This document shows, in pieces, positions 1-64,000 of a DNA stretch of 64,000 bases. Both the position numbers and the translations under genes were made by a program. This DNA is from Pseudocercospora fijiensis CIRAD86 (taxonomy: Eukaryota; Ascomycota; Dothideomycetes; Mycosphaerellales; Mycosphaerellaceae), in contig NW_006921543.1 in the NCBI RefSeq assembly GCF_000340215.1, forward strand, positions 930,001 through 994,000. Direction: 5' to 3'. The notes beneath the pieces were generated by a model. That model did not search any database. It worked only from the letters and a program-made list of their open reading frames with translations, and was not told the origin of the DNA. Within the stretch, counting starts at the first letter, position 1; the number at the start of each line of letters is the position of its first letter.

Positions 1-2330
1 TACAAAAATAATTATAACTACTAGTATTTACTTCTATAAGATTCTTAACCCGCCTAGAACTCCCCCCGCTATTCTATTCCTATCCTATTCGTATTCTATT
101 CCTACCCTATTCTTATTCCTTCGTTACCGCTCTAAGAGCCTTTAAGCTATCGTCCGCGAGATCTTAGAACAATACTTAGTATTTATAGCTATAGAAGAGG
201 TCTTAGGTCTATCCGTTTCGTAAATAGGTCGGATAGCGATCGTACTATCCCTACTAACGTAGAAGACCGATAGCGCTCCTAAAATTGATCTAAATAGAAT
301 AAGAATAGACTTACAATCGTTTAAGATCTAAATAAGAGTAGGCTTACCGCGTTTCCTCGCTTATATCTAGGTACTCGAATAGAACTATAAGAGAGAGGCT
401 ATAGATCGGGAAATCCCTATTAAGGATATAAGGGCTACTAAGCTAGTACTAGCTTAGGCGGAGGGGCTACCCGGACTAATAGCGTAGGCGTAATAGGCGG
501 ATTAATCGAAGGCTCGGGCGTAGGCCTTTTCGGAAGCTAAGCCGGGAGGGATTCGGTACTAGGCTCTCGCTTAATATTAGAATCCGAAACGGATGTTATT
601 AGTTTCGGATTACAAGAAGGCGCCGACGGGGCATTTATAGCATTCTATTTAGAAGCGGATACCGCGAGCTTCTCGAGGTCCCCGAGGGGGTTTTCTTCCT
701 CTAGGTTATAGACCGAGCCCTCCGACTTATCCGAAGAAATTACTATCGGCGCTAATTTATACGATTTAGAAATACTAGAAATATTAGTAAGAGGTCGATA
801 ATAGATAGAATAAAACGAAGATAATTGCTTACCGCCGTCGCGACTCTTTAGTTTTATTCTTATCGTCCGGAGCAGTCCTATAAGCAAGGTTAATTTTTTT
901 AAGGCATATTTCTACTATCGTAGGTTGAATAGATTCGTATTCTAATTACAAACCTTTTTATCGGACTCGATTTCCGGATAGCGACAGGACTCTTAGGCCG
1001 TACCGCTATAGGACTTAGTCCTAGCTATTCTAATTCGTCGTCGTGCTCGTTAGCGTCGCTATCGTTAGTACTTATCGATAGGGTTCTTTCTCGAGGTATT
1101 AGATTTTTCGAAGATATAGCCGTTTTATCTCGATTAGACCTATAATTTATTAGTACTAAATTAAGTATAGAAATAGAGCTATTTAAAGACTTAGTATTTT
1201 AACCTATTGCCTTTACCGACCGAGATCCTTTAGCCTTACCGCCCCTAAGAAAAGTTAGTAAAAAATCATTTAAATCTAAAATTATTAAGAAAGCCCGAGT
1301 ACTATTATTAGATTCTTATTAGTTTAAGAATAGTTTAATAGTACTTATTGCTTTCTTATTAGTATTAGAAGGGTATCTTCTAACCCTAACGCTACGCTAA
1401 CTATACTAAAAAAACCCTACTTATAAGGTCTCTCTACCCGAAATAATGTCCTCGAGGTTAGCCGCGAACTTAGCCTTAGCCTTACTCTTCTTAGATAAGC
1501 ATATGCTACGTAGGGTAGTAGGCTTTTCTAAAACGAATAAGAAACTATTAGTACTTTTTCTTAAACTATTCTAAAACTAATAATATACCGATCCTATCTA
1601 CCTTCTTTAGGGTAGTATTAGTAGCCTTCTTTAGCGTCTTCGGCTTTAGCGTACTTGCCGCCTTTTTAGTCTCGTTAATATAGGCGTTATTAGTAGCGAT
1701 AGCTACTTTACGATACTATTCTAAATAGAATTAGCCGGTATTTAAACGTTTCTAAAACTATTTAGATTAGTATTATATACCTTTAGCCTGTTTCTTCGCC
1801 TTCTATCTACCTTAACCTTTTCTCTTCTTAAATATAAGCCTATATCTACCTTTATCGGTATTTATATATATATAGGCGAGGAGGGCGGAGGAGTCTTAGA
1901 ATAGCTTATACTAAAACTAATTAGATACTATTATTAATATATTTAGATTAGGAAAAACTTACTAAATATATATCGTTATCCTTACTAGCAGTAACGCGAT
2001 AGATTACCTCGCCGAGTACTAGAATTTGCTCGTCCGTTAAGAAGCTATCTTCGTCTATAACTAACTTAAATACGTCGAAGCCCTAAAAGCAATTAGAAAT
2101 AAATAGCAATAGAATAATAAAAGGACTTATTAATAGTTTTATATTCTTACCCGCTATATCGATATATACGAGGTAGTCCTTATTATTAATAAGCTTCTAA
2201 GATAGGGCTATAGTAGAATCGAGTTTAAATAGATTAGTAAATCGAGTTTAAATAGATTAAGATTAGATTCTAAATAGACTAACGCTAGTAGAAGCTACTA
2301 TAGTAGGGGAAAGGAATAAGGGTTGCTTTC
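1..2330. mobile_element. RIP-degraded repeat relic, family not identified
   Basis: Almost no CA or TG dinucleotides remain: by eye the first 300 bases hold two CA and one TG, while TA is abundant and CG is retained. That is the footprint of CpA-to-TpA mutation (RIP). On the minus strand, roughly 2230 down to 1890 gives one readable frame of about 110 codons whose internal stops are TAA/TAG, with stretches such as VFKLVIDEDSFLTDEQ and LGEVIYRVTASKDNDIYLV, so a coding element once lay here. I could not place it in a transposon family. Normal composition resumes near 2440, just before the first host gene. Confidence 0.75.
2217..2259. repeat. Direct repeat, 20-bp unit x2, period 23
   Basis: The 20-mer beginning aatcgagttt occurs at 2217-2236 and again at 2240-2259. 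It sits inside the RIP-mutated block and is probably part of the decayed repeat. Confidence 0.7.
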
Positions 2331-2677
2331 GGAAAGTCGAGCTTGTTTAAGCCGAACGCGCGTACTAACCTACGCACGGACCATTACGGCTTTCTCCGAT
2401 TAGTCAATTCGGTAGTTAGCTCGGTAGTTTCGGTAGTCAGGATTTCTGTGTCCCCCTGTACCTGGCAAACTCAAGACACGACGCGGTCACGCTTCCCCTC
2501 TCCTTTAATGCCAGACCGCGTCTTGGATCACAATGCGATGTGCAGTCCGATACACTCGTCACCCGCTCTATCCTTGAAGACCAGCATTCCGCTACGACGT
2601 TCTCGAGGCTCGTTCCAGGCATTAAGTCTGGTATCTGGCTTGTGTCAGAGCACGCTTACCTAGTCCGCTTCGAGGTC

Positions 2678-3681
2678 ATGAAGGAGCCCACAGAGCCAGA
2701 TCACTACAGAGTGCTGGGTCTCCCTTACAGAGCCACTAAAGCCCAAATCAAGTCGACCTTCACCAAGCTAGCAAAGAAGTGGCATCCTGACAAAGTCACT
2801 CCGTCAAAGCAGATTGAGGCCACGGCATTCTTCCAAAAATTACGACATGCTCATGATGTCCTCAGCGATGCCAACCATCGAACGACCTACGACGCTCAAT
2901 ATGCCCAAATCAAGCCTCTGTGGGATGCATATGAGCGACAGGTGAAATTATTAGAGATGAAGAAAGCGAGGAGAGCAAAGTAAGTGTCCCGCACGACCTT
3001 CACATAAAACGTGGCATTGACTTGGATCGTAGGTTTTCGCAGAGTATGGTTGTGTTGCGAAGCGCGACCGAAGACTTCGCTGTGCACGAACACATCATCA
3101 CACGACGTTCGGAATTCATGAGGCGCAGACTCGAGCGAACAGAGGCGGACGAGAACGATAAACGCGTCATCGAGATGACGGACGAAGAAAGCGATGTCAT
3201 CTGTGCTTATGTCAACTATCTCTACGAGAACAAAGTTGACACCGAGCTGTGTCAAAAGGTGTTGGCCTTTGACGGCGAATTCAACGACGAAGGATCAATC
3301 TCTCATCAGCTGGTATTCCTCGCTCAGCTCCTTGTATTTGCCGAAGAGATCAAAGACAATGCCTTCTTCAACGAAGTGGTAAATAAACTGGCCATGAGGA
3401 TAGACACACCATCCTCGCAAGGAGTCCACCAATACCCAGGCGCAGGCCCAATTCAGCTCGTGTACGAAGGCACATGCGACACATCGCCTGCCAGAGCAAT
3501 GCTGGTGCATATGTATGCTGAAAGTGCCCGAGAGGATTGGTTATCTGGAAGCTCGGAATCTTTTCCAACACAATTCTCCTATGATGTGCTTAGGAGAGTT
3601 CTGAAGCTCCGCCCGCCCCAACCGAAAGCAATTATAAATATCCACGAGAGCAGAAGGGATTGGCACAAGGCTTGTGGCTGA
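2678..3681 (+). CDS. J-domain protein, probably fused to a BTB/POZ domain
   Basis: Residues 1 to about 75 form a DnaJ J-domain (YRVLGLPYRATKAQIKSTF, then the HPD tripeptide at residues 36-38, then a helix IV-like DAQYAQIK). An unspliced reading stops at 2983. However, a consensus donor GTAAGT starts at 2980, and an acceptor TAG at 3030-3032 removes a 53-nt intron and joins the J-domain in frame (AAG, Lys) to FSQSMVVLRSATEDFAVHE at 3033. That is the opening of a BTB domain (FAVHEHIITRRSEF), followed by a variable tail to 3681. Proposed CDS: 2678-2979 + 3033-3681, 316 aa. J-domains stimulate Hsp70; BTB domains mediate dimerisation or Cul3 binding. The alternative is two adjacent genes, a 101-aa J-protein and a BTB protein starting near 3046, but the BTB would then lack its first strand. 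I therefore prefer the fusion. Confidence 0.62.
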
Positions 3682-4292
3682 ATGATTCTCTCCTGGAGTC
3701 TGAGCTCTATTCGCCCTTCACGTGTCGAATTGCCTCGGGCGAGCTTGACTTAGCCAGAAAGGGAGATATGACAATATCGACATCGCTTCCCGCGCTCTGA
3801 AGTCGAGGAATCGAAAGGGACGACCGCAGTGTCTAGGCCCAGCGGCCGATTTGGCCAACCAAAAGGACCGGTCGAGGCGCAAAGAGCGGTCAACGTCTCT
3901 TACTATCACGGCCTCTACCGCGTCACGGCATCGAGGAATCACACGACCAGGTCTACCATGCCTCAAGTTCGAACGAACGAGACAAGAGGTGACTAACAAC
4001 GGCGATCTCCCGATATCTGCGAAGACATAGCCCGTCATCAGCGCTAACAAGATACATGTATCCGGATGCTGAACCTAGAGTATGAAACAAACCCAACACA
4101 TGGTCTCTCCGCGCTCTCTTGTCCGTGATTTACTGCCATAATACACCCAAGGGCATTGCCCAAACGGCGAGCGGCCAAATTCATGAGCAAAGAAGCTTAG
4201 TGGAACCTCACTCTCGATCTCCACCTACCACTAGATTCCTGGAAGCATAAGTCTGCTTCAAAACGTCACTATATCCCCAGACGAATGGCATT

Positions 4293-4350
4293 TACACCGG
4301 AAACGTCCTCAATTACACCGGAAACGTCCTCAATTACACCGGAAATGTTA
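4293..4350. repeat. 21-bp tandem repeat, about 2.5 copies
   Basis: The unit tacaccggaaacgtcctcaa(t) starts at 4293 and 4314; a third, partial and diverged copy starts at 4335. Because 21 is a multiple of three, it would encode a repeated heptapeptide if translated, but no real gene is supported around it. Confidence 0.85.
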
Positions 4351-4757
4351 AATCCTCTTTTCCGGAAAGCGACTAGAGAGGCCTCACTACCCGGCATGGT
4401 GGCCTCACCACAGGCCGACGCAGCCTTATGCAACAACGTTTCAGCTTTGCTGACCAAGGTACCAAGAACCGAGAAATTGCTTCTCGCGGACGTTGGATCC
4501 TGAGATCTCAGTCTCAAGACTGGCTGGCCAATTTGGCCTCTGCAGAGCACCATACCAGGCCTTGTACAAAGCGGCGAGACCGTATAGATCTCAATGCCCG
4601 GAAACATTACGGGCAGCGAAGCGATGTGCTCCAGAACATGATTCTAATTCGTCTGAATACAAGTATCTTCGATTTTCACTCCTCTTTGTTCTTTTTTTCT
4701 AACGACTCGACTAAGCATTTATACACAGTCTTTATAACGACGCATACCACGCCGTAA

Positions 4758-4898
4758 AAAAAGTTTCTCAGCGTCGCCATCGCCGCCCTCTTTACCGCTA
4801 CTGCGGTCTACGCCGACCCTACTACGGTGATCTCTTATAAAGTCATCGAAAAAAACAACCCACCCCCACGATCCTATATATCGAATTGCAATGGTTAA
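4758..4898 (+). pseudogene. Relic of a small secreted protein (start codon missing)
   Basis: This 46-codon frame reads as a signal peptide followed by a short mature part: KKFLSVAIAALFTATAVYA, then DPTTVISYKVIEKNN, ending SNCNG. The n-, h- and c-regions and an Ala-x-Ala-like cleavage site are clear. The codon directly before the two lysines is TAA (4755-4757), and no in-frame ATG precedes it. The start has therefore been lost, unless an unseen upstream exon supplies it. The mature part has one cysteine and no family match I recognise. Confidence 0.35.
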
Positions 4899-5388
4899 AG
4901 CAGGTCGTTCGCTGCTTAAGGGTACGAAGTTGAGGAGGTGAGGAGATTTCAGCGTTTTTTCTTCGAAGGCTGACTAGCTTCTTGTGCGTAGGTAGAGGAT
5001 GGATAGGATTTCGTTAAGGTGACGGCGCTGGAACGGGCTCTTAGATAGTCACTGGTTGATTTATTTCGCGGTATATGGCAAATTTCCAACCCTTTCAAGC
5101 TGAAAGTGGTGGCTCTACGGACTTGGAAAGTTGATTATGTTCGAGTCGACTAGGAATCTGCAAAAACAAAAAAACAAAAAAAATCTTATTATAAATTTTT
5201 TCGATCGAGCTGTTGTTCCACGTACGTTACGTACCGGTTTCGTCGATTACAAAATACTAACTTAGTCCGTCAATCAAAAGGCCTAAGTCGAAGAATAATC
5301 CTCCTCCAATTGAAAAAAAAAATTCTTCTCTATCTGTCTCCTCCGAATTCCAACATTTCCCCCTCCCCCCCCCCCCCCCCAATCAACA

Positions 5389-6158
5389 ATGGCAAACACA
5401 TCGCATCATTCAAAAGCCTTGAAAACGGCAGATCTTTGCGGTAAGACGTCCTAAATCAAATCAGCAACCCAAATCATCAAAACTTCAGTCTCCAGTCAGA
5501 CCCACCGCGTAGGCTGGCTTGCTGGGCTAGTTCTTATCATACTCCTTCAGCGGAATCAAAAGCGAGCATCAGAAATTCTGTGATCTTCTTCAGAATGAGG
5601 AGTCGCTCGTACAGCGCACCGTCCTCCGTACAGCTCTAGCCTTCAGCCCTGTGACGGGGGGAACATCCTGGTCGAAGAATGAAGCTACCAATTGGGAAGT
5701 AGGTGAGTGCGTCTAATATGCTTTGTTCCTTTGCTCTCTTCTATGTTCTCGATTTTTACAAGTCGCGGTCGGCTATGCAAGGGCTTATCGTAGACCTTTT
5801 CGGCGGAGTGACGGTTCCTGTCAAGGCCCCTGACAACACGAGCTCGAGGTAAGGTACGAGACACGTGATGGTTGTCGCCCACGCGGCATAGCATACGGCA
5901 ATATTCCTTGCCAGGCATTGGAGCAATCCAGAAAATGTTATTCCCGACTGCATATCCGCCCATCCTCTGCTGCTGACATTTGCTGCCAATATGGAAGAAG
6001 TGAAGATCGAAGCCGTGTCGATGAAGAAGAGGAGGATGAAGAGCGAGGCAGATTCCAATGCAGCCCGGCACCAAGGTCCAAGCGGCGGGATCGGCAAAAA
6101 TGACGCGAACCTTCCCCATCTCTACCCCGGCCACACTTGCCAGCCTCTCGAGTACTGA
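5389..6158 (+). CDS. Unrecognised spliced gene, 5' end unresolved
   Basis: The 3' part is well supported by splice sites in one frame. An exon ending at 5698 (..SWSKNEATNWE) is followed by an intron 5699-5762 (GTAGGT..AAG). The next exon, 5763-5848, reads SRSAMQGLIVDLFGGVTVPV; an intron follows at 5849-5914 (GTAAGG..CAG). The last exon, 5915-6158, reads HWSNPENVIPDCISAHPLLL and then a Lys/Arg-rich tail ending QPLEY. The likely first exon is 5389-5440 (ATG, MANTSHHSKALKTADLC) with donor GTAAGA. It leaves phase 1 and does not join in frame to the exon reading FLSYSFSGIKSEHQKFCDLL (from 5531, phase 0), so one splice is wrong or the gene is damaged. I do not recognise the protein. The long minus-strand frame 5685-6290 is taken as its shadow. 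Confidence 0.42.
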
Positions 6159-6379
6159 GCCCGTGCCCGTGCTCGACACAACAACGACATCTTTTGCTCC
6201 CTCGATCCTTTCTCTTCCATCTACGCACCAGAACACCTCACCTTCCATCCCACCGCCTGCAGACACATCAGGCGACGCCATTCTTACCACTCACCCCGCT
6301 GCGCACTCATCTCACCACTCTCCACACGCTTTGCGCCAAGAGCCGCTTCCCGCTCCCAGCCCAGCCAGCTCCAGTCGCA

Positions 6380-7201
6380 ATGGCAGACAACCAACCAAAG
6401 GAGGGAGACAAAGGTACGCCATCTCTTTCACTGCAATCGCGAACGTCCCCTACAGCTTGTCGATGCATCGGCGGCGGAAAGGGCGCGTCCTCCATCCCAC
6501 TACCCGCCTTGTCGCGCAGCGCCAGAGCCAGAGCCCGAGCTCCTGCTCGTCGCTCGCTTAGTCATCCGCTCTCCCCAGCTCAGCTACCACCACCAACCGT
6601 TGTTCTCGCAATACCGAGTGAAGAATCTCGCTAACGCGCTGTCTCGCCTTCAGTCTCTTGGCAATGGTCTGGCGGCCGCCCTGGTGGCGAAGTCGCCGAG
6701 GTCAAGGAGGGCACTGTCGAGATGACCACCAAGAACAACAACGTCGTCAAGAAGGACGGCGAGCCCGGCAACCCAGCTGTCAAGATTCAGCGCTCTGGTC
6801 ATGATGTGATCAAGAAGGCCAGTGAGGTTGATGTAGAAGAGAAGGGTGACGGGCACAAGGAAGACAAGAAGGACGGCGAGGACGACAAGAAGGACGGCGA
6901 GGAAGACAAGAAGGACGGCGAGGACGACAAGAAGGAGAATGGCGACGCCGCGACTGGCGACAAGCGCAAGGCCGAGGAGACCTCCGAGGAAAAGAAAGAT
7001 GCAGAGGGTGGTGATGCGAAGAAGCAGAAGAAGAGCGCCGAACCCAAGGAGAACGGCGAAGCACCAAAGAAGAAGGGTCGTCCGGCGAAGAAAGATGCCA
7101 ATGGCGAAACCAAGCCGAAGAAGGAGACGAAGAAGAAGGAACCCAAGCGTGCCGCGACCGAGTCTGGCGAACCAAGACGATCTGGCCGTAACAGATCGTA
7201 G
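6380..7201 (+). CDS. Hypervirulence-associated TUDOR-domain protein (DUF2945)
   Basis: Exon 1 (6380-6413) and exon 2 (6654-7201) are joined over a 240-nt intron (GTACGC..CTAAC..CAG), which is long for this window. The product starts MADNQPKEGDKVSWQWSGG. The GDKVSW, GEVAEVKEGTVE and NPAVKIQRSGHDVIKKASE blocks are those of the small TUDOR-like hypervirulence-associated domain (Pfam DUF2945 family). The rest is a low-complexity Lys/Asp/Glu tail with DKKDGED repeats, a KKKGRPAKK AT-hook-like basic patch and an RRSGRNRS end, which suggests nuclear or chromatin association. The domain call is family knowledge; the nuclear role is inference. Start chosen because it gives the GDKVSW motif at once. 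Confidence 0.87.
6863..6925 (+). repeat. 21-bp in-frame tandem repeat, 3 full copies
   Basis: The unit gacaagaaggacggcgagga(c/a) begins at 6863, 6884 and 6905, with a partial fourth copy. It encodes DKKDGED/DKKDGEE in the acidic-basic tail of the TUDOR-domain protein and is likely to vary in copy number between strains. Confidence 0.9.
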
Positions 7202-8798
7202 GCGTGACGTCGAAGAATGTCGACCGCGCACTTCGAGCGTCGCACTTCAACAAAGATAACAACAACAGGATCTGTGGCGCGGTGCGCATTCAAATTTTAG
7301 CTGGACATGGAGAGCAAGCAACAAAAGAGGGCGCTGGCAGCTTTGGGGCGGGGGGACGGACTTTGGGCATGCGGATGCGGATGGCAGGAAACTTGCGCTG
7401 AAATGCTCGAAAAAGAAAGCTGATTCTTCGTGTACAGTATATGGCAAATGCTGCTAGTCAGTGCGAATGAATTGAAAGATCATGTTTTTGTGATGATGAC
7501 TTGACAGAACCAGTCTTGGCGATGTTTGCCGTTGCCGTTGACGAGGAGGAAGGTGAGGTGCGAGCTTCTTTTGACCTCACTTGCTGACTTGACTTCGCCA
7601 TACCCTGCTCTGGACTAGTCCACCTAGCATGATTCAGGTTCAGGTCCAGTCTCAAAGATGGCCGATTCGCCACTTTCTGGCCATCATCACCTCTTAGTCG
7701 GAGCATATCCAGCCAGCGCTCATCTAGTAGGATCTTTGTTGTCAAAGAACCTCCTCGACCAGACTTACGAAAAAGAATAAGATTACTCGATAGTTTAGCA
7801 AAAAAAAAAAAAAAAACTTCTTCGACATTTTCGTTCAGGGCCGCAATCGTCTTGCTTTTCCGTTCTTCGTCGAGGTCCCAGTCTTCTCCACTGCACAGCA
7901 TCATCGCCCTTGCGAGGAAGAGAGAGCTTTTCTCTTACTAAAGAAAACGGTATAGATAGAAGAACTATATATAACCTACTTTTAGAGCAGATCAATAGCG
8001 TCAGCGCACGAACAAACGGTTGCTCAACAACCTTCGACTCGAGTATCGCTTGGTACTTCTCAATCCAACGTCGCAGTATAGAATAGGATCTACCTCACGA
8101 CGCAAATCCCTCGCGCGAAAACATACCCACTGCAACAAATCTTCGTGCAGCCCGCATGCGTCTGAACAGGAGAATTTCTGATCGACATGATGATTAATCT
8201 CGATATTCTCCTTCTCAGCAGAGGGTATGCAAAAACAGGACTTACAACAACAGAAACTCGAGACTTTCAAAGGAGGCCTCACTCCTAGGTGCCAGTGAAT
8301 TTTCCTGGCGTCTGGTTGAATGCTTTGTGTATATATGAAGAAGGTGAATGGGAGGATTGTATACATGTAGCTGGTGAATTTTTGTGGGAGAGAAGGGGAA
8401 GGCCATGGTATAGATGGTCAAGTCAAGGAAAGTCATGGCGATGGTGAGATGTAAGAGTGTCTCTGCTGTGTGTTCGAGATGCATGCAGTGTATACATTGT
8501 CTTCTTGGGTCAATGCTGAAACAAAGCCTTTGTCTGTCTCATCTGGGTGTCTCAGTCTGCTTTGAAGGCTCGAGGCGAAAAGAAATGCTGAAGGACGGTG
8601 AGATGGATGAGGTTGGCAGTATCGCTGTACAATGATGAACTATTCGAAGGTAAGTCTGTACAATGTTCCCATGAAATGCAAACAGGAATGCCTCGAGTGA
8701 AGTATGCCGGGGAAATACGAAAGGCCATAGTCGCCATGCTCATGCCGCTGCTTTGTCTCTCCCACACATCGCTATCCAGAGTTCGGACGTGGGCAGAC
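7202..8798. other. Intergenic interval, no supported gene
   Basis: Several frames of 60-148 codons exist on both strands, but none has a recognisable domain. The longest (7458-7904, minus) owes its length partly to an 18-base A-run near 7800 read as poly-Phe. The interval holds the 3' ends of the flanking convergent genes. Confidence 0.6.
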
Positions 8799-11700
8799 CT
8801 AACCCAACTCACTCACATATCCTTCCACAGCTCCTTGCCGGGCGCTTTCTTCATCTTGACTCTCAGCTGGGATGCGATCTCTTAGCCATCTCATCGTTGC
8901 CATGGTGCCCTTTTCCAAAACGCGATAGTTAGGCACGCGGAATGCATTGCTGCCAACTTCGAAGTTGCGAAGACCTTCGTCCCACAGCAGACCAATCTCG
9001 GCAGGCAGGGCTTCGATGTCATTGCTCTTCAGGTTCACAGTTTGCAGGCCGCGCAGTGCCGAAACGCTGATTGAGCGAAATTTGTTGTCGCTTGCGAACA
9101 GTGTCGTCAAGGATGGATAGGTCTCTCGTAATTCGGGCAAAGGGCCCGAGAGACGATTCGCATTGACATTGAGAGTATGCAGTTTCGGCGCCTGCAGCTG
9201 CGTGGTCAGCGGTTCGAGGGACGTGAGCCGACACTGGCTAAGGCTGAGCTCCTGCAAGTTGGGCAATTCAAGCTCGTCGTATAGGTAGTCGGAGCTCATG
9301 CTGTTGCCGGAGAGATCAAGCACGCGAAGAGCCTGACCCATCCACATGGCCGGTGGTATGCACGTAAGTGTATTGTTTTGCAATTGCATGGTCTTGACTT
9401 CATTGCTGTTCAGAAATGATCCCAAAGTGTCGTTGAGGTCGTCCGACAAGTTCTTATACGAAAGATCGAGTAGACCGTTAGCTCTTAGAAACCATAGTGA
9501 GGTATGAGTGTCGACACCGATGACAGTGACAGGGCTTCCGGGAACGTCTTCGTCTGTGACGGAGTCAGACTGCTCGGGCGCCAGTCGAGCTCGCAGGTCG
9601 CGCTTGATGTCGGCTGCGTTCATGGTGAGAAACTTCTTCTCGCGGAGTGGGTTGGATGCGAGGATAAGAGACTCCAATCCCTCCATCTTGCAAATCTCCG
9701 TGTCTACCAGGCGAATGTCATTGCTTGTGAAGTTGACGTTACGTAGCTTCTGCAAAGTCGTGAACCCTGGCGGGAATTCGGTCACCTTGTTGTCTGCCAC
9801 ATGCAGTGTCGTAAGCTCCGTCCAGCCTTCGACGGAAGGCAGCACCGTCAGGTGGTTGTTTGTGAGATTCAAAGTGCTCAACTTAGGGAATTCGAGCGTT
9901 TCTGAAAACGTCAGAGCCGCAAGAGAGTTGTTGGCCACGTTCAAAATCTGCAAGGTAGGATGGCCATTCGGTCCGCCGAGAGGAAACAACGATGCGATCA
10001 AGGCGTTGCTGCTTGCGTCCAAATCGGTCAGCGGCAATTGCTCAAGCGCCTCCATGGGGAGAGCTGTGAGCTGATTGCCTGACACGTTTAGGACCCTCAG
10101 GCTGACGAGCTCTCGAAGCGCTTCTGGAAGCCCGAGGAGCCTATTCGCTTGGACATCGAGCACCTCGAGGCTGCGTAGGTCGCACAACGAACTGGGAAGG
10201 CTGCCGTTCAAATTGTTGTTACCAAGTCTGAGCTCTTTCAGCTGTGAGATCTGCGCGATGACATCGAATGCAGCATTGTCGAGCTTGTTGTGCGCAAGAT
10301 TGAGGGTTGTCAGCCTTTCGAGACGTCGCAAACCCATGGGTAGGCTCTGCAGTGAGTTGCCGTGTAGATCGAGCATTTCCAGGCCTCCAAATTGGTTACC
10401 TTCCGACTGATCATCGTCAGCGATCTCCTCTCCAGAGCGATCTGGGAAGATAGAGTCATCGATGGTCTCAAACTCATTGTCGGCAGCGATGAAGCGTGTA
10501 AGATCGACGACCTCAGCCCAGTTCACCTTCGATTCCTCCATGGAGGCAGAGTCGTACATCTTGCGAACCTCTTCGGGAATCTCTTTTAGTGCCATGGCAG
10601 CAATGTTGAGCTTGCCATCGGTCCGAGCGTTGTTGATGCGATTTCTTAGGATGTGCTTGCCGTCCTTGGGTAGCTGGTTGAAGGGATCTGCACTCAAGTC
10701 CAGGTCGTATGCAGCATCATTGACAGTCGAACTGTCCATCGGCGAGTCGTGCTTGATGGCGCTCTGCGCTTCTTTGCGAGCGGCCGCCTTTGCTGCGGCA
10801 ATTTGCTGCCGTAGTGCTGCAGAAGAGTTGGACACTACTCGTTTGCCATGCGTGGGCGCAGCTGGTACTGTCGTGGTCTCACTTTCTTTTCTTTTGGCAG
10901 GAGCAAACGCTTCGCCAAGAACTGGACGAGGCTTTGCAGGGCGTGACGATGGCACAGTAGTACGATCGCTAGCTATCTTTGCATTGCCATTGGGGAGTGA
11001 CGAAGTCGCTGGTTTGAGCGGAGATGCTGTCTTCGATGCCGTAGCAGTCTTCGCTTCCTGCAACCGGCTGGTCAGAGCGCCGCTGGTGGACCGTCGAGTG
11101 CCACCAATAGATCCGACGCTCGACTTCACGCTCGAAGTTCTCGTCGCCGGCCTAGCACTCGAGGGCCCCTTCTTGGGTGGCGAAAGCCGACCAGATGTCC
11201 TCGCAAAGCTGCCGTCGCTTGTACCGGGTCTACTGGCTAGGCTGGAGCGCGGACGTGGCGGAGGGCCCATGGGACTTCCAGGATTAAAGAAGCTGGATCT
11301 GCGTCGAATGTCGGGAGTTGTAGGGATTCCTTGAAGAGTTTCGATGGTCCTTTCGGTCAGAGAGGGTCTTGATGACTTTCTCTGTTGGACTGGAATATTT
11401 GCATTCGATGGCTCGACGACGTCCAGTGCTTCTGGTTGAGCATCATCATCATACGAACCCAATCTGGAGCCGGACCTCGAAGCCGAGCGGAAGCTGTCGA
11501 GTGAGCTGAGTTGGTCTTCGGTCTCATCGTCATTGACGAGGGTTGAGGCTTTTGAGATACTACTCAGTCGCTTTGTTTGAGCAGAAGTCGGTCGAGCAGT
11601 GAGCCTTGAGCCGATCGATGGCTTGGCGTTATTCTTTGGGCCGTTGGACAGAGACAAATGAGGTCGAGCGGTGCGTGGCTTTGCCTTCGCAGCGGCCAGG

Positions 11701-11993
11701 GTCGATGTCTTTACGGCAGGCTGAGTCGACGGCGACGATATTGCTGCTGGAGGAATGCGCTTCTGTGCCTTGGGCTTTGGTGTGCCAGAGACTGCTGCTG
11801 GCTTCGCAGCCTTGGGCGGCACGGTGTCGGCAGGCGTGTGAAGAGCGCCGTGAGACTGAGTAATGGCGCCGTTCCCCAGCGAGGTGGAGGTGGAGGTGGT
11901 GGTGGTGGTGGTGGTGGCGGTGGTGGAGCGGAACTTGGACTGCGGACGGGGTATGCCTGATGGTTTGGGGGTAGTGGTGGCCGCAGGATCCAT
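8799..11993 (-). CDS. Leucine-rich-repeat protein, LRRC40-like
   Basis: Intronless, 1064 aa from the ATG at 11993; a frame extending to 12065 adds 24 unlikely residues, and MDPAATTTPKPSGIPRPQSK is the typical start. Residues 1 to about 430 are disordered and rich in Ser/Thr/Pro/Arg, with a polymorphism-prone Thr run. From about 470 come many canonical LRRs (LEMLDLHGNSLQSLPMGL, LTTLNLAHNKL, LRVLNVSGNQLTALP, LQTVNLKSNDIEALPAEIG). The tail after the last repeat is short (about 45 aa). The overall design matches fungal proteins annotated as LRR-containing protein 40. LRRs are protein-binding scaffolds; no enzymatic domain is visible and the partner is unknown. Confidence 0.82.
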   Translation of the reverse strand: MDPAATTTPKPSGIPRPQSKFRSTTATTTTTTTSTSTSLGNGAITQSHGALHTPADTVPPKAAKPAAVSGTPKPKAQKRIPPAAISSPSTQPAVKTSTLAAAKAKPRTARPHLSLSNGPKNNAKPSIGSRLTARPTSAQTKRLSSISKASTLVNDDETEDQLSSLDSFRSASRSGSRLGSYDDDAQPEALDVVEPSNANIPVQQRKSSRPSLTERTIETLQGIPTTPDIRRRSSFFNPGSPMGPPPRPRSSLASRPGTSDGSFARTSGRLSPPKKGPSSARPATRTSSVKSSVGSIGGTRRSTSGALTSRLQEAKTATASKTASPLKPATSSLPNGNAKIASDRTTVPSSRPAKPRPVLGEAFAPAKRKESETTTVPAAPTHGKRVVSNSSAALRQQIAAAKAAARKEAQSAIKHDSPMDSSTVNDAAYDLDLSADPFNQLPKDGKHILRNRINNARTDGKLNIAAMALKEIPEEVRKMYDSASMEESKVNWAEVVDLTRFIAADNEFETIDDSIFPDRSGEEIADDDQSEGNQFGGLEMLDLHGNSLQSLPMGLRRLERLTTLNLAHNKLDNAAFDVIAQISQLKELRLGNNNLNGSLPSSLCDLRSLEVLDVQANRLLGLPEALRELVSLRVLNVSGNQLTALPMEALEQLPLTDLDASSNALIASLFPLGGPNGHPTLQILNVANNSLAALTFSETLEFPKLSTLNLTNNHLTVLPSVEGWTELTTLHVADNKVTEFPPGFTTLQKLRNVNFTSNDIRLVDTEICKMEGLESLILASNPLREKKFLTMNAADIKRDLRARLAPEQSDSVTDEDVPGSPVTVIGVDTHTSLWFLRANGLLDLSYKNLSDDLNDTLGSFLNSNEVKTMQLQNNTLTCIPPAMWMGQALRVLDLSGNSMSSDYLYDELELPNLQELSLSQCRLTSLEPLTTQLQAPKLHTLNVNANRLSGPLPELRETYPSLTTLFASDNKFRSISVSALRGLQTVNLKSNDIEALPAEIGLLWDEGLRNFEVGSNAFRVPNYRVLEKGTMATMRWLRDRIPAESQDEESARQGAVEGYVSELG

Positions 11994-12549
11994 GCTCGCG
12001 GCGATCGTGGACTGCAGCTGCGGCAGCGCCGATGGATGGCCGGCGACTTCAATGCAGCACAGCACAGCACGTGGAGAGAGTGCAGTGCTTTGCTTGTTGA
12101 AGACGAAGACTACTACTGACTCCTGGTCGGCGGCCGGGCAGTCGGTCCATGTCGCCAGTCGCCCTCAGGGGCTGCTACCGGTCGCGACGGGCAACGAAGC
12201 CACCGCATGCGCACCGCTGTAGTTCTAGGCCGCTGACTTCATCCAACCTCGCCCAACCTCCCTCGTGCGCTGACAACCCAATTGTGCCTGCGTTGCTTGC
12301 TGCAAGGGCATTCTTATTATGCGCGCATGAAACACAGATAACTACAACCACTGCGGCGCGCGCTGCTTGCTGTAGTCGCACCGCACCGCAATCAACCCAC
12401 CAGCCTATCCTATCCTATCGATAACGCCACGCCACGCCACGGCATTGACCAACAACACAACGCCCGCCCTCATATGCTATCCCTCCATACACCGCACTCT
12501 GGACGCCCTCATTCCTCCGCCCGACATCAGCGAGCCAGCGACGCCGGAC
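11994..12549. promoter_or_regulatory. Divergent promoter region
   Basis: About 550 bp separates the starts of two divergently transcribed genes (minus LRR gene, plus coiled-coil gene). No tRNA or other gene was seen. Repeated gccac units occur around 12426-12441, just upstream of the plus-strand gene. Confidence 0.55.
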
Positions 12550-13971
12550 ATGTCGCATGCCGCCCTACCATCGGCACCCACGGCCAGCCTCTCCAAGGTG
12601 CAATCACACCCACTGGACGATGCGCCCTCGAGTTTGACTCCGCCACCTTCTACACAGCTCCCATCGTCGAGCAGAGGCAAAGCGCGCACCCCGACTCCGC
12701 CAGTCTCGCACATCTCCACCCCGCCTCCCACCATCGAATTGCACGCCCAGAATGGCCGATCGCTGCGCGCATTCCCTGGAATACTGTCTGGAGAGGAATT
12801 GGAACCGGCGTCATCCGAGGAGCTGCGATTGAAACTCGTCGAGCTGCAAGCCGCAGTTCAGCACGAGAAGATGCAAGCCGCGCATTACAAGCTGCAGTAC
12901 AATATGCTCGCACAGGAAAGCGCCGCGGCCATCGAGCGCATGCATGTCGAGGCACGAATGGCGCAGACCGAGAGCGATGTCATTGCGCAAGCCGAGCAGT
13001 CCAAAGTGCCCGTGACACCCCTCCCGCAGCAGGAAGGCTTCGTCCCGGTCCAGAAGGCTTTGTACCAGAGAATGCTCCGTGATATTCACATCTTGCGCGA
13101 GAATGTTCAGGTTTTGGAAAGGGAAACCAAGGATCAGGACAGGATGCTTACGATGCAAGACGATGAAATTGCCAGCCTTCGCGATCGCGCTACTCTGATG
13201 GCCGAGCGCATTCGTCAGAGCAGAGAGCAGCAGAACCGTTCTCGGCGAGCTCAATTTTCGTCACGAGTCGATGCGACACCCCGTTCCGTCTACAGTACCC
13301 CTCAGCAGCGTGCACACATCGGCAATCGACAGCAGCCGCAAGCCTTTGCCGCGCTCATTCAGGCCTCAGAAATGGCGAGCCAGGAATCTGCCAGATCAGC
13401 GGGCAAGAAAGGCCATTCCAGGAACGTGCACAGCACTTCCAGTTTGCCATCTACCCCACAACGAGCTCAAAAGTTGCAGCAACCAGCGTATCAGACTCCA
13501 TCAGGTCGTCAACAACCACGAAAGATCCCATCAACTGCACCTGTGGCTCGCATGAGTGCAATGCGAACGCCAGACGTCTACGCGCAGACCTCGCTGCCAG
13601 TTTCGCAGGCACAAGATCCACAGTCTGATGGCACTGTCTCCGCATCAGACAATGATAGCGAGGCAGAGACCGACATTCTGGACCAGGATGACGAGATTCC
13701 GCAGTCGCAAGCCTCCCTTTCTGCTTCACAAATGCTGAGGTCTGGCCAGGAACAGCAGTCAAAGCGAGATAGCTTCGAAGGCCGAGGTATGCTTGAGCCT
13801 AGCCGTCGAACTGGTGGCGAGAAGTTGAGACAAACGAAATTATTCGGGCAGGTGCGTAAGAGCAACGTAGTCCGAGCTGGCTACGACGAAGACGAGCCGC
13901 CTGCAAAGAGATCCCGGACAGGAGACGCGGGCGATATTGGCATTGGCCTTGGCATTTTTGGCACGCGGTAG
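12550..13971 (+). CDS. Conserved fungal coiled-coil protein, function unknown
   Basis: 473 aa from the ATG at 12550. The frame is open from further upstream (12445) but without an ATG. A Pro/Ser/Thr-rich N-terminus is followed by a predicted coiled coil at about residues 90-160 (EELRLKLVELQAAVQHEKMQ, then HYKLQYNMLAQESAAAIERM) and a second at about 195-255 (MLRDIHILRENVQVLERETK, then DDEIASLRDRATLMAERIRQ). The C-terminal half is disordered, with an acidic stretch (DNDSEAETDILDQDDE), a KRSR basic patch and a Gly/Ile-rich end. No catalytic motif is seen. The layout suggests a cytoskeletal or nuclear scaffold, but that is inference only. Confidence 0.72.
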   Translation: MSHAALPSAPTASLSKVQSHPLDDAPSSLTPPPSTQLPSSSRGKARTPTPPVSHISTPPPTIELHAQNGRSLRAFPGILSGEELEPASSEELRLKLVELQAAVQHEKMQAAHYKLQYNMLAQESAAAIERMHVEARMAQTESDVIAQAEQSKVPVTPLPQQEGFVPVQKALYQRMLRDIHILRENVQVLERETKDQDRMLTMQDDEIASLRDRATLMAERIRQSREQQNRSRRAQFSSRVDATPRSVYSTPQQRAHIGNRQQPQAFAALIQASEMASQESARSAGKKGHSRNVHSTSSLPSTPQRAQKLQQPAYQTPSGRQQPRKIPSTAPVARMSAMRTPDVYAQTSLPVSQAQDPQSDGTVSASDNDSEAETDILDQDDEIPQSQASLSASQMLRSGQEQQSKRDSFEGRGMLEPSRRTGGEKLRQTKLFGQVRKSNVVRAGYDEDEPPAKRSRTGDAGDIGIGLGIFGTR

Positions 13972-14769
13972 AGCGCAGTCAGGAGTACTTTGGGTCCAAG
14001 AAGAGGATCGCAGTGAATTCCAGCAAGCGAATTCGATTTGTTGAGCGCTGATGAGGTGAGCTTCTTTATAACGAATCACGACCACAGGATACCCAAATCA
14101 ACATTACTTTGCGATCAACATTACTTGCGACTGTGTTTGTCAGCCAGTCTTGATTTCATTTCGAAGCCTGCTTTCGACGTTCCTCTCAAGTCATCATCTA
14201 TGGCGATGGCCAGTCGACTCTTCACGCGGCCGTACATTGCATGAGGTCGCTATGGGCTTCACTTGGACAAACTCACTTGCTAGTGGGTTTCAACTTGAAC
14301 TTCTGCCTAGGTGAGGATGTATCTGCTGCGTGAACGAGACTCACTTTGGTCTGGTACCAGTACGATTTTTCCAATACTTCTCGTTCTCCCCAACGATCAA
14401 GAAAGGCAAAGGAGATGGCCGGGAGGAAGAGGAAGGTCAGCTTCCAGCATCGTGCCCCGTACAAGGCAAGTGCTATCTATGTGAAGGAGCCGAGCTGTGG
14501 CCAGAGTACTAATCGATCATCAGGGCTTGGAGTGGGTGGAGAAAGAGTGCGCCGGCGAGAGAAAGCAGCTCTACCTGTCCAGCGATACGAAGACAACTTT
14601 GTACAATACTTCCGTCTTTTCCGCTGGCAAGTCGTTACGCAATGCGCCTCGCAAGAAAACAAAGTCAGGCAAGGTCCGTATCGGTCCCATGCATGGAAAA
14701 TGTTGCTTCGGCGCTAATGTAGTCCTTGAGAAGTCACACGCTGCGCCTTTCGTATATAGCAGGCACGCC
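13972..14769. other. Upstream region of the F-box gene
   Basis: No supported gene. An ATG-initiated frame at 14416 (MAGRKRKVSFQHRAPYKASA..) runs about 100 codons but has no recognisable domain and overlaps the other frame leading into the F-box gene; I treat it as leader sequence. Confidence 0.45.
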
Positions 14770-15648
14770 ATGCCTACACGCGCAATCACCACCGCAGCTG
14801 CCAGAAACGCCGTCTTACACACTCGCGAGCTGCTTGAGGCGATTATTCACCATCTGCCGATGAGCGACGTACTCAACCTGCGAAGTGTGTGCTCGACGTG
14901 GAAGTACACAATCGATGACTCCGTCAGCCTCCAGCGCAAGCTGTTCCTCAAAGCCGTTCACACCGGAGACCTGTGGGTGACCGACACGCATACGAGTACA
15001 ATGCGACCGAGCAGCAGCAAACAGATCCGGGAAATGTCAGAACAGAACCCGATGGAGTCACGCTATCTCGTAGCCCGCCCGTCCCAGCTCAACGCTACCT
15101 TCTTCGCGCGCAAACCTGGCCATGAAAAGACCCCGATTCTTCATCGCGCAAAATATTGCGAGAGACTGAGCTTCACGGAGCAACCGGATCAGATTAAGCA
15201 CAACACGATCTGGCAGAGTATGTTTATCTGCCAACCAGCAGTTAACGCGGTACACATCTATCTACGGTATTCTGGACTTCTCTACAACAAGATCTTGCGA
15301 TTCTGGTACATGGACGACCAGGAACTTCGCATCGAAGTCGTCAACGAAGTGGAGGGTATCCGGTACAAAGATGTCGTGGCCGCCATTCACGCCGCGATCG
15401 AGACGAAACATCCTGGTCGAGATGCTGCAGAATTTGAGATCAGAGTCTCGGACGAGCATCAACGCAGAGCAAGCGAGGTTTATATGTTGGGGGCTTTGTT
15501 TGCGAGTGGGGAGGAGATCAAAGCGGTGGAGGAGTTGCGAGATCAGGAATGTTGGAGCGAGGAGACGTCTCAGTTTATTCGAGGGATGGAGAGGGAGCCG
15601 AGCTTGTTCTTGAGTGAGGGTCCTGTGGGGGTGAATAGGACAGGATGA
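14770..15648 (+). CDS. F-box protein
   Basis: 292 aa from the ATG at 14770 (MPTRAITTAAARNAVLHTRE). The frame is open upstream to 14497 but without similarity, so this start is preferred. An F-box lies at residues 15-55 (VLHTRELLEAIIHHLPMSDV, LNLRSVCSTWKYTIDDS), the Skp1-binding motif of SCF ubiquitin ligases. The remainder matches the general form of short Mycosphaerellales-type F-box proteins (a LFLKA block after the F-box and a LRFWYMDDQELRIEV region) with no WD40, LRR or Kelch repeats. The substrate is unknown. Confidence 0.8.
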   Translation: MPTRAITTAAARNAVLHTRELLEAIIHHLPMSDVLNLRSVCSTWKYTIDDSVSLQRKLFLKAVHTGDLWVTDTHTSTMRPSSSKQIREMSEQNPMESRYLVARPSQLNATFFARKPGHEKTPILHRAKYCERLSFTEQPDQIKHNTIWQSMFICQPAVNAVHIYLRYSGLLYNKILRFWYMDDQELRIEVVNEVEGIRYKDVVAAIHAAIETKHPGRDAAEFEIRVSDEHQRRASEVYMLGALFASGEEIKAVEELRDQECWSEETSQFIRGMEREPSLFLSEGPVGVNRTG

Positions 15649-16010
15649 CTTGCATCGATGAGGCTATCCGATGGCGGTCAGGCTACACTGAGTCTGGAGG
15701 GGAAATTTGTTTGGCGTGGAGTGTGGTGATAATTGGCAGGCTGGTACTGGAAGACATATGGTGGCAACGACGAGTTGAGGCATGTCGACTGATGGGAAGG
15801 GAGAGGCGCGTGCGTCACTGATGTAAACACTGCATGCGAATAATGGTCGTGCGTGCGCCAAGGTCGTCGAGTGCAAGAAGTCGCAAGGTCGTTGCAACGA
15901 CGATCGTACTTGCCTGATGATCAGCCATGCATCAACGGCCGTTGCGAATGCGCTCGACCGCACCTTCTCCCGATGGTTCGTGGACCCACACATCGTGATC
16001 CCAACTTCAC
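15649..16010. other. Intergenic interval
   Basis: Short gap between two co-directional genes. Nothing recognisable seen; presumed terminator of the F-box gene and promoter of the next gene. Confidence 0.5.
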
Positions 16011-17795
16011 ATGCCAATTATCAATTATGTCCTCATTCTCCGCTGTATGCCAGCCATCGATAATACACCCGGAATGCCGTCCGCAAAAAGCCGCTCCAGC
16101 GAGGTAACGCAAGCAGACTCTGGCAGTCGACGCAGCTCTTTGCGCCGCCTGAGCTCAATCGCATCACTGCAGACGCTCAATCCGTTCAATCGCCGCCGCA
16201 GCAACAACGTCACCGACTCGCCATCGACCGCCAGCAATGTATCCTTGACCAGCACCAATGCCCATCGCGAGGCCCCCCCTCCCCCTCCCCCTCCCCTCCC
16301 CCCTCCCCCACGCCACCAAGAATCCTCCTCTTCCCACATCTTCGACGACGGCGGCCCTGGCCCTGCCGACACGCTCCCGCCGCTTCCTTCCACAGAGGAC
16401 ATGCCGCCACGGAGGAACAGCTACGTTTGCTTGCCCGACGACCCAATCGGGGGCATGCCGAGAAGCAGGACATTCAGCAATCTGCCTTTGCCGTCCAAGA
16501 TCAAGAAGACCACCAATGCGCTGGTGCAGAGCAAGTCTCATGCGCGACTGCCTTCCGTCTCGCGCATTCCGACCCCGACAGCTTCCAATCGCAAGTATTC
16601 CACCAGTCGCCTTCCATCCTTGGATCTCAGGCACGCACCAGCCCGATCGAAGCTCATTCGATCCGACACAGAGCCATTGCTCCAGCACGTGCTCGAGCAA
16701 GGAACGAACATCCCCCGATCGACGGCCTTCAAGGAGAATATCTCCCTGAGCCCCATCAAGCCGCTGCCGAGCATGCTTGCGGATGATGACCGCTTCGGCT
16801 TCGTCAATTCCCCTCGCCGCTCCGGCCTCAGTCGTGGCTGGTCTGACTCCAGCGACGTCGGCGAACCTCTTCTACCGCAGCGCAAATCCAGTCTCCCTGC
16901 ATCTCAGCGTGCATCTTTGAGGGCACATCCTGCACGTTTGTCGCAGAAGTTCGACAGCAGTCCTGCATACCGACCTTCCCGTGAACGCCCACCCACGCCA
17001 GGACAGCCAGGACAGCCTGTACAGCGATGGAACTCGCAGCCAATTCTGACCAACAATACGAACTTCAGATCTTCGCACGGCGAAATCAAGCAGACTCGAC
17101 TCATGTCCGAGCGTGGTCCTCCAACACCACCCCTGGTGTCCACCTCGCTCTCTCGCGAGTTGAGTGGCAACGACCTGAAGCGGATGAGCATTACATCGAA
17201 TCATTTACAGCAAGTGACGGAACTGCCAACCCTCAACATCGACCAGACATTAGATTCCACCTCGAACAGGCCGCGAGCAAATTCTTTACAGCCACGGCCG
17301 GGCGCCATAAACACAGCACAGCCCTTCGCCTACTGGACTGGCAGATTTTCCTCGCTGAATGATCGGTATCGCAATGAGGATCTCGCCGCATCGTTCCTGC
17401 CCTCTCACCATACCTCACCCGCTGAGAGTCCGTGCCAATGGCATACGAAGTCTGAGACTGATAAGATGCACACGACCGAGGCCAACACGAAGCGCATGCG
17501 CCGGGCAGTGGAGCATCTCTATTCGCTTTGCGCCACTGATCAGGCCAAAGAATCCTTCTTGAAATGGCAGAAAGCTGTGGCCATTGCACTTGCGACGCCG
17601 GAACTGGCTCGGCCGGTGAATGGCAGCGATGGAACGAGAAGGGGCTGGAATCTCGAGATGAGTCTGAGGAGCTCGAGCATGGCAAATCTGACCGGAAGTC
17701 ACGCTTCTGGAGGAGAGAATCGGAAATTTACGAGCTTTGTGGACCGCTTGCTTGGACGGAGGCAGAAGAGCGAAGCACTGCTGGCGACCGGATAG
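16011..17795 (+). CDS. Disordered Ser/Pro-rich protein, function unknown
   Basis: Up to 594 aa; ATGs at 16011, 16047 and 16074 are all possible, and 16074 (MPSAKSRSSEV) gives the most protein-like N-terminus. The sequence is dominated by Ser/Pro/Arg-rich disorder. It includes a polyproline run (APPPPPPPLPPPPR), basic RRSSLRRLSS-type phosphorylation-like sites and several SRIPTP/SPIKP proline-directed sites. The only compact block is near the C-terminus (FAYWTGRFSSLNDRYRNEDL, then MRRAVEHLYSLCATDQAKESFLKW), probably the conserved core. The length of that block suggests a regulator or polarity-type scaffold, but I cannot name a family. Confidence 0.68.
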   Translation: MPIINYVLILRCMPAIDNTPGMPSAKSRSSEVTQADSGSRRSSLRRLSSIASLQTLNPFNRRRSNNVTDSPSTASNVSLTSTNAHREAPPPPPPPLPPPPRHQESSSSHIFDDGGPGPADTLPPLPSTEDMPPRRNSYVCLPDDPIGGMPRSRTFSNLPLPSKIKKTTNALVQSKSHARLPSVSRIPTPTASNRKYSTSRLPSLDLRHAPARSKLIRSDTEPLLQHVLEQGTNIPRSTAFKENISLSPIKPLPSMLADDDRFGFVNSPRRSGLSRGWSDSSDVGEPLLPQRKSSLPASQRASLRAHPARLSQKFDSSPAYRPSRERPPTPGQPGQPVQRWNSQPILTNNTNFRSSHGEIKQTRLMSERGPPTPPLVSTSLSRELSGNDLKRMSITSNHLQQVTELPTLNIDQTLDSTSNRPRANSLQPRPGAINTAQPFAYWTGRFSSLNDRYRNEDLAASFLPSHHTSPAESPCQWHTKSETDKMHTTEANTKRMRRAVEHLYSLCATDQAKESFLKWQKAVAIALATPELARPVNGSDGTRRGWNLEMSLRSSSMANLTGSHASGGENRKFTSFVDRLLGRRQKSEALLATG

Positions 17796-17967
17796 GACCC
17801 TGATGCGAGGTGGAATGCTGGATCGATGTGTTAGTTGAAGCAGAAAGTCATGCGTTGTTGTTGATCAGCATCGTTCTTGTTGCGAGAAAGTGGTGGCAAA
17901 TAATGTGTTTTTTTTTTAATTTTTCTAATCCACTTGGGCTCCTCGAGATATGCACACATCCTCACCA

Positions 17968-17982
17968 CTATATTTCAGACAC
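17968..17982. repeat. LINE target-site duplication, left copy
   Basis: The 15-mer ctatatttcagacac is repeated exactly at 19585-19599. The next base differs (c here, t on the right) and the following three match. Together they bracket the LINE fragment. Confidence 0.8.
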
Positions 17983-18810
17983 CAGAAAACACCAAAGAGG
18001 ATTGAGCAACCAGTTAGCAGGTCCCAAACCCAAAGCCTGAAGAAAATCCTAGGAGTATACAAAACTATACCAATAAGGGTAGTGGAAATGGAATTAGGGA
18101 TCCCACTAGTTAAACAATACTTTAAGGGACTAAGACACCAATATATAGCAAAGACAATAGAATACCTAGCCTAATAGACTATCTAAAAGGCACTAGACAA
18201 GATAAAAGCCTAGTATATTAGGACTAGAAGGCGAGACAGACTATAAATAACTCCCTAGAAAGTTAAAGACCTAGAGCAATATAGAGTCTTAATAAGAGAA
18301 ATGCTAGAGAAAGAGCTCTAGGATCCAAATATAAGGCTAAAGGAAAACAAGCTAAAGGGAGAGAAACAAAGCCTAGTAGAATTAATTACTAGATACCTAT
18401 AGGAGCAGGAATAAAACAAAACACAAGTCAGACTAGGAACCCTAAAGGCACTAATTAAATTTAGTTAATACAACTACTAGCTCTATAAGGACCTAAATAG
18501 GGCCGAGGTAAGCCTAGCTATCTAAATCAGATCTAAGTATATTAGACTTAGATCTTACCTATTTAGAAGAAACGTCTTAGGAATTGAAAGTAGGGCGTAC
18601 TAATATAGCTACTAATCTTAGAACCCTAAGCATATACTACTAGTCTGCCCTTAATAGTTAGAAGGTAGAAGTAATTAGAGACTTAAAGCAATAGAAAGGG
18701 AATACGACAAGCTAATCTAGAGCAAAGAAGACCTAAAGAGGATAGTAAAGTGGATTATTAAATAGGGATTTATATAAAGTATCGTTCAAGCCCTGCAGTG
18801 CTTGTCCTAA
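17983..18810 (+). pseudogene. C-terminal part of LINE ORF2 (reverse transcriptase tail and zinc knuckle)
   Basis: One frame can be read from 17983 to the TAA at 18808-18810 without a frameshift. It contains ILGVYKTIPIRVVEMELGIP, LRSYLFRRNVLGIESRA and NPKHILLVCP, blocks typical of the end of ascomycete LINE ORF2. The zinc-knuckle region, expected to hold two or three cysteines and Trp/Gln, reads AY-stop-YSY-stop-S-stop here. Cys TGY has become TAY (Tyr), and CAG or TGG has become TAG/TAA. The protein is dead. Confidence 0.82.
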
Positions 18811-18940
18811 TCGAGCGGAGCGACGGCGTAGAGCCTGAGAACAATATCAGATTTTACCGTCAAAGGTCGCTACAGATTGTGTTTGTTTTGCTATAGAAGG
18901 TCGTTGCTTCGTTAGTTATAAAAGAGGCAGGCATAGGGGT

Positions 18941-19020
18941 GTCGCATAGTGCTATTGTCGCATAGGGCTGTTAGCGCATAGTGCTATTGTCGCATAGTGC
19001 TGTTGGCGCATTATAGTGTT
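18941..19020. repeat. 16-bp tandem repeat, about 5 copies, in the LINE 3' UTR
   Basis: Units start at 18941, 18957, 18973, 18989 and 19005. They are variants of gtcgcatagtgctatt; the fifth is more diverged. Confidence 0.9.
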
Positions 19021-19584
19021 GCCTTTGTTGTAGGACCGTTAGAGGGCACGTAATAGTAACTTGAATTATTAACTAATTATAGCGCGCGCTCGATTTTGCG
19101 GGCGCATCTTTGAAATTTAGCCCCCCTACGCTAATACTACTGCTACTGCCTCCTTACTACTAATATTAGCTACGTTATTAGTAGCAATCTAATTTGTTCT
19201 CGAGCTCTACGCTAGACTAAATAGACACCTTCTACAACCTTCGTCGCAAGCTCCTTAGGTTGCTCTAGGTGCCTGTTTTTAGTCTGTCGCTCCGCTCGAA
19301 TAACAATTCGTACTAGTAAGGGAAACTAAGGAGTAGATAAGAAGGAGGGAAGAAGAGGGGGAAAGAAGGGTAAGGTAGTAGGCAAGGTAGTTAGAGGGTA
19401 ACAACTATAATACTAGTGCACCCTAAAGGAAGGAAAACAAGGAAACGAGGAAGATTAATACTTATAAGTAGGATAGGAGGGAGGTTTTTACTAACCAAGT
19501 TGGTTTCCTACCTAAAACAATACATAGAAACAGACCTATATAGGCCGAAAGGCACTACAATAGGCAAATGAAATATCTATCTAT

Positions 19585-19599
19585 CTATATTTCAGACAC
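19585..19599. repeat. LINE target-site duplication, right copy
   Basis: Exact repeat of 17968-17982, directly after the ATCT-repeat tail of the LINE. Confidence 0.8.
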
Positions 19600-19864
19600 T
19601 AGAGAGCAGAACATTTTTTTTTCTAGTATCTATTCTCCCTGTTTAGAATCCATGTCTAGCCTGCCTCTTAACTAGTATAGAATATCCTCTTTCGAATGGT
19701 TTTTCGGTTTCTTAGAAGACGGACGTCTCTCGAGGTTGAATTCTATTATCTAAAAGGAGAGAGAGAGAGATTTTCTTTTTTCTTTCTTCTTTTTTTTAAT
19801 AAGAGTATTTGAAGGGATTATAGGCGATACTACTATTACTATTACCTATAGCAAGTAAAGTAAA
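19600..19864. other. AT-rich interval after the LINE
   Basis: Contains T-runs and a GA microsatellite (near 19760). No gene seen. It is the 3' flank of the amine oxidase gene. Confidence 0.5.
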
Positions 19865-21562
19865 TCACAACCTCGCCCCTACTTCCTTCCCACCCCCATC
19901 ATCCATCTCAAACAATTCCCTCAACTCCCTCTTCTCCACACCCTTCACGGACAAAAGCCCCTTCTCATGAACATCCACCCGTGTCTGATTCTCCTTCTCC
20001 TTCCATCCCCACGCCCGATCCTTTTCTTCCCCGTTGGAAATCGAAAATAAAGTGTTGAGAATGTATTTTCCGATGATGGGTAGGAATCTTATGAAAGGAG
20101 GGTTAGTTGTTGTGGAAGAACGAGAAAGGAGAAAAACAAAAAACTCACTTATAAGAATGAAAACTTCCCCCCGTCGCTAAAAAAAGTCCCTGCAGTCTTG
20201 CATCCGGATGTGCACAGATTAAAAAATCTTCCGTCGTCGACTGCGCGTCCCAGCAGATTCTCCAATACGCGGGGACTTTTCCCTCCGTCATGTGCGGAAG
20301 GACGCGTTGTTTTCTGATCAAGTTTTGCGTTTCTTGTTTCAGAATTTCGGGCACGGTGGACTGGTCGGTGGCGGGGACGGAGATTTTTCGTTGACTGCTG
20401 CTGCTGCTGCTGCTGGGGATGGAATTTAGGATTCCGGATTTCGAGTTGGCGAATTTCATGAGGGGGTTGGAAGGGCCCGGGGGGATGATTTCGCCGAGTC
20501 CGCCGTAGATGATCACGGGGCAGGAGGAGGTTGTTTTTTGGGTGCTGTTGCCGAGGGTGGTGAGGGAGGTGGTTTCGGATGGGGTGCAGTGGTAGTAGGC
20601 GGCGATGAGGCCGGTGGCTTGGATTTGGGATTCGATGGTTTGGTCTTCCGGGAAGTGCAGGGAGTCTTCGGTTGGGGAGAGGATTTGGGAGGTCCAGGGA
20701 CCGGCGCAGAGGAGGACTTTGTCGGCGTGCAGGGTGCGGCCGTCGGATGTTTTGGCGCCTTCGATACGGTTGGTGGAGGGGTTGTGGATGAGTTCCGTTA
20801 CGGTGCCGGTGATGCGGCGCACGCCTTTGCGTTCGGCTGCTTTCATGAAGGAGTGCGTTGCTGCGGCGGCGTCACACCAGCCTGCTTCGGGGTTGAAGTA
20901 TGAGGATTGGAAGCCTTCGGTGGAGGTGCCTTTGAGGCAGGAGAATTTTTCGGGGATCTTGTTGAGGGCGATGTCTTCTGCTTGAGTGGAGCCTCGACTG
21001 AGGAAGGTCTCTCTGATGCGTGATGTGAGGTTGCTGCCTTCTTCTTCGAGCATGAGCCAGCCGACTTTGTGGAAGTATGGACCGAGCTCTTCGCTCCAGA
21101 ACCATGGGTGAATGGTCTCACATGCTAGGTCGCAGTAGAGCTTGTTGGCATAGTCGGTTCGAATGACACGATTGACGTCGATTGAGGCCGCTGGTTTGGG
21201 CGGAGACGGCGCCTGGTCAATCACTGTGACTTTGGATGGATCTTTGTAGATGTGTGCGAGATGATAGGCAGTTGATGTTCCCTGGCAAAGGCGTCAACGT
21301 ACATCAATAAGTTATGTATGGGATGACAAATTCAATGTGATATTGAAATTCAGAGCGCGTTATGACTGAGCATTATTCTCTCGATATCGTTCCAACTTAC
21401 AAAAGTGCCAGCCCCAATAATCAGTATTGTAGGCTCTGCTTTGCCATCGAACGGGTTGTCACGATCTATACGCTTCGGATTCGGTGCAGTGCCGGAAGGC
21501 TGGATAGTTGTGTCGCTTGCGAGCACTCTGGCCGAGGTCGAGAAGACGCTGTTGGTCACCAT
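19865..21562 (-). CDS. FAD-dependent amine oxidase (saccharopine/pipecolate/fructosyl-amine oxidase type)
   Basis: Three exons, 505 aa: 21562-21401, 21281-20149 and 20087-19865. Introns are 21282-21400 (GTAAGT) and 20088-20148 (GTGAGT). Exon 1 ends inside the dinucleotide-binding motif, which splicing completes as LIIGAGTF-GTSTAYHLA. DINR-type blocks follow (IDVNRVIRTDYANKLY), then LLCAGPWTS and the C-terminal flavin-binding block FLATGGSFHSYK-FLPIIGKYI rebuilt across intron 2. This is the DAO/MSOX-like family that oxidises N-alkyl amino acids (sarcosine, L-pipecolate, saccharopine, fructosyl amino acids) to an imine and H2O2. The sequence looks nearest the saccharopine/pipecolate branch; the exact substrate is inference. 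The protein ends ARL, an accepted PTS1-type signal, so it is probably peroxisomal. Convergent with the gene at 16011. Confidence 0.85.
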
Positions 21563-22314
21563 TTTTGCTTCTCGAGCTCGCCTAGCTCTTCCCTTTTTTG
21601 CTGTAGTGTTGTATCGAAAGATTGAGCACGTAGACGGCCTTGCTTGAGGGTATAGAATGAAACGGTACAGAAGTTTTCATAATATCATCCCAGCCTCCGG
21701 CGGGCGACCAGGGCTTCGGCGGGCATACGGAATCCCCGCCCACGTTTAATTCTTACCATGTATCGGGAAACGCGTATCCACGCCTGTCGTTTTAGCAGTC
21801 AGGACATGGGTTGATGTCTCTGGCGCTGCTAAGCATGGAGACGCATGTTTGTGAGGGGAAGCTGCAAGCTTGCGTCGTTTGGGCCAAGGATGTATTCGCA
21901 AGTACAGCGCTCGAATTGGCTGTTCTCGACGGAAGGGTAAGAAATTCCGACTTACTGATCTCACGATCCCTCGATTCGATTCCACTATAGCATCGTTACG
22001 AGAGGTGTCGTTGGAGGCGAGGAACGTGGCTGTCGGAAGGTTCGACAGCTTACCCTGGTCTAGTCCCGCGCCAAGAAAGGGTCCCTCGGAGACTGCAGGA
22101 ACGTCAAGTGAAGAGATGTCTTTCGTGGAGTATTCGGGCGGCCGCGACGCTGCGGCCTCTTCGGCTACCGGCTCACGTCAACAACCTCTAGCCTCGCATA
22201 TCATTTTCATGAGATCGTCGATCGCACGTGACTGTACATTAGCAGCAGCATGGTATACGCTGAAGGAGAAATCGGAAGCGCCAGACACCGTCAAAGGGAG
22301 AGCGATTTGATGCT
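21563..22314. other. Interval between two minus-strand genes
   Basis: A 146-codon plus-strand frame (21870-22310) is present but has no recognisable domain and ends against the 3' end of the SR140 gene. I do not call it. The region contains the promoter of the amine oxidase gene. Confidence 0.45.
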
Positions 22315-24960
22315 TCAATCCTCGTCACTATCGGCAAACATGTCTTCTGCATGCTTTCGTCGCCGAGGCTCAGGTGCCGCGGGCTTTACTTCGACGCCAG
22401 CTCTCAGTGAGAAGGCATTCTTGCTGGTGCTAGCGACAGCTTGGTCTTTGGCAGGCTCATCGACTTCCATCGCAGTGTCGTATTTCAGCTCCGCGTTCTC
22501 CGGACCCGCTATCGGAGACCCATCCAGCTCATTCATGGGCTCACCGTCGAGGTCTTCGTCCATTGGCGTTCCATCGACATCGTCTATAGGTGTTCCGTCA
22601 AGGCCTTGCATGGGTTCTCCATCCACGCCATCCATGTCTTCGGTCTGGACAGACGGTGCAGGGGCAGGCGATGCAGTCGTGGCAGGCGAAGCGGTCCCTT
22701 CTATTCGTTTGAATTTAGCCAAGTACTTGGTATCAAGGCCACTCTTCTTCCCATCCTGCTCAGCTTTTTCGTTGACATCTGCCGATTCTTCAGCTGGCTG
22801 TTCGAAGAACTCCTTCTTCATGGCTTCGAATACGTCGCTTGCGAACACGCTGCCGTGTTCCCAGATGTCGAAGAGCACGCGAACTTTGTTCTGCCATTGA
22901 TTCTCCTTGATTCTTCCCCAGCCGAGCTCTTTCCCGAGCCGGCCAAGCTGTTTGAAAGTATGCTGTCGACGGAAAGCCGCCTCGAACAGCTGCCGATATC
23001 TCCATGCGTTTCGCACACCAGCCGTGGCAGAGTTCTGAAGCACATCATTGATGAGATACAATGCGACGAGCTTTGATTGTGATGGGTCGGCATCTGAATC
23101 CTTTTTCAGGGCGGGCTCTGCAGACGGCGTCTCCTCGATACTTGGAAGCTCCTCGTCTGGCTCATAGTCATCCTCTTCGTCCTGCGTCACATCCTCGCTG
23201 TCGAATTTGCCGCACTGCGTCGCGCTGAAAGGCTTTTCGATATTCAGCATGAGCATGTCGACAATCTCGTCGGCTCCAACTCCAGCATTATTGATCGCGA
23301 AGGTCGAAATAGCAGCGACATCCCCAACTCGTAGTCTTGTGTGGGTTGCTGGGACTCGAGACAAAAGCCAAGCAAACTTGGCAATCTTCAGTGGTGAGAG
23401 ATACTTTTTCTCGTTGTCTGATGCTGCGCCTTCGCCTTCTCGCTTCCCCGTATTGAATTTCCGTTCTTCTTCATCGTCGCTTTCCTCGTCGCTCGACACA
23501 TAGCTGGGATGATCCAAAGCATCGCCCAGCCGAGACAAATCTGCGAAAGGCACTTCGCCTTGCTTGAGATTCCAGTCAATCACAACATCGTCAACGACTC
23601 GCTCAGGACGTTTTGCAATGCGCTTCTGCTCTTGCAGCATATCAAGATTCTCATCGTCGTTCCACATCAGGTATCGGTAGTAGACTCCGGCGGGACTCTG
23701 CGAATCAAACAGAAAGGCGAAACGCTCATCGGTTTGCACTTCTGGTATTGCCATGAGTCCAGCTTCAAGCTGAAGTGCGCGTCGTGGGTCGGGCTCCGCA
23801 AGTAGTCTGTCAGCTATGGTGTGTACTGCACGGATGGTCGTGATGGCGAGGGGAGGCTGCACAGCAATGTTCGCGGTCGCCTGAGGAAGTTGATTGTGAC
23901 TGCGTGACCGAGCTTCGTATGAATCGGGTGGTGCGAAATGAGATGGCGGAGGAGCATTCCTCATGCTGAAAGCGCCACGAGGTTGGTCTGGATTGGCCTT
24001 TTGCGCCCCAAATGGCTCTACATCAGTGGCAGGCATTGCGACTGCGACTGCGCCTGGCTGAAGTGCTGTGGATGACAGATGGCGCGAACATGACAGCCTG
24101 TAGCCACACCCCAGATACTTATCTCGCAGTGCACTGACTGCGGTATCAATTTGAGTGGAAGCAGTCTCGGGGGATAAGGTTGCGATGGCCGTCACAGAAG
24201 ATCTGCTCACTGTCGACTGGGGTTGTATGAGGACCGCATGCACGGACAGATGTTTTCCAACGACCGCTCGTACATCATCCTCGGTGGTGCTCAGTGGCAG
24301 ACCAGACAGCTGTATGGTCGGTCGTGGAGCAGTATCTTCTTCTGCTTCCACTTCTTCGTCCGGAGCATATCGTTCTCTATCCCGCGCGTCTTCTCGACGG
24401 CCATCTCCCATGTACTCTCTAGCGAATGCTTCCTGCTCACGACGCGCCTCTTGCTGTTCGCGCAGCTCATCTAGAGCTCGCTTTCTCTTCAGACTGGGCG
24501 GAGGACCAGGCACTGGACCTAGACTCCCTGGGCCGCTCCTCGGTGCTCCTCCCTGTCTGGAGCGCAAGCGAGCTCTAGATGAGCTGCGCGANNNNNNNNN
24601 NNNNNNNNNNNNNNNNNNNNNNNNNNNNNNNNNNNNNNNNNNNNNNNNNNNNNNNNNNNNNNNNNNNNNNNNNNNNNNNNNNNNNNNNNNNCCTCCATAG
24701 CCACCACGCGACCCTCCATATGCCCCGCGAGGTGCGCCGTAGTTCCCTCGCGCGCCCATCGGAAAGCCATCGTAATCGTCATCGTCATTACCACCAAAAG
24801 AGTCTTCAAAGTCCTTCAGTGCCGCAGCAGCTTCGGCGTGTTCGCGTCGTCTCTTCTCCTCTTGCGCCAGTCGTTCCTTCTCAAATGCCGAGAGCTTTTT
24901 CGGCGCACAAAGCTTGTCTTTGACATCGGGAAACTCTTTGGGATTCTCCTCCTCCGCCAT
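22315..24960 (-). CDS. U2 snRNP-associated SURP-motif protein (SR140/U2SURP)
   Basis: ATG at 24960 (MAEEENPKEFPDVKDKLCAP), stop at 22315; the frame is open throughout but interrupted by a 100-N gap, so its true length is unknown (about 880 aa as assembled). Order: an N-terminal KKLSAFEKERLAQEEKRR charged helix, a Gly/Tyr-rich stretch into the gap, KRKRALDELREQQEARREQE, a partial RRM (PTIQLSGLPLSTTEDDVRAV), a SURP module (TIADRLLAEPDPRRALQLEA, then FAFLFDSQSPAGVYYRYLMW), a CID domain (LSPLKIAKFAWLLSRVPATH, KLVALYLINDVLQNSA, LFDIWEHGSVF) and an acidic tail with repeated DGxPM units. That RRM-SURP-CID order is diagnostic of SR140, a U2 snRNP component in pre-mRNA splicing. Residues directly next to the gap are suspect (see the inverted repeat entry). 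Confidence 0.87.
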   Translation of the reverse strand: MAEEENPKEFPDVKDKLCAPKKLSAFEKERLAQEEKRRREHAEAAAALKDFEDSFGGNDDDDYDGFPMGARGNYGAPRGAYGGSRGGYGXXXXXXXXXXXXXXXXXXXXXXXXXXXXXXXXXXSRSSSRARLRSRQGGAPRSGPGSLGPVPGPPPSLKRKRALDELREQQEARREQEAFAREYMGDGRREDARDRERYAPDEEVEAEEDTAPRPTIQLSGLPLSTTEDDVRAVVGKHLSVHAVLIQPQSTVSRSSVTAIATLSPETASTQIDTAVSALRDKYLGCGYRLSCSRHLSSTALQPGAVAVAMPATDVEPFGAQKANPDQPRGAFSMRNAPPPSHFAPPDSYEARSRSHNQLPQATANIAVQPPLAITTIRAVHTIADRLLAEPDPRRALQLEAGLMAIPEVQTDERFAFLFDSQSPAGVYYRYLMWNDDENLDMLQEQKRIAKRPERVVDDVVIDWNLKQGEVPFADLSRLGDALDHPSYVSSDEESDDEEERKFNTGKREGEGAASDNEKKYLSPLKIAKFAWLLSRVPATHTRLRVGDVAAISTFAINNAGVGADEIVDMLMLNIEKPFSATQCGKFDSEDVTQDEEDDYEPDEELPSIEETPSAEPALKKDSDADPSQSKLVALYLINDVLQNSATAGVRNAWRYRQLFEAAFRRQHTFKQLGRLGKELGWGRIKENQWQNKVRVLFDIWEHGSVFASDVFEAMKKEFFEQPAEESADVNEKAEQDGKKSGLDTKYLAKFKRIEGTASPATTASPAPAPSVQTEDMDGVDGEPMQGLDGTPIDDVDGTPMDEDLDGEPMNELDGSPIAGPENAELKYDTAMEVDEPAKDQAVASTSKNAFSLRAGVEVKPAAPEPRRRKHAEDMFADSDED
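24457..24591. repeat. Inverted duplication abutting the assembly gap
   Basis: About 25 bases around 24458-24483 (agctcatctagagctcgctt core) recur as the reverse complement at 24566-24590. The spacer between them is itself imperfectly palindromic, so KRKRALDELR can be read on both strands. It ends exactly where the Ns begin, which suggests a misassembled or hairpin read rather than real sequence. Confidence 0.7.
24592..24691. other. Assembly gap (100 N)
   Basis: 100 consecutive N inside the SR140 coding region. The round number suggests a placeholder of unknown true size. Confidence 1.
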
Positions 24961-25416
24961 AGTCACAGATTGCTGGGATTATTATGTCATTACTCATTGC
25001 ATGTGGTGTGCAGCTCTCAAGGTCACTTGGGGAAGTCCTCCGCAATAAGGTTGCTGCTAGCGCGTCTTCGGCGTTCGGCAGCCAAATGTCGGCCCGCGCG
25101 CAAGCTGCACCTGACCTGACCTTGAACTGCTGAAGCTTCAATCGTGCTCCGACTTGTGCCCTTCTGATATCGCCCTCACCCTCACTTCGACGCCTCACAG
25201 TCGCTCGAGGGACTGTACAGATCGATACTACACCCGACGAATGGAAGACCATAGCAAATGCGACAACCACCCCACCCCACCAAGTGAAGCCTGAATTGGC
25301 CTCCAATACCACCACTCGCCTTCGACCGGCCGCCAACTACTCTATGCGCCACCCATAGCGACGACAATTCTTGTACGCGAAGCCTGCTCCAGGCTTCGCT
25401 GCATCCTCCCATCGCC
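24961..25416. promoter_or_regulatory. Divergent promoter shared by SR140 and TOR kinase genes
   Basis: 456 bp between two divergent start codons. No other gene seen. Confidence 0.6.
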
Positions 25417-28400
25417 ATGGCGAGCGCGTACAGCGAAGCGCTCAACGCCATATTTCAAGAGCTCAAATCGCGCAATGAACATACCCGCCAGAATGCCGCT
25501 GCACGCCTGCTCGACCAGGTCAACGCCGCCTTCAGGGAACTGCCGCCGGCATCCTGGACGCAGTACTATACTGAAGTCAACGCCAAGATGGTGCAGTTCA
25601 TCCTCAGCGGGCAGGACACACACGAGCGCATGGGGGGACTGTACGCATTGAATGCTTTGATTGATTTCAAGGGTGACGATGCCGCGCAGAAGGTCACCAA
25701 GTTCAGCAATTACATTAAGAGAACATTGGAAGGCAACGATACCAGTGCCATGATCGTCGCAGCTAAGTGCTTGGGACGCTTGGCGACACCTGGTGGCGCC
25801 TTGACTGCCGAACTGGTGGAAGCTGAAGTGAAGCACGCGCTGGAGTGGTTGACCTCGGAACGTAATGAGAACCGACGCTTTGCTGCAGTTCTTATCCTGC
25901 GCGAGTTGGCTCGGAACAGCTCAACCTTGCTGTACATGTACATTCCGGGCATCCTGGTGAGCATTTGGGAGGGATTGCGCGACCAAAAAGTGGTGATAAG
26001 AGAAACCGCTGCAGAGGTTGTGTCCCAGTGTTGCAAGATATTATCCGCACGCGATCCACAACAGCGGCAAACTTGCCTCGCTCGACTGTTCGAGGGTGCT
26101 CAGGATGGCTTCCGTCGTGGCACGGTTGAGTGCGTGCATGGCTCACTCTTGGTCTACAAGGAACTGCTGGTGCAGGGCGGCATGTTCATGCACGGCAACA
26201 AGTACAAAGATGCATGCGAGCGCGTGCTTCTGCAGCAGTATCGCGAACACCGAGACCCAACCATCCGACGCACAGTAGTAGAGATCATTCCTCTACTCGC
26301 TGCCTACGCGCCGAAAGACTTCTGTCACAACTATCTTGCACGCTCAATGCAACATCTACAAAACCTCCTCAAAGACCCGAAGCAACGCAACATGGCATTT
26401 GTGGCTATAGGGAAGATCGCACATGCTGTGGGCTCGCAGATCGCTCCATATCTCGACACCATACTCTTACATATCCGGGATGCTCTTTCTGTGAAGAATC
26501 GAACGAAGCATTCCGACGAGGCACCGATCTTTGAATGTATCAGCATGATCTCCATTGCTGTCGGCCAAACTCTGAGCAAGTACATGGAGGCTCTGCTTGA
26601 TCCCATCTTTGCTTGTGGTCTCTCGGACGCCTTGACCCAGGCTTTGGTTGACATGGCTCACTACATTCCTCCAGTCAAGACAACGATTCAAGAGAAGCTC
26701 CTCGACTTGCTCAGTCGAACGCTCTGCGGACAGCCTTTCCAGACGCTGGGTCATCCAACCCAAGGTAAAGGCCTCCCTCCCATCTACACCAAGGAGTACA
26801 GAGATCAGAAAGATCCGCAGCATCAAGAACACAAGGACCAAGAGATTGCACTGGCTCTTCACACGCTCGGGTCTTTTGACTTCAGCGGGCATGTGCTGAA
26901 CGAATTTGTGCGCGATGTCGCTATCCGCTACGTGGAGGATGATGATGCTACCATTCGCAAGGCTGCTGCCCTGACCTGCTGCCAATTGTTTGTCAAGGAT
27001 CCCATTGTCCATCAGACCAGCCACCATGCCATTCAGGTCGTATCGGACGTTATCGAGAAACTGCTCACTGTTGGAGTCGCCGATCCACATCCCGACATCA
27101 GGCAGACCGTTTTGGTGTCGCTCGACGCACGTTTCGACCGCCACCTCTCGAATGCTGAAAATGTTCGCACACTCTTTCTAGCGCTCCATGATGAGAAATT
27201 CGCCATTCGTGAGGCAGCAATGACGATCATCGGTCGACTCACACAGGTCAATCCGGCCTATGTCTTCCCATCGCTACGCAAAGTCCTGATTCAACTGCTG
27301 ACCGAAATCAACTACTCCAACAACCCGAACAACAAGCGGGAATCGGCGCAACTGATCAGCCATCTGGTCAATGCAAGTCAAAAGCTCATCAGGCCGTATG
27401 TGACGCCAATGGTCGATGTCCTTCTTCCCCGAGCTTCAGATCATCATGTCGAAGTCGCAGCCACCTCATTGCGTGCTCTTGGCGATCTCGCGGCTGTCGG
27501 CGGCGAAGACATGAAGCAGTGGATACCGAAGCTGATGCAAATCATCATTCTAAGCTTGCAAGACCTGGCTGCGCCCAAAAAGCGCGAAGCTGCATTGTGC
27601 ACCCTGGGTCAACTCGCTAGCAACAGCGGATATGTCATCGATCCATATACCGAGCATCCGGAATTGCTCACTCTTCTCGTTAACATTATCAAGAATGAAC
27701 CGCCGGGTGATCTTCGACGTGAGACAATCCGACTCATGGGCATACTTGGAGCTCTTGATCCCTACAAGCATCAGCAGGTGGTGGAGGAGTCCCCAGAATC
27801 TAATCTCAAGGCCGACTCTAGCGCCGAATCAGACGTGACGCTAATAATGAAGGGTATCACTCCGAGCACGGAAGACTACTACCCCACTGTGGTCATCAAC
27901 ACTCTCATGGCCATGCTCAAAGAAGACACACTCAAGCAATACCACTCAGGCGTTGTTGAAGCTGTCATGAATATCTATGCGACAATGGGCATGAAATGTG
28001 TGCCGTTTCTCGGCACCGTTGTTCCAGGCATCGTCGGCGTCTTGAAGGACGCCTCAAGCGAGGGGCGTCTGGAAGGATATTTCAGTCAACTTGGTCTGCT
28101 TGTGAAGATCGTCCGACAGCACATCCGCCCACATCTGCCTGTCATGATTGTTGCCATCGAAAATCATTGGTACAAGAGCACGCAGCTTCAGGCCACGATT
28201 CTGAGTCTTATCGAGAGCATAGCGCGAAGCCTTGAGGGAGAGTTCAAAATCTACCTAGCAGAAGTCTTGCCTCTCATGCTGGGCGTTCTGGATGCTGATG
28301 GTAGATCTGATGCTGGACGGTCTGCCCAGCAACGTGTGCTCCACGCCTTCTTGGTGTTCGGCGCTAGTGCCGAGGAATACATGCACCTCATCATTCCCGT

Positions 28401-31400
28401 CATCGTCCGCATGTTCGACATGAGCGATGGACGTTTCCGTGACCGCAATGTGCGGAAAGCAGCAATCGAGACGATTGGTCGTCTCAGCAAGCAGGTCAAC
28501 ATCGCGGAATTCGCTGCCAAAATCATACATCCACTTGCTCGCGTTCTCAACGGCAGTGACCAGATTCTCAAGCCCGCCGCCATGGAGACACTCTGCGCTC
28601 TGATTTTCCAGCTCGGTCAAGACTTCTTACATTTTGTGCCAACCATCGACAAGATCCTGACTGCTCAGCGCATCAACTACACTGCGTACAACTTGATTGT
28701 AAACAAGCTTAAGAAGCACGAGGCTCTACCCCAGGATCTGAGTCCCGACGAGAGATACAACGACGAGGATGAGGATCAGTATCCCACCGAGATTGCTACC
28801 AAGAAGCTCGCCGTGAATCAGCAGCACCTGAAGAACGCATGGGAGGCCAATCAGAAGTCGACCAAGGAAGACTGGCAAGAATGGATGCGACGCTTCTCAG
28901 TGGAGCTCCTCAGAGAAAGCCCGCAACAAGCACTTAGAGCCTGCACGAATCTTGCTAGTATCTACCCACCACTGGCACGATCACTCTTCAACAGTGCTTT
29001 TGTCAGCTGTTGGACTGAGCTCTATGATCAATATCAAGAAGAGCTTGTTCGATCTATCGAGACTGCTCTCACGAGTCCTAATATCCCTCCTGAGATCCTT
29101 CAGGTCTTGTTGAATCTGGCGGAATTCATGGAACATGATGACAAAGCTCTGCCAATCGATGTCCGAACACTCGGAATGTACGCCGGCAAGTGCCACGCCT
29201 ACGCGAAAGCTTTGCACTACAAAGAGCTCGAATTCAATGCTGAACAGAATGCAAGTGCAGTAGAAGCTCTCATTTCGATCAACAACCAGCTTCAACAGAC
29301 GGATGCAGCCTTTGGCATACTTAGAAAGGCACAAGGCTACACTGATGTTGATCTGAAGGAGACTTGGTTTGAGAAACTTCAGCGCTGGGAGGACGCCTTG
29401 ATGGCTTACCAAAACCGCGAGGAGATGGAAGGTGGTGCACAGAATGCATCTTTCGAAGTCGTGATGGGCAAGATGCGATGTCTGCACGCCTTAGGCGAGT
29501 GGGACACACTGTCTTCCATCGCGCAAGAGAGGTGGCACAGCTCGAACAGCGAAAACAGGCGCCACATTGCTCCTCTGGCAGCAGCTGCTGCTTGGGGGAT
29601 GGGTCAATGGGACGTTATGGATGAATATTTGACAGCCATGAAGCAGCATACACCAGATCGCAGCTTCTTCGGTGCTATTCTTGCAATTCATCGCAACCAC
29701 TTCGAGGAAGCGCACGCACACATCACCAAAGCGCGGGATGGACTTGATACAGAACTCTCGGCGCTGCTCGGCGAAAGCTATACTCGGGCGTACGGCGTCA
29801 TTGTTCGCGTGCAGATGCTGGCCGAACTTGAAGAGATCATTTCGTACAAGCAAGCATTTAATGATCTGTCCAAGCAAGATCGTATGCGACAGACGTGGAC
29901 AAAACGCTTGAGAGGTTGTCAACGCCAGGTTGACGTGTGGCAGCGAATGCTCAAAGTGCGCGCACTCGTCATCACGCCTCAAGAGAACCAGGAGATGTAT
30001 ATCAAATTTGCCTCGATCTGCCGCAAGGCTGGCAGGAATGGGCTGGCAGAGAAGAGTCTGAACAGTCTGCTCGACATTGGTACAGGTACTGGAACCTTGA
30101 CCACCGATCCAGCTAGCTGGGAGAAAGTCCAACAAGCGCCATATGCCGTGCAATACGCCACGTTCAAGTTTCTCTGGTCAACGGATCATCATGAACTCGC
30201 CCTCAACTCTCTGCGTGGTTTTACGCGAACTCTCAGAGAGGACTACGAGAACAGCCAAGCTGCTACGCTGTCCATGAACGGGCTGAATGTAAACGGCGTC
30301 AATGGCGTTCATGCTCCTGTTCGTGCTGGACTTCTCACTGCCACGAATGGAGTCAACGCACTGAATGGCGTCCACAGCAATGGTCCGTTTGGTGCAGCCA
30401 ATGCTCATCAGATGTCAGCGAGGGAGAAGGCAGAGCTCGAGGAGTGGCGGATGCTCCTAGCACGCTGCTACCTCAAGCAGGGTGACTGGCAGGTCAAATT
30501 GCACAACGGCGATTGGCAGTCAGAGCATGTTGCTGACGTCCTTGCCTCTTACCGCGCAGCCACTCGATATCATGAGAATTGGTACAAGGCATGGCACGCA
30601 TGGGCATTGGCCAATTTTGAAGTCGTCACCTCTCTGACTTCTGGCGATCGCGAGAACGCTGATACCCCATCGTATCTGGTTTCAGAACATGTCGTGCCAG
30701 CGATCAAGGGCTTTTTCAAGGGCATTGCACTTCAGTCGACGAGCTCTCTGCAGGATACACTTCGCCTGCTTACCCTGTGGTTCGCGCATGGCAATCACCA
30801 GGAAGTCACTCATGCTGTCACTCAAGGCATCAGCACCGTCAGCGTTGACACCTGGCTCGAGGTCATTCCGCAGCTCATTGCCAGAATCAACCAGCCAAAC
30901 AGACTCGTCCGTGAGGGTATCCACAATCTTCTGGTCGACATAGGCCGTGCACATCCGCAAGCCTTGGTCTACCCTCTCACAGTCTCCATGAAGAGCGACA
31001 CGGGCAACCGCTCCCGGTCAGCGGCTCGCATCATGGAGGCCATGAGACAACACTCACCCAAGCTTGTCGAGCAAGCCGCCCTTGTCAGCCACGAGCTCAT
31101 CCGTATTGCGGTGCTCTGGCACGAGCAGTGGCACGAGGGCTTGGAAGAAGCTAGTCGATTGTTCTTCGGCGACCACAACATAGCAGGTATGCTGGCCACG
31201 CTGGAGCCTCTCCACGAAATGCTTCGAAAGGGACCCGAGACACTAAGGGAGATCTCGTTCATTCAATCTTTTGGACGTGACCTTAATGAGGCCCGTGATT
31301 GGTGTCAGGCATGGAACTCGTCTAGAGAGATTGGAGATCTCAACCAAGCCTGGGATCTCTACTATGGCGTTTTCAAGAGGATTGCTAGACAACTGCCACA

Positions 31401-32775
31401 GCTGATGAGTCTGGAACTGCAGTATGTCTCACCAGAACTCAAAAATGCGCATGACCTCGATCTTGCCATCCCTGGGACATACCAAGTCGGCAAGCCGGTC
31501 ATCAAGATTGCTAGCTTTGATCCGGTGGCGACGGTCATATCCTCCAAGCAGCGGCCGCGCAAGTTGACTATGAGAGGCAGCGATGGCCAGAAGCACGATT
31601 TCCTTATCAAGGGTCATGAAGATATTCGACAGGATGAGCGCGTCATGCAGCTATTTGGCCTCGCCAACACGCTCCTCGCAGCAGATCCAGAATGTCTCAA
31701 GCGTCATCTGAACATTCAACGCTACGCAGCCATTCCATTATCGACACAAGCTGGTCTCATTGGGTGGGTGCCCAACTCCGACACCCTGCATGTCCTTATT
31801 CGCGAGTACCGCGAGAGCCGCAAGATCCTGCTCAACATTGAGCATCGCATAATGCTGCAGATGGCACCCGATTATGACAACTTGACGCTGATGCAGAAAG
31901 TCGAAGTGTTCGGCTACGCCCTGGACAATACCACTGGCCAGGATCTGTACCGAGTGCTGTGGCTGAAGAGCAAGTCCTCGGAAGCCTGGCTCGACCGACG
32001 CACAAACTATACTCGGTCGCTCGCTGTCATGTCCATGGTCGGCTACATCTTAGGTCTCGGCGATCGCCATCCCAGCAATCTCTTGCTGGATCGCGTCACT
32101 GGCAAGATCGTCCACATCGATTTCGGTGACTGCTTCGAAGTCGCCATGCACCGCGAAAAATACCCCGAGCGTGTTCCATTCCGTCTCACCCGTATGCTCA
32201 CGTTTGCCATGGAAGTCAGCAACATCGAAGGCTCCTTCAGAACTACGTGTGAACATGTCATGCGCCTGCTACGTGGTAACAAGGAATCCCTCATGGCTGT
32301 CCTGGAAGCTTTCATCCACGACCCTCTCCTAACCTGGCGTCTCGGAACCCGCGAGTCTCCTCCCGAACCATCCTTCCCATCCGAACGTCGCCAATCAATC
32401 ATGCAGGACCCCAACGCCGCCGGCGGTCATCCTCCTACCGCCGCCGCCACCACCGCTCGTCGACCTTCCGTCATGGGCGGCGATCCCAACGCTCCCAACC
32501 AACCCGGCGCTCCCGGCAACAACTCTTACCGTCCCCGTGGCAGACTCAGTAGCATCGCCCCCGGCATGAACGTTCAGCCCGATGCTATCGAGAAGGAAGT
32601 CCAAAATGCTAGGGCTCTGCAGGTTTTGGCTCGTGTGAAGGAGAAGTTGACAGGGAGGGATTTTAAGAAGGAACAGGAATTGAAGGTTGAGGAACAGGTT
32701 GAGAGGTTGTTGGCTGAGGCGACGAATCTTGAGAATTTGTGTCAGCATTATGTTGGGTGGTGTTCTTTCTGGTGA
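25417..32775 (+). CDS. tor: TOR serine/threonine protein kinase (PIKK family)
   Basis: Intronless, 2452 aa, full length for fungal TOR. Residues 1 to about 1200 are HEAT repeats, then the FAT domain. An FRB domain starts near 1894 ([20 protein letters not shown]): the serine whose loss gives rapamycin resistance is present (S1913), as is the FKBP12-rapamycin-contacting Trp (W1979), so the kinase should be rapamycin-sensitive. The kinase domain starts near 2066 ([14 protein letters not shown]), with catalytic loop GDRHPSN near 2215 and DFG-type HIDFGDCF at 2233-2240. A Pro/Ala/Asn-rich insertion separates it from the FATC end ([14 protein letters not shown]). TOR is the central nutrient-sensing kinase of TORC1 and TORC2 and controls translation, autophagy and actin polarity. 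The TORC2 partner Rictor is encoded at 50361-54296. Confidence 0.97.
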   Translation: [2452 protein letters not shown]

Positions 32776-33165
32776 ATGCAAAAAGCAGAGGAGAAAGTGG
32801 GAGGATGAGAATGTTTTGATTTTGATGTTTTGAGCGTGTGGCGTTGGTGGGCATCAGGTCAGATCATGACGATCAGCGAGGCTTTTTCTGTGGAACCTGG
32901 GATGATGATGATAACGGTACTTGCTATGAGGTTTACACGATGCATAAGTAATTAAGCAAGTGAGCATAATGCAGCACAGCGTATGAGTAACGGCTTCTTG
33001 TCACTTCCGCTGAGAGAGACTCTTACTGCCAGAGGTCTCCCCGCCGCCCAAAAATCTTGGATCAGAGATAATACTCCACGCACACCAGTTCAATAGCGAT
33101 GCCCGCCCTCCCCGAAACACATCAGCACATCAACGCCACACGAAGCACTTCTGTCGCGGTTCCCT
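32776..33165. other. Convergent intergenic interval
   Basis: 390 bp between the 3' ends of the TOR gene and the minus-strand gene that follows; no gene seen. Confidence 0.55.
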
Positions 33166-35354
33166 TCACTGACACTCCAAACTCCCATACATCTCCTTCC
33201 TCTCCGCCTCCTTCACCATACTCAGCACCATTTCCCAACCATCCTCATCGTCTTCATCAACAGTAATCAGAGCTTCCCCATCGACAGCAAACCGTAAATC
33301 TATGGCGACAAGCGGTTGCTTTTGTCCTTCGATCTGACGTTTCAGATTTTTGCGGAGACGGTTGAAGACGTTTTGGACCGTCATTGAGTCGTCGAGGTAG
33401 ACGACCTTGGAAGCGGCGGAGTCGCGGATTTTGGATTTGAACCAGATTGGGAAGCGGAGGGTGAAGGGTGGGGGCTCCATGGTTGAGGAAGAGCGAGGGA
33501 AGGGTTTGATTTCGGTGAGGGAGGGTTGGGGGGATTGTGAGGGTGGTGGGGCGGGACCGGGTGTAGGTGGTCGCTCGCTAGTAGCGGTGTTATTGGTGCC
33601 GGGTTCGATGGTGGCTGCTGGTTGTGGTTCTGCTTCATGCTCAGTTTCAGCGGGTAAGGTCGGAGCGGTATGCTGCGTAGATGGTGCAAAAGCGGTCGCT
33701 TGAGTGGTGGCTGTTGCATCATGTGTACTTGCTTCTGGGTCTGGGTTCGTGGCCTCAGGGCGCTCGGCGTTGATGTATGGAGGTCTTGTGTATCTTCCAA
33801 AGAACGATGTAGCAGATGCCGATGCAGGAGCCTGAGTCTTGTTCTGAGGTGCTGGAGTAGTGTCATAAAGACTGTCGTAAGACGGCTGGCGTCCACGAGT
33901 CGGAGTTGATCGAGGCACAACATGTGGTGATTCGGTCGATTGAACAGCCGCCCTAGGAATAGCAGGTCCGCCATGTTTATTAATTGCGTTGAAAGCGGTC
34001 TTCCTTGCTATCATCGATCTGCTTTTGCTGCTTCTGGTTGTTCTCTTGGGGGGATTTGTCGACTTCGCTTCAGGTTGAGGACTATCTTGTCGTTTACGCT
34101 TCCCTTTATCTGGGCCGTGCTGAATGATATCGCTTTGCAGCAGCGGTGTGGTCGCATTCTCCGAGACAGGCGTCAAGAACCAATTCGTTGTGTAGCCGCC
34201 GTTCAGCTTCCAGAATGACCATAGTGGCGTGTCAGACTTGAGCCTCCTCCATTCTCGCTCCGGCAACTCTTTGAGGCACGCGTAGACATCTCTGCCCTTC
34301 AATGAGCATTTGAAAGTCCAGATCTAGCACATATTAGTAAGGACGTAATGGTGAGGAGTGAGCAACACTTGCGTTCTTGATCATTTGCGCATCGTCATCT
34401 TTCCATTCAAGCTCTGATAGCTCAACCTTCAGTCTCTCGCAAGGCTGTCGCCCAGCTGCGCAGCAAGCAGCGCATTGTAGATAGCATGCCACAACGCCTG
34501 GTAATGCATCAAAAGCGTGTGGTTCCGCCCCGAAACATTCTGAGCCGCCCGTTGTGCTCTCAAAGTAGTTTTTCTCGACTTCATTCCAGGTTGGTCCATT
34601 TATTGACACTTTTGCTTGATCGTAGTCACCAAGCCAGACGCTCTGAGATAGCAGAGAGGCATTAAGATGATCTTCTCGGTTCACGCTGAAGCATTCCCAA
34701 TTCGCAGGAGAGTCGCTGTGGGCGGTCCGGGTGTTTGTGGACGCTGGATTCGAGGTGTATGTCGGGTCGAACAGATTGTCGCTTGTCGCTCTAGATGTCC
34801 TAATGTGGTCCTTGCGCCATCGTAGGATCTTCTCAACGACGAACGTGAGGAAGGTTTCCTTGATACTTTGGAAGTCAGCAATGCTTCGACGCTGGTCCCG
34901 ACAAAAGAGGTGGTCATCATAGGCAAAGGTGCAAGCCGTGCAGTCCACCTAGTGCGGTCGGGACTGCGTGGAACAGTTCGCCAAAGCGTTCAGAGTGTCG
35001 CGGGAGATTCACTTACAACTTTTGATCAGCCAGATCGTGCCAGTACAGGTCTCTCGCGTAAGGGGACGAGGTCGCTCCTTCTCCAGGATTCAGCAACCAA
35101 GGGCGTTGGTTGTCTGCGCTCCAAATGGCAGGACCGTGCTCTTTGAGAAGATTCGCTTGGGCATCGCGGATCTCAGGACACCGAGGAATGTACTCCATTG
35201 CCTTGAGATAGTGCACTTTGCACAGCTCCGTGAGTTTGTCCCATAATTGCGCGACGGTTGGATTTGCTTTGAAGTCGGTCCCCTTCTTGCTGTAAAAAGC
35301 GCGCAGGCCAAGCTGAGAGGTCAGATCTGACAATACGGCCCTTTTGGAAGGCAT
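33166..35354 (-). CDS. Cys-rich fungal protein with PB1/ubiquitin-like C-terminus, function unknown
   Basis: Three coding blocks. Block 1 (35354-35017) starts MPSKRAVLSDLTSQLGLRAF and ends in donor GTAAGT. Block 2 (34948-34373) opens VDCTACTFAYDDHLFC and contains LPGVVACYLQCAACCAAGRQ, a Cys pattern suggesting metal binding. Block 3 (34323-33166) opens IWTFKCSLKGRDVYACLKEL, passes a long Pro/Thr-rich disordered part and ends in a compact block (FPIWFKSKIRDSAASKVVYL..VFNRLRKNLKRQI) resembling a PB1/ubiquitin-like fold. Blocks 2 and 3 join in frame over a 49-nt GC-AG intron (34324-34372). Blocks 1 and 2 sit correctly around GTAAGT and CACTAG splice signals but are one base out of phase, so the 5' exon may belong to a separate gene, or a base is missing. 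I know of similar fungal hypotheticals but no function. Confidence 0.6.
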
Positions 35355-35774
35355 ATCGAACGCGTCTTGACGTGGAGACGCCAACTGTGAGGCGGAATGT
35401 TGTAGCTTGAGGTCGAGTGCAGGGCGACAAGGAGCGTGAGAAGGAGGGGCCCGGCCTTGAAGGACGGTCCCCGGAAATTTGACAGGTAGAACTAGGCAAG
35501 TGCGCCCAGCCAAAACCTAAAATCTGAGTAGGTGCGAACCCTCGTCCTCACTCTGATCTGCTTGAACTGACGCATTATTCGAGACTCGGCGGCTGTCTGC
35601 AGCGTAGAGCACGCAACGTTGGCCAGGTTGCAAAGGTGTTTGCGAAGCTCGCTCTTACGAGGCTGGTCGGAGCGGCGTAGGCGGCAACACTGCACAGTGC
35701 CGCCTGACTTCAGTCGACGGCTTGGGCGCTTAGCTCTTGTTGCTTCGATTGCCCGTCATATATAGCTGCGGCGC
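35355..35774. other. Upstream region of the Cys-rich gene
   Basis: 420 bp between this minus-strand gene's start and the 3' end of the pantothenate kinase gene. No gene supported. Confidence 0.5.
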
Positions 35775-37205
35775 CTAGATTCCTTGCTGCTCATTTGGCT
35801 CTACACTTCGACTCCGGCCCCAATTCACCGGCTTCCGCTTTACGAAGGCCCCTACTGCGCCGAGATAGCCTTCATGTCGCAGGAAGAAGGCTTGCTTCGT
35901 TCCTTTGCTCCAGAATTTGATGGCGAATGACAACGTGTGTATAGTCTGCTGGTGACCTCGAATAAATGATCCCCCGAAGTATATCCGCTTCAAGTCGTGT
36001 CTCTCGGATTGCAAGAAAGAGATCTGGCCGATGTTGTTGCTACGCGCGTGTCAGTCCTGCATAATCATTACTACATTGACAACCTCTCACCTGATGGCGT
36101 AAAGCAAGCTACGCGAGATGTCTTCAGGCTTGAACATTCTGCCATCTCCAACCAGGCCGCTGCCTGCTGCTTCATCCATGTCCATGGTGTGAGCCGTGAA
36201 CTTGGTGTGTTCGCCATTGCTGATGCCGTTGCCGTCCTCAGCCAACCGTTCGGCTTCTCGTTTGCGCTTTAAGACTTTGCCGAAACTACTCGCAATGGTC
36301 CTTTCGCTTAGGCCAATCTTCTCGTAACCCATGCCCTCACCATAGATGTCGCCGACAAGCAAGTCCACGGAGCTGTTGTCGCCTTTATCCGCCATATCCA
36401 GCATGTCATCAAAATTTCGAGCTCCAGTCAGCAATGAAAGTAGACCCCACAATGTACCGCCTCCCAATGATGTACCGCCAATGCGCTGAAATTCTGAAGG
36501 ACCGGACACCTTGATCATAGAAACGCCACTGCCAATGTTGACCAACAGATAAGGATACACGTCTTCTTTAGGCTCTTGAAACGTCATTGGGTTCTCCGGA
36601 ACACTGTCGTTGTATGTGAAAACCTCATTCGGTATTTGCGTTATGAAGAAATCCAAGCCTTTGATCAGGCACTCCATTTCGTCTTCTCGCTCGACTTCCA
36701 CTCCGAGCCGTTCTCGAATCCGGTCATAGAATTTGAAAGCGCCTCCTCCCGTAGCCATAATACTGAGCTTCGTGGCCTGATCCGTACCGTTGATCCGCTG
36801 ATGCTTAATCTGCAGGAGCCGCAGGTATTCAATGCAGTCATCGATTTTCTCAGTCTCAAAGGAAAGGAAATTGAGCCTGCCTCCCGATTCGCCGTTGCCA
36901 TTCTCGCGCGTGAAATAGACGACCTTGGCGAGAGAGCCGCCAATGTCAGCTGCAACATGGCTCACAGTAGCCGTATGATTTGGTAATCTGATGTCACGCT
37001 TATGGTGCTGATAAGAATGTTCGTCGGCCTCTGAATGACTGCTGGTCGGCGATCGGTCTGGTGAATTGTCTTCATCTTCATGGTTGATGATATACGCTCC
37101 AGTAACGTTGATCTTGATTGAGCCGGGTTGAGCGATTGCTTGCTGCATATCGGCCGAGCTCGAAAGCCGCCGCTTCTTTGAATGAGGTCGCCTGAGGTCT
37201 GCCAT
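35775..37205 (-). CDS. Pantothenate kinase (eukaryotic type II)
   Basis: Two exons (37205-36091 and 36039-35775) over a 51-nt intron (GTGAGA..TAG) that restores SLLYAIS-NNIGQISFL. 459 aa from MADLRRPHSKK; an upstream in-frame ATG at 37298 would add 31 residues. Motifs: nucleotide-binding VAADIGGSLAKVVYF, IMATGGGAFKFYDRI, LLVNIGSGVSMIKV, RIGGTSLGGGTLWGLLSLL and the C-terminal KRIYFGGSFIRGHQQTIHTL, then FFLRHEGYLGAVGAF. Catalyses ATP-dependent phosphorylation of pantothenate, the first and normally rate-limiting, acyl-CoA-inhibited step of CoA synthesis. Cytosolic by family knowledge. Confidence 0.94.
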
Positions 37206-37711
37206 GCTCGCGCAACTGATCTGACGAAGTCTCAGCCTGCTCAAAGTCTGTGTGCAAGGATAGCAGGTGTCGTGATTGCCAGAACGGGTAGCAAGCAAGC
37301 TCTCGCGGCTGAATGCAAAAGAGTCTAGTGACTCAAGTGAATGTTGAAAGTGGACAATATCAAGCTGAGAAGCTGAGACGAATTTCAGACTGAAACATGG
37401 ACTTCGCCAACCTCGGGCACCGTTGAGCTGCCGGCCGACGGCATTATCTCGTGCAATGTTTCTGATTATGAATCGTCAATACGGACAAGAGGATCGCGAT
37501 TGAGAAGTGGTTCGAGTGAGTGAACCCGCCGGCCGAGGCCCGAAGCTACTCTCTCAGCAAGAAGCGTTGGCCAGGGTCCAGCTCGAGCGCCGACAGGGAT
37601 CGGATCCACGGAACGTGCCTCCCTTCCGCCGCTTCGCTCTTGTCGATGAACTCATTCGTTCTTCCGCCTTGATGCGACCAACACGATCACATCATTCTCA
37701 GCTCCGGCAGC
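37206..37711. promoter_or_regulatory. Divergent promoter of pantothenate kinase and rtf2
   Basis: About 500 bp between divergent starts. A short plus-strand open frame (37507-37719) overlaps the rtf2 start in another frame; no evidence that it is a gene. Confidence 0.5.
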
Positions 37712-38608
37712 ATGGGTAATGATGGCGGAAGTATACCGACCCGTCGCGAGCTGGTAAAGGAGGCCGCGCGCGATCCGACGACCAGCGAAGTCAAGGCATC
37801 GCAACACGAGCAGCAAGAGTATTACTGGACCACAGACCCAATATCGAGAGAACCTTTAGCGCAACCCGTAGTATCAGACGCCAGTGGCAAGCTATACAAC
37901 AAGTCTACGATACTGGAGTATCTGGTAGAAGGGGCGCGCAAGGAAGATGTCGACATCATTACCCAAGGCGCAATTAAAAGCTTAAAAGATGTGGTCGAGG
38001 TCAAATTTGAGGTCCATGCTGAGGGGAGCGAGAGAAAGAATGGCACAGCGAAGCGCGAAGTATGGAAGTGCCCAGTGACAGGCGACAAGCTCGGTCCAGG
38101 CTCCAAGGCAGCATATATCGTGCCTTGCGGACATGCCTTTTCGGGAAGCGCGATCAAGGAAGTCTCTGGCGAAAAGTGCCTTACTTGTGATTCTGAATAT
38201 GCATCGAACGATATCATACCCATCCTGCCGGTCACGGAGACGGATATCGCGCGATTGTCGTTACGAGTCAAGACGCTGCACGAGAAGGGCTTGTCGCATT
38301 CGCTGAAGAAGGCGTCCGGCGGGAAGAAACGCAAGAAGAAGGATGAAGATCCCGACGGCAAGGCGAATGGCCTATCCAAAAAGGAGAGCTTGCCGGCTGC
38401 GAATGGAAAGTCGGAAGCAAAAGCTTCGAATGGCATCAACAACTCCTCTACAGCAACACTTACAGCAAAAGTCTTGCAAGAGCAGGAACAGGCGAAGAAG
38501 CGGAAACTTGAGAATGACAACGTGAAGAGCCTTTTCTCGTCCAAAGATCTGGGAAAAGACGCTGGCAAGAACCGCGACTTCATGACGAGAGGCTACAGTG
38601 TGAGATGA
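37712..38608 (+). CDS. rtf2: Replication termination factor 2 (Rtf2)
   Basis: Intronless, 298 aa. It begins MGNDGGSIPTRRELVKEAAR, the conserved start of the family. It has the first degenerate RING-like block (DPISREPLAQPVVSDASGKL, YNKSTILEYL) and the second, Cys/His-bearing block (VWKCPVTGDKLGPGSKAAYI, then VPCGHAFSGSAI and CLTCDSEY), followed by a Lys-rich tail ending FMTRGYSVR. In fission yeast Rtf2 stabilises stalled replication forks at the RTS1 barrier; it is also linked to splicing. Nuclear. Confidence 0.93.
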   Translation: MGNDGGSIPTRRELVKEAARDPTTSEVKASQHEQQEYYWTTDPISREPLAQPVVSDASGKLYNKSTILEYLVEGARKEDVDIITQGAIKSLKDVVEVKFEVHAEGSERKNGTAKREVWKCPVTGDKLGPGSKAAYIVPCGHAFSGSAIKEVSGEKCLTCDSEYASNDIIPILPVTETDIARLSLRVKTLHEKGLSHSLKKASGGKKRKKKDEDPDGKANGLSKKESLPAANGKSEAKASNGINNSSTATLTAKVLQEQEQAKKRKLENDNVKSLFSSKDLGKDAGKNRDFMTRGYSVR

Positions 38609-39598
38609 GGTCAACCTCATGGTGCCAGGAAGCCTCAATCCAACAATATGTCACAATCGGTCGGAATAGCAGGAATCTCGTTTCTGTTGTACCTCTACCA
38701 ACACTACCACCCTGTACGATGATTCGGGGACGAAGCGCATGAATGTCGAAGCCATTTTCTCGCCATACGTACGCATTCCGCGCTTCGTGGCGAATTGCAT
38801 GGGAGCATAAAGAAAGTGAGCTCATACATCACTTGATCGTAGAAGTCTAGGCCTCTCGCTGACTTGCATGCACAACCCGATCTCGAATGACATAACAACC
38901 TCCGTACAAACTGCCAAGTCCTAGTACTTCCTACGATCCCGAAACTCGACATCTCGTCATGGAGCCTACTCAGTCATAAGTCTTGGGGAGTTTGTACTAT
39001 AGGTATCAGATCGTGGGACATTATCTGCAAGTAAGCGAAGGGATGGGGAAACCCGTTCAGGTGAAAGGGACCGGTTTCGCCAATGCAGATCGCACATACC
39101 GTCGTGAGGACGTGTTGCGCAATACTTGTATAGAACTGATCGATGAGGTAATAGAAATCTCGTGGTACTCGGTACTTTCTACATATTCTAATGTATTGCT
39201 CAGCTAGAGTTGGCACCTAGTAATCCTTAGCGGATGATGATATTACCTACCTACCTTACTATTTTGTGCCAAAGCCCTCAAGACTCTTCGAATCGATTCA
39301 TAGTGTCATCTCTGGATTACCTATTTCTGTGTTGTCACGTTGATCGACGCTGCTACTCATTTCGTGCAAGTTGATGAACAGTACACATCTCTGAAAAGTA
39401 AATTCATTGCAGATGTACACGTCCATACTCACAGATATATATGTCCACGCGCGTGAACCGGGTATCGCATCGCAATCATTTGCTCTTTGCATCATTTCCA
39501 TTTGCCAAACTCCAAACATTTTCAGATCCCTCATGCCTCCCTAAACGCCGTTTTATCATGCCGCTACCGCCGTGCTATCCAAAAAAAAATTGATCCAT
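38609..39598. other. Intergenic interval, no gene seen
   Basis: About 1 kb between the 3' ends of two convergent genes. All frames are under 85 codons with no recognisable domain, and I found no tRNA. Confidence 0.6.
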
Positions 39599-41245
39599 CT
39601 ACAAACGAGCTCTCTCAAGACCAGTCCAGCCCCAAGTCTGAGCAACCATTTCCGCGCAACGCTCACCGATCGCGATGACAGTAAGCATGGGGTTGATAGA
39701 TGGCATTTCTGGAAAGACACCAGCGTCTGCAATACGGATGTTCTGAAGACCGCGTACTTTCAACTCCGGGTCAACGACAGCCATGTGATTGGTCTTGACA
39801 TCACCCATCTTGGTAGTACCGGCAGGGTGGTAGACGGTGTGGGCTACACGACGACCGTACTCGCTCAAGTCCTCATCAGATTGTACTTTTGGACCTGGGG
39901 CGATTTCGCGCTTGATCCAGTCTTTGAATGGTGACTGCTCGGCGATTTTGCGAGCGGCTTTTAAGCCCTCGACAATTGTGGCTGCGTCGTAGCCCTCTGG
40001 ATCGGAGAAATAGCGGAAGTCAAGAGCAGGCTTCACGCTGGGGTCGCTGCTGGTAAGATAGAGCTTACCGCGAGATCGTGGACGAGGGATGTTTGGAGTT
40101 ACACAGAAGGCTTCTGTTGGCACATCGTAACCAAGACGTTCAGTGTTGTAAACGAATGGGACTTGGTAGCAGTGAGCCATGATGTCGATGATGTCTCCGT
40201 CACTGCCAGCTGCGTTGGGCACTTCCCTTCGAAGGAAGATGGCTGCGTCGGAGTCCATAACGGTGGCATTGTGGTCGACGGGCTTGTTCAGCTCCCACAT
40301 AATGATGGACTCGGGATGATCAAGCAAGTTTTCACCCACACCTGGAATGTCATGGTGAACTTGAATGCCGAGGTCTGAGAGATGTTGCTTTGGGCCCAGA
40401 CCGGACAACATCATCAAACGAGGCGTGTCTACAGCACCGGCACTGAGGATAGTCTCGGCTTTGGCAGTGAGAGTATGCTTGGTACCATCTTGGAGAGTGA
40501 TGTTCACGCCTGTGACACGCTTTCCAGACAGGTTAATCTTACTCACCCAAGCATTGGTCAAAATCGTCAAGTTCGGTCTGCACTCATCTCCACGCAGAAT
40601 CGGGTGAATGTAGGCGACTGATGCGCTGCTTCGTCGACCGTCGTCTGGGTTGTAGGAGACGGACAAGAATCCAATGCCGGGGTGGAGAGCTCCGGTGGAT
40701 CGGATTTCGTGGTTGTAGTCCTTGACAAGTGGAAGATCTAATGCCTTTGCGCCAGTCTCGACCCAGTCGCGAGTGAGCTGGTTCCGGTGCCTTTCATGCA
40801 CTGGGGTGACATTGTTGCGAATGTTGTCCAAAATCCTCGTGAACGTCTTGAAATCCCAACCCTTGCAACCCTGCTTGACCCATCGCTTGCAGTCGTATTC
40901 AAAAGGCCGGAAGCTGATCAAAGTGTTGTGGCTCGAGCATCCACCCAAGACCTTGGCACGCGAGTGACGGATGTGAGAGTTTCCATGTGGCTGTTCGGTG
41001 GTGGGGTAGTCGTAGTCGAGTTCGCCGCCTAGGAGGTTCAGCCATTCCTTGAGAAGCAGCACGCGGTCGTCCATGAAATCCGAAGGTCCAGCCTCGATCA
41101 AGAGCACCTTCTTGTTGGGCAGGTACTCGGAGAGTCGCGAAGCGATTACGCAGCCTGCGGTCCCGCCACCCACAATGATAAAGTCATAGCTGTTCAGCTC
41201 CGCTGCCGGCAGCGCCGAGGTGGTACCACTGGAGTTGATAGACAT
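39599..41245 (-). CDS. Choline oxidase-like GMC oxidoreductase
   Basis: Intronless, 548 aa. FAD-binding N-terminus YDFIIVGGGTAGCVIASRLS, GMC signature GGCSSHNTLISFRPFEYD, second signature AGAVDTPRLMMLSGLGP, and C-terminal HTVYHPAGTTKMG. Compared with bacterial choline oxidase, H106 sits where the flavin-linking His lies and H473 corresponds to the catalytic His; the region ending SINPMLTVIAIGERCAE carries the active-site Asn. The enzyme would convert choline to betaine aldehyde and on to glycine betaine, making H2O2. It ends ARL, a PTS1-type signal. A betaine aldehyde dehydrogenase gene lies divergently 974 bp away, which strongly supports the substrate assignment over other GMC members. Confidence 0.87.
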   Translation of the reverse strand: MSINSSGTTSALPAAELNSYDFIIVGGGTAGCVIASRLSEYLPNKKVLLIEAGPSDFMDDRVLLLKEWLNLLGGELDYDYPTTEQPHGNSHIRHSRAKVLGGCSSHNTLISFRPFEYDCKRWVKQGCKGWDFKTFTRILDNIRNNVTPVHERHRNQLTRDWVETGAKALDLPLVKDYNHEIRSTGALHPGIGFLSVSYNPDDGRRSSASVAYIHPILRGDECRPNLTILTNAWVSKINLSGKRVTGVNITLQDGTKHTLTAKAETILSAGAVDTPRLMMLSGLGPKQHLSDLGIQVHHDIPGVGENLLDHPESIIMWELNKPVDHNATVMDSDAAIFLRREVPNAAGSDGDIIDIMAHCYQVPFVYNTERLGYDVPTEAFCVTPNIPRPRSRGKLYLTSSDPSVKPALDFRYFSDPEGYDAATIVEGLKAARKIAEQSPFKDWIKREIAPGPKVQSDEDLSEYGRRVAHTVYHPAGTTKMGDVKTNHMAVVDPELKVRGLQNIRIADAGVFPEMPSINPMLTVIAIGERCAEMVAQTWGWTGLERARL

Positions 41246-42219
41246 GGCGATTCGTGTATCGTACGGCTAACGCGTTGCTGGAGTGGAGGCGAGGACGGGC
41301 TGAGTGAATGGAGATTGATGTAGGGGTGGGAGATGAGGGTAGAGGGAGGAGATGAAGGAAGAAGAAGAGGGCCAAGCTCGAAATAAAATCTTAACGGATG
41401 CAATGTGTATCTGCTCGGCCATCAGAGCCTTCTCCGCCAAGGCCGTGCCGAGCGTCTGCCCATGGAGCATGGTGACACGCGACAAGCCTCATCATCAGCT
41501 TCCATGTCCGAAGAAAAGAGGCTAGCGAGGCACAGATGGCGTATTCCTCTGCTGCAAACACGCAGTCCGCGCGCAGAAAAGTCTTCTCGCGGAGGAATGA
41601 GGTCGGCGAGCTCGAGGCTTGCCGCGTAGTGCATGTTCGGAGTGAGGATAGTAGTTTTGTTCGGTGCTCGTAATCTGTATGGTCTAAGAAGCGGGCATTC
41701 GTATAGTAGAAGGAAAGGGAAGGGAAAGAATTAGTCGATTGGTGGGAAAGTAGATGCGTAGGCGCTAATTTGCGGCTGACCATATGCACGGTCACGCACA
41801 GACTCGGCTATACGGACGTTGGTCAACTCCGCTTTTAGCGTGGTCAACCGCAGATTTCTCTGGGAGTACGCGAGACAGTGCAAACTCAATTTCGCTGCAG
41901 ACGCCGCACCTCACTCTATGCCGACGCCTGCCCGCCCGATGATGCAGTCTGTCACCGGCATTGATCTGGTCACAGTCTTGGCCCGACCATCTTCAGAATC
42001 AGAATCATATCTCCCGCCGTACACAACTTCTCCGCTATCTACCACCTCCACCAGCTCGAGCATAGACCCTGCATAGATTTTTCCTAACGATAGACAGCTA
42101 GCATCGAGCCACGACACCTCACCACGAGCCGGCTGCATGCGACAAACTTTGCTGCGGTCCGCTTTGAAAGGCTGCATCTCAATACGTAAACTCATCCTGT
42201 ACACCCGAACCCATCCACC
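41246..42219. promoter_or_regulatory. Bidirectional promoter of the betaine gene pair
   Basis: 974 bp between the divergent choline oxidase and aldehyde dehydrogenase genes. It contains no convincing gene, although several frames of 70-135 codons overlap here. It probably carries shared control elements; none can be identified by eye. Confidence 0.6.
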
Positions 42220-43722
42220 ATGGCTGGCATCAAGTACGACCAGCAGACTCTCTACTACGGAGGAAAGCGACAGACTACCAGTGAGACCTTCCAAACCATA
42301 GACCCTTCTACAGCGCAACCCATCGCAGACATCTGCAAAGCAGACAAGGCTGCGATTGATGCAGCTGTCAAGTCCGCCAAGAATGCATTCTCAAAATGGT
42401 CTGCCATGCCACCTATGGAGCGATCGAGAATACTACTGCGGGCAGTGGCACTTCTGAGACAGCGAAACGACGAACTGGCCACGATCGAGACTCATGATAC
42501 CGGGAAAGCATTCTCGGAGACTAGTGTAGTCGATGTCGTGACTGGAGCCGATGTGCTGGAGTACTATGCGAATTTGATCGCTTCCGGAGGCCTGAATGGC
42601 GAGACAACCCAGCTCAGACCCGACGCCTGGCTATACACAACCAAAGCACCAATCGGAGTATGCGCAGGAATCGGAGCATGGAATTATCCCATTCAGATCG
42701 CATTGTGGAAGTCGGCACCGTGTCTCGCAGCAGGAAACTGCATGGTCTACAAACCTTCAGAATTCACGCCCCTCCACGCTCTCAAACTTGCAGAGATCTA
42801 TACCGAAGCTGGCGTCCCAGCAGGTGTCTTCAACGTGGTCCAAGGCGCTGGCGACGTCGGCGCCATGCTGACTTCACACCCCGACATCCAGAAAGTCTCT
42901 TTCACCGGACAAGTCAGCACAGGCATGAAAGTCGCAAGCTCAGCAGCAGGCGCCATGAAATACGTAACAATGGAACTCGGCGGAAAATCACCCTGCATAA
43001 TCCTCCCCGACGCCGACATAGAAGACGCCGTCAACGGCGCCATGATGGCCAACTTCTTCTCCACCGGCCAAGTCTGCACAAACGGAACCCGCGTCTTCAT
43101 CCCCAAATCCCTACAACCCGACTTCGAACGTCTCCTCCTGCAAAAAATGCCCAACATCCGCCCGGGCCACCTCTTCAACCCAACCACAAATTTCGGTCCC
43201 CTCGTCAGCAAAGTCCATTACGAGAAAGTTCTCAAATACATAAAACACGGCATCGAAGTCGATAAAGCCAAACTCCTCTACGGCGGTCTCAGGAAACCAG
43301 AAGCTACCTCTTCCGAAGGCTACTGGGTAAAACCCACAGTTTTCACAAACTGCACCGACGACATGCTCATAACAATCGACGAAATCTTCGGTCCCGTCAT
43401 GGCCATCTTACCATACGACGATAAAGAATCGAATTGGGTCGACAATCTCGTGAAAAGAGCGAACAGTACAAAAATGGGTCTTGCGGCGGGGATTTTCTCG
43501 AAAAATATCGATCACGCGCATAAAATTCTTGCGCGTGTGGAAGCGGGTATCACGTGGGTGAATACTTGGGGGGAGTCGCCGGCGGAGATGCCGGTCGGGG
43601 GTTGGAAGTTGAGTGGATTGGGGGTGGAGAATGGGAGGAGGGGACTTGAGAATTGGGTGCAGAATAAGAGTACGTTGGTGGAGATGGGTGGGAAGGTACC
43701 GACTGCTTTTCCAAAATTGTAA
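42220..43722 (+). CDS. Betaine aldehyde dehydrogenase
   Basis: Intronless, 500 aa, normal for class 9-type aldehyde dehydrogenases. NAD-binding and active-site blocks: PIGVCAGIGAWNYPIQIALW, VSFTGQVSTGMKV, MELGGKSPC with the general-base Glu at 252, FSTGQVCTNGTRVF with the nucleophile Cys at 286, and EIFGPVMAILPY. The VCTNGTRVF motif and overall pattern are those of BADH, oxidising betaine aldehyde to glycine betaine with NAD(P)+. The C-terminus PKL fits the PTS1 consensus, matching the divergent oxidase, so both steps may run in peroxisomes. The product is an osmoprotectant and methyl donor. Confidence 0.92.
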   Translation: MAGIKYDQQTLYYGGKRQTTSETFQTIDPSTAQPIADICKADKAAIDAAVKSAKNAFSKWSAMPPMERSRILLRAVALLRQRNDELATIETHDTGKAFSETSVVDVVTGADVLEYYANLIASGGLNGETTQLRPDAWLYTTKAPIGVCAGIGAWNYPIQIALWKSAPCLAAGNCMVYKPSEFTPLHALKLAEIYTEAGVPAGVFNVVQGAGDVGAMLTSHPDIQKVSFTGQVSTGMKVASSAAGAMKYVTMELGGKSPCIILPDADIEDAVNGAMMANFFSTGQVCTNGTRVFIPKSLQPDFERLLLQKMPNIRPGHLFNPTTNFGPLVSKVHYEKVLKYIKHGIEVDKAKLLYGGLRKPEATSSEGYWVKPTVFTNCTDDMLITIDEIFGPVMAILPYDDKESNWVDNLVKRANSTKMGLAAGIFSKNIDHAHKILARVEAGITWVNTWGESPAEMPVGGWKLSGLGVENGRRGLENWVQNKSTLVEMGGKVPTAFPKL

Positions 43723-43801
43723 GCAGGAAAAATATTATGATCTAGCTGTATGTAGATCCACCGCTATTTCCAACTTGTACATACCACCAAAAAAAAAAAA
43801 C

Positions 43802-45184
43802 TCACAACCACCACCCATCTACATCTCCTCCCTTCCCCTTCCCCTTCCCCTCCATAGCCCCCTCCAATTTCCACCTAACCTCATCATACGTTTCCTGACT
43901 CCCCATCATATACTCATAAACGCCCTCCACAACCTTCCTCCTCTCAAACCCCAACTCCATAAACCTCTGAATCTGCACCTCCTCCCTCTCCAAAATTCTC
44001 CGTAAAATCCCCACCGACAAAATTTTCCGATTCCCCATCCACCAACGCTCGTAACTCTCGACCTCGGTTTCGAAGTCTTTCCGAGAGCCGTAGACTTGCG
44101 AATACAAATTTTTGTAGCGGAATTCGGAGGTTTGGAGGGTGGAGTGGAGCCAGTGTAAAGCGGTGAGTTGGGGTTTGAGGTGGGAGAGGTGGTGGGTTGG
44201 GTTGAAGTTACAGAGTGCGGATAGCTGGTGAGGGCAGAGACGGTTGCGTTCGTGGGAGAGGGTCGTGAGATGGCGGTGGAGGTGACTGAGGTCGGATATC
44301 ATTTCTTGAATGCTGAGTTTCGACTCTGTGGTTAGAAAGACCGCGATTTGGAGATTCTGTTCTTGGGTTTTGAAGAATTGGTGGTATTGTTGGAGGATGT
44401 TGTAGGAGAGGCTTGATTGCGATCCGTAGGGGATTGTGTGGAGGGCGATTTGGAGAGCTGCGATGCCAAAGCCTGTGCCGTTGTTGAGGATTGTGAGGGT
44501 ATGGTTGAAAGTTTCGGCGAGGTCTGCGATGCCGTGTTCTTCGTATAATACCACTTCGTGTCGATAGGCGGCGTCTTGGTCTGTGAGAGCGTCGATGAGT
44601 TTTTGCGTATGACTTGTCGTGTGAGCGAGCTTGAGGAAGGTTTTGTCGCCTTTCATATCCACTGCGTCCTTATGCTGCTTGAAATCTTCGAATGCCGCTG
44701 TAAGATTTTGGGAGACAGTGTGCATGGCCAGACCAATGAAGTCCAGCGATCCGGTCATCTTGGTAAGTTCGCTGAGCTCGTGAATTGTTCCTGTCAACGG
44801 AGTCCTGCCTTCCTTCAGGTCGCTGAGAATGGACTTCTGTGGCTTGATCCAAGCATTACTGCAGAGCGAGCTACTTTCCGGCAACACATGGTAGCTGCAG
44901 AGCATACCAAGGCCGCGCGCACTTGTGCTCGCTAGTATGAGGAGAGGTCCCACGATGGCCGCTGTCGCCAATATTCCCACCGCAATGCTTATTGCGAAGC
45001 GTGTTGCAGGGATAGCTACCTCAATAATTTGTCGAATCCACGTTCCTATCCTTCTGTGCACCTCTTCCTCGTCAGCAAACCGAACTCGGCCGGGGTACGA
45101 ATCCCGGTCGCCATGATCGAAGAAGCCGTGTGTGCGCGATCGTCGTCGTCGGCGTGTTCTCTCCATCTCCTTTTCGGTTGACAT
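43802..45184 (-). CDS. Single-pass membrane protein, function unknown
   Basis: Intronless, 460 aa. An N-terminal Arg-rich cytosolic-type segment (ERTRRRRRSRTHGFF) is followed by a transmembrane helix at about residues 63-85 (FAISIAVGILATAAIVGPLL). The long C-terminal part is mostly helical with several possible coiled coils (ELSELTKMTGSLDFIGLAMH, LSDLHRHLTTLSHERNRL pattern) and a Cys pair region CPHQLSALCNF. It ends Gly/Lys-rich GKGKGKGGDVDGWWL. Fungal proteins of this form exist as hypotheticals. No enzyme motif. Tail-to-tail with the BADH gene, 79 bp apart. Confidence 0.7.
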   Translation of the reverse strand: MSTEKEMERTRRRRRSRTHGFFDHGDRDSYPGRVRFADEEEVHRRIGTWIRQIIEVAIPATRFAISIAVGILATAAIVGPLLILASTSARGLGMLCSYHVLPESSSLCSNAWIKPQKSILSDLKEGRTPLTGTIHELSELTKMTGSLDFIGLAMHTVSQNLTAAFEDFKQHKDAVDMKGDKTFLKLAHTTSHTQKLIDALTDQDAAYRHEVVLYEEHGIADLAETFNHTLTILNNGTGFGIAALQIALHTIPYGSQSSLSYNILQQYHQFFKTQEQNLQIAVFLTTESKLSIQEMISDLSHLHRHLTTLSHERNRLCPHQLSALCNFNPTHHLSHLKPQLTALHWLHSTLQTSEFRYKNLYSQVYGSRKDFETEVESYERWWMGNRKILSVGILRRILEREEVQIQRFMELGFERRKVVEGVYEYMMGSQETYDEVRWKLEGAMEGKGKGKGGDVDGWWL

Positions 45185-45957
45185 GGTCGGCCGCCGGAAG
45201 AGCAGTATCGTGCCTCAATTGGACATAGCGACTGAACAGTTTAGCAGTCACCGTCATGAGTATCGACGATGATTCGTAACGTGGTCTTACAATGCCCTTT
45301 GTTAGATCTACATCGCTGCCGCATCCGGCGATTTTGCGGTGTGTCGAGCTCGAGCGTAGCCTCATTGGAGCCCCTGACGCTGGCTGTAGAGCCACATATC
45401 GACAGATATAGCCTTCACGCATCTCAAGCCATTTCTCGGTGTTTAGAGAAGTCGGAAGGTCTTCAATGACGCTTTTGATGTCGGGATCCGGGCGCGTGGA
45501 GACTGGAATGCAGGTGTCCGTCGATGCTTTGTCGTCAACTCGCAACATCACCTCTCCTACACCAACCAAGGAATCCATTTGTCGCCGCCACTTCCACGTA
45601 GTTGCACATGCCGGAGTTATCTAGAGATGTCAAGCAGAAGAGATCAAGACCACGATGAGATTCAGGTGCTCGGGCCGGAGAGGTCTTGGCTGCGCTTCCG
45701 GTCCCAGATCGAGCTTGCGGACCATGCTTCATCTGCTCGAGAGTTTGATTGTAAGATATGAGCAGAGACTGACAACAGGTCTCCGTGTCGACCCACCAGG
45801 TCACTTTCAGATGCAGGTCCCGCGGAATTGCGCCCAAAATAACCCCTCAACCGCCTCTTAGCGCCAAGAGCTGACCGTCATATTAGACCACAATTTTCCC
45901 CCCACCAGCTCACGCCCACAGTCTGCAGATGACAGGGGGTTGTGTCCCGAATATTCA
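45185..45957. other. Intergenic interval
   Basis: Upstream of the membrane-protein gene and of the tRNA. Frames of 60-170 codons exist, but none is recognisable. Confidence 0.5.
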
Positions 45958-46116
45958 GGGCGCTTGGTCTAGGGGTATGATTGTAAGGAGTCCCGCAGCG
46001 CCGTGTTCTGCGGTCCAGTGCCTAATATTATTATCGTCTCTAGTTCGCTTCGCATGTTGGAATCTTCTTCCATACAGCCTTGTGAAAGGTCGTGGGTTCA
46101 ATTCCCACAGCGTCCA
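45958..46116 (+). tRNA. tRNA gene interrupted by about 87 nt, tRNA-Pro-like
   Basis: The 5' half GGGCGCTTGGTCTAGGGGTA continues TGATT, matching the acceptor strand, D-arm and A box of eukaryotic tRNA-Pro. The 3' half has a T-arm with stem GTGGG/CCCAC around TTCAATT (B box) and then AGCGTCC, which pairs with the 5' GGGCGCT over all seven positions (one G-T). A T5 run follows within ten bases. Total 159 nt against 72-73 for a mature tRNA, so about 87 nt intervenes in the anticodon region (about 45983-46078). I could not build a normal anticodon stem, so the anticodon is unassigned and the gene may be disrupted. Confidence 0.55.
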
Positions 46117-46122
46117 CGCTGT

Positions 46123-46127
46123 CTTTT
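46123..46127 (+). terminator. RNA polymerase III terminator (T5)
   Basis: Five T residues seven bases after the tRNA acceptor end, the usual Pol III stop. Confidence 0.6.
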
Positions 46128-46697
46128 TGCTGTTCTCTTGCGACTCTACACTATCGATACACCATGGTTTTGGACTGTGGGGCTTGTTGGACCTTGCGGG
46201 ACGAAAACTTTTGCCAATGACTGGTTAGTAAGCATCAATGCAAGACGGGCTGCTCTCGATGCATAAGGTATTGCGTTGGCGAGATGCAACGCCTTGGTGT
46301 CGGTGGCTGAAGACCTGCCTGTTCATTGGACCGGACTGCAGCCCGTCCTCAGCTGAGACGCCAGGACGACCGCAAGATCACGACACCGACACTTCTTGGA
46401 ACTGAAGCACAAGAACATAGCGTACGCCACGACCTGAACGCTCTTCATGCCCTGATGCCTCTCCACCAGGCCTCTTGCCGGACTCTCATTTGCTGCGGCT
46501 TGCTGACAACCTCCTCCGTAAAACGAACCCACCATGAACATGCATATATCGACTGAGCCTCGCGTCTTATGGCTTGCGTCTTGAGAATGCACATGTGTGA
46601 CTGGCTTGTGTAAGCCTTTCACACACCACATATAAAATCCAGCATGCCGCCTGGAAGCGATCCATTGCTCACATCAATCTGACCATCAGACTGCATC
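46128..46697. other. Interval between tRNA and tyrosinase remnant
   Basis: No recognisable gene. A TATA-like tatataaaatcc lies at about 46629-46641, some 57 bp before the tyrosinase ATG. Confidence 0.45.
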
Positions 46698-47665
46698 ATG
46701 AGCAATCCAAACGTGCTGACTGACCTGCCAGACGCTGGACGAAGAGGTCCACGTCTGGAGATTGACGAGTTCCTTCGGGATAATGAGATGACCAATCTGT
46801 TCTTGCTTGCGTTTTCCAACACACGCTCGCAGCTTACAAATTTGCAGCTTCAGATTTCAGATCTTGGGAGCAATTTGCCAAACGCGCATGGAAGAACCAA
46901 ATTCAGATTGACGATGGGCGGTAGCCATGGTGGCTGAAGCTGTGCAGAAAGTAACTATGACGGAGCCGGAACTCCACGAAACGGCCATTGAGACCAAAGG
47001 CGTTCTCGAATTGGCAGACACAGTCAACTCTTCGCTTCCGGCAGGAGCTTTGATCGACGTCGACGACCCAAACAAATTGACTGTACAGATCACCTGGAAC
47101 GCAAAAGTCAAAGTCAAAAAGTAAGGCCAAACCACTCCAATAGCCTTCTTCCCGCACACTGACCACATCTTGACTCAGATACGCCTTCGACGGCTCCTTC
47201 AGCGTCCACCTCTTCACCGGCTACGTCAAAGACGACCAACCCGAACGCTACATGACCAAGAAAAACGAAGTCGGCTTCGCAGGCATCTTCGCACGGAGCG
47301 CCGCAGATATCGAAAACTGTTCCAACTGCCAGTCCCAACGCGACAACGACATCGTCATCGAAGACGTCGTCCCCATCACCACGATCCTCTACGACTACCT
47401 AGAATCTGAACCACACAGTCGTGACCTCATCCGTGACGGCGAGCATCAGACAATTCGAGATCTGACAGCAGAAAGCGTCGTACCGTTCTTGACCGAGCAG
47501 CTTCATTGGCGTATCATCGATCTTGGTGCGACATTGTTGTCGGGACAAGAACGGCAGGCTGGACTCGAGATTACGGTTTCCAGTCGACAGTATACGCCAC
47601 CGACTGCGGAGAATGTGATGGGCGTTTATGGACCGGAGATCGTGTATCCTGAGATTACGAATTAA
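46698..47665 (+). pseudogene. Tyrosinase remnant lacking the copper-binding core
   Basis: The N-terminal frame (46698-46937) begins MSNPNVLTDLPDAGRRGPRL and EIDEFLRDNEMTNLFLLAF, the start of long fungal tyrosinases. It then jumps to FSNTRSQLTNLQLQISDLGS and stops. The next frame (46927-47120, intron 47121-47178, then 47179-47665) encodes the C-terminal domain: VTMTEPELHETAIETKGV, KYAFDGSFSVHLFTGYV, CSNCQSQRDN, VPFLTEQLHWRIIDL. About 250-300 residues carrying the six Cu-binding histidines are absent, and the two halves are in different frames. The gene therefore cannot make an active phenol oxidase. The clean intron (58 nt, GTAAGG..CAG) suggests the loss is fairly recent. An assembly collapse is possible, because poor sequence follows directly. 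Confidence 0.7.
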
Positions 47666-47674
47666 TTCTAAGCC

Positions 47675-48141
47675 TGGGGGGGGGGGGGGGGGGGTATTTT
47701 TTTTGGGAAAATCCAATTACAAAAAAATTGGCGGGTTTCCCCAAGATTCTTCCTGAAATGGAACCGCCCTGTTTCCACCCCCAAAGGCGGGGAATTTTTA
47801 CAAAAACCCTGGGCCCTCCGCGTTTTTCCGCCCTTTTAACTCCCTGAATGGTTTAAAGGGTGGATCTTGGTTCCACCCCCTAATTGGGCTTCCCAAATAT
47901 GGGCCCGCGGGCCCCGGGCCCCCCTTTACATAAATCTTATACCCCGGCCAGGAAAAACCTTTGGAGCTCCCTCTAACTCTTGGACCCCGAAGCCCCCCCA
48001 TTTTTGGGGGGGGAAAATTCCCGGAAAACTTTCCACTCTCCCTTCCAAATTGGGGGAAAAGCCTTCCTTTTACAGAATTTTTTACTTTCGGGGGCCTTTA
48101 CCCCTCCTCTTGAAAGGGGATGAAGTGAAACCCTGGGGGAT
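47675..48141. other. Low-quality sequence next to a gap
   Basis: Begins with an 18-20 base G-run and is full of inflated homopolymers (gggcccgcgggccccgggcc, runs of T, A and C), unlike any neighbour. It looks like the unreliable end of a sequencing read that was extended into the gap. Open frames here should be ignored. Confidence 0.8.
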
Positions 48142-48581
48142 NNNNNNNNNNNNNNNNNNNNNNNNNNNNNNNNNNNNNNNNNNNNNNNNNNNNNNNNNNN
48201 NNNNNNNNNNNNNNNNNNNNNNNNNNNNNNNNNNNNNNNNNNNNNNNNNNNNNNNNNNNNNNNNNNNNNNNNNNNNNNNNNNNNNNNNNNNNNNNNNNNN
48301 NNNNNNNNNNNNNNNNNNNNNNNNNNNNNNNNNNNNNNNNNNNNNNNNNNNNNNNNNNNNNNNNNNNNNNNNNNNNNNNNNNNNNNNNNNNNNNNNNNNN
48401 NNNNNNNNNNNNNNNNNNNNNNNNNNNNNNNNNNNNNNNNNNNNNNNNNNNNNNNNNNNNNNNNNNNNNNNNNNNNNNNNNNNNNNNNNNNNNNNNNNNN
48501 NNNNNNNNNNNNNNNNNNNNNNNNNNNNNNNNNNNNNNNNNNNNNNNNNNNNNNNNNNNNNNNNNNNNNNNNNNNNNNNNN
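48142..48581. other. Assembly gap (440 N)
   Basis: 440 consecutive N. The next gene starts 62 bases after it, so its promoter is missing. Confidence 1.
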
Positions 48582-48643
48582 CTGCGGAGAGATGTTCACC
48601 TCCGAAGCTGCATTGAACGTCCACTCATCAACATCACAACAGC

Positions 48644-49710
48644 ATGCGGCGAATACGAGTAGCCTCCGAGGCATTGAGACTGGCCACTGAGCCATCTCGC
48701 CAGCCATACGTATGCCGGTCATGTATGGCGCAAGCTGCGCGACAATTCCACACGACTCGCCAGCGCGACGCCCAGCGCGAAGTCCCCTATTACCAGCGAT
48801 TAAAAGACTCAATATTCGGCAAAAAGCAGCCAGAGAAGAAGAAGAAGCAAGACGATGGGGATGTGTCTGATCCAGAAGCTGAGCGCGAGGAATACCACAC
48901 GAGAAAGACCATAATGCAGAACGGAGTCGAGTACGAAGTTGCGCAACGAGTTGATCCCAGCAAAAGAAAAGATTATTTGCCAGCAACGACTTGGCATGGA
49001 TTGGAGCGCGTGGGTAATCGCGAGTGGGCGAAAGCTCGTGCTGACCAAGGAGAGGTATACGAAGGGTAGGACATGCTTACACCACGATGAACCAACGAAA
49101 GTTCTAACACGCAGGCAGCTTCATGCGCGAGACTGGAGCCAATCTGGACAGTGAAGAAGAGCTCCTCGAATTAGAGAAGAAAATTCTGGAAACCGTCCAT
49201 CGCGAGACGCCAAGCAAGGCGGGACAACAAGACCTTACCAAGATAAACATCACAAACCCCGACCTCAAACTAGCAGTACGACAGACCCTCCGAACTGAAT
49301 CCCAACCTCTTACTAATCCATCACAGATCGTCCGAGAAGTCATCCGCTTCACCGGCAAACGCGTCCCAGACCAGATCATCTCCAAAGCACGCACAGCCGA
49401 AGATATCTTCCGAGCAGTGCAAGCCAAAGAGCCCCCGAAAAAGCTCAAAGACGATCCAAGAGTACAGGAACTCGGCGCGAGCGAGAAACTCCCCAACGTC
49501 AAGGTGTATTCGCAAAAACGAACGTCCGTGCACAAAGAGATGGATATCGGAAGATGGAAGGTCATCGAGGATGAACTGAAACTCAGGAATTTGCCGGTGT
49601 TTGGCACGAATTTTCCCTATGCGAAGGAAGGAGTGAGGATGCATGAGAAGAAGGTGGATTGGAGGAAACATGGGTATGTGAAGTATAAGGCGAAGAAGGC
49701 GAAGAAGTGA
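48644..49710 (+). CDS. Mitochondrial large ribosomal subunit protein mL50
   Basis: Two exons (48644-49065 and 49119-49710) over a 53-nt intron (GTAGGA, branch CTAAC, acceptor GCAG) restoring VYEG-FMRETGANLD; 337 aa. An Arg-rich mitochondrial presequence with a CRSC motif (MRRIRVASEALRLATEPSRQ, CRSCMAQAARQFHTT) precedes the conserved WHGLERVGNREWAKARAD and the L50 domain (KAGQQDLTKINITNPDLKLA, VREVIRFTGKRVPDQIISKA). It ends in a basic KYKAKKAKK tail. A structural component of the 54S mitoribosome subunit, imported to the matrix. Confidence 0.87.
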
Positions 49711-50360
49711 GTGAGGTGGATTGCATGAGCTTCGATCGGTTTCGGTTGGGGCCAACACTACTTGCAGAGCAGTAGCAGGCTCGCAGATATATATGTTGCG
49801 CTGAAATTGGTCCCGACGATCAAGGTTTCCGAACCCGTATATCAACCGGATTTTCCCTCCTAAGTTCCTGAAGGAAGCGTTATTTGACCGGAGATTTCCA
49901 AGTCCATACCGTTTGCCGTGAGGCTGAGGCACTACACCCGGAAGGCATAGTCACGAATACGCCTTTCTCCATCGAGACTTGATCAAGGCCCAGCTTGGGT
50001 GGTGCGGAATGTTGTATATAAGTCGACGTAGAATTCTCTCCTTGATGCTGCTGATCAGACAGACTTTGTGAAATTTTAGAATTGCGGAAGAGGAAGTGAG
50101 TATAGGCAAAAGAGCAAAAGACTTGTCAAGGCCTATATGTACATAAGATAAAGGTAATCAAAAAAGGACATATGGGAACATTCGTTGACCAAAAGCGAGA
50201 CTTGAACTTGTCATCGTTTAGAATCGCGCGAAGAGGTAATACATACTCCATCCATCCATCGTCCATGTCATGATCATTCCCATTCCCGTTTACGCAAACA
50301 GCGCGCGCCGTTCCCTTGCCTTCAAAAAACCATCCCAAGTCCACAACTCCGCTATATCCA
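49711..50360. other. Convergent intergenic interval
   Basis: 650 bp between two 3' ends; no supported gene. A TATATAAG at about 50014 is not followed by a gene. Confidence 0.5.
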
Positions 50361-53300
50361 TCAAACTCCCGCCTCTTTCGGATCCTCCTCCTCGTCATCA
50401 TCCTCGCTACTATCCTCTTCCTCCTCCTCCCCTTCCCCCTCCTCCTCCTCCTCCTCCTCTTCATCTTCTTCCTCCTCAAGCACAATCCTCCTCAGCACAC
50501 GCTTATCAAAAAGATCAATAACAAACCTACACTGCGGAATACGATAGGCATGACTACTCAACAGAACCATAACCTTCCTGAACAACGCAGGACTCTGGAA
50601 GCCCGAAGCCTTCTTATGCTTAAAAGCATTCAGTTCCGCAAGAGCTTTGTTCATGAGTACAGTATTTCCGAGTTTCGTGATGCTGTCCAGAATCGCTTGG
50701 TTCGTAGGGTCTGACTGATCTTCGATTTTGCCTGGGCGATTTCGAAGCAGCGCGGTGTTAGGCTGATCGGAGGCGGAGAATGGTCGTATGCTGAAGAGCT
50801 TTTCGAAGTGGAGTGGTAAGACATAGCCGAGACTTTCGCCCATGACGTTGATGGTTCCGTCCCAGTCGTGTTCGGCTAGGATTTCGTGTCCGTGAAGACT
50901 TCTGCTGATGAGGCCGAGGACGAAGAAGGCTGTGCCACGGAGGGTCATGACTTGGCTTGTCTCTGCGATTTGGACGATGTATTTGACTACATCTGTTCGT
51001 TCAAGGAATGGCGCGCCCAGTTCCATTGAGCCTACGTTGCCTACTGCCCAGAGACAACCTTTGACTTTGAGGATCGTTTCTGGGTCTTCTTCTTCCGTGG
51101 CGAAGTCCTGGATGGTCGCTGCGAACTCCTCGAAATGACCCTTGGCTTTGAGCAATTCGCATCCTTCTGCTGTACGAGTAAGCTCGCGGTAGAAGTGAGG
51201 AGGAACATAGCCAAAGTCGTGCGGCGTCAGAGCATCGTCCAGCACTCCCGCCTGCTGCTGCGACTTCTCTTGTGAGTCATTCAATGCACGCGCGAGGCTG
51301 GCTTCGACAACTGTCACGTAGCTATCGTTCCGGCCCAGGAACCAGTCATCCATTTCTCGTGTGATGTAGTCGAGACCGTCCAGATAGTGATAGCCCACAG
51401 ATGTGCTAAGGAAGCGGAGGAGTAGCGGCGCGCCGATTTCGCCAAGATGATCAAGAGCTGGGCGACATTTGACAACATACTCGAGCGAACGAATATCATT
51501 GCACGCCTCTTCCAAGATCTTGATCGCCACTTCGCAGACTTCGATTTCTGGATCGTAAAGTTGGCTGACCAGAAGCTTTATGGCCCATTCAGCAGCACAG
51601 CCACCTAAAGTCGATGTGGTTTCAATGGATTGAGCGGCATATGGTCGTAGAATTTTCGTGGCCATGATGCGCATGTGCTTCGACCCTGCAATCATTGCTT
51701 TCGAAAGGATGATTCGAGGATGGCTGTCAAGCGTGTAGTCCAAGCTGGTGAGGAGGCATCTGATCAGGTCATCTCGATTCTTCAGCTCGACAATGTGGTA
51801 GAACATGTTGATAATGTGCCATCGCTCCAGAATCTGCAGACCTTTTGGATCACTGCACATGACCCCCAGCATAGCAAAGTAGCCGCCGACGAGAGTATCG
51901 GAAAGACGTTCAGGCGAGAACATTGGATTCTTTGCCGTGATACCACTTGCAGAGTCCAGCTGCGCTAGGCATTCAGCGAGCTGTCTAATGGTCTTGTTGT
52001 TGACAAGATACCCGGCGCCTTCGGAGGTCGTGAGCAAAGTCTTGACGAGAGTTGTCGCCATTTTGACATATCTTTGGTTCGCCTTTGTGTTCGAAGCATC
52101 TGAGAAGCGAAGCTGAAATGGTCGCAGAAACTTCAGAAGCCTGTGCACGAACTTGGACTTTTCTGTCGCCTCGAAGAGCAGCTTTGGATTGCTGAGGGGG
52201 CCTTCGATTAGCTCCAGTATGATGTTCCAGTCCCACTTCGTGTAGTTCACTGTGCTAAGAACGCCAGTCTCCAGCATCTTCGCTCGGAACTGAACCTCAT
52301 CCATGTTGGCGTTGACTTGGGTCTTGGAGGCCGATCTAGCGCGGGCACCCTCTGTCTCGTCGTACTTCGGCTGTGTAATTGTCGTCGGATCTGATCGCCA
52401 CATCCTTAAATTGACCTTATCAATCTGATAGACTGTGGACAGTGCTTTGTAACGATCCTCGGTGTCGAATCGCAATGCTGTTTCGAAGAGGCCAGGCATA
52501 GCTTGTAGATCTGCACTCCAAGACGTGGGTAGCAGCTCGCTTGCTTTCTTGAGTATCTCTGCTACCAAAAGACTTGTCCGTCGCTTGAGCGCATCTGTGG
52601 GCGAGTCGCGCTCTGCGTGGATCAAAGCCTGCATAAGTCCCTGTCGGAGAAGTGCTGCGAGCGCGACTGCAGTGAAGTGGTGTACAAGATTACGTTTCTG
52701 ACTGCTGTTTTCGTCCTGCTTCTTGTCTGATGCTGGTGGCCGGTTATCTTTCAGATTGACCACACGTCCATACGTGGTCAGTCTCCGGCCTCCAATGAAA
52801 GGTGTCGACCATGATCTCTTCTCGATTCGCAAGATGTCCATCAACAGATCCAGAGTTGCTGTTCGAACTCTGACGTCCGTAAGGTACAACGACGACACTA
52901 CGGACCTGACTGGCAAGAAGTCGTGCAAGGAGAGCGTCATCAAACCCGGCCAGCTCTTGAACATACCTGCAATTACTCTCGAACTGGCCACAAGACGGTC
53001 TTCGAAAGCATGAGAGAAATGCGGCTCTGTGAACGTCGCAAATGCAGAGCTGAACTCGAAGCCAGACCGAAGCACTCCTCTCCGGGCAGGCAAGTCCATG
53101 AGGTGCAGCAGAGGCCCTAGCAATGTTTCGGGTGCGCGGTAAACTCCGTTTCCCATGGCTTCAGATAGGACACTGATGCCACCTGCGTTCACTACCAGCA
53201 TGGGATCCTTCAACAGAATTTCCGCAAGCGTCAGGATGGCTATGCTTCGTAGTTGATCGTCCGAGTGATCAGCAACAGCCACAACAACACGCGCTACGGC

Positions 53301-54296
53301 AGGATGTATTTCCCGAACGCCATCCTTGACATCGAGAAAAGCTCGTATGAACTTTAGTGCCTGCTCTCGCTCTACACGAGCCTTGCTCTCTTTTATGAGC
53401 GATAGGATGACCAAGTAATCGGTATGAAGTGCACGAATCGTCTGCAACGACTTTCGGTCCGTGATGGCATATCGTATTACTCGGTAACCCGCAGCGACCA
53501 CTTCTCTACTGTCGCTGAGCAACATGATCTGGATCCTTATGCCGAATATTGACCACGCGAGGTCGTACTTTAGCGTAGGATGCCGTCGAAAAAGTTCAAC
53601 CAGGTCGTTAGCGTGGTTGACATAGTAGTCGGGCAACATGTTTTCTGCTTCCAGAGCTTGCAGTATCTCGGCAAGAATATAGGTAGGCGACTCCAGCTCC
53701 GGATCATGTTGCTGCTCTACCTCTTGTCCATCCTCGGAGAAATTCGAGTTCTCGCGATGTAGTAAAGGACGAAACAGCTGGGAAAGCCTCCCCTTCGGAC
53801 TGAGCGGTTCGACTTTACTCCGCTGTATCTCTGCCTCCAAGTCCAACTTTAGCTGCGCAATCTTTCGATTGGAGCTGTTGAGCTGGCTCTCTGCCGCCAG
53901 ACGCTGGTCTCGACTCTTCTTGGCATTCTTGCTGTTCAGCGCCTCCAACAAATTCTCCGTACCAGCTTTTAGTCGCGTCTGCTTCTCGATTTCTTGACGG
54001 AACTCTGCCTGTCGCTGTTCGCTCGAGACTCCATCCAGCGCTCCGCCTTCTTCTGCGGTGAAGCCAAGCCCCGTCCCACCCCCAGCATACTGCCCCAGAT
54101 CCAGTCGCGAGTTGAAGCTTTTCAGCTCCGATGTGAAACTGCCAGGCGCGGGTCTCGTGTAGGATTGTACGGGTTTGGCGGTGATGAAGGATGTCGCGGC
54201 GAGGGATCCTCCATCTTTGGCTGATCGCGAAGGTGGTATGAGTACATTGTTGGGTCCGACGGTGGGGCCGTTGGCACGATTGGGTGGCTGCGTCAT
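50361..54296 (-). CDS. Rictor-family TORC2 subunit (Ste16/Avo3)
   Basis: Intronless, 1311 aa. A disordered N-terminus is followed by a coiled coil (residues ~105-165, with NLLEALNSKNAKKSRDQRLA, AQLKLDLEAEIQRSKVEP). Then comes the long armadillo/HEAT-like Rictor N-terminal domain (LVELFRRHPTLKYDLAWSIF, RVIRYAITDRKSLQTIRALH), the middle domain (VVNLKDNRPPASDKKQDENS, GYFAMLGVMCSDPKGLQILE, YLDGLDYITREMDDWFLGRN) and the Rictor V domain (LLKAKGHFEEFAATIQDFAT, LKVKGCLWAVGNVGSMELGA, FFVLGLISRSLHGHEILAEH). The very acidic C-terminus has Glu/Asp runs. Rictor is the defining scaffold of TORC2, which controls actin polarity, sphingolipid signalling and AGC kinases. The TOR kinase itself lies at 25417-32775. 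Confidence 0.95.
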   Translation of the reverse strand: MTQPPNRANGPTVGPNNVLIPPSRSAKDGGSLAATSFITAKPVQSYTRPAPGSFTSELKSFNSRLDLGQYAGGGTGLGFTAEEGGALDGVSSEQRQAEFRQEIEKQTRLKAGTENLLEALNSKNAKKSRDQRLAAESQLNSSNRKIAQLKLDLEAEIQRSKVEPLSPKGRLSQLFRPLLHRENSNFSEDGQEVEQQHDPELESPTYILAEILQALEAENMLPDYYVNHANDLVELFRRHPTLKYDLAWSIFGIRIQIMLLSDSREVVAAGYRVIRYAITDRKSLQTIRALHTDYLVILSLIKESKARVEREQALKFIRAFLDVKDGVREIHPAVARVVVAVADHSDDQLRSIAILTLAEILLKDPMLVVNAGGISVLSEAMGNGVYRAPETLLGPLLHLMDLPARRGVLRSGFEFSSAFATFTEPHFSHAFEDRLVASSRVIAGMFKSWPGLMTLSLHDFLPVRSVVSSLYLTDVRVRTATLDLLMDILRIEKRSWSTPFIGGRRLTTYGRVVNLKDNRPPASDKKQDENSSQKRNLVHHFTAVALAALLRQGLMQALIHAERDSPTDALKRRTSLLVAEILKKASELLPTSWSADLQAMPGLFETALRFDTEDRYKALSTVYQIDKVNLRMWRSDPTTITQPKYDETEGARARSASKTQVNANMDEVQFRAKMLETGVLSTVNYTKWDWNIILELIEGPLSNPKLLFEATEKSKFVHRLLKFLRPFQLRFSDASNTKANQRYVKMATTLVKTLLTTSEGAGYLVNNKTIRQLAECLAQLDSASGITAKNPMFSPERLSDTLVGGYFAMLGVMCSDPKGLQILERWHIINMFYHIVELKNRDDLIRCLLTSLDYTLDSHPRIILSKAMIAGSKHMRIMATKILRPYAAQSIETTSTLGGCAAEWAIKLLVSQLYDPEIEVCEVAIKILEEACNDIRSLEYVVKCRPALDHLGEIGAPLLLRFLSTSVGYHYLDGLDYITREMDDWFLGRNDSYVTVVEASLARALNDSQEKSQQQAGVLDDALTPHDFGYVPPHFYRELTRTAEGCELLKAKGHFEEFAATIQDFATEEEDPETILKVKGCLWAVGNVGSMELGAPFLERTDVVKYIVQIAETSQVMTLRGTAFFVLGLISRSLHGHEILAEHDWDGTINVMGESLGYVLPLHFEKLFSIRPFSASDQPNTALLRNRPGKIEDQSDPTNQAILDSITKLGNTVLMNKALAELNAFKHKKASGFQSPALFRKVMVLLSSHAYRIPQCRFVIDLFDKRVLRRIVLEEEEDEEEEEEEEGEGEEEEEDSSEDDDEEEDPKEAGV

Positions 54297-55129
54297 GCTA
54301 TAATCTCTGCTTCATCCACACGCAGTTGTGCCTGTGGGTATGGGTATGCGCATGGGCTCTGAGGCCGTCATTGGCAGCATATGCACAGAGGTCTCTAGGA
54401 AGATGGACGTCTGAATTCATGGAAGCAGAGATGTCGCCGTTGTTCCATTCGCGTGGGATATGGTATGTGAGAGGTGATGTGGAGGTGGTGTGAGACTGCA
54501 GACGGTTGACACGCGCAATGCTACAATGCTATTCTCAGATCGTGGCTTGCTATGTGAGCGAGGTTGTGGTCTCGAAGTTGGCCATGTCCCTGCAGCTGCG
54601 ATCTAATAAACATACTTTAGCCGGCGCGGGACACATTGATGGGCTGGAGCATCAATTATTGACGGAACGTTAGGTGGCCCACTTTCTTCCCGATATGGTA
54701 TCGACGACAACATCTCCCCGATCGATGACAAGAAGAAGCTGGTATATGCCGAATATCCGCTCGATTGCGTCTACGCTACATATAGTGGTGTGTCTCCACA
54801 AATTTGCTTTCATGCATCAATGGCCTGAGAGGTACTCGTTTATGATATTGCTCGGCCAGCTCCGACGAGTCGATCTGCCTCACTGTTCTTCACTACATCT
54901 TCCATCCGCGGCGGCGGCGGCCTCCTGCGAACATCACAGCCATTCCTGCCTCCGATAGCCAACTCTTATCAAGAATAAGCATTGGGCTCGTCTATATATC
55001 TACGGTAAGGCTGCCTCGTGCATCATCTACTATCTGATCCTTCACAAACTTCATACACAAATCCGTCTTTGTCTGCTCTACAGACAACCTCATACTCCTC
55101 ACAGCAAGAACAACAACCCATCATCCATT
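54297..55129. promoter_or_regulatory. Divergent promoter of Rictor and urate oxidase genes
   Basis: 833 bp between divergent starts. A GCGGCGGCGGC tract lies near 54909. No gene seen. Confidence 0.5.
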
Positions 55130-56035
55130 ATGGCCATTCTCGCCCAAGCCAAATACGGCAAAGACAATGTCCGCCTGTTCAAAGTCCACCGCAACACCGA
55201 CGGCACCCAAGACGTCGTAGAAATGACCGTCTGCTCCATGCTCGAAGGCGACATCGCCGCCTCCTGGACGCATTCCGACAACAGCAACATCGTCGCAACC
55301 GACACACAAAAACAAACGACCTACATCATGGCCAAACTCCACCCCGTAAACCCACCCGAACACTTCGCCGCAATTCTCGGCCAACACTTCATCGACACAT
55401 ACTCCCACATCTCCGCCGCGCACATCTGGGTCACAGTGCATCGCTGGACGAGAATGGAAGTCGAGGGGAAACCACATCCGCATTCTTTCCTACGAGATGG
55501 AGAGGAGAAGAGAACTGTATACGCAGTCGTGAAACGAGGACAAGGGATCAAAATTGAAAGCGGAATCAAAGGACTCCTCGTTCTAAAATCCACAGGCTCG
55601 CAATTCTGGGGTTTCCATCGCGATGAATTCACAAGATTACCGGAAACCTGGGATCGTATCCTCTCCACAGAAGTCCAAGCGAACTGGACATGGTCGACCT
55701 TCTCCACACTCTCCGATGTCAAGAAAGATGCGGGTCGTTTCAACATGGCTTGGGAAGACGCCAGAAGGATTACGTGCGAGAAATTCGCGACGGAGAATTC
55801 TCCGTCTGTGCAGAATACCATGTATCTCATGGCGGAAGAGATTTTAAACGTTGTGCCGAAAGTGGAGAGTGTTTATTATAAGTTGCCCAATAAGCATTAT
55901 TTTGAGATTGACTTGAGTTGGTATAAGGGGTTGAAGAATACGGGGGCTGATGCTGAGGTTTATGCGCCGCAGAGTGATCCGAATGGGTTGATTGAGTGCA
56001 CTGTGACTAGGGAAGGTGGGAAGGCGAAGTTGTGA
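55130..56035 (+). CDS. Urate oxidase (uricase)
   Basis: Intronless, 301 aa, the usual length. N-terminal YGKDNVRLFKVHR with the conserved Lys/Thr region, VCSMLEGDIAASWTHSDNSN, IVATDTQKQTTYIMAKLHPV, the uricase signature LKSTGSQFWGFHRDEFTRLP, and the C-terminal NKHYFEIDLSWYKGLKNTG, then VYAPQSDPNGLIECTVTRE. Oxidises urate to 5-hydroxyisourate with O2, giving H2O2, in purine degradation. It ends AKL, a classical PTS1, so it is peroxisomal. Start chosen at the ATG giving MAILAQAKYGKDNV. Confidence 0.96.
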   Translation: MAILAQAKYGKDNVRLFKVHRNTDGTQDVVEMTVCSMLEGDIAASWTHSDNSNIVATDTQKQTTYIMAKLHPVNPPEHFAAILGQHFIDTYSHISAAHIWVTVHRWTRMEVEGKPHPHSFLRDGEEKRTVYAVVKRGQGIKIESGIKGLLVLKSTGSQFWGFHRDEFTRLPETWDRILSTEVQANWTWSTFSTLSDVKKDAGRFNMAWEDARRITCEKFATENSPSVQNTMYLMAEEILNVVPKVESVYYKLPNKHYFEIDLSWYKGLKNTGADAEVYAPQSDPNGLIECTVTREGGKAKL

Positions 56036-56399
56036 GGGAGATGGGAGGAAGGTTGAAGAATCTTGGCATTGATATATGGGAAGGGCTTACACATGGCCTC
56101 TTCAGTTGAGTATATATTTACAGTGGCGTTTAAGCTTTAGCTTTGTCATAGACTGAATCAAAGATACCCTCTTCTTGTGACGACGAAGACAAATTCCTGC
56201 CACTCAGTCCCGGCCGCCAGGTATCTGTTTCTTGTGGTCGTGTTTCTCCTCTCGACCTCGTCAGCCGTCTCATTGCTCCAGGAGGCGTCTCCTCACTGCT
56301 CCCTCGGCACTAGCGATGCATAGCGAGTGTGCGCGAAATCGCCATCATCCCGCGCTCCTCTTCAGCAGCAATTCATTCGATATCCCTGTCATGCAATTC
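56036..56399. other. Convergent intergenic interval
   Basis: 364 bp between two 3' ends; nothing seen. Confidence 0.5.
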
Positions 56400-57027
56400 T
56401 CACGCCACATTATTCTCCCCTCCTATTCCTAAACTCCCCTGCTGTCGCTCCTCCACCGTCCTCACCACCTCCTCTTTCCCATACTTCCTCATCAAATTCC
56501 CCTTATACGGATGTTGCTGTCCCTCAAAACACTTCAATCTCGCCATCCTCTCATCCCTCAACCGATTCTTCGGCAACATGCCCCTAACCGCTCGTCTGAG
56601 GATCTCACCACCACCCCACTTCGCCATCATCTTCTCCATCGTAATTTCCTTCAAACTTCCAGGTCGCGTCGTATGAGAATAATATTTCTTCTTTTCCATT
56701 TTCTTCCCTGTCGTGTGGAGATTGTGGCAGTTTGTTGCAACTACGTAGTCGCCGCAGTCGGTGGATGGGTTGTAGATTGGTTTGTGCTTTCCCATTAGGG
56801 TTATTGCTATTGAGGTTGCGAGGCCTGGGAATTAGAGATGGTTAGTTGGGATGGAACGGGGGAAGGTGGAGGGACGAACGGCCTAAGGGTCTGGGGTCTG
56901 TTGAGAGGTTTACGAGGTGCCATGTTCGTGAGTAGGCGAGGCGGGTCTGTGAGGAGAGAGATTAGTTGGGTAGAGGGATGAGCATAGTGGGGATGGATAG
57001 AGGTACCTTGCCCACGTATTGAGACAT
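56400..57027 (-). CDS. Mitochondrial ribosomal protein uL13m (yeast Mrpl23)
   Basis: Three exons: 57027-57007 (MSQYVGK), 56946-56880 and 56824-56400. Introns are 56947-57006 (60 nt) and 56825-56879 (55 nt), giving 170 aa. The spliced product reads [27 protein letters not shown] and [22 protein letters not shown]. The uL13 core follows: [60 protein letters not shown]. This is the mitochondrial rather than cytosolic branch, as the HTTRPG and GMLPKN forms match yeast Mrpl23. It functions in the large mitoribosomal subunit. Confidence 0.93.
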
Positions 57028-57671
57028 TTTGGGAAGCCCTTTGCGGGCGCGGAAGGAGTGGGAAGCGCAGTGCGAGGTCGTTCCAGACTTTTCAGAGACG
57101 TGGAAACAGCGAGTTCACTGAACGGAGCGCGCAAGAATGATGAATGCAGATGTAGTGGATGCGACGATGAGGTCCAATGCGGCAGACGGGAATGCCAAGA
57201 CTTTGAGGGCAAGGCAAGACTTCAGCCTTCGACTTGCGCTGTCAACTTCATCTCCATGCTCATGCCTCATCAGCAGAAATTCAGATCCCTGTCGCCTAGT
57301 ACTCGGAAGCGAAGCAAGTTTGTAATTCGAGTGGATACTTATTCACACGAACCCAGCTCAATCATGTTCTTCCGCCTACCTGTGGCGTCTGCTCCCGTAT
57401 GGATTGAGCCACCCACCCAAGAGTGTATACCAAGTCGGTATCATGACATTGCAGAGTAGTTGCCGTGTGGTCGCTTAGACTGGCCTGTAAGGGAGTGTTG
57501 ATGCTTGCACGGCGACACAGAACCGAAGCGAAAGCGACCTGTGAATTCTGGAGCCTGACACCCGGATACAAATGTAGGCCACTATGAAGGAATTATAAAG
57601 ATTCATTCCTACTCTCCCCCATCTATGCACACTCTACAAAATCTCATTACAGCAAAACACATATTCCCGAC
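57028..57671. promoter_or_regulatory. Divergent promoter of uL13m and V-ATPase genes
   Basis: 644 bp between divergent starts; one 146-codon plus-strand frame (57019-57459) overlaps the uL13m start and has no domain. Confidence 0.5.
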
Positions 57672-58347
57672 ATGGACACGGATCTATGGTAGGTCCTGCC
57701 GATCAGTATACAATGCTCGCCAGCGTACTGACAAGACTCAAAACTTAGCCCAGCATACGCAGTGTGCCCTCCCTGTATCCACCTTTGGACGTAACTCTCA
57801 AGCACTGACTCTAAATCTATAGCCCTTCTTCTCCTCCATGGGCGTCGTAGCCGCAATCGTCTTCTCCTCCTTCGGCGCGGCCTACGGCACAGCAAAATCG
57901 AGCGTCGGCTGCATGTCTGCCGGCATCATCCATCCACATCTCGGAGTTCGTGCCATCTTACCCACCGTCTTCTCCGGAATCCTAGCGATCTATGGTCTAG
58001 TCTGTTCAGTCCTGATCGCAAACAAAATCACAACCGTTCTACCACTCTACACGAGTCTGATAAATCTCGGAAGTGGACTTGCGGTTGGACTCTGCAGTCT
58101 TGCAGCGGGATTCACGATTGGCATCGCTGGTGATGCCGGAGTTAGAAGTATTGCGCAGCAGCCGAGACTTTTTGTGAGCATGGTATTGATATTGATTTTT
58201 GCTGAGGTTCTCGGTGAGTTGGTGGCATCAAGATGATCTCCAAATATCTTTGACCAACAATGTCCCACAGGCCTCTATGGTATGATTGTCGCTCTGATTC
58301 TGGATACAAGAGCTGGGTTGGGAAGCAAGCTGTGCAATTCTTCTTAA
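57672..58347 (+). CDS. V-ATPase 16-kDa proteolipid subunit (c or c', Vma11-like)
   Basis: Four exons: 57672-57688, 57749-57761 (a 13-nt microexon), 57823-58213 and 58271-58347; 165 aa. The spliced start is [20 protein letters not shown]. Four hydrophobic helices are present: [65 protein letters not shown]-type helix 4 ending [19 protein letters not shown]. The essential proton-carrying Glu lies in FAEVLG, and the last intron splits the Gly codon that follows VL. Component of the membrane V0 ring that acidifies the vacuole. Resemblance to Vma11 (c') is suggested by the divergent loop after helix 1 ([14 protein letters not shown]); c versus c' needs a tree. Confidence 0.92.
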
Positions 58348-59088
58348 GGGTCTTTCGACACACGAACCTCGGCATCGATTAAACACCAGTCCTTGGTGCT
58401 GTTTCGAGTCCTCATGAGGTAGCGGTCCTGAACCACCTTCAACTTTCAACGTCAGTCTCGTTAATCCCCTGCTGTTTCAAAAAGAGTTCGGAGAGCAGGA
58501 TTGAGATCTCGACCCGTGAACGATGAGGAACTTCCCGTAGCATTACAATGTCAGAGGCTCATTAGGGTATCATCAAGAGGTTCGCAAGTGTTAACATGAA
58601 TGACGCCGCCAATGTCGAGGGTAGAGAACGCAGGTGTCGTTCTTCAGGAAGTCCTAGATTGGCTTGCACTAAGTTCCTTCTACTGCTTAGATCATGTTTT
58701 CCAGTTCGGCCAGATCATGCTCAAGTATGCGCAGCAGATGATGTTGTTGTTTCTGCATATTCGCGCCGGCGTCTTATGCATCGTTAGCAACCGAAGATAC
58801 ATACGGCGGCCACTCCGTGCTCAAGTCGAAGCCACGGCGCCAGCTGACAGCTGAGAGATGCGGCATGACTCTGCAGACAGCTCCCTGCCGAGGTGTAGCA
58901 TTTGCAGAATCACTATACCAAGGACCATGATAGTGGGCGTCAAATCGCTCTTCTGCACACTTCAATGCGACGTGCATCCTCGACACGTTCAGACTTCAGT
59001 ATGAGTGCTTGCTTGGGCACACATACCGCTTCCAGTTGCGCGTCTTGCGGTGAGTGGAAGAAGGTTGATGCCAGCCAGCGACGGAGCT
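58348..59088. other. Interval left of the TIR element
   Basis: 740 bp of normal composition, no recognisable gene; small frames of 60-84 codons only. Confidence 0.5.
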
Positions 59089-59115
59089 CCATACATACCA
59101 GATTGTCAATGGAGG
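59089..59115 (+). repeat. Left terminal inverted repeat, 27 bp
   Basis: Begins ccatacataccagattg and ends atggagg. Its exact reverse complement is at 63122-63148. It contains several CA and TG steps and is not RIP-mutated, unlike the interior. Confidence 0.88.
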
Positions 59116-59218
59116 GTTGGCTTCACTTCAGTCCATTGTCCTATTGCGCCTTCCTTACTAACCTCACTATGCCTATTGTCGCGACAAACCTCACTCAGAC
59201 TCGCTACACTTTCGCGCC

Positions 59219-60007
59219 TTGCCTCGCAATGTTCTTCTTCTATCGACAACACCGATAGCGACACCGATACCGACAGTAGCAGCCGCTATAACTGGTATTC
59301 CGCGAGACCTTATTCTCAGCGTAGCTTTAGTAGCTTTAGCTTCAACTTCAGCAGCGTACTTACTAGTAGCGCACTTACTAGTAGGAGGAGGAGAATATTC
59401 ATCGTAAGTCGCGAGGCGCATCGCTATAGACTCGCTGCTAACTCGCTCTAGACTTCGACGCCCTACGACTATAAATACCTACGATTTCTAGTACTATAGC
59501 GCGCAGATATAGCAAGAGCTGCTCGATTAGACAGCGATACCGGATAAGAAGAAGGCGGTATTGAATAGACTGCGGAAATATAAGGCTACTGGAATTATTA
59601 TAGAAACGGACTCTAGCAAGCTTGCACTAGCGCTATGCTACTACTATATACGCTCTAATAACTTTGAGTGTCGTATACTTAATACTAAGGGCGAGCGTGT
59701 CTACGCTTATTACAAGTGTAAGGGCAAGTCTAGCTATACGGCTAGTATAGAAGAGGTTGAAGAAGACGATAGAAACAGCGAGCTAGCCGCGATACAGGCG
59801 CGAGTCGAGGCCGTAGAGGCAAAGAATACTAAACTAGAGGCAAAGATTAAGGCATTGGAAGCTAGGTTCGATAAGTTAGAAGGATATTGCCTCTCGTAGT
59901 TCAAATAGCTTAAGAATAAGGCTATTATTAAGTCTAAGGATGTATATACGATATAGAAGGAGCTATAGCCAAATAGCGATCGCGAGCCACTAGTAGATAA
60001 TATTTAA
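59219..60007 (+). pseudogene. Element ORF A: coiled-coil protein, decayed
   Basis: One frame of 262 codons ending at TAA 60005-60007, crossed by TAA/TAG codons at likely Gln positions (for example 59405-59407). Readable parts are LNRLRKYKATGIIIETDSSK, LALALCYYYIRSNNFECRIL and a clear coiled coil (ELAAIQARVEAVEAKNTKLE, AKIKALEARFDKLEGYCLS), followed by KNKAIIKSKDVYTI. The longest uninterrupted piece is 59561-59899. The start codon is not determined. I do not recognise the family. It is convergent with ORF B. Confidence 0.55.
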
Positions 60008-60010
60008 GGA

Positions 60011-60043
60011 GCGAGTCTATAGCGAGTCTATAGCGAGTCTATA
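60011..60043. repeat. 11-bp tandem repeat gcgagtctata, 3 copies
   Basis: Units at 60011, 60022 and 60033, lying exactly between the convergent ORF A and ORF B. The same unit recurs at 61713-61758 in the integrase frame. Confidence 0.9.
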
Positions 60044-60045
60044 TT

Positions 60046-61275
60046 TCAATTTCCTTTCTTCTTCGATCGTGTCTCTATAGACAATAGATTAACTAGCTTC
60101 TAAGCACGCTTTAGCTTCTAACTCTTCTGTCCGCTCTAACTATCTTACTAGCTATCTTGCTAGCTATCTTGCTAGCCATCTTGCTAACCTTGCTAACCTT
60201 ACTAACCTTGCTAGCCTTGCTAGCCTTACTAGCCTTCTTGCTAACTATCTTGCTAACTATCTTGCTAGTCCTTAGTTTCGCTCGACTCTTTTAGAACAGG
60301 CGTAACTCGCGGTAGCCTCGCGGTGTCCTCGCCGCTTAGGTTAATAAACTTAGGCGGCTTTTTAGTATCGATTACCTTCTCCTTCTATAGCTTCTCTTAC
60401 TTAATCTCTATAGATAGAACAACCCCGTCCTAACTCGCTATAGCACTCGCGCTACTACTCGCGGTAGGAGTACTTAGCCGGTGCTTCCGCTTTAGTTGCC
60501 TTTGTTGCTATAGCTTCCGCTGTTGTTAGATACAGATTTTAAGGTAATAGATTAGTAGCTACTTTGTTGCTTTCCCTCCTATTTGCGGTTTAAAGAGTAT
60601 AAGAGCCTCTTTAACTAGTCCTAGGCCGAGTACTTTAGAAGCGACTTTCTCTAGTAACAAGCGCTTATTATCGAAATCAGTATAGAAGAAGTAGTCCGTA
60701 TAGTCGTCGACCTAATAGACGCTACCTTACGGTAGGTCCTTAGCGTCAATCCGACTAAGAACCTAGTCTATAAGTAATATATTAGCTTCTTCGAAGTCTT
60801 TGTTAGACTAGATATTAGTAATAGAAGTCTATAGGACTAGCGGATTATATTCCTATAGGTCGACTCTACCCCTACGAGAAACCTCTACTCGCTAGCTAAA
60901 AACTAAATAGCGGCAGGTAAATAATACCTTTATTAGCTCCTTTAATAGTTGTATAGGTATTAGTAGACGTTGCGAGAGGCTCCGAGATCTAGCATTTGGT
61001 CGAGAAGTTGGCTTATACTGCTAAATAGCAGCATTGCGTACAGTATTCGCCGCCTTAGGTAGAGAAGGGAACGCATTAAAGCCTCGTACTATACTCGCAG
61101 TTGAACTCGTAGTAGCAGCGGCAGCAGTAGCGGCTGCTACTAACGGCTCGCGTACAAATCGCTCGGTTAGTAGATTAGGGTTCTTAAGACTACATTGGTT
61201 ACAGAATGCGTATGCTTTCAATAGTGTTATATAGTTGGCGCCGGTAATAGTACAAAAGGTACCCTAGACAGGCAT
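60046..61275 (-). pseudogene. Element ORF B: Gln-rich protein, decayed
   Basis: A 410-codon frame from ATG 61275 (MPV then GTFCTITGANYITLLKAYAF) to TGA 60046, with no frameshift and many internal TAA/TAG but no internal TGA. An N-terminal CNQCSLKNPNLLTERF (Cys pair) precedes an Ala/Thr-rich linker and a charged middle (QGSVYQVDDYTDYFFYTDFD if stops are read as Gln). Then come LLLEKVASKVLGLGLVKEAL and KKPPKFINLSGEDTARLPRV. The C-terminus is built from short QD/QG repeats in which CAG became TAG (tandem repeat at about 60130-60275), ending RSKKKGN. Family not recognised. Confidence 0.58.
60130..60275. repeat. Short-period tandem repeat in ORF B
   Basis: Nested 6-12 bp units of the type cttgctagctat and cttgctaacc, encoding the Gln-rich C-terminus of ORF B on the minus strand. 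Confidence 0.8.
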
Positions 61276-61418
61276 TATTAGCAGTAGAACTGAGGTAGAA
61301 CTATAGCAGTAGTATAGAGGTAGAACAAGATAGGAATTGAAAGATTAAGAAGGAAATAGAACTGAAATAAGCGACTCGCGGCCGGCTCGCGGCCGGCTCG
61401 CAAATCCCTTATTTCAGA

Positions 61419-63040
61419 TTAGTATATATTATTTGCAAACTCAATCAATCTAGCCCCGGTATTCGCCCTACCTAACGTCTAATTACGAGCTGCTAATAGC
61501 TTGTCTAACTCCATTAGTTTAGGCTCTAACCCTATAGCTATATGCTCGGCAATTAGCTATCGAAGAAGTAAGTATACCTAGCGGTGAACTCGCTCTCTAT
61601 CGCTATTATTCTCGCTACTACTAACTAGATACGAGAAGCCGCGAGTCTATAATGCTATCTAACACTAAGTAAGCGTAGCCTCGGGCAGGTAGGCTTTAAG
61701 ATCTAGGAATTAGCGAGTCTATTAGCGAGTCTATAGCGAGTCTATAGCGAGTACTATAGAATCTAATATATACCGAATCCTTGAAGGTCTTGCTCTATAT
61801 TATTAAGTACGCTATTAGGTATAGGAATACCTTAATGAGAATGCCCGCTCAGCTCTAGATAATGGTGTAGAATATGCGGAATACCTAGTACGACGTATAG
61901 TCGATTAGCCTGCTTCCTAATCCGATAGCTATTCTAGAGGTAAACAAATTCGAGGACTTTATAGCGTATAATTGGTATGTAGACTGCAAGGAAGGCAATC
62001 CGATCGGCTAGCAATTCAGCATCGTATAGTAACTCGCGCAGTAACTCGTAAAAATAGCCCCTCTAGCTATTCAATGCGGGTGCTTACTAGCGCTACTATG
62101 CCTCGATCCGCTAGTTTATCTTGCTCGTACCGTATTTAAAGCAGTCTTCGAAAGCCAGTAGTTCTAGTTCTAGTTCCGGTTCTAGGTTACTACGAGTCGT
62201 AAGGCGAGTCGCATAGTGAGCGTCCGCGGCTAGAATCGTTTCCGCCCTACGGTCTAATCGGATAATCTATAGCATTACACTACTATTCTTAATCGTTGCA
62301 ATATATTAAGCGAGTACGGATATAGCTATACGGCTAGTAATCCCTACGTAGACCTAGATAATGTAACGCGAGTGGACATTAATAGCTACGTAGATCTATA
62401 TCCCCTAATGCTCGAATTTATAGTAAGCATCTATTGATATTGCGTAGCTAGGGCCTAGTATAACAATCGCTCTATAGTGCTCTCGCGCCCGCTCGCGGCG
62501 GACTCGCAACCCTTTAGGATTTAGTAAGCAAGCTATACGATACAGCCGATCTCTACCAATAATATTGTATTTAGACCTAATATAGGTATATAGGTGCCGT
62601 CGGCCGAAGGACTCTACCGCAGACTTCTCGAGCTCTTCCTATAAGACCTCTACTATCTCCTCTTCCGCTTCTATCTATCTATCTCGCGATAATGCCTTCT
62701 TTAATCTAAGCTCTTAACGTATCCGTTGATATCTCCGCTAGCTAATATCAAATCTATCTATCTTTAGTACTTTAACCGCTTCTTTATTAGTTAAGCGTAA
62801 AGCGGAGAAGGTATATACGACTCGGATCTTTAGTGCCTCGACATTATTAACTCGGTTATAGTAAGCGTAATAGCTATAATTAACCCCCTATTCCTTAAGC
62901 CTCCGACAAAGCGTAGAAAGAGCTATCTAGTAACTAGTCTCTTATATAAGGTGCTATAGGATTTCGCCTTGTATAGTGCCGCTATTAACCTGTGAGGTTA
63001 TCTAAGCCCTCTATAGCGAGAGATCGATACGTAGAGGCAT
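61419..63040 (-). pseudogene. Element integrase-core (rve/DDE) protein, decayed
   Basis: From ATG 63040 (MPLRIDLSL) one frame runs over 420 codons, crossed by about two dozen TAA/TAG and no TGA. The N-terminal helix-turn-helix-like part is STLCRRLKE plus VKVLKIDRFDIS. FGRRHLYTYIRSKYNIIGRD and RLYRIACLLNPKGLRVRRER then lead into the catalytic core: SIDAY (D204), IYVAINVHSRYII, VYVGITSR, IIRLDRRAETI (D263), FEDCFKYGTSKIN followed by RIEA (E313), and LLADRIAFLAVYIPIIR. D-58-D-49-E matches the retroviral-type fold, and the blocks match fungal integrase core domain proteins. At 61713-61758 the 11-bp repeat shifts the frame. After it the family's C-terminus (FLDLKAYLPEATLT, HRxVYLLLRxLIAEHIAIG, MELDKLLAARN) continues to about 61420; the unshifted frame ends at TGA 61445. 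Confidence 0.75.
61713..61758. repeat. 11-12 bp tandem repeat gcgagtctata, 4 copies
   Basis: Copies at 61713, 61725, 61736 and 61747; two are 12 bases long. The array coincides with the integrase frameshift. Confidence 0.88.
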
Positions 63041-63121
63041 TTTGCGAGTTAACAGCGAGTGTAGTGCGAGGGCAAACATAGAAAGTTGGTCGTAGAGGTG
63101 GGTTGGTGGAGGCGGTAAGAA

Positions 63122-63148
63122 CCTCCATTGACAATCTGGTATGTATGG
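63122..63148 (-). repeat. Right terminal inverted repeat, 27 bp
   Basis: Exact reverse complement of 59089-59115. Unmutated, CA/TG-containing sequence extends about 70 bp inside it. Confidence 0.88.
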
Positions 63149-63480
63149 GCCTCCCTAGCCAGCCGCAAGCCAGCCAGCCACAAAATGCGCACGTACGTCC
63201 TAGCAGCCTTTTTGGGCTTGCACAGATATGCATAACCACATCTCGCCTCGCCAGTACTCAGCCCTGATTGACCCGGTTCACAGTCCGGCTGGCTCCCACA
63301 GGTCAGTCGTCCACATGCAGAGTCGGGCAAGGCGAAACATGGCAGCTAGAAGCATGGCAGCCATGAAGCTAGGATGCCGGCTGGACAGCAAAGCAATGCG
63401 ATTATAACGACCTGTTGCTCTGCTCTCTCGCATGCCTTCTTGAGGCATCTCTGCACTACTGGTAGGACAATCAAGACACC
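63149..63480. promoter_or_regulatory. Upstream region of the membrane-protein gene
   Basis: 332 bp between the TIR element and the next ATG. It begins with a gccagcc-rich stretch (63156-63180). No gene seen. Confidence 0.5.
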
Positions 63481-64000
63481 ATGGGCATTTCCTCAGCATT
63501 TCAAGCCGAAAAAGGTCCGGCTCCGCAACCCTTCGCTGCTCCTGCCGCGCCGTTCTACGAGGAGAAGAAGGGACCTACTGAGAATATTCGCCCGGCCTGC
63601 CAGGAAACTGAGGAAGGACTTGAAGAGGTAAAGCCCGAGGCAGAATGGAATCCTGGCTTCGTATCACGCTTTCCGTAAGTCCCAGAATACATATGTGCGA
63701 GGGACGAGAAAGGTCTGACATGCCACACAGGTGGTTGGGTCTCGGCTCGCTTGTGTTTGTCCTCTCCTGTCTCGCAGGAAATGTAGCCATCCTTTGCGTA
63801 TCCGATGGAATGGCACAGTCGGATCGATCGTGGAAGCAGTTATATCAACACGGCGTGGAAAAAGGCCGCTGGCCTAAGCAGATTCGTCCTTCAGTCATCC
63901 TTGCATTGCTCAACAATGTGGCGAATCTGGCTTTCGGTCTGGCAATAGCAAATGGCGTTGCGATCGCCTGGTGGAGGAAAGCTCTAAATGGCACCACTAT
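63481..64000 (+). CDS. Fungal polytopic membrane protein, partial (DUF3176-like)
   Basis: Runs off the window. Exon 1 (63481-63674) encodes a soluble Pro/Glu-rich N-terminus, MGISSAFQAEKGPAPQPFAA to NPGFVSRFP. A 56-nt intron (63675-63730, GTAAGT..CAG) restores FP-WLGLGSLVFVLSCLAGNV. Two hydrophobic segments follow (WLGLGSLVFVLSCLAGNVAI and ILALLNNVANLAFGLAIANG), then AIAWWRKALNGTT. The WWRKALNGTT-type motif after a helix is characteristic of large uncharacterised Pezizomycotina membrane proteins in which a heterokaryon-like or DUF3176 core follows. Function unknown. Confidence 0.72.

What the first reader, a model, noticed from the sequence alone, without database searches (positions are those of the whole stretch)
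59089..63148. Multi-gene, TIR-bounded integrase transposon (possibly undescribed family)
A perfect 27-bp inverted repeat encloses 4.06 kb that carries a fungal integrase-core protein with an intact D204/D263/E313 triad and two further long ORFs that are not standard transposase partners (Gln-rich; coiled-coil). Fungal integrase-core proteins are common in databases but are seldom tied to defined ends and accessory genes. Here ends, gene order and orientation (A+, B-, integrase-) can all be read.
Basis: partly seen in the sequence, partly recalled or inferred. Interest (0 to 1): 0.86.

Follow-up and report, generated by a model that had tools for sequence, protein, structure and literature searches.

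The report
Three-gene transposon with unlike ends
This is a decayed jumping gene of a fungus that carries an integrase-type enzyme and two likely helper genes, has one left and one right type of end, bears segments likely swapped between its versions, and shares its ends with a short gene-less hitchhiker that the enzyme likely also moves.

Summary
The element is 59080-63157 (4,078 bp), not 59089-63148: the perfect 27-bp repeat lies inside two different 9-bp tips, GACGGAGCT (left) and TAGGGAGGC (right), flanked by the 6-bp duplication GCCAGC. Of 20 fetched copies, 15 have exact 6-bp duplications there. The integrase is PF24764 (rva_4), riddled with RIP-type stops. Of 39 near-full-length integrase copies, 27 keep genes A and B at fixed distances. 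The anatomy fits the published IS3EU/GingerRoot superfamily (6-bp duplications, TA tips, no HHCC domain) except that the left tip is GA. I call it an IS3EU-like variant.

(3) A 1.41-kb palindromic gene-less element (21 end pairs of that size) shares only the ~35-bp ends and also makes 6-bp duplications. The functions of A and B are unknown; B found no database relative.

The parts
59074..59079 (.). left target-site duplication GCCAGC
   Evidence: sequence
59080..59115 (+). left end: L tip GACGGAGCT (59080-59088) plus 27-bp inverted repeat (59089-59115)
   Evidence: copy comparison
59450..60004 (+). gene A, coiled-coil, read through 7 TAG; its start was not determined
   Evidence: codon-position bias and frame-keeping gaps
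60010..60049 (+). first array of the 11-bp repeat GCGAGTCTATA, at the left border of the exchanged B segment
60094..61275 (-). gene B, Gln-rich C-terminal part, read through TAG/TAA
   Evidence: frame-keeping gaps but no codon-position bias
61451..63040 (-). integrase read-through frame (530 codons before a TGA); helix-turn-helix region and rva_4 core lie in 61736-63040; the far C-terminus continues in another frame in this copy
61713..61763 (+). second array of the 11-bp repeat, near the right border of the exchanged B segment
63122..63157 (-). right end: 27-bp inverted repeat (63122-63148) plus R tip TAGGGAGGC read on the minus strand (63149-63157)
63158..63163 (.). right target-site duplication GCCAGC
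   Evidence: sequence

Best explanation
The 4,078-bp unit at 59080-63157 is a mutation-riddled DNA transposon with one L-type and one R-type end, a 6-bp target duplication and three genes, two of them likely accessory, and it was most likely moved by its own DDE integrase of the IS3EU/GingerRoot kind. The inferred mechanism: the N-terminal helix-turn-helix region binds the inner repeat of each end, the DDE core joins the ends to target DNA with a 6-bp stagger, and the complex needs one L and one R tip. The A-left, B and integrase segments were likely exchanged between co-resident subfamilies by recombination, with the B borders near two 11-bp repeat arrays. A 1.41-kb gene-less palindromic element has the same ends and was likely mobilised in trans. 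Shown: borders, duplications, co-occurrence of the three genes, domain, segment distances, L-R pairing, the end-sharing element. Inferred: end binding, catalysis, the need for an L/R pair, the roles of A and B, recombination as the cause of the mosaic, RIP as the cause of the decay.
For: 6-bp duplications at the corrected borders: exact in 15 of 20 copies, at most 1 of 20 in any of 48 shifted registers; also in L035 and L042 and 3 of 4 gene-less elements. PF24764 in 8 of 8 aligned copies; triad shared with four relatives; Clr5 domain above cut-off in P0005 and relic L032. A and B at fixed distances in 27 of 39 integrase copies. Segment distances that contradict one history. 53 of 53 inward-facing end pairs are L with R. 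Inner repeat type equal at both ends and matched to integrase type in 22 of 22 elements.
Against: The left tip is GA, whereas complete IS3EU families are described as always TA..TA. The window copy scores just below the PF24764 cut-off (23.5 vs 26). B shows no codon-position bias and no relative (both searches hit the candidate cap). L-R pairing and type matching reflect shared descent as well as function. The integrase core was not modelled with confidence. Five of 20 copies lack an exact 6-bp duplication. No mobility was observed.
Confidence: 0.82

Rival explanations
1. It is an ordinary IS3EU family with nothing special: the G at the left tip and the fixed L-R pairing are accidents of descent from one ancestor, and A and B are decaying passengers.
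For: All copies lie in one genome and share ancestors, so 53 of 53 is not 53 independent trials. IS3EU families with extra genes are known. B lacks codon-position bias.
Against: The L/R difference persists across three integrase types and in gene-less elements whose interior is itself a palindrome. A shows third-position bias (8, 11, 24), and gaps in A and most gaps in B keep the frame.
Confidence: 0.35
2. The mosaic pattern comes from very unequal rates or selection, not from exchange of segments between subfamilies.
For: B evolves without visible codon constraint; RIP-type transitions pile up in parallel.
Against: Only transversions were counted. Either segment can be the near-identical one: L011-L026 A-left 12.1%, B 0.3%; L011-L019 A-left 0.9%, B 16.1%; L025-L026 integrase 0.0%, B 15.9%.
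Confidence: 0.04
3. It belongs to another integrase group: Ginger1/2, Polinton, or a remnant of an LTR retrotransposon.
For: The core is distantly rve-like (PF00665 precomputed for P0003-P0006), and Polintons also make 6-bp duplications.
Against: A six-frame Pfam scan at E <= 0.05 shows no reverse transcriptase, polymerase or protease; only 4 kb; Ginger1 and Ginger2 make 4 and 4-5 bp duplications; no integrase zinc-binding domain was reported for the copies or for P0003 and P0005.
Confidence: 0.06

Closest known systems
IS3EU/GingerRoot superfamily (PMC10045372, passages)
   Same: rve-like DDE core without HHCC domain; 6-bp duplications; TA at the right tip
   Different: left tip GA instead of TA; A and B not among described genes; L and R tips differ in every copy read
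TET/JBP-carrying fungal IS3EU families (PMC12730594, passages)
   Same: 6-bp duplications; TIR over 30 bp; tips TAYGG..CCRTA in rusts (our L042 right tip is TACGG); several genes per element
   Different: their extra genes are a TET/JBP dioxygenase and an alpha-kinase; the Pfam scan of this element shows neither
Styx of Zymoseptoria (PMC10853768, passages and part 1 of section 13)
   Same: multi-gene element related to IS3EU; 36-bp TIR; 6-bp duplications; RIP-like decay in sister species

Membership tests
IS3EU/GingerRoot | 6-bp target duplication | tested here: met
   exact in 15 of 20 copies, at most 1 of 20 in 48 shifted registers
IS3EU/GingerRoot | TA..TA termini | tested here: not met
   right tip TA in 20 of 20, left tip GA in 20 of 20
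IS3EU/GingerRoot | rve-like DDE transposase core | tested here: met
   PF24764 in 8 of 8 copies, best E 1.7e-8; triad shared with P0003-P0006. That IS3EU proteins are PF24764 was not tested
IS3EU/GingerRoot | no N-terminal HHCC domain | tested here: met
   no integrase zinc-binding family listed; Clr5 domain instead in P0005 and L032
IS3EU/GingerRoot | position in a tree of reference transposases | not testable with these tools
   Repbase sequences not at hand
Ginger1/Ginger2 | 4 or 4-5 bp target duplication | tested here: not met
   6 bp
Polinton/Maverick | DNA polymerase and virus-like genes (recalled) beside 6-bp duplications | tested here: not met
   duplication length fits, but no such domain in six frames and only 4 kb
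LTR retrotransposon | reverse transcriptase and long terminal direct repeats | tested here: not met
   no such domain; ends are inverted

The most novel reading that the evidence does not exclude
An IS3EU-like transposon lineage that has become obligately two-ended (one GA tip plus one TA tip), whose A-left, B and integrase segments reassort between subfamilies while the inner terminal repeat at both ends stays matched to the integrase type, and which is parasitised by a long palindromic, gene-less element that outlives RIP because it needs only its ends.
Probability: 0.4. Interest if true: 0.75.

Novelty: new variant of a known kind. Interest (0 to 1): 0.58.

Why it matters
It ties a fungal rva_4 integrase to exact ends, target duplications, gene order and a non-autonomous partner. 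It offers a natural test of how a retroviral-like transposase tells two ends apart: three integrase types with three matching inner repeats, and L and R tips that were never seen paired with themselves. It also shows mosaic evolution inside a DNA transposon under heavy RIP-like mutation, and a gene-less partner that can stay mobile where genes cannot stay intact.

Tried and rejected
The 27-bp repeat as the element border: rejected by copy comparison.

Pfam on the first read-through of the integrase found nothing; scanning an alignment of 8 copies was needed.

Relatives of B: two searches, full length and with the Gln-rich tail removed, found none at E <= 0.001; both hit the candidate cap, so a distant relative may have been missed. 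A link between B and a ~530-aa ORF of the distant 36%-identity family looked plausible by eye but was not supported (hhalign probability 4%). No database search was made for A.

AlphaFold model of P0003 with 10 other rows: mean pLDDT 53.8, confident only in the N-terminal helices. Foldseek against PDB: 0 matches with E <= 0.001. No solved structure matched by sequence up to E 1.

The ends of the distant family (L037, L040, L041, L043) were not resolved.

'The frame stays open apart from TAG/TAA' was dropped as evidence for coding, because RIP-like decay makes TGA rare in all frames.

Host name: G000 (73.9 Mb, 30 contigs, largest 11.88 Mb) resembles published Pseudocercospora fijiensis (about 74 Mb, 56 scaffolds, largest 11.8 Mb; PMC4981457, passages). 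The idea came from recall and was not tested by sequence.

Full report
BORDERS. The window copy has a perfect 27-bp inverted repeat. Comparing 20 copies from the same genome showed conserved sequence 9 bases further out on both sides, different on the two sides: GACGGAGCT at the left (19 of 20; GATGGAGCT in 1) and TAGGGAGGC at the right (20 of 20). Outside these, 15 of 20 copies have an exact 6-bp duplication; none of 48 shifted registers gives more than 1 of 20. The other five: L020 has an exact 8-bp duplication, L027 an exact 5-bp one, L019 matches 5 of 6 and L030 4 of 6 with C/T or G/A changes, and L029 matches 6 of 7 in a 7-bp reading. In this window the element is 59080-63157, with GCCAGC at 59074-59079 and 63158-63163.

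INTEGRASE. The 8 read-through copies of an alignment match PF24764, rva_4 'Integrase core domain', in 8 of 8 (best E 1.7e-8); the window copy scores 23.5 bits, just under the cut-off of 26. The alignment found four database relatives, P0003-P0006, at 35-44% identity, all with PF24764 and PF00665 precomputed. D204, D263 and the glutamate in the motif GTSK.N..(I/V)E (E313 in the window copy) are invariant among the two copies and four relatives aligned; some other decayed copies carry K at the glutamate. P0005 and an undecayed N-terminal relic (L032) match the Clr5 domain above its cut-off; P0003 has only a weak HTH_21 hit just before the core (E 0.017). HTH_21 as a mark of IS3 transposases is recalled. 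The catalytic core was not modelled with confidence. A six-frame Pfam scan of the element at E <= 0.05 shows rva_4 and two coiled-coil-type hits, all below their cut-offs.

GENES A AND B. From I took the 39 of 98 matches that were near full length (at least 338 aa, 67-94% identity), 50 of 65 B matches and, 48 of 62 A matches, dropping shorter pieces. 27 of 39 integrase copies have both B and A at fixed distances; 7 have B near and A 9-30 kb off; 3 have both further off; 2 have B further off and no A within 40 kb. Gene A looks coding: transversions between the A types of the window and L026 fall 8, 11, 24 on codon positions 1, 2, 3 (p 0.006), and all gaps are multiples of 3 (2 of 2, 3 of 3, 1 of 1). 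B is less clear: no position bias (window vs L042: 66, 53, 62), but 14 of 14, 9 of 11 and 17 of 21 gaps in three comparisons are multiples of 3. Part of these lie in the repetitive Gln-rich tail. B has no Pfam match in L035 at E <= 0.1 and no relative found.

DECAY. TA/AT is 1.74-1.94 in the 20 copies against 0.65 in the first 59 kb of the window, and (CA+TG)/(AC+GT) is 0.21-0.55 against 1.26. This is the RIP signature (recalled; RIP is described in passages). To avoid it, the comparisons below use transversions only.

MOSAIC HISTORY. Per-segment transversion distances (16 of the 22 aligned elements are tabulated) give discrete types. L011 (the window element) and L026: A-left 12.1%, B 0.3%, integrase 0.1%. 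L011 and L019: A-left 0.9%, B 16.1%, integrase 0.5%. L025 and L026: integrase 0.0%, B 15.9%. L035: integrase 3.3% from L011, B 1.2% from L019, right part of A identical to L011. Unequal rates do not explain this, because either segment can be the near-identical one. Borders lie near element position 690 (inside gene A), near 953-964 beside an 11-bp GCGAGTCTATA array, and between about 2545 and 2713 beside a second array. Mosaic types sit at several loci with their own duplications (exact 6 bp: L026 and L028; L023, L024 and L025), so recombinant elements moved or arose repeatedly. That the arrays promote the exchange is inference; the A border has no array.

ENDS FOLLOW THE INTEGRASE. In 22 elements (L030 left out) there are three inner repeat types, AGATTGTCAAT, AGAGGCTCAAT and AAGAAGCCAAA, allowing RIP-type changes. 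Each is the same at both ends (22 of 22) and matched to integrase type: I1 in 19 elements, I2 in L035 and L036, I3 in L042. This holds although L026-L029 carry an A-left segment close to that of L042 (about 4.4%) and L035 one close to that of L011 (2.3%). The integrase helix-turn-helix region differs about twice as much as the core (4.4% vs 2.0% for I1-I2; 8.7% vs 4.8% for I1-I3). The outer ~20 bp stay nearly constant. I infer that the inner repeat is the binding site and the outer part serves cleavage and joining.

L AND R. IUPAC patterns for the I1-type ends (up to 2 mismatches) found 59 L and 57 R matches and 0 control matches. Neighbouring inward-facing ends less than 40 kb apart form 53 pairs, all L with R; 10 ends stay unpaired. 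Lengths: 20 pairs of 3.9-4.2 kb, 21 of 1.37-1.43 kb, 12 others. These are not independent trials, since copies share ancestors.

THE GENE-LESS PARTNER. Four 27-mer matches without a 4-kb partner were fetched. They are 1,380-1,410-bp elements (L044 is partly masked) that share only about 35 bp at each end with the big element, have an AT-rich interior (24-27% GC) and no stop-free stretch over 61 aa; in the three unmasked ones the interior is an imperfect palindrome of about 1.3 kb (78-82%). Three of four have exact 6-bp duplications; the fourth matches 5 of 6. A 139-bp probe gave 35 matches that start at its first base, 13 of them at 97-100% identity (40 of 203 candidates were scored). Such an element can lose bases to RIP and still move as long as its ends survive; that this transposase moved it is inferred from the shared ends.

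COMPARISON. IS3EU/GingerRoot: 6-bp duplications, TA..TA termini, no HHCC (PMC10045372, passages). Rust IS3EU families end TAYGG..CCRTA and carry TET/JBP and alpha-kinase genes (PMC12730594, passages). Styx: 36-bp TIR, 6-bp duplication, four genes (PMC10853768, passages and part 1 of section 13). Because the L tip is GA I do not file the element as a plain IS3EU member: it works like one and is best called an IS3EU-like variant. I found no description of this family in the listings for IS3EU (36 papers), IS3EU with accessory or non-autonomous terms (10 of 68 listed), IS3EU with mosaic and recombination terms (10 of 14 listed, none of the 10 holding IS3EU), or in passages of the M. fijiensis TE survey, whose class II table names Hobo-Activator, Mariner, Mutator and Harbinger (PMC3562529). 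I read passages of four of these papers and one part of a section of a fifth at most; subscription papers and Repbase were out of reach.

Noticed in passing
L034:1211-2173 (minus strand), G000:C7:3724400-3728800: An open 320-aa frame whose N-terminal part resembles the integrase helix-turn-helix region (30% identity over query 12-167) with no integrase core in the frame: a possible domesticated DNA-binding gene.
   Followed up: no
L032:1769-2347 and L033 about 1800-2248 (plus strand): Short relics of the integrase N-terminus with few or no RIP-type stops; they carry W where decayed copies have TAG, and L032 matches Clr5.
   Followed up: partly
L037, L040, L041, L043: A distant family (about 34% integrase identity) with arrays of AAAAGTTGC near both sides and a further ~530-aa read-through ORF; its ends were not resolved.
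   Followed up: partly
L045:192-1601: The gene-less element also has internal repeats of about 300 bp and folds end to end as a single DNA strand (-361.5 kcal/mol, no shuffle control at this length). Eight further probe matches at 84-86% identity suggest a second subfamily.
   Followed up: partly
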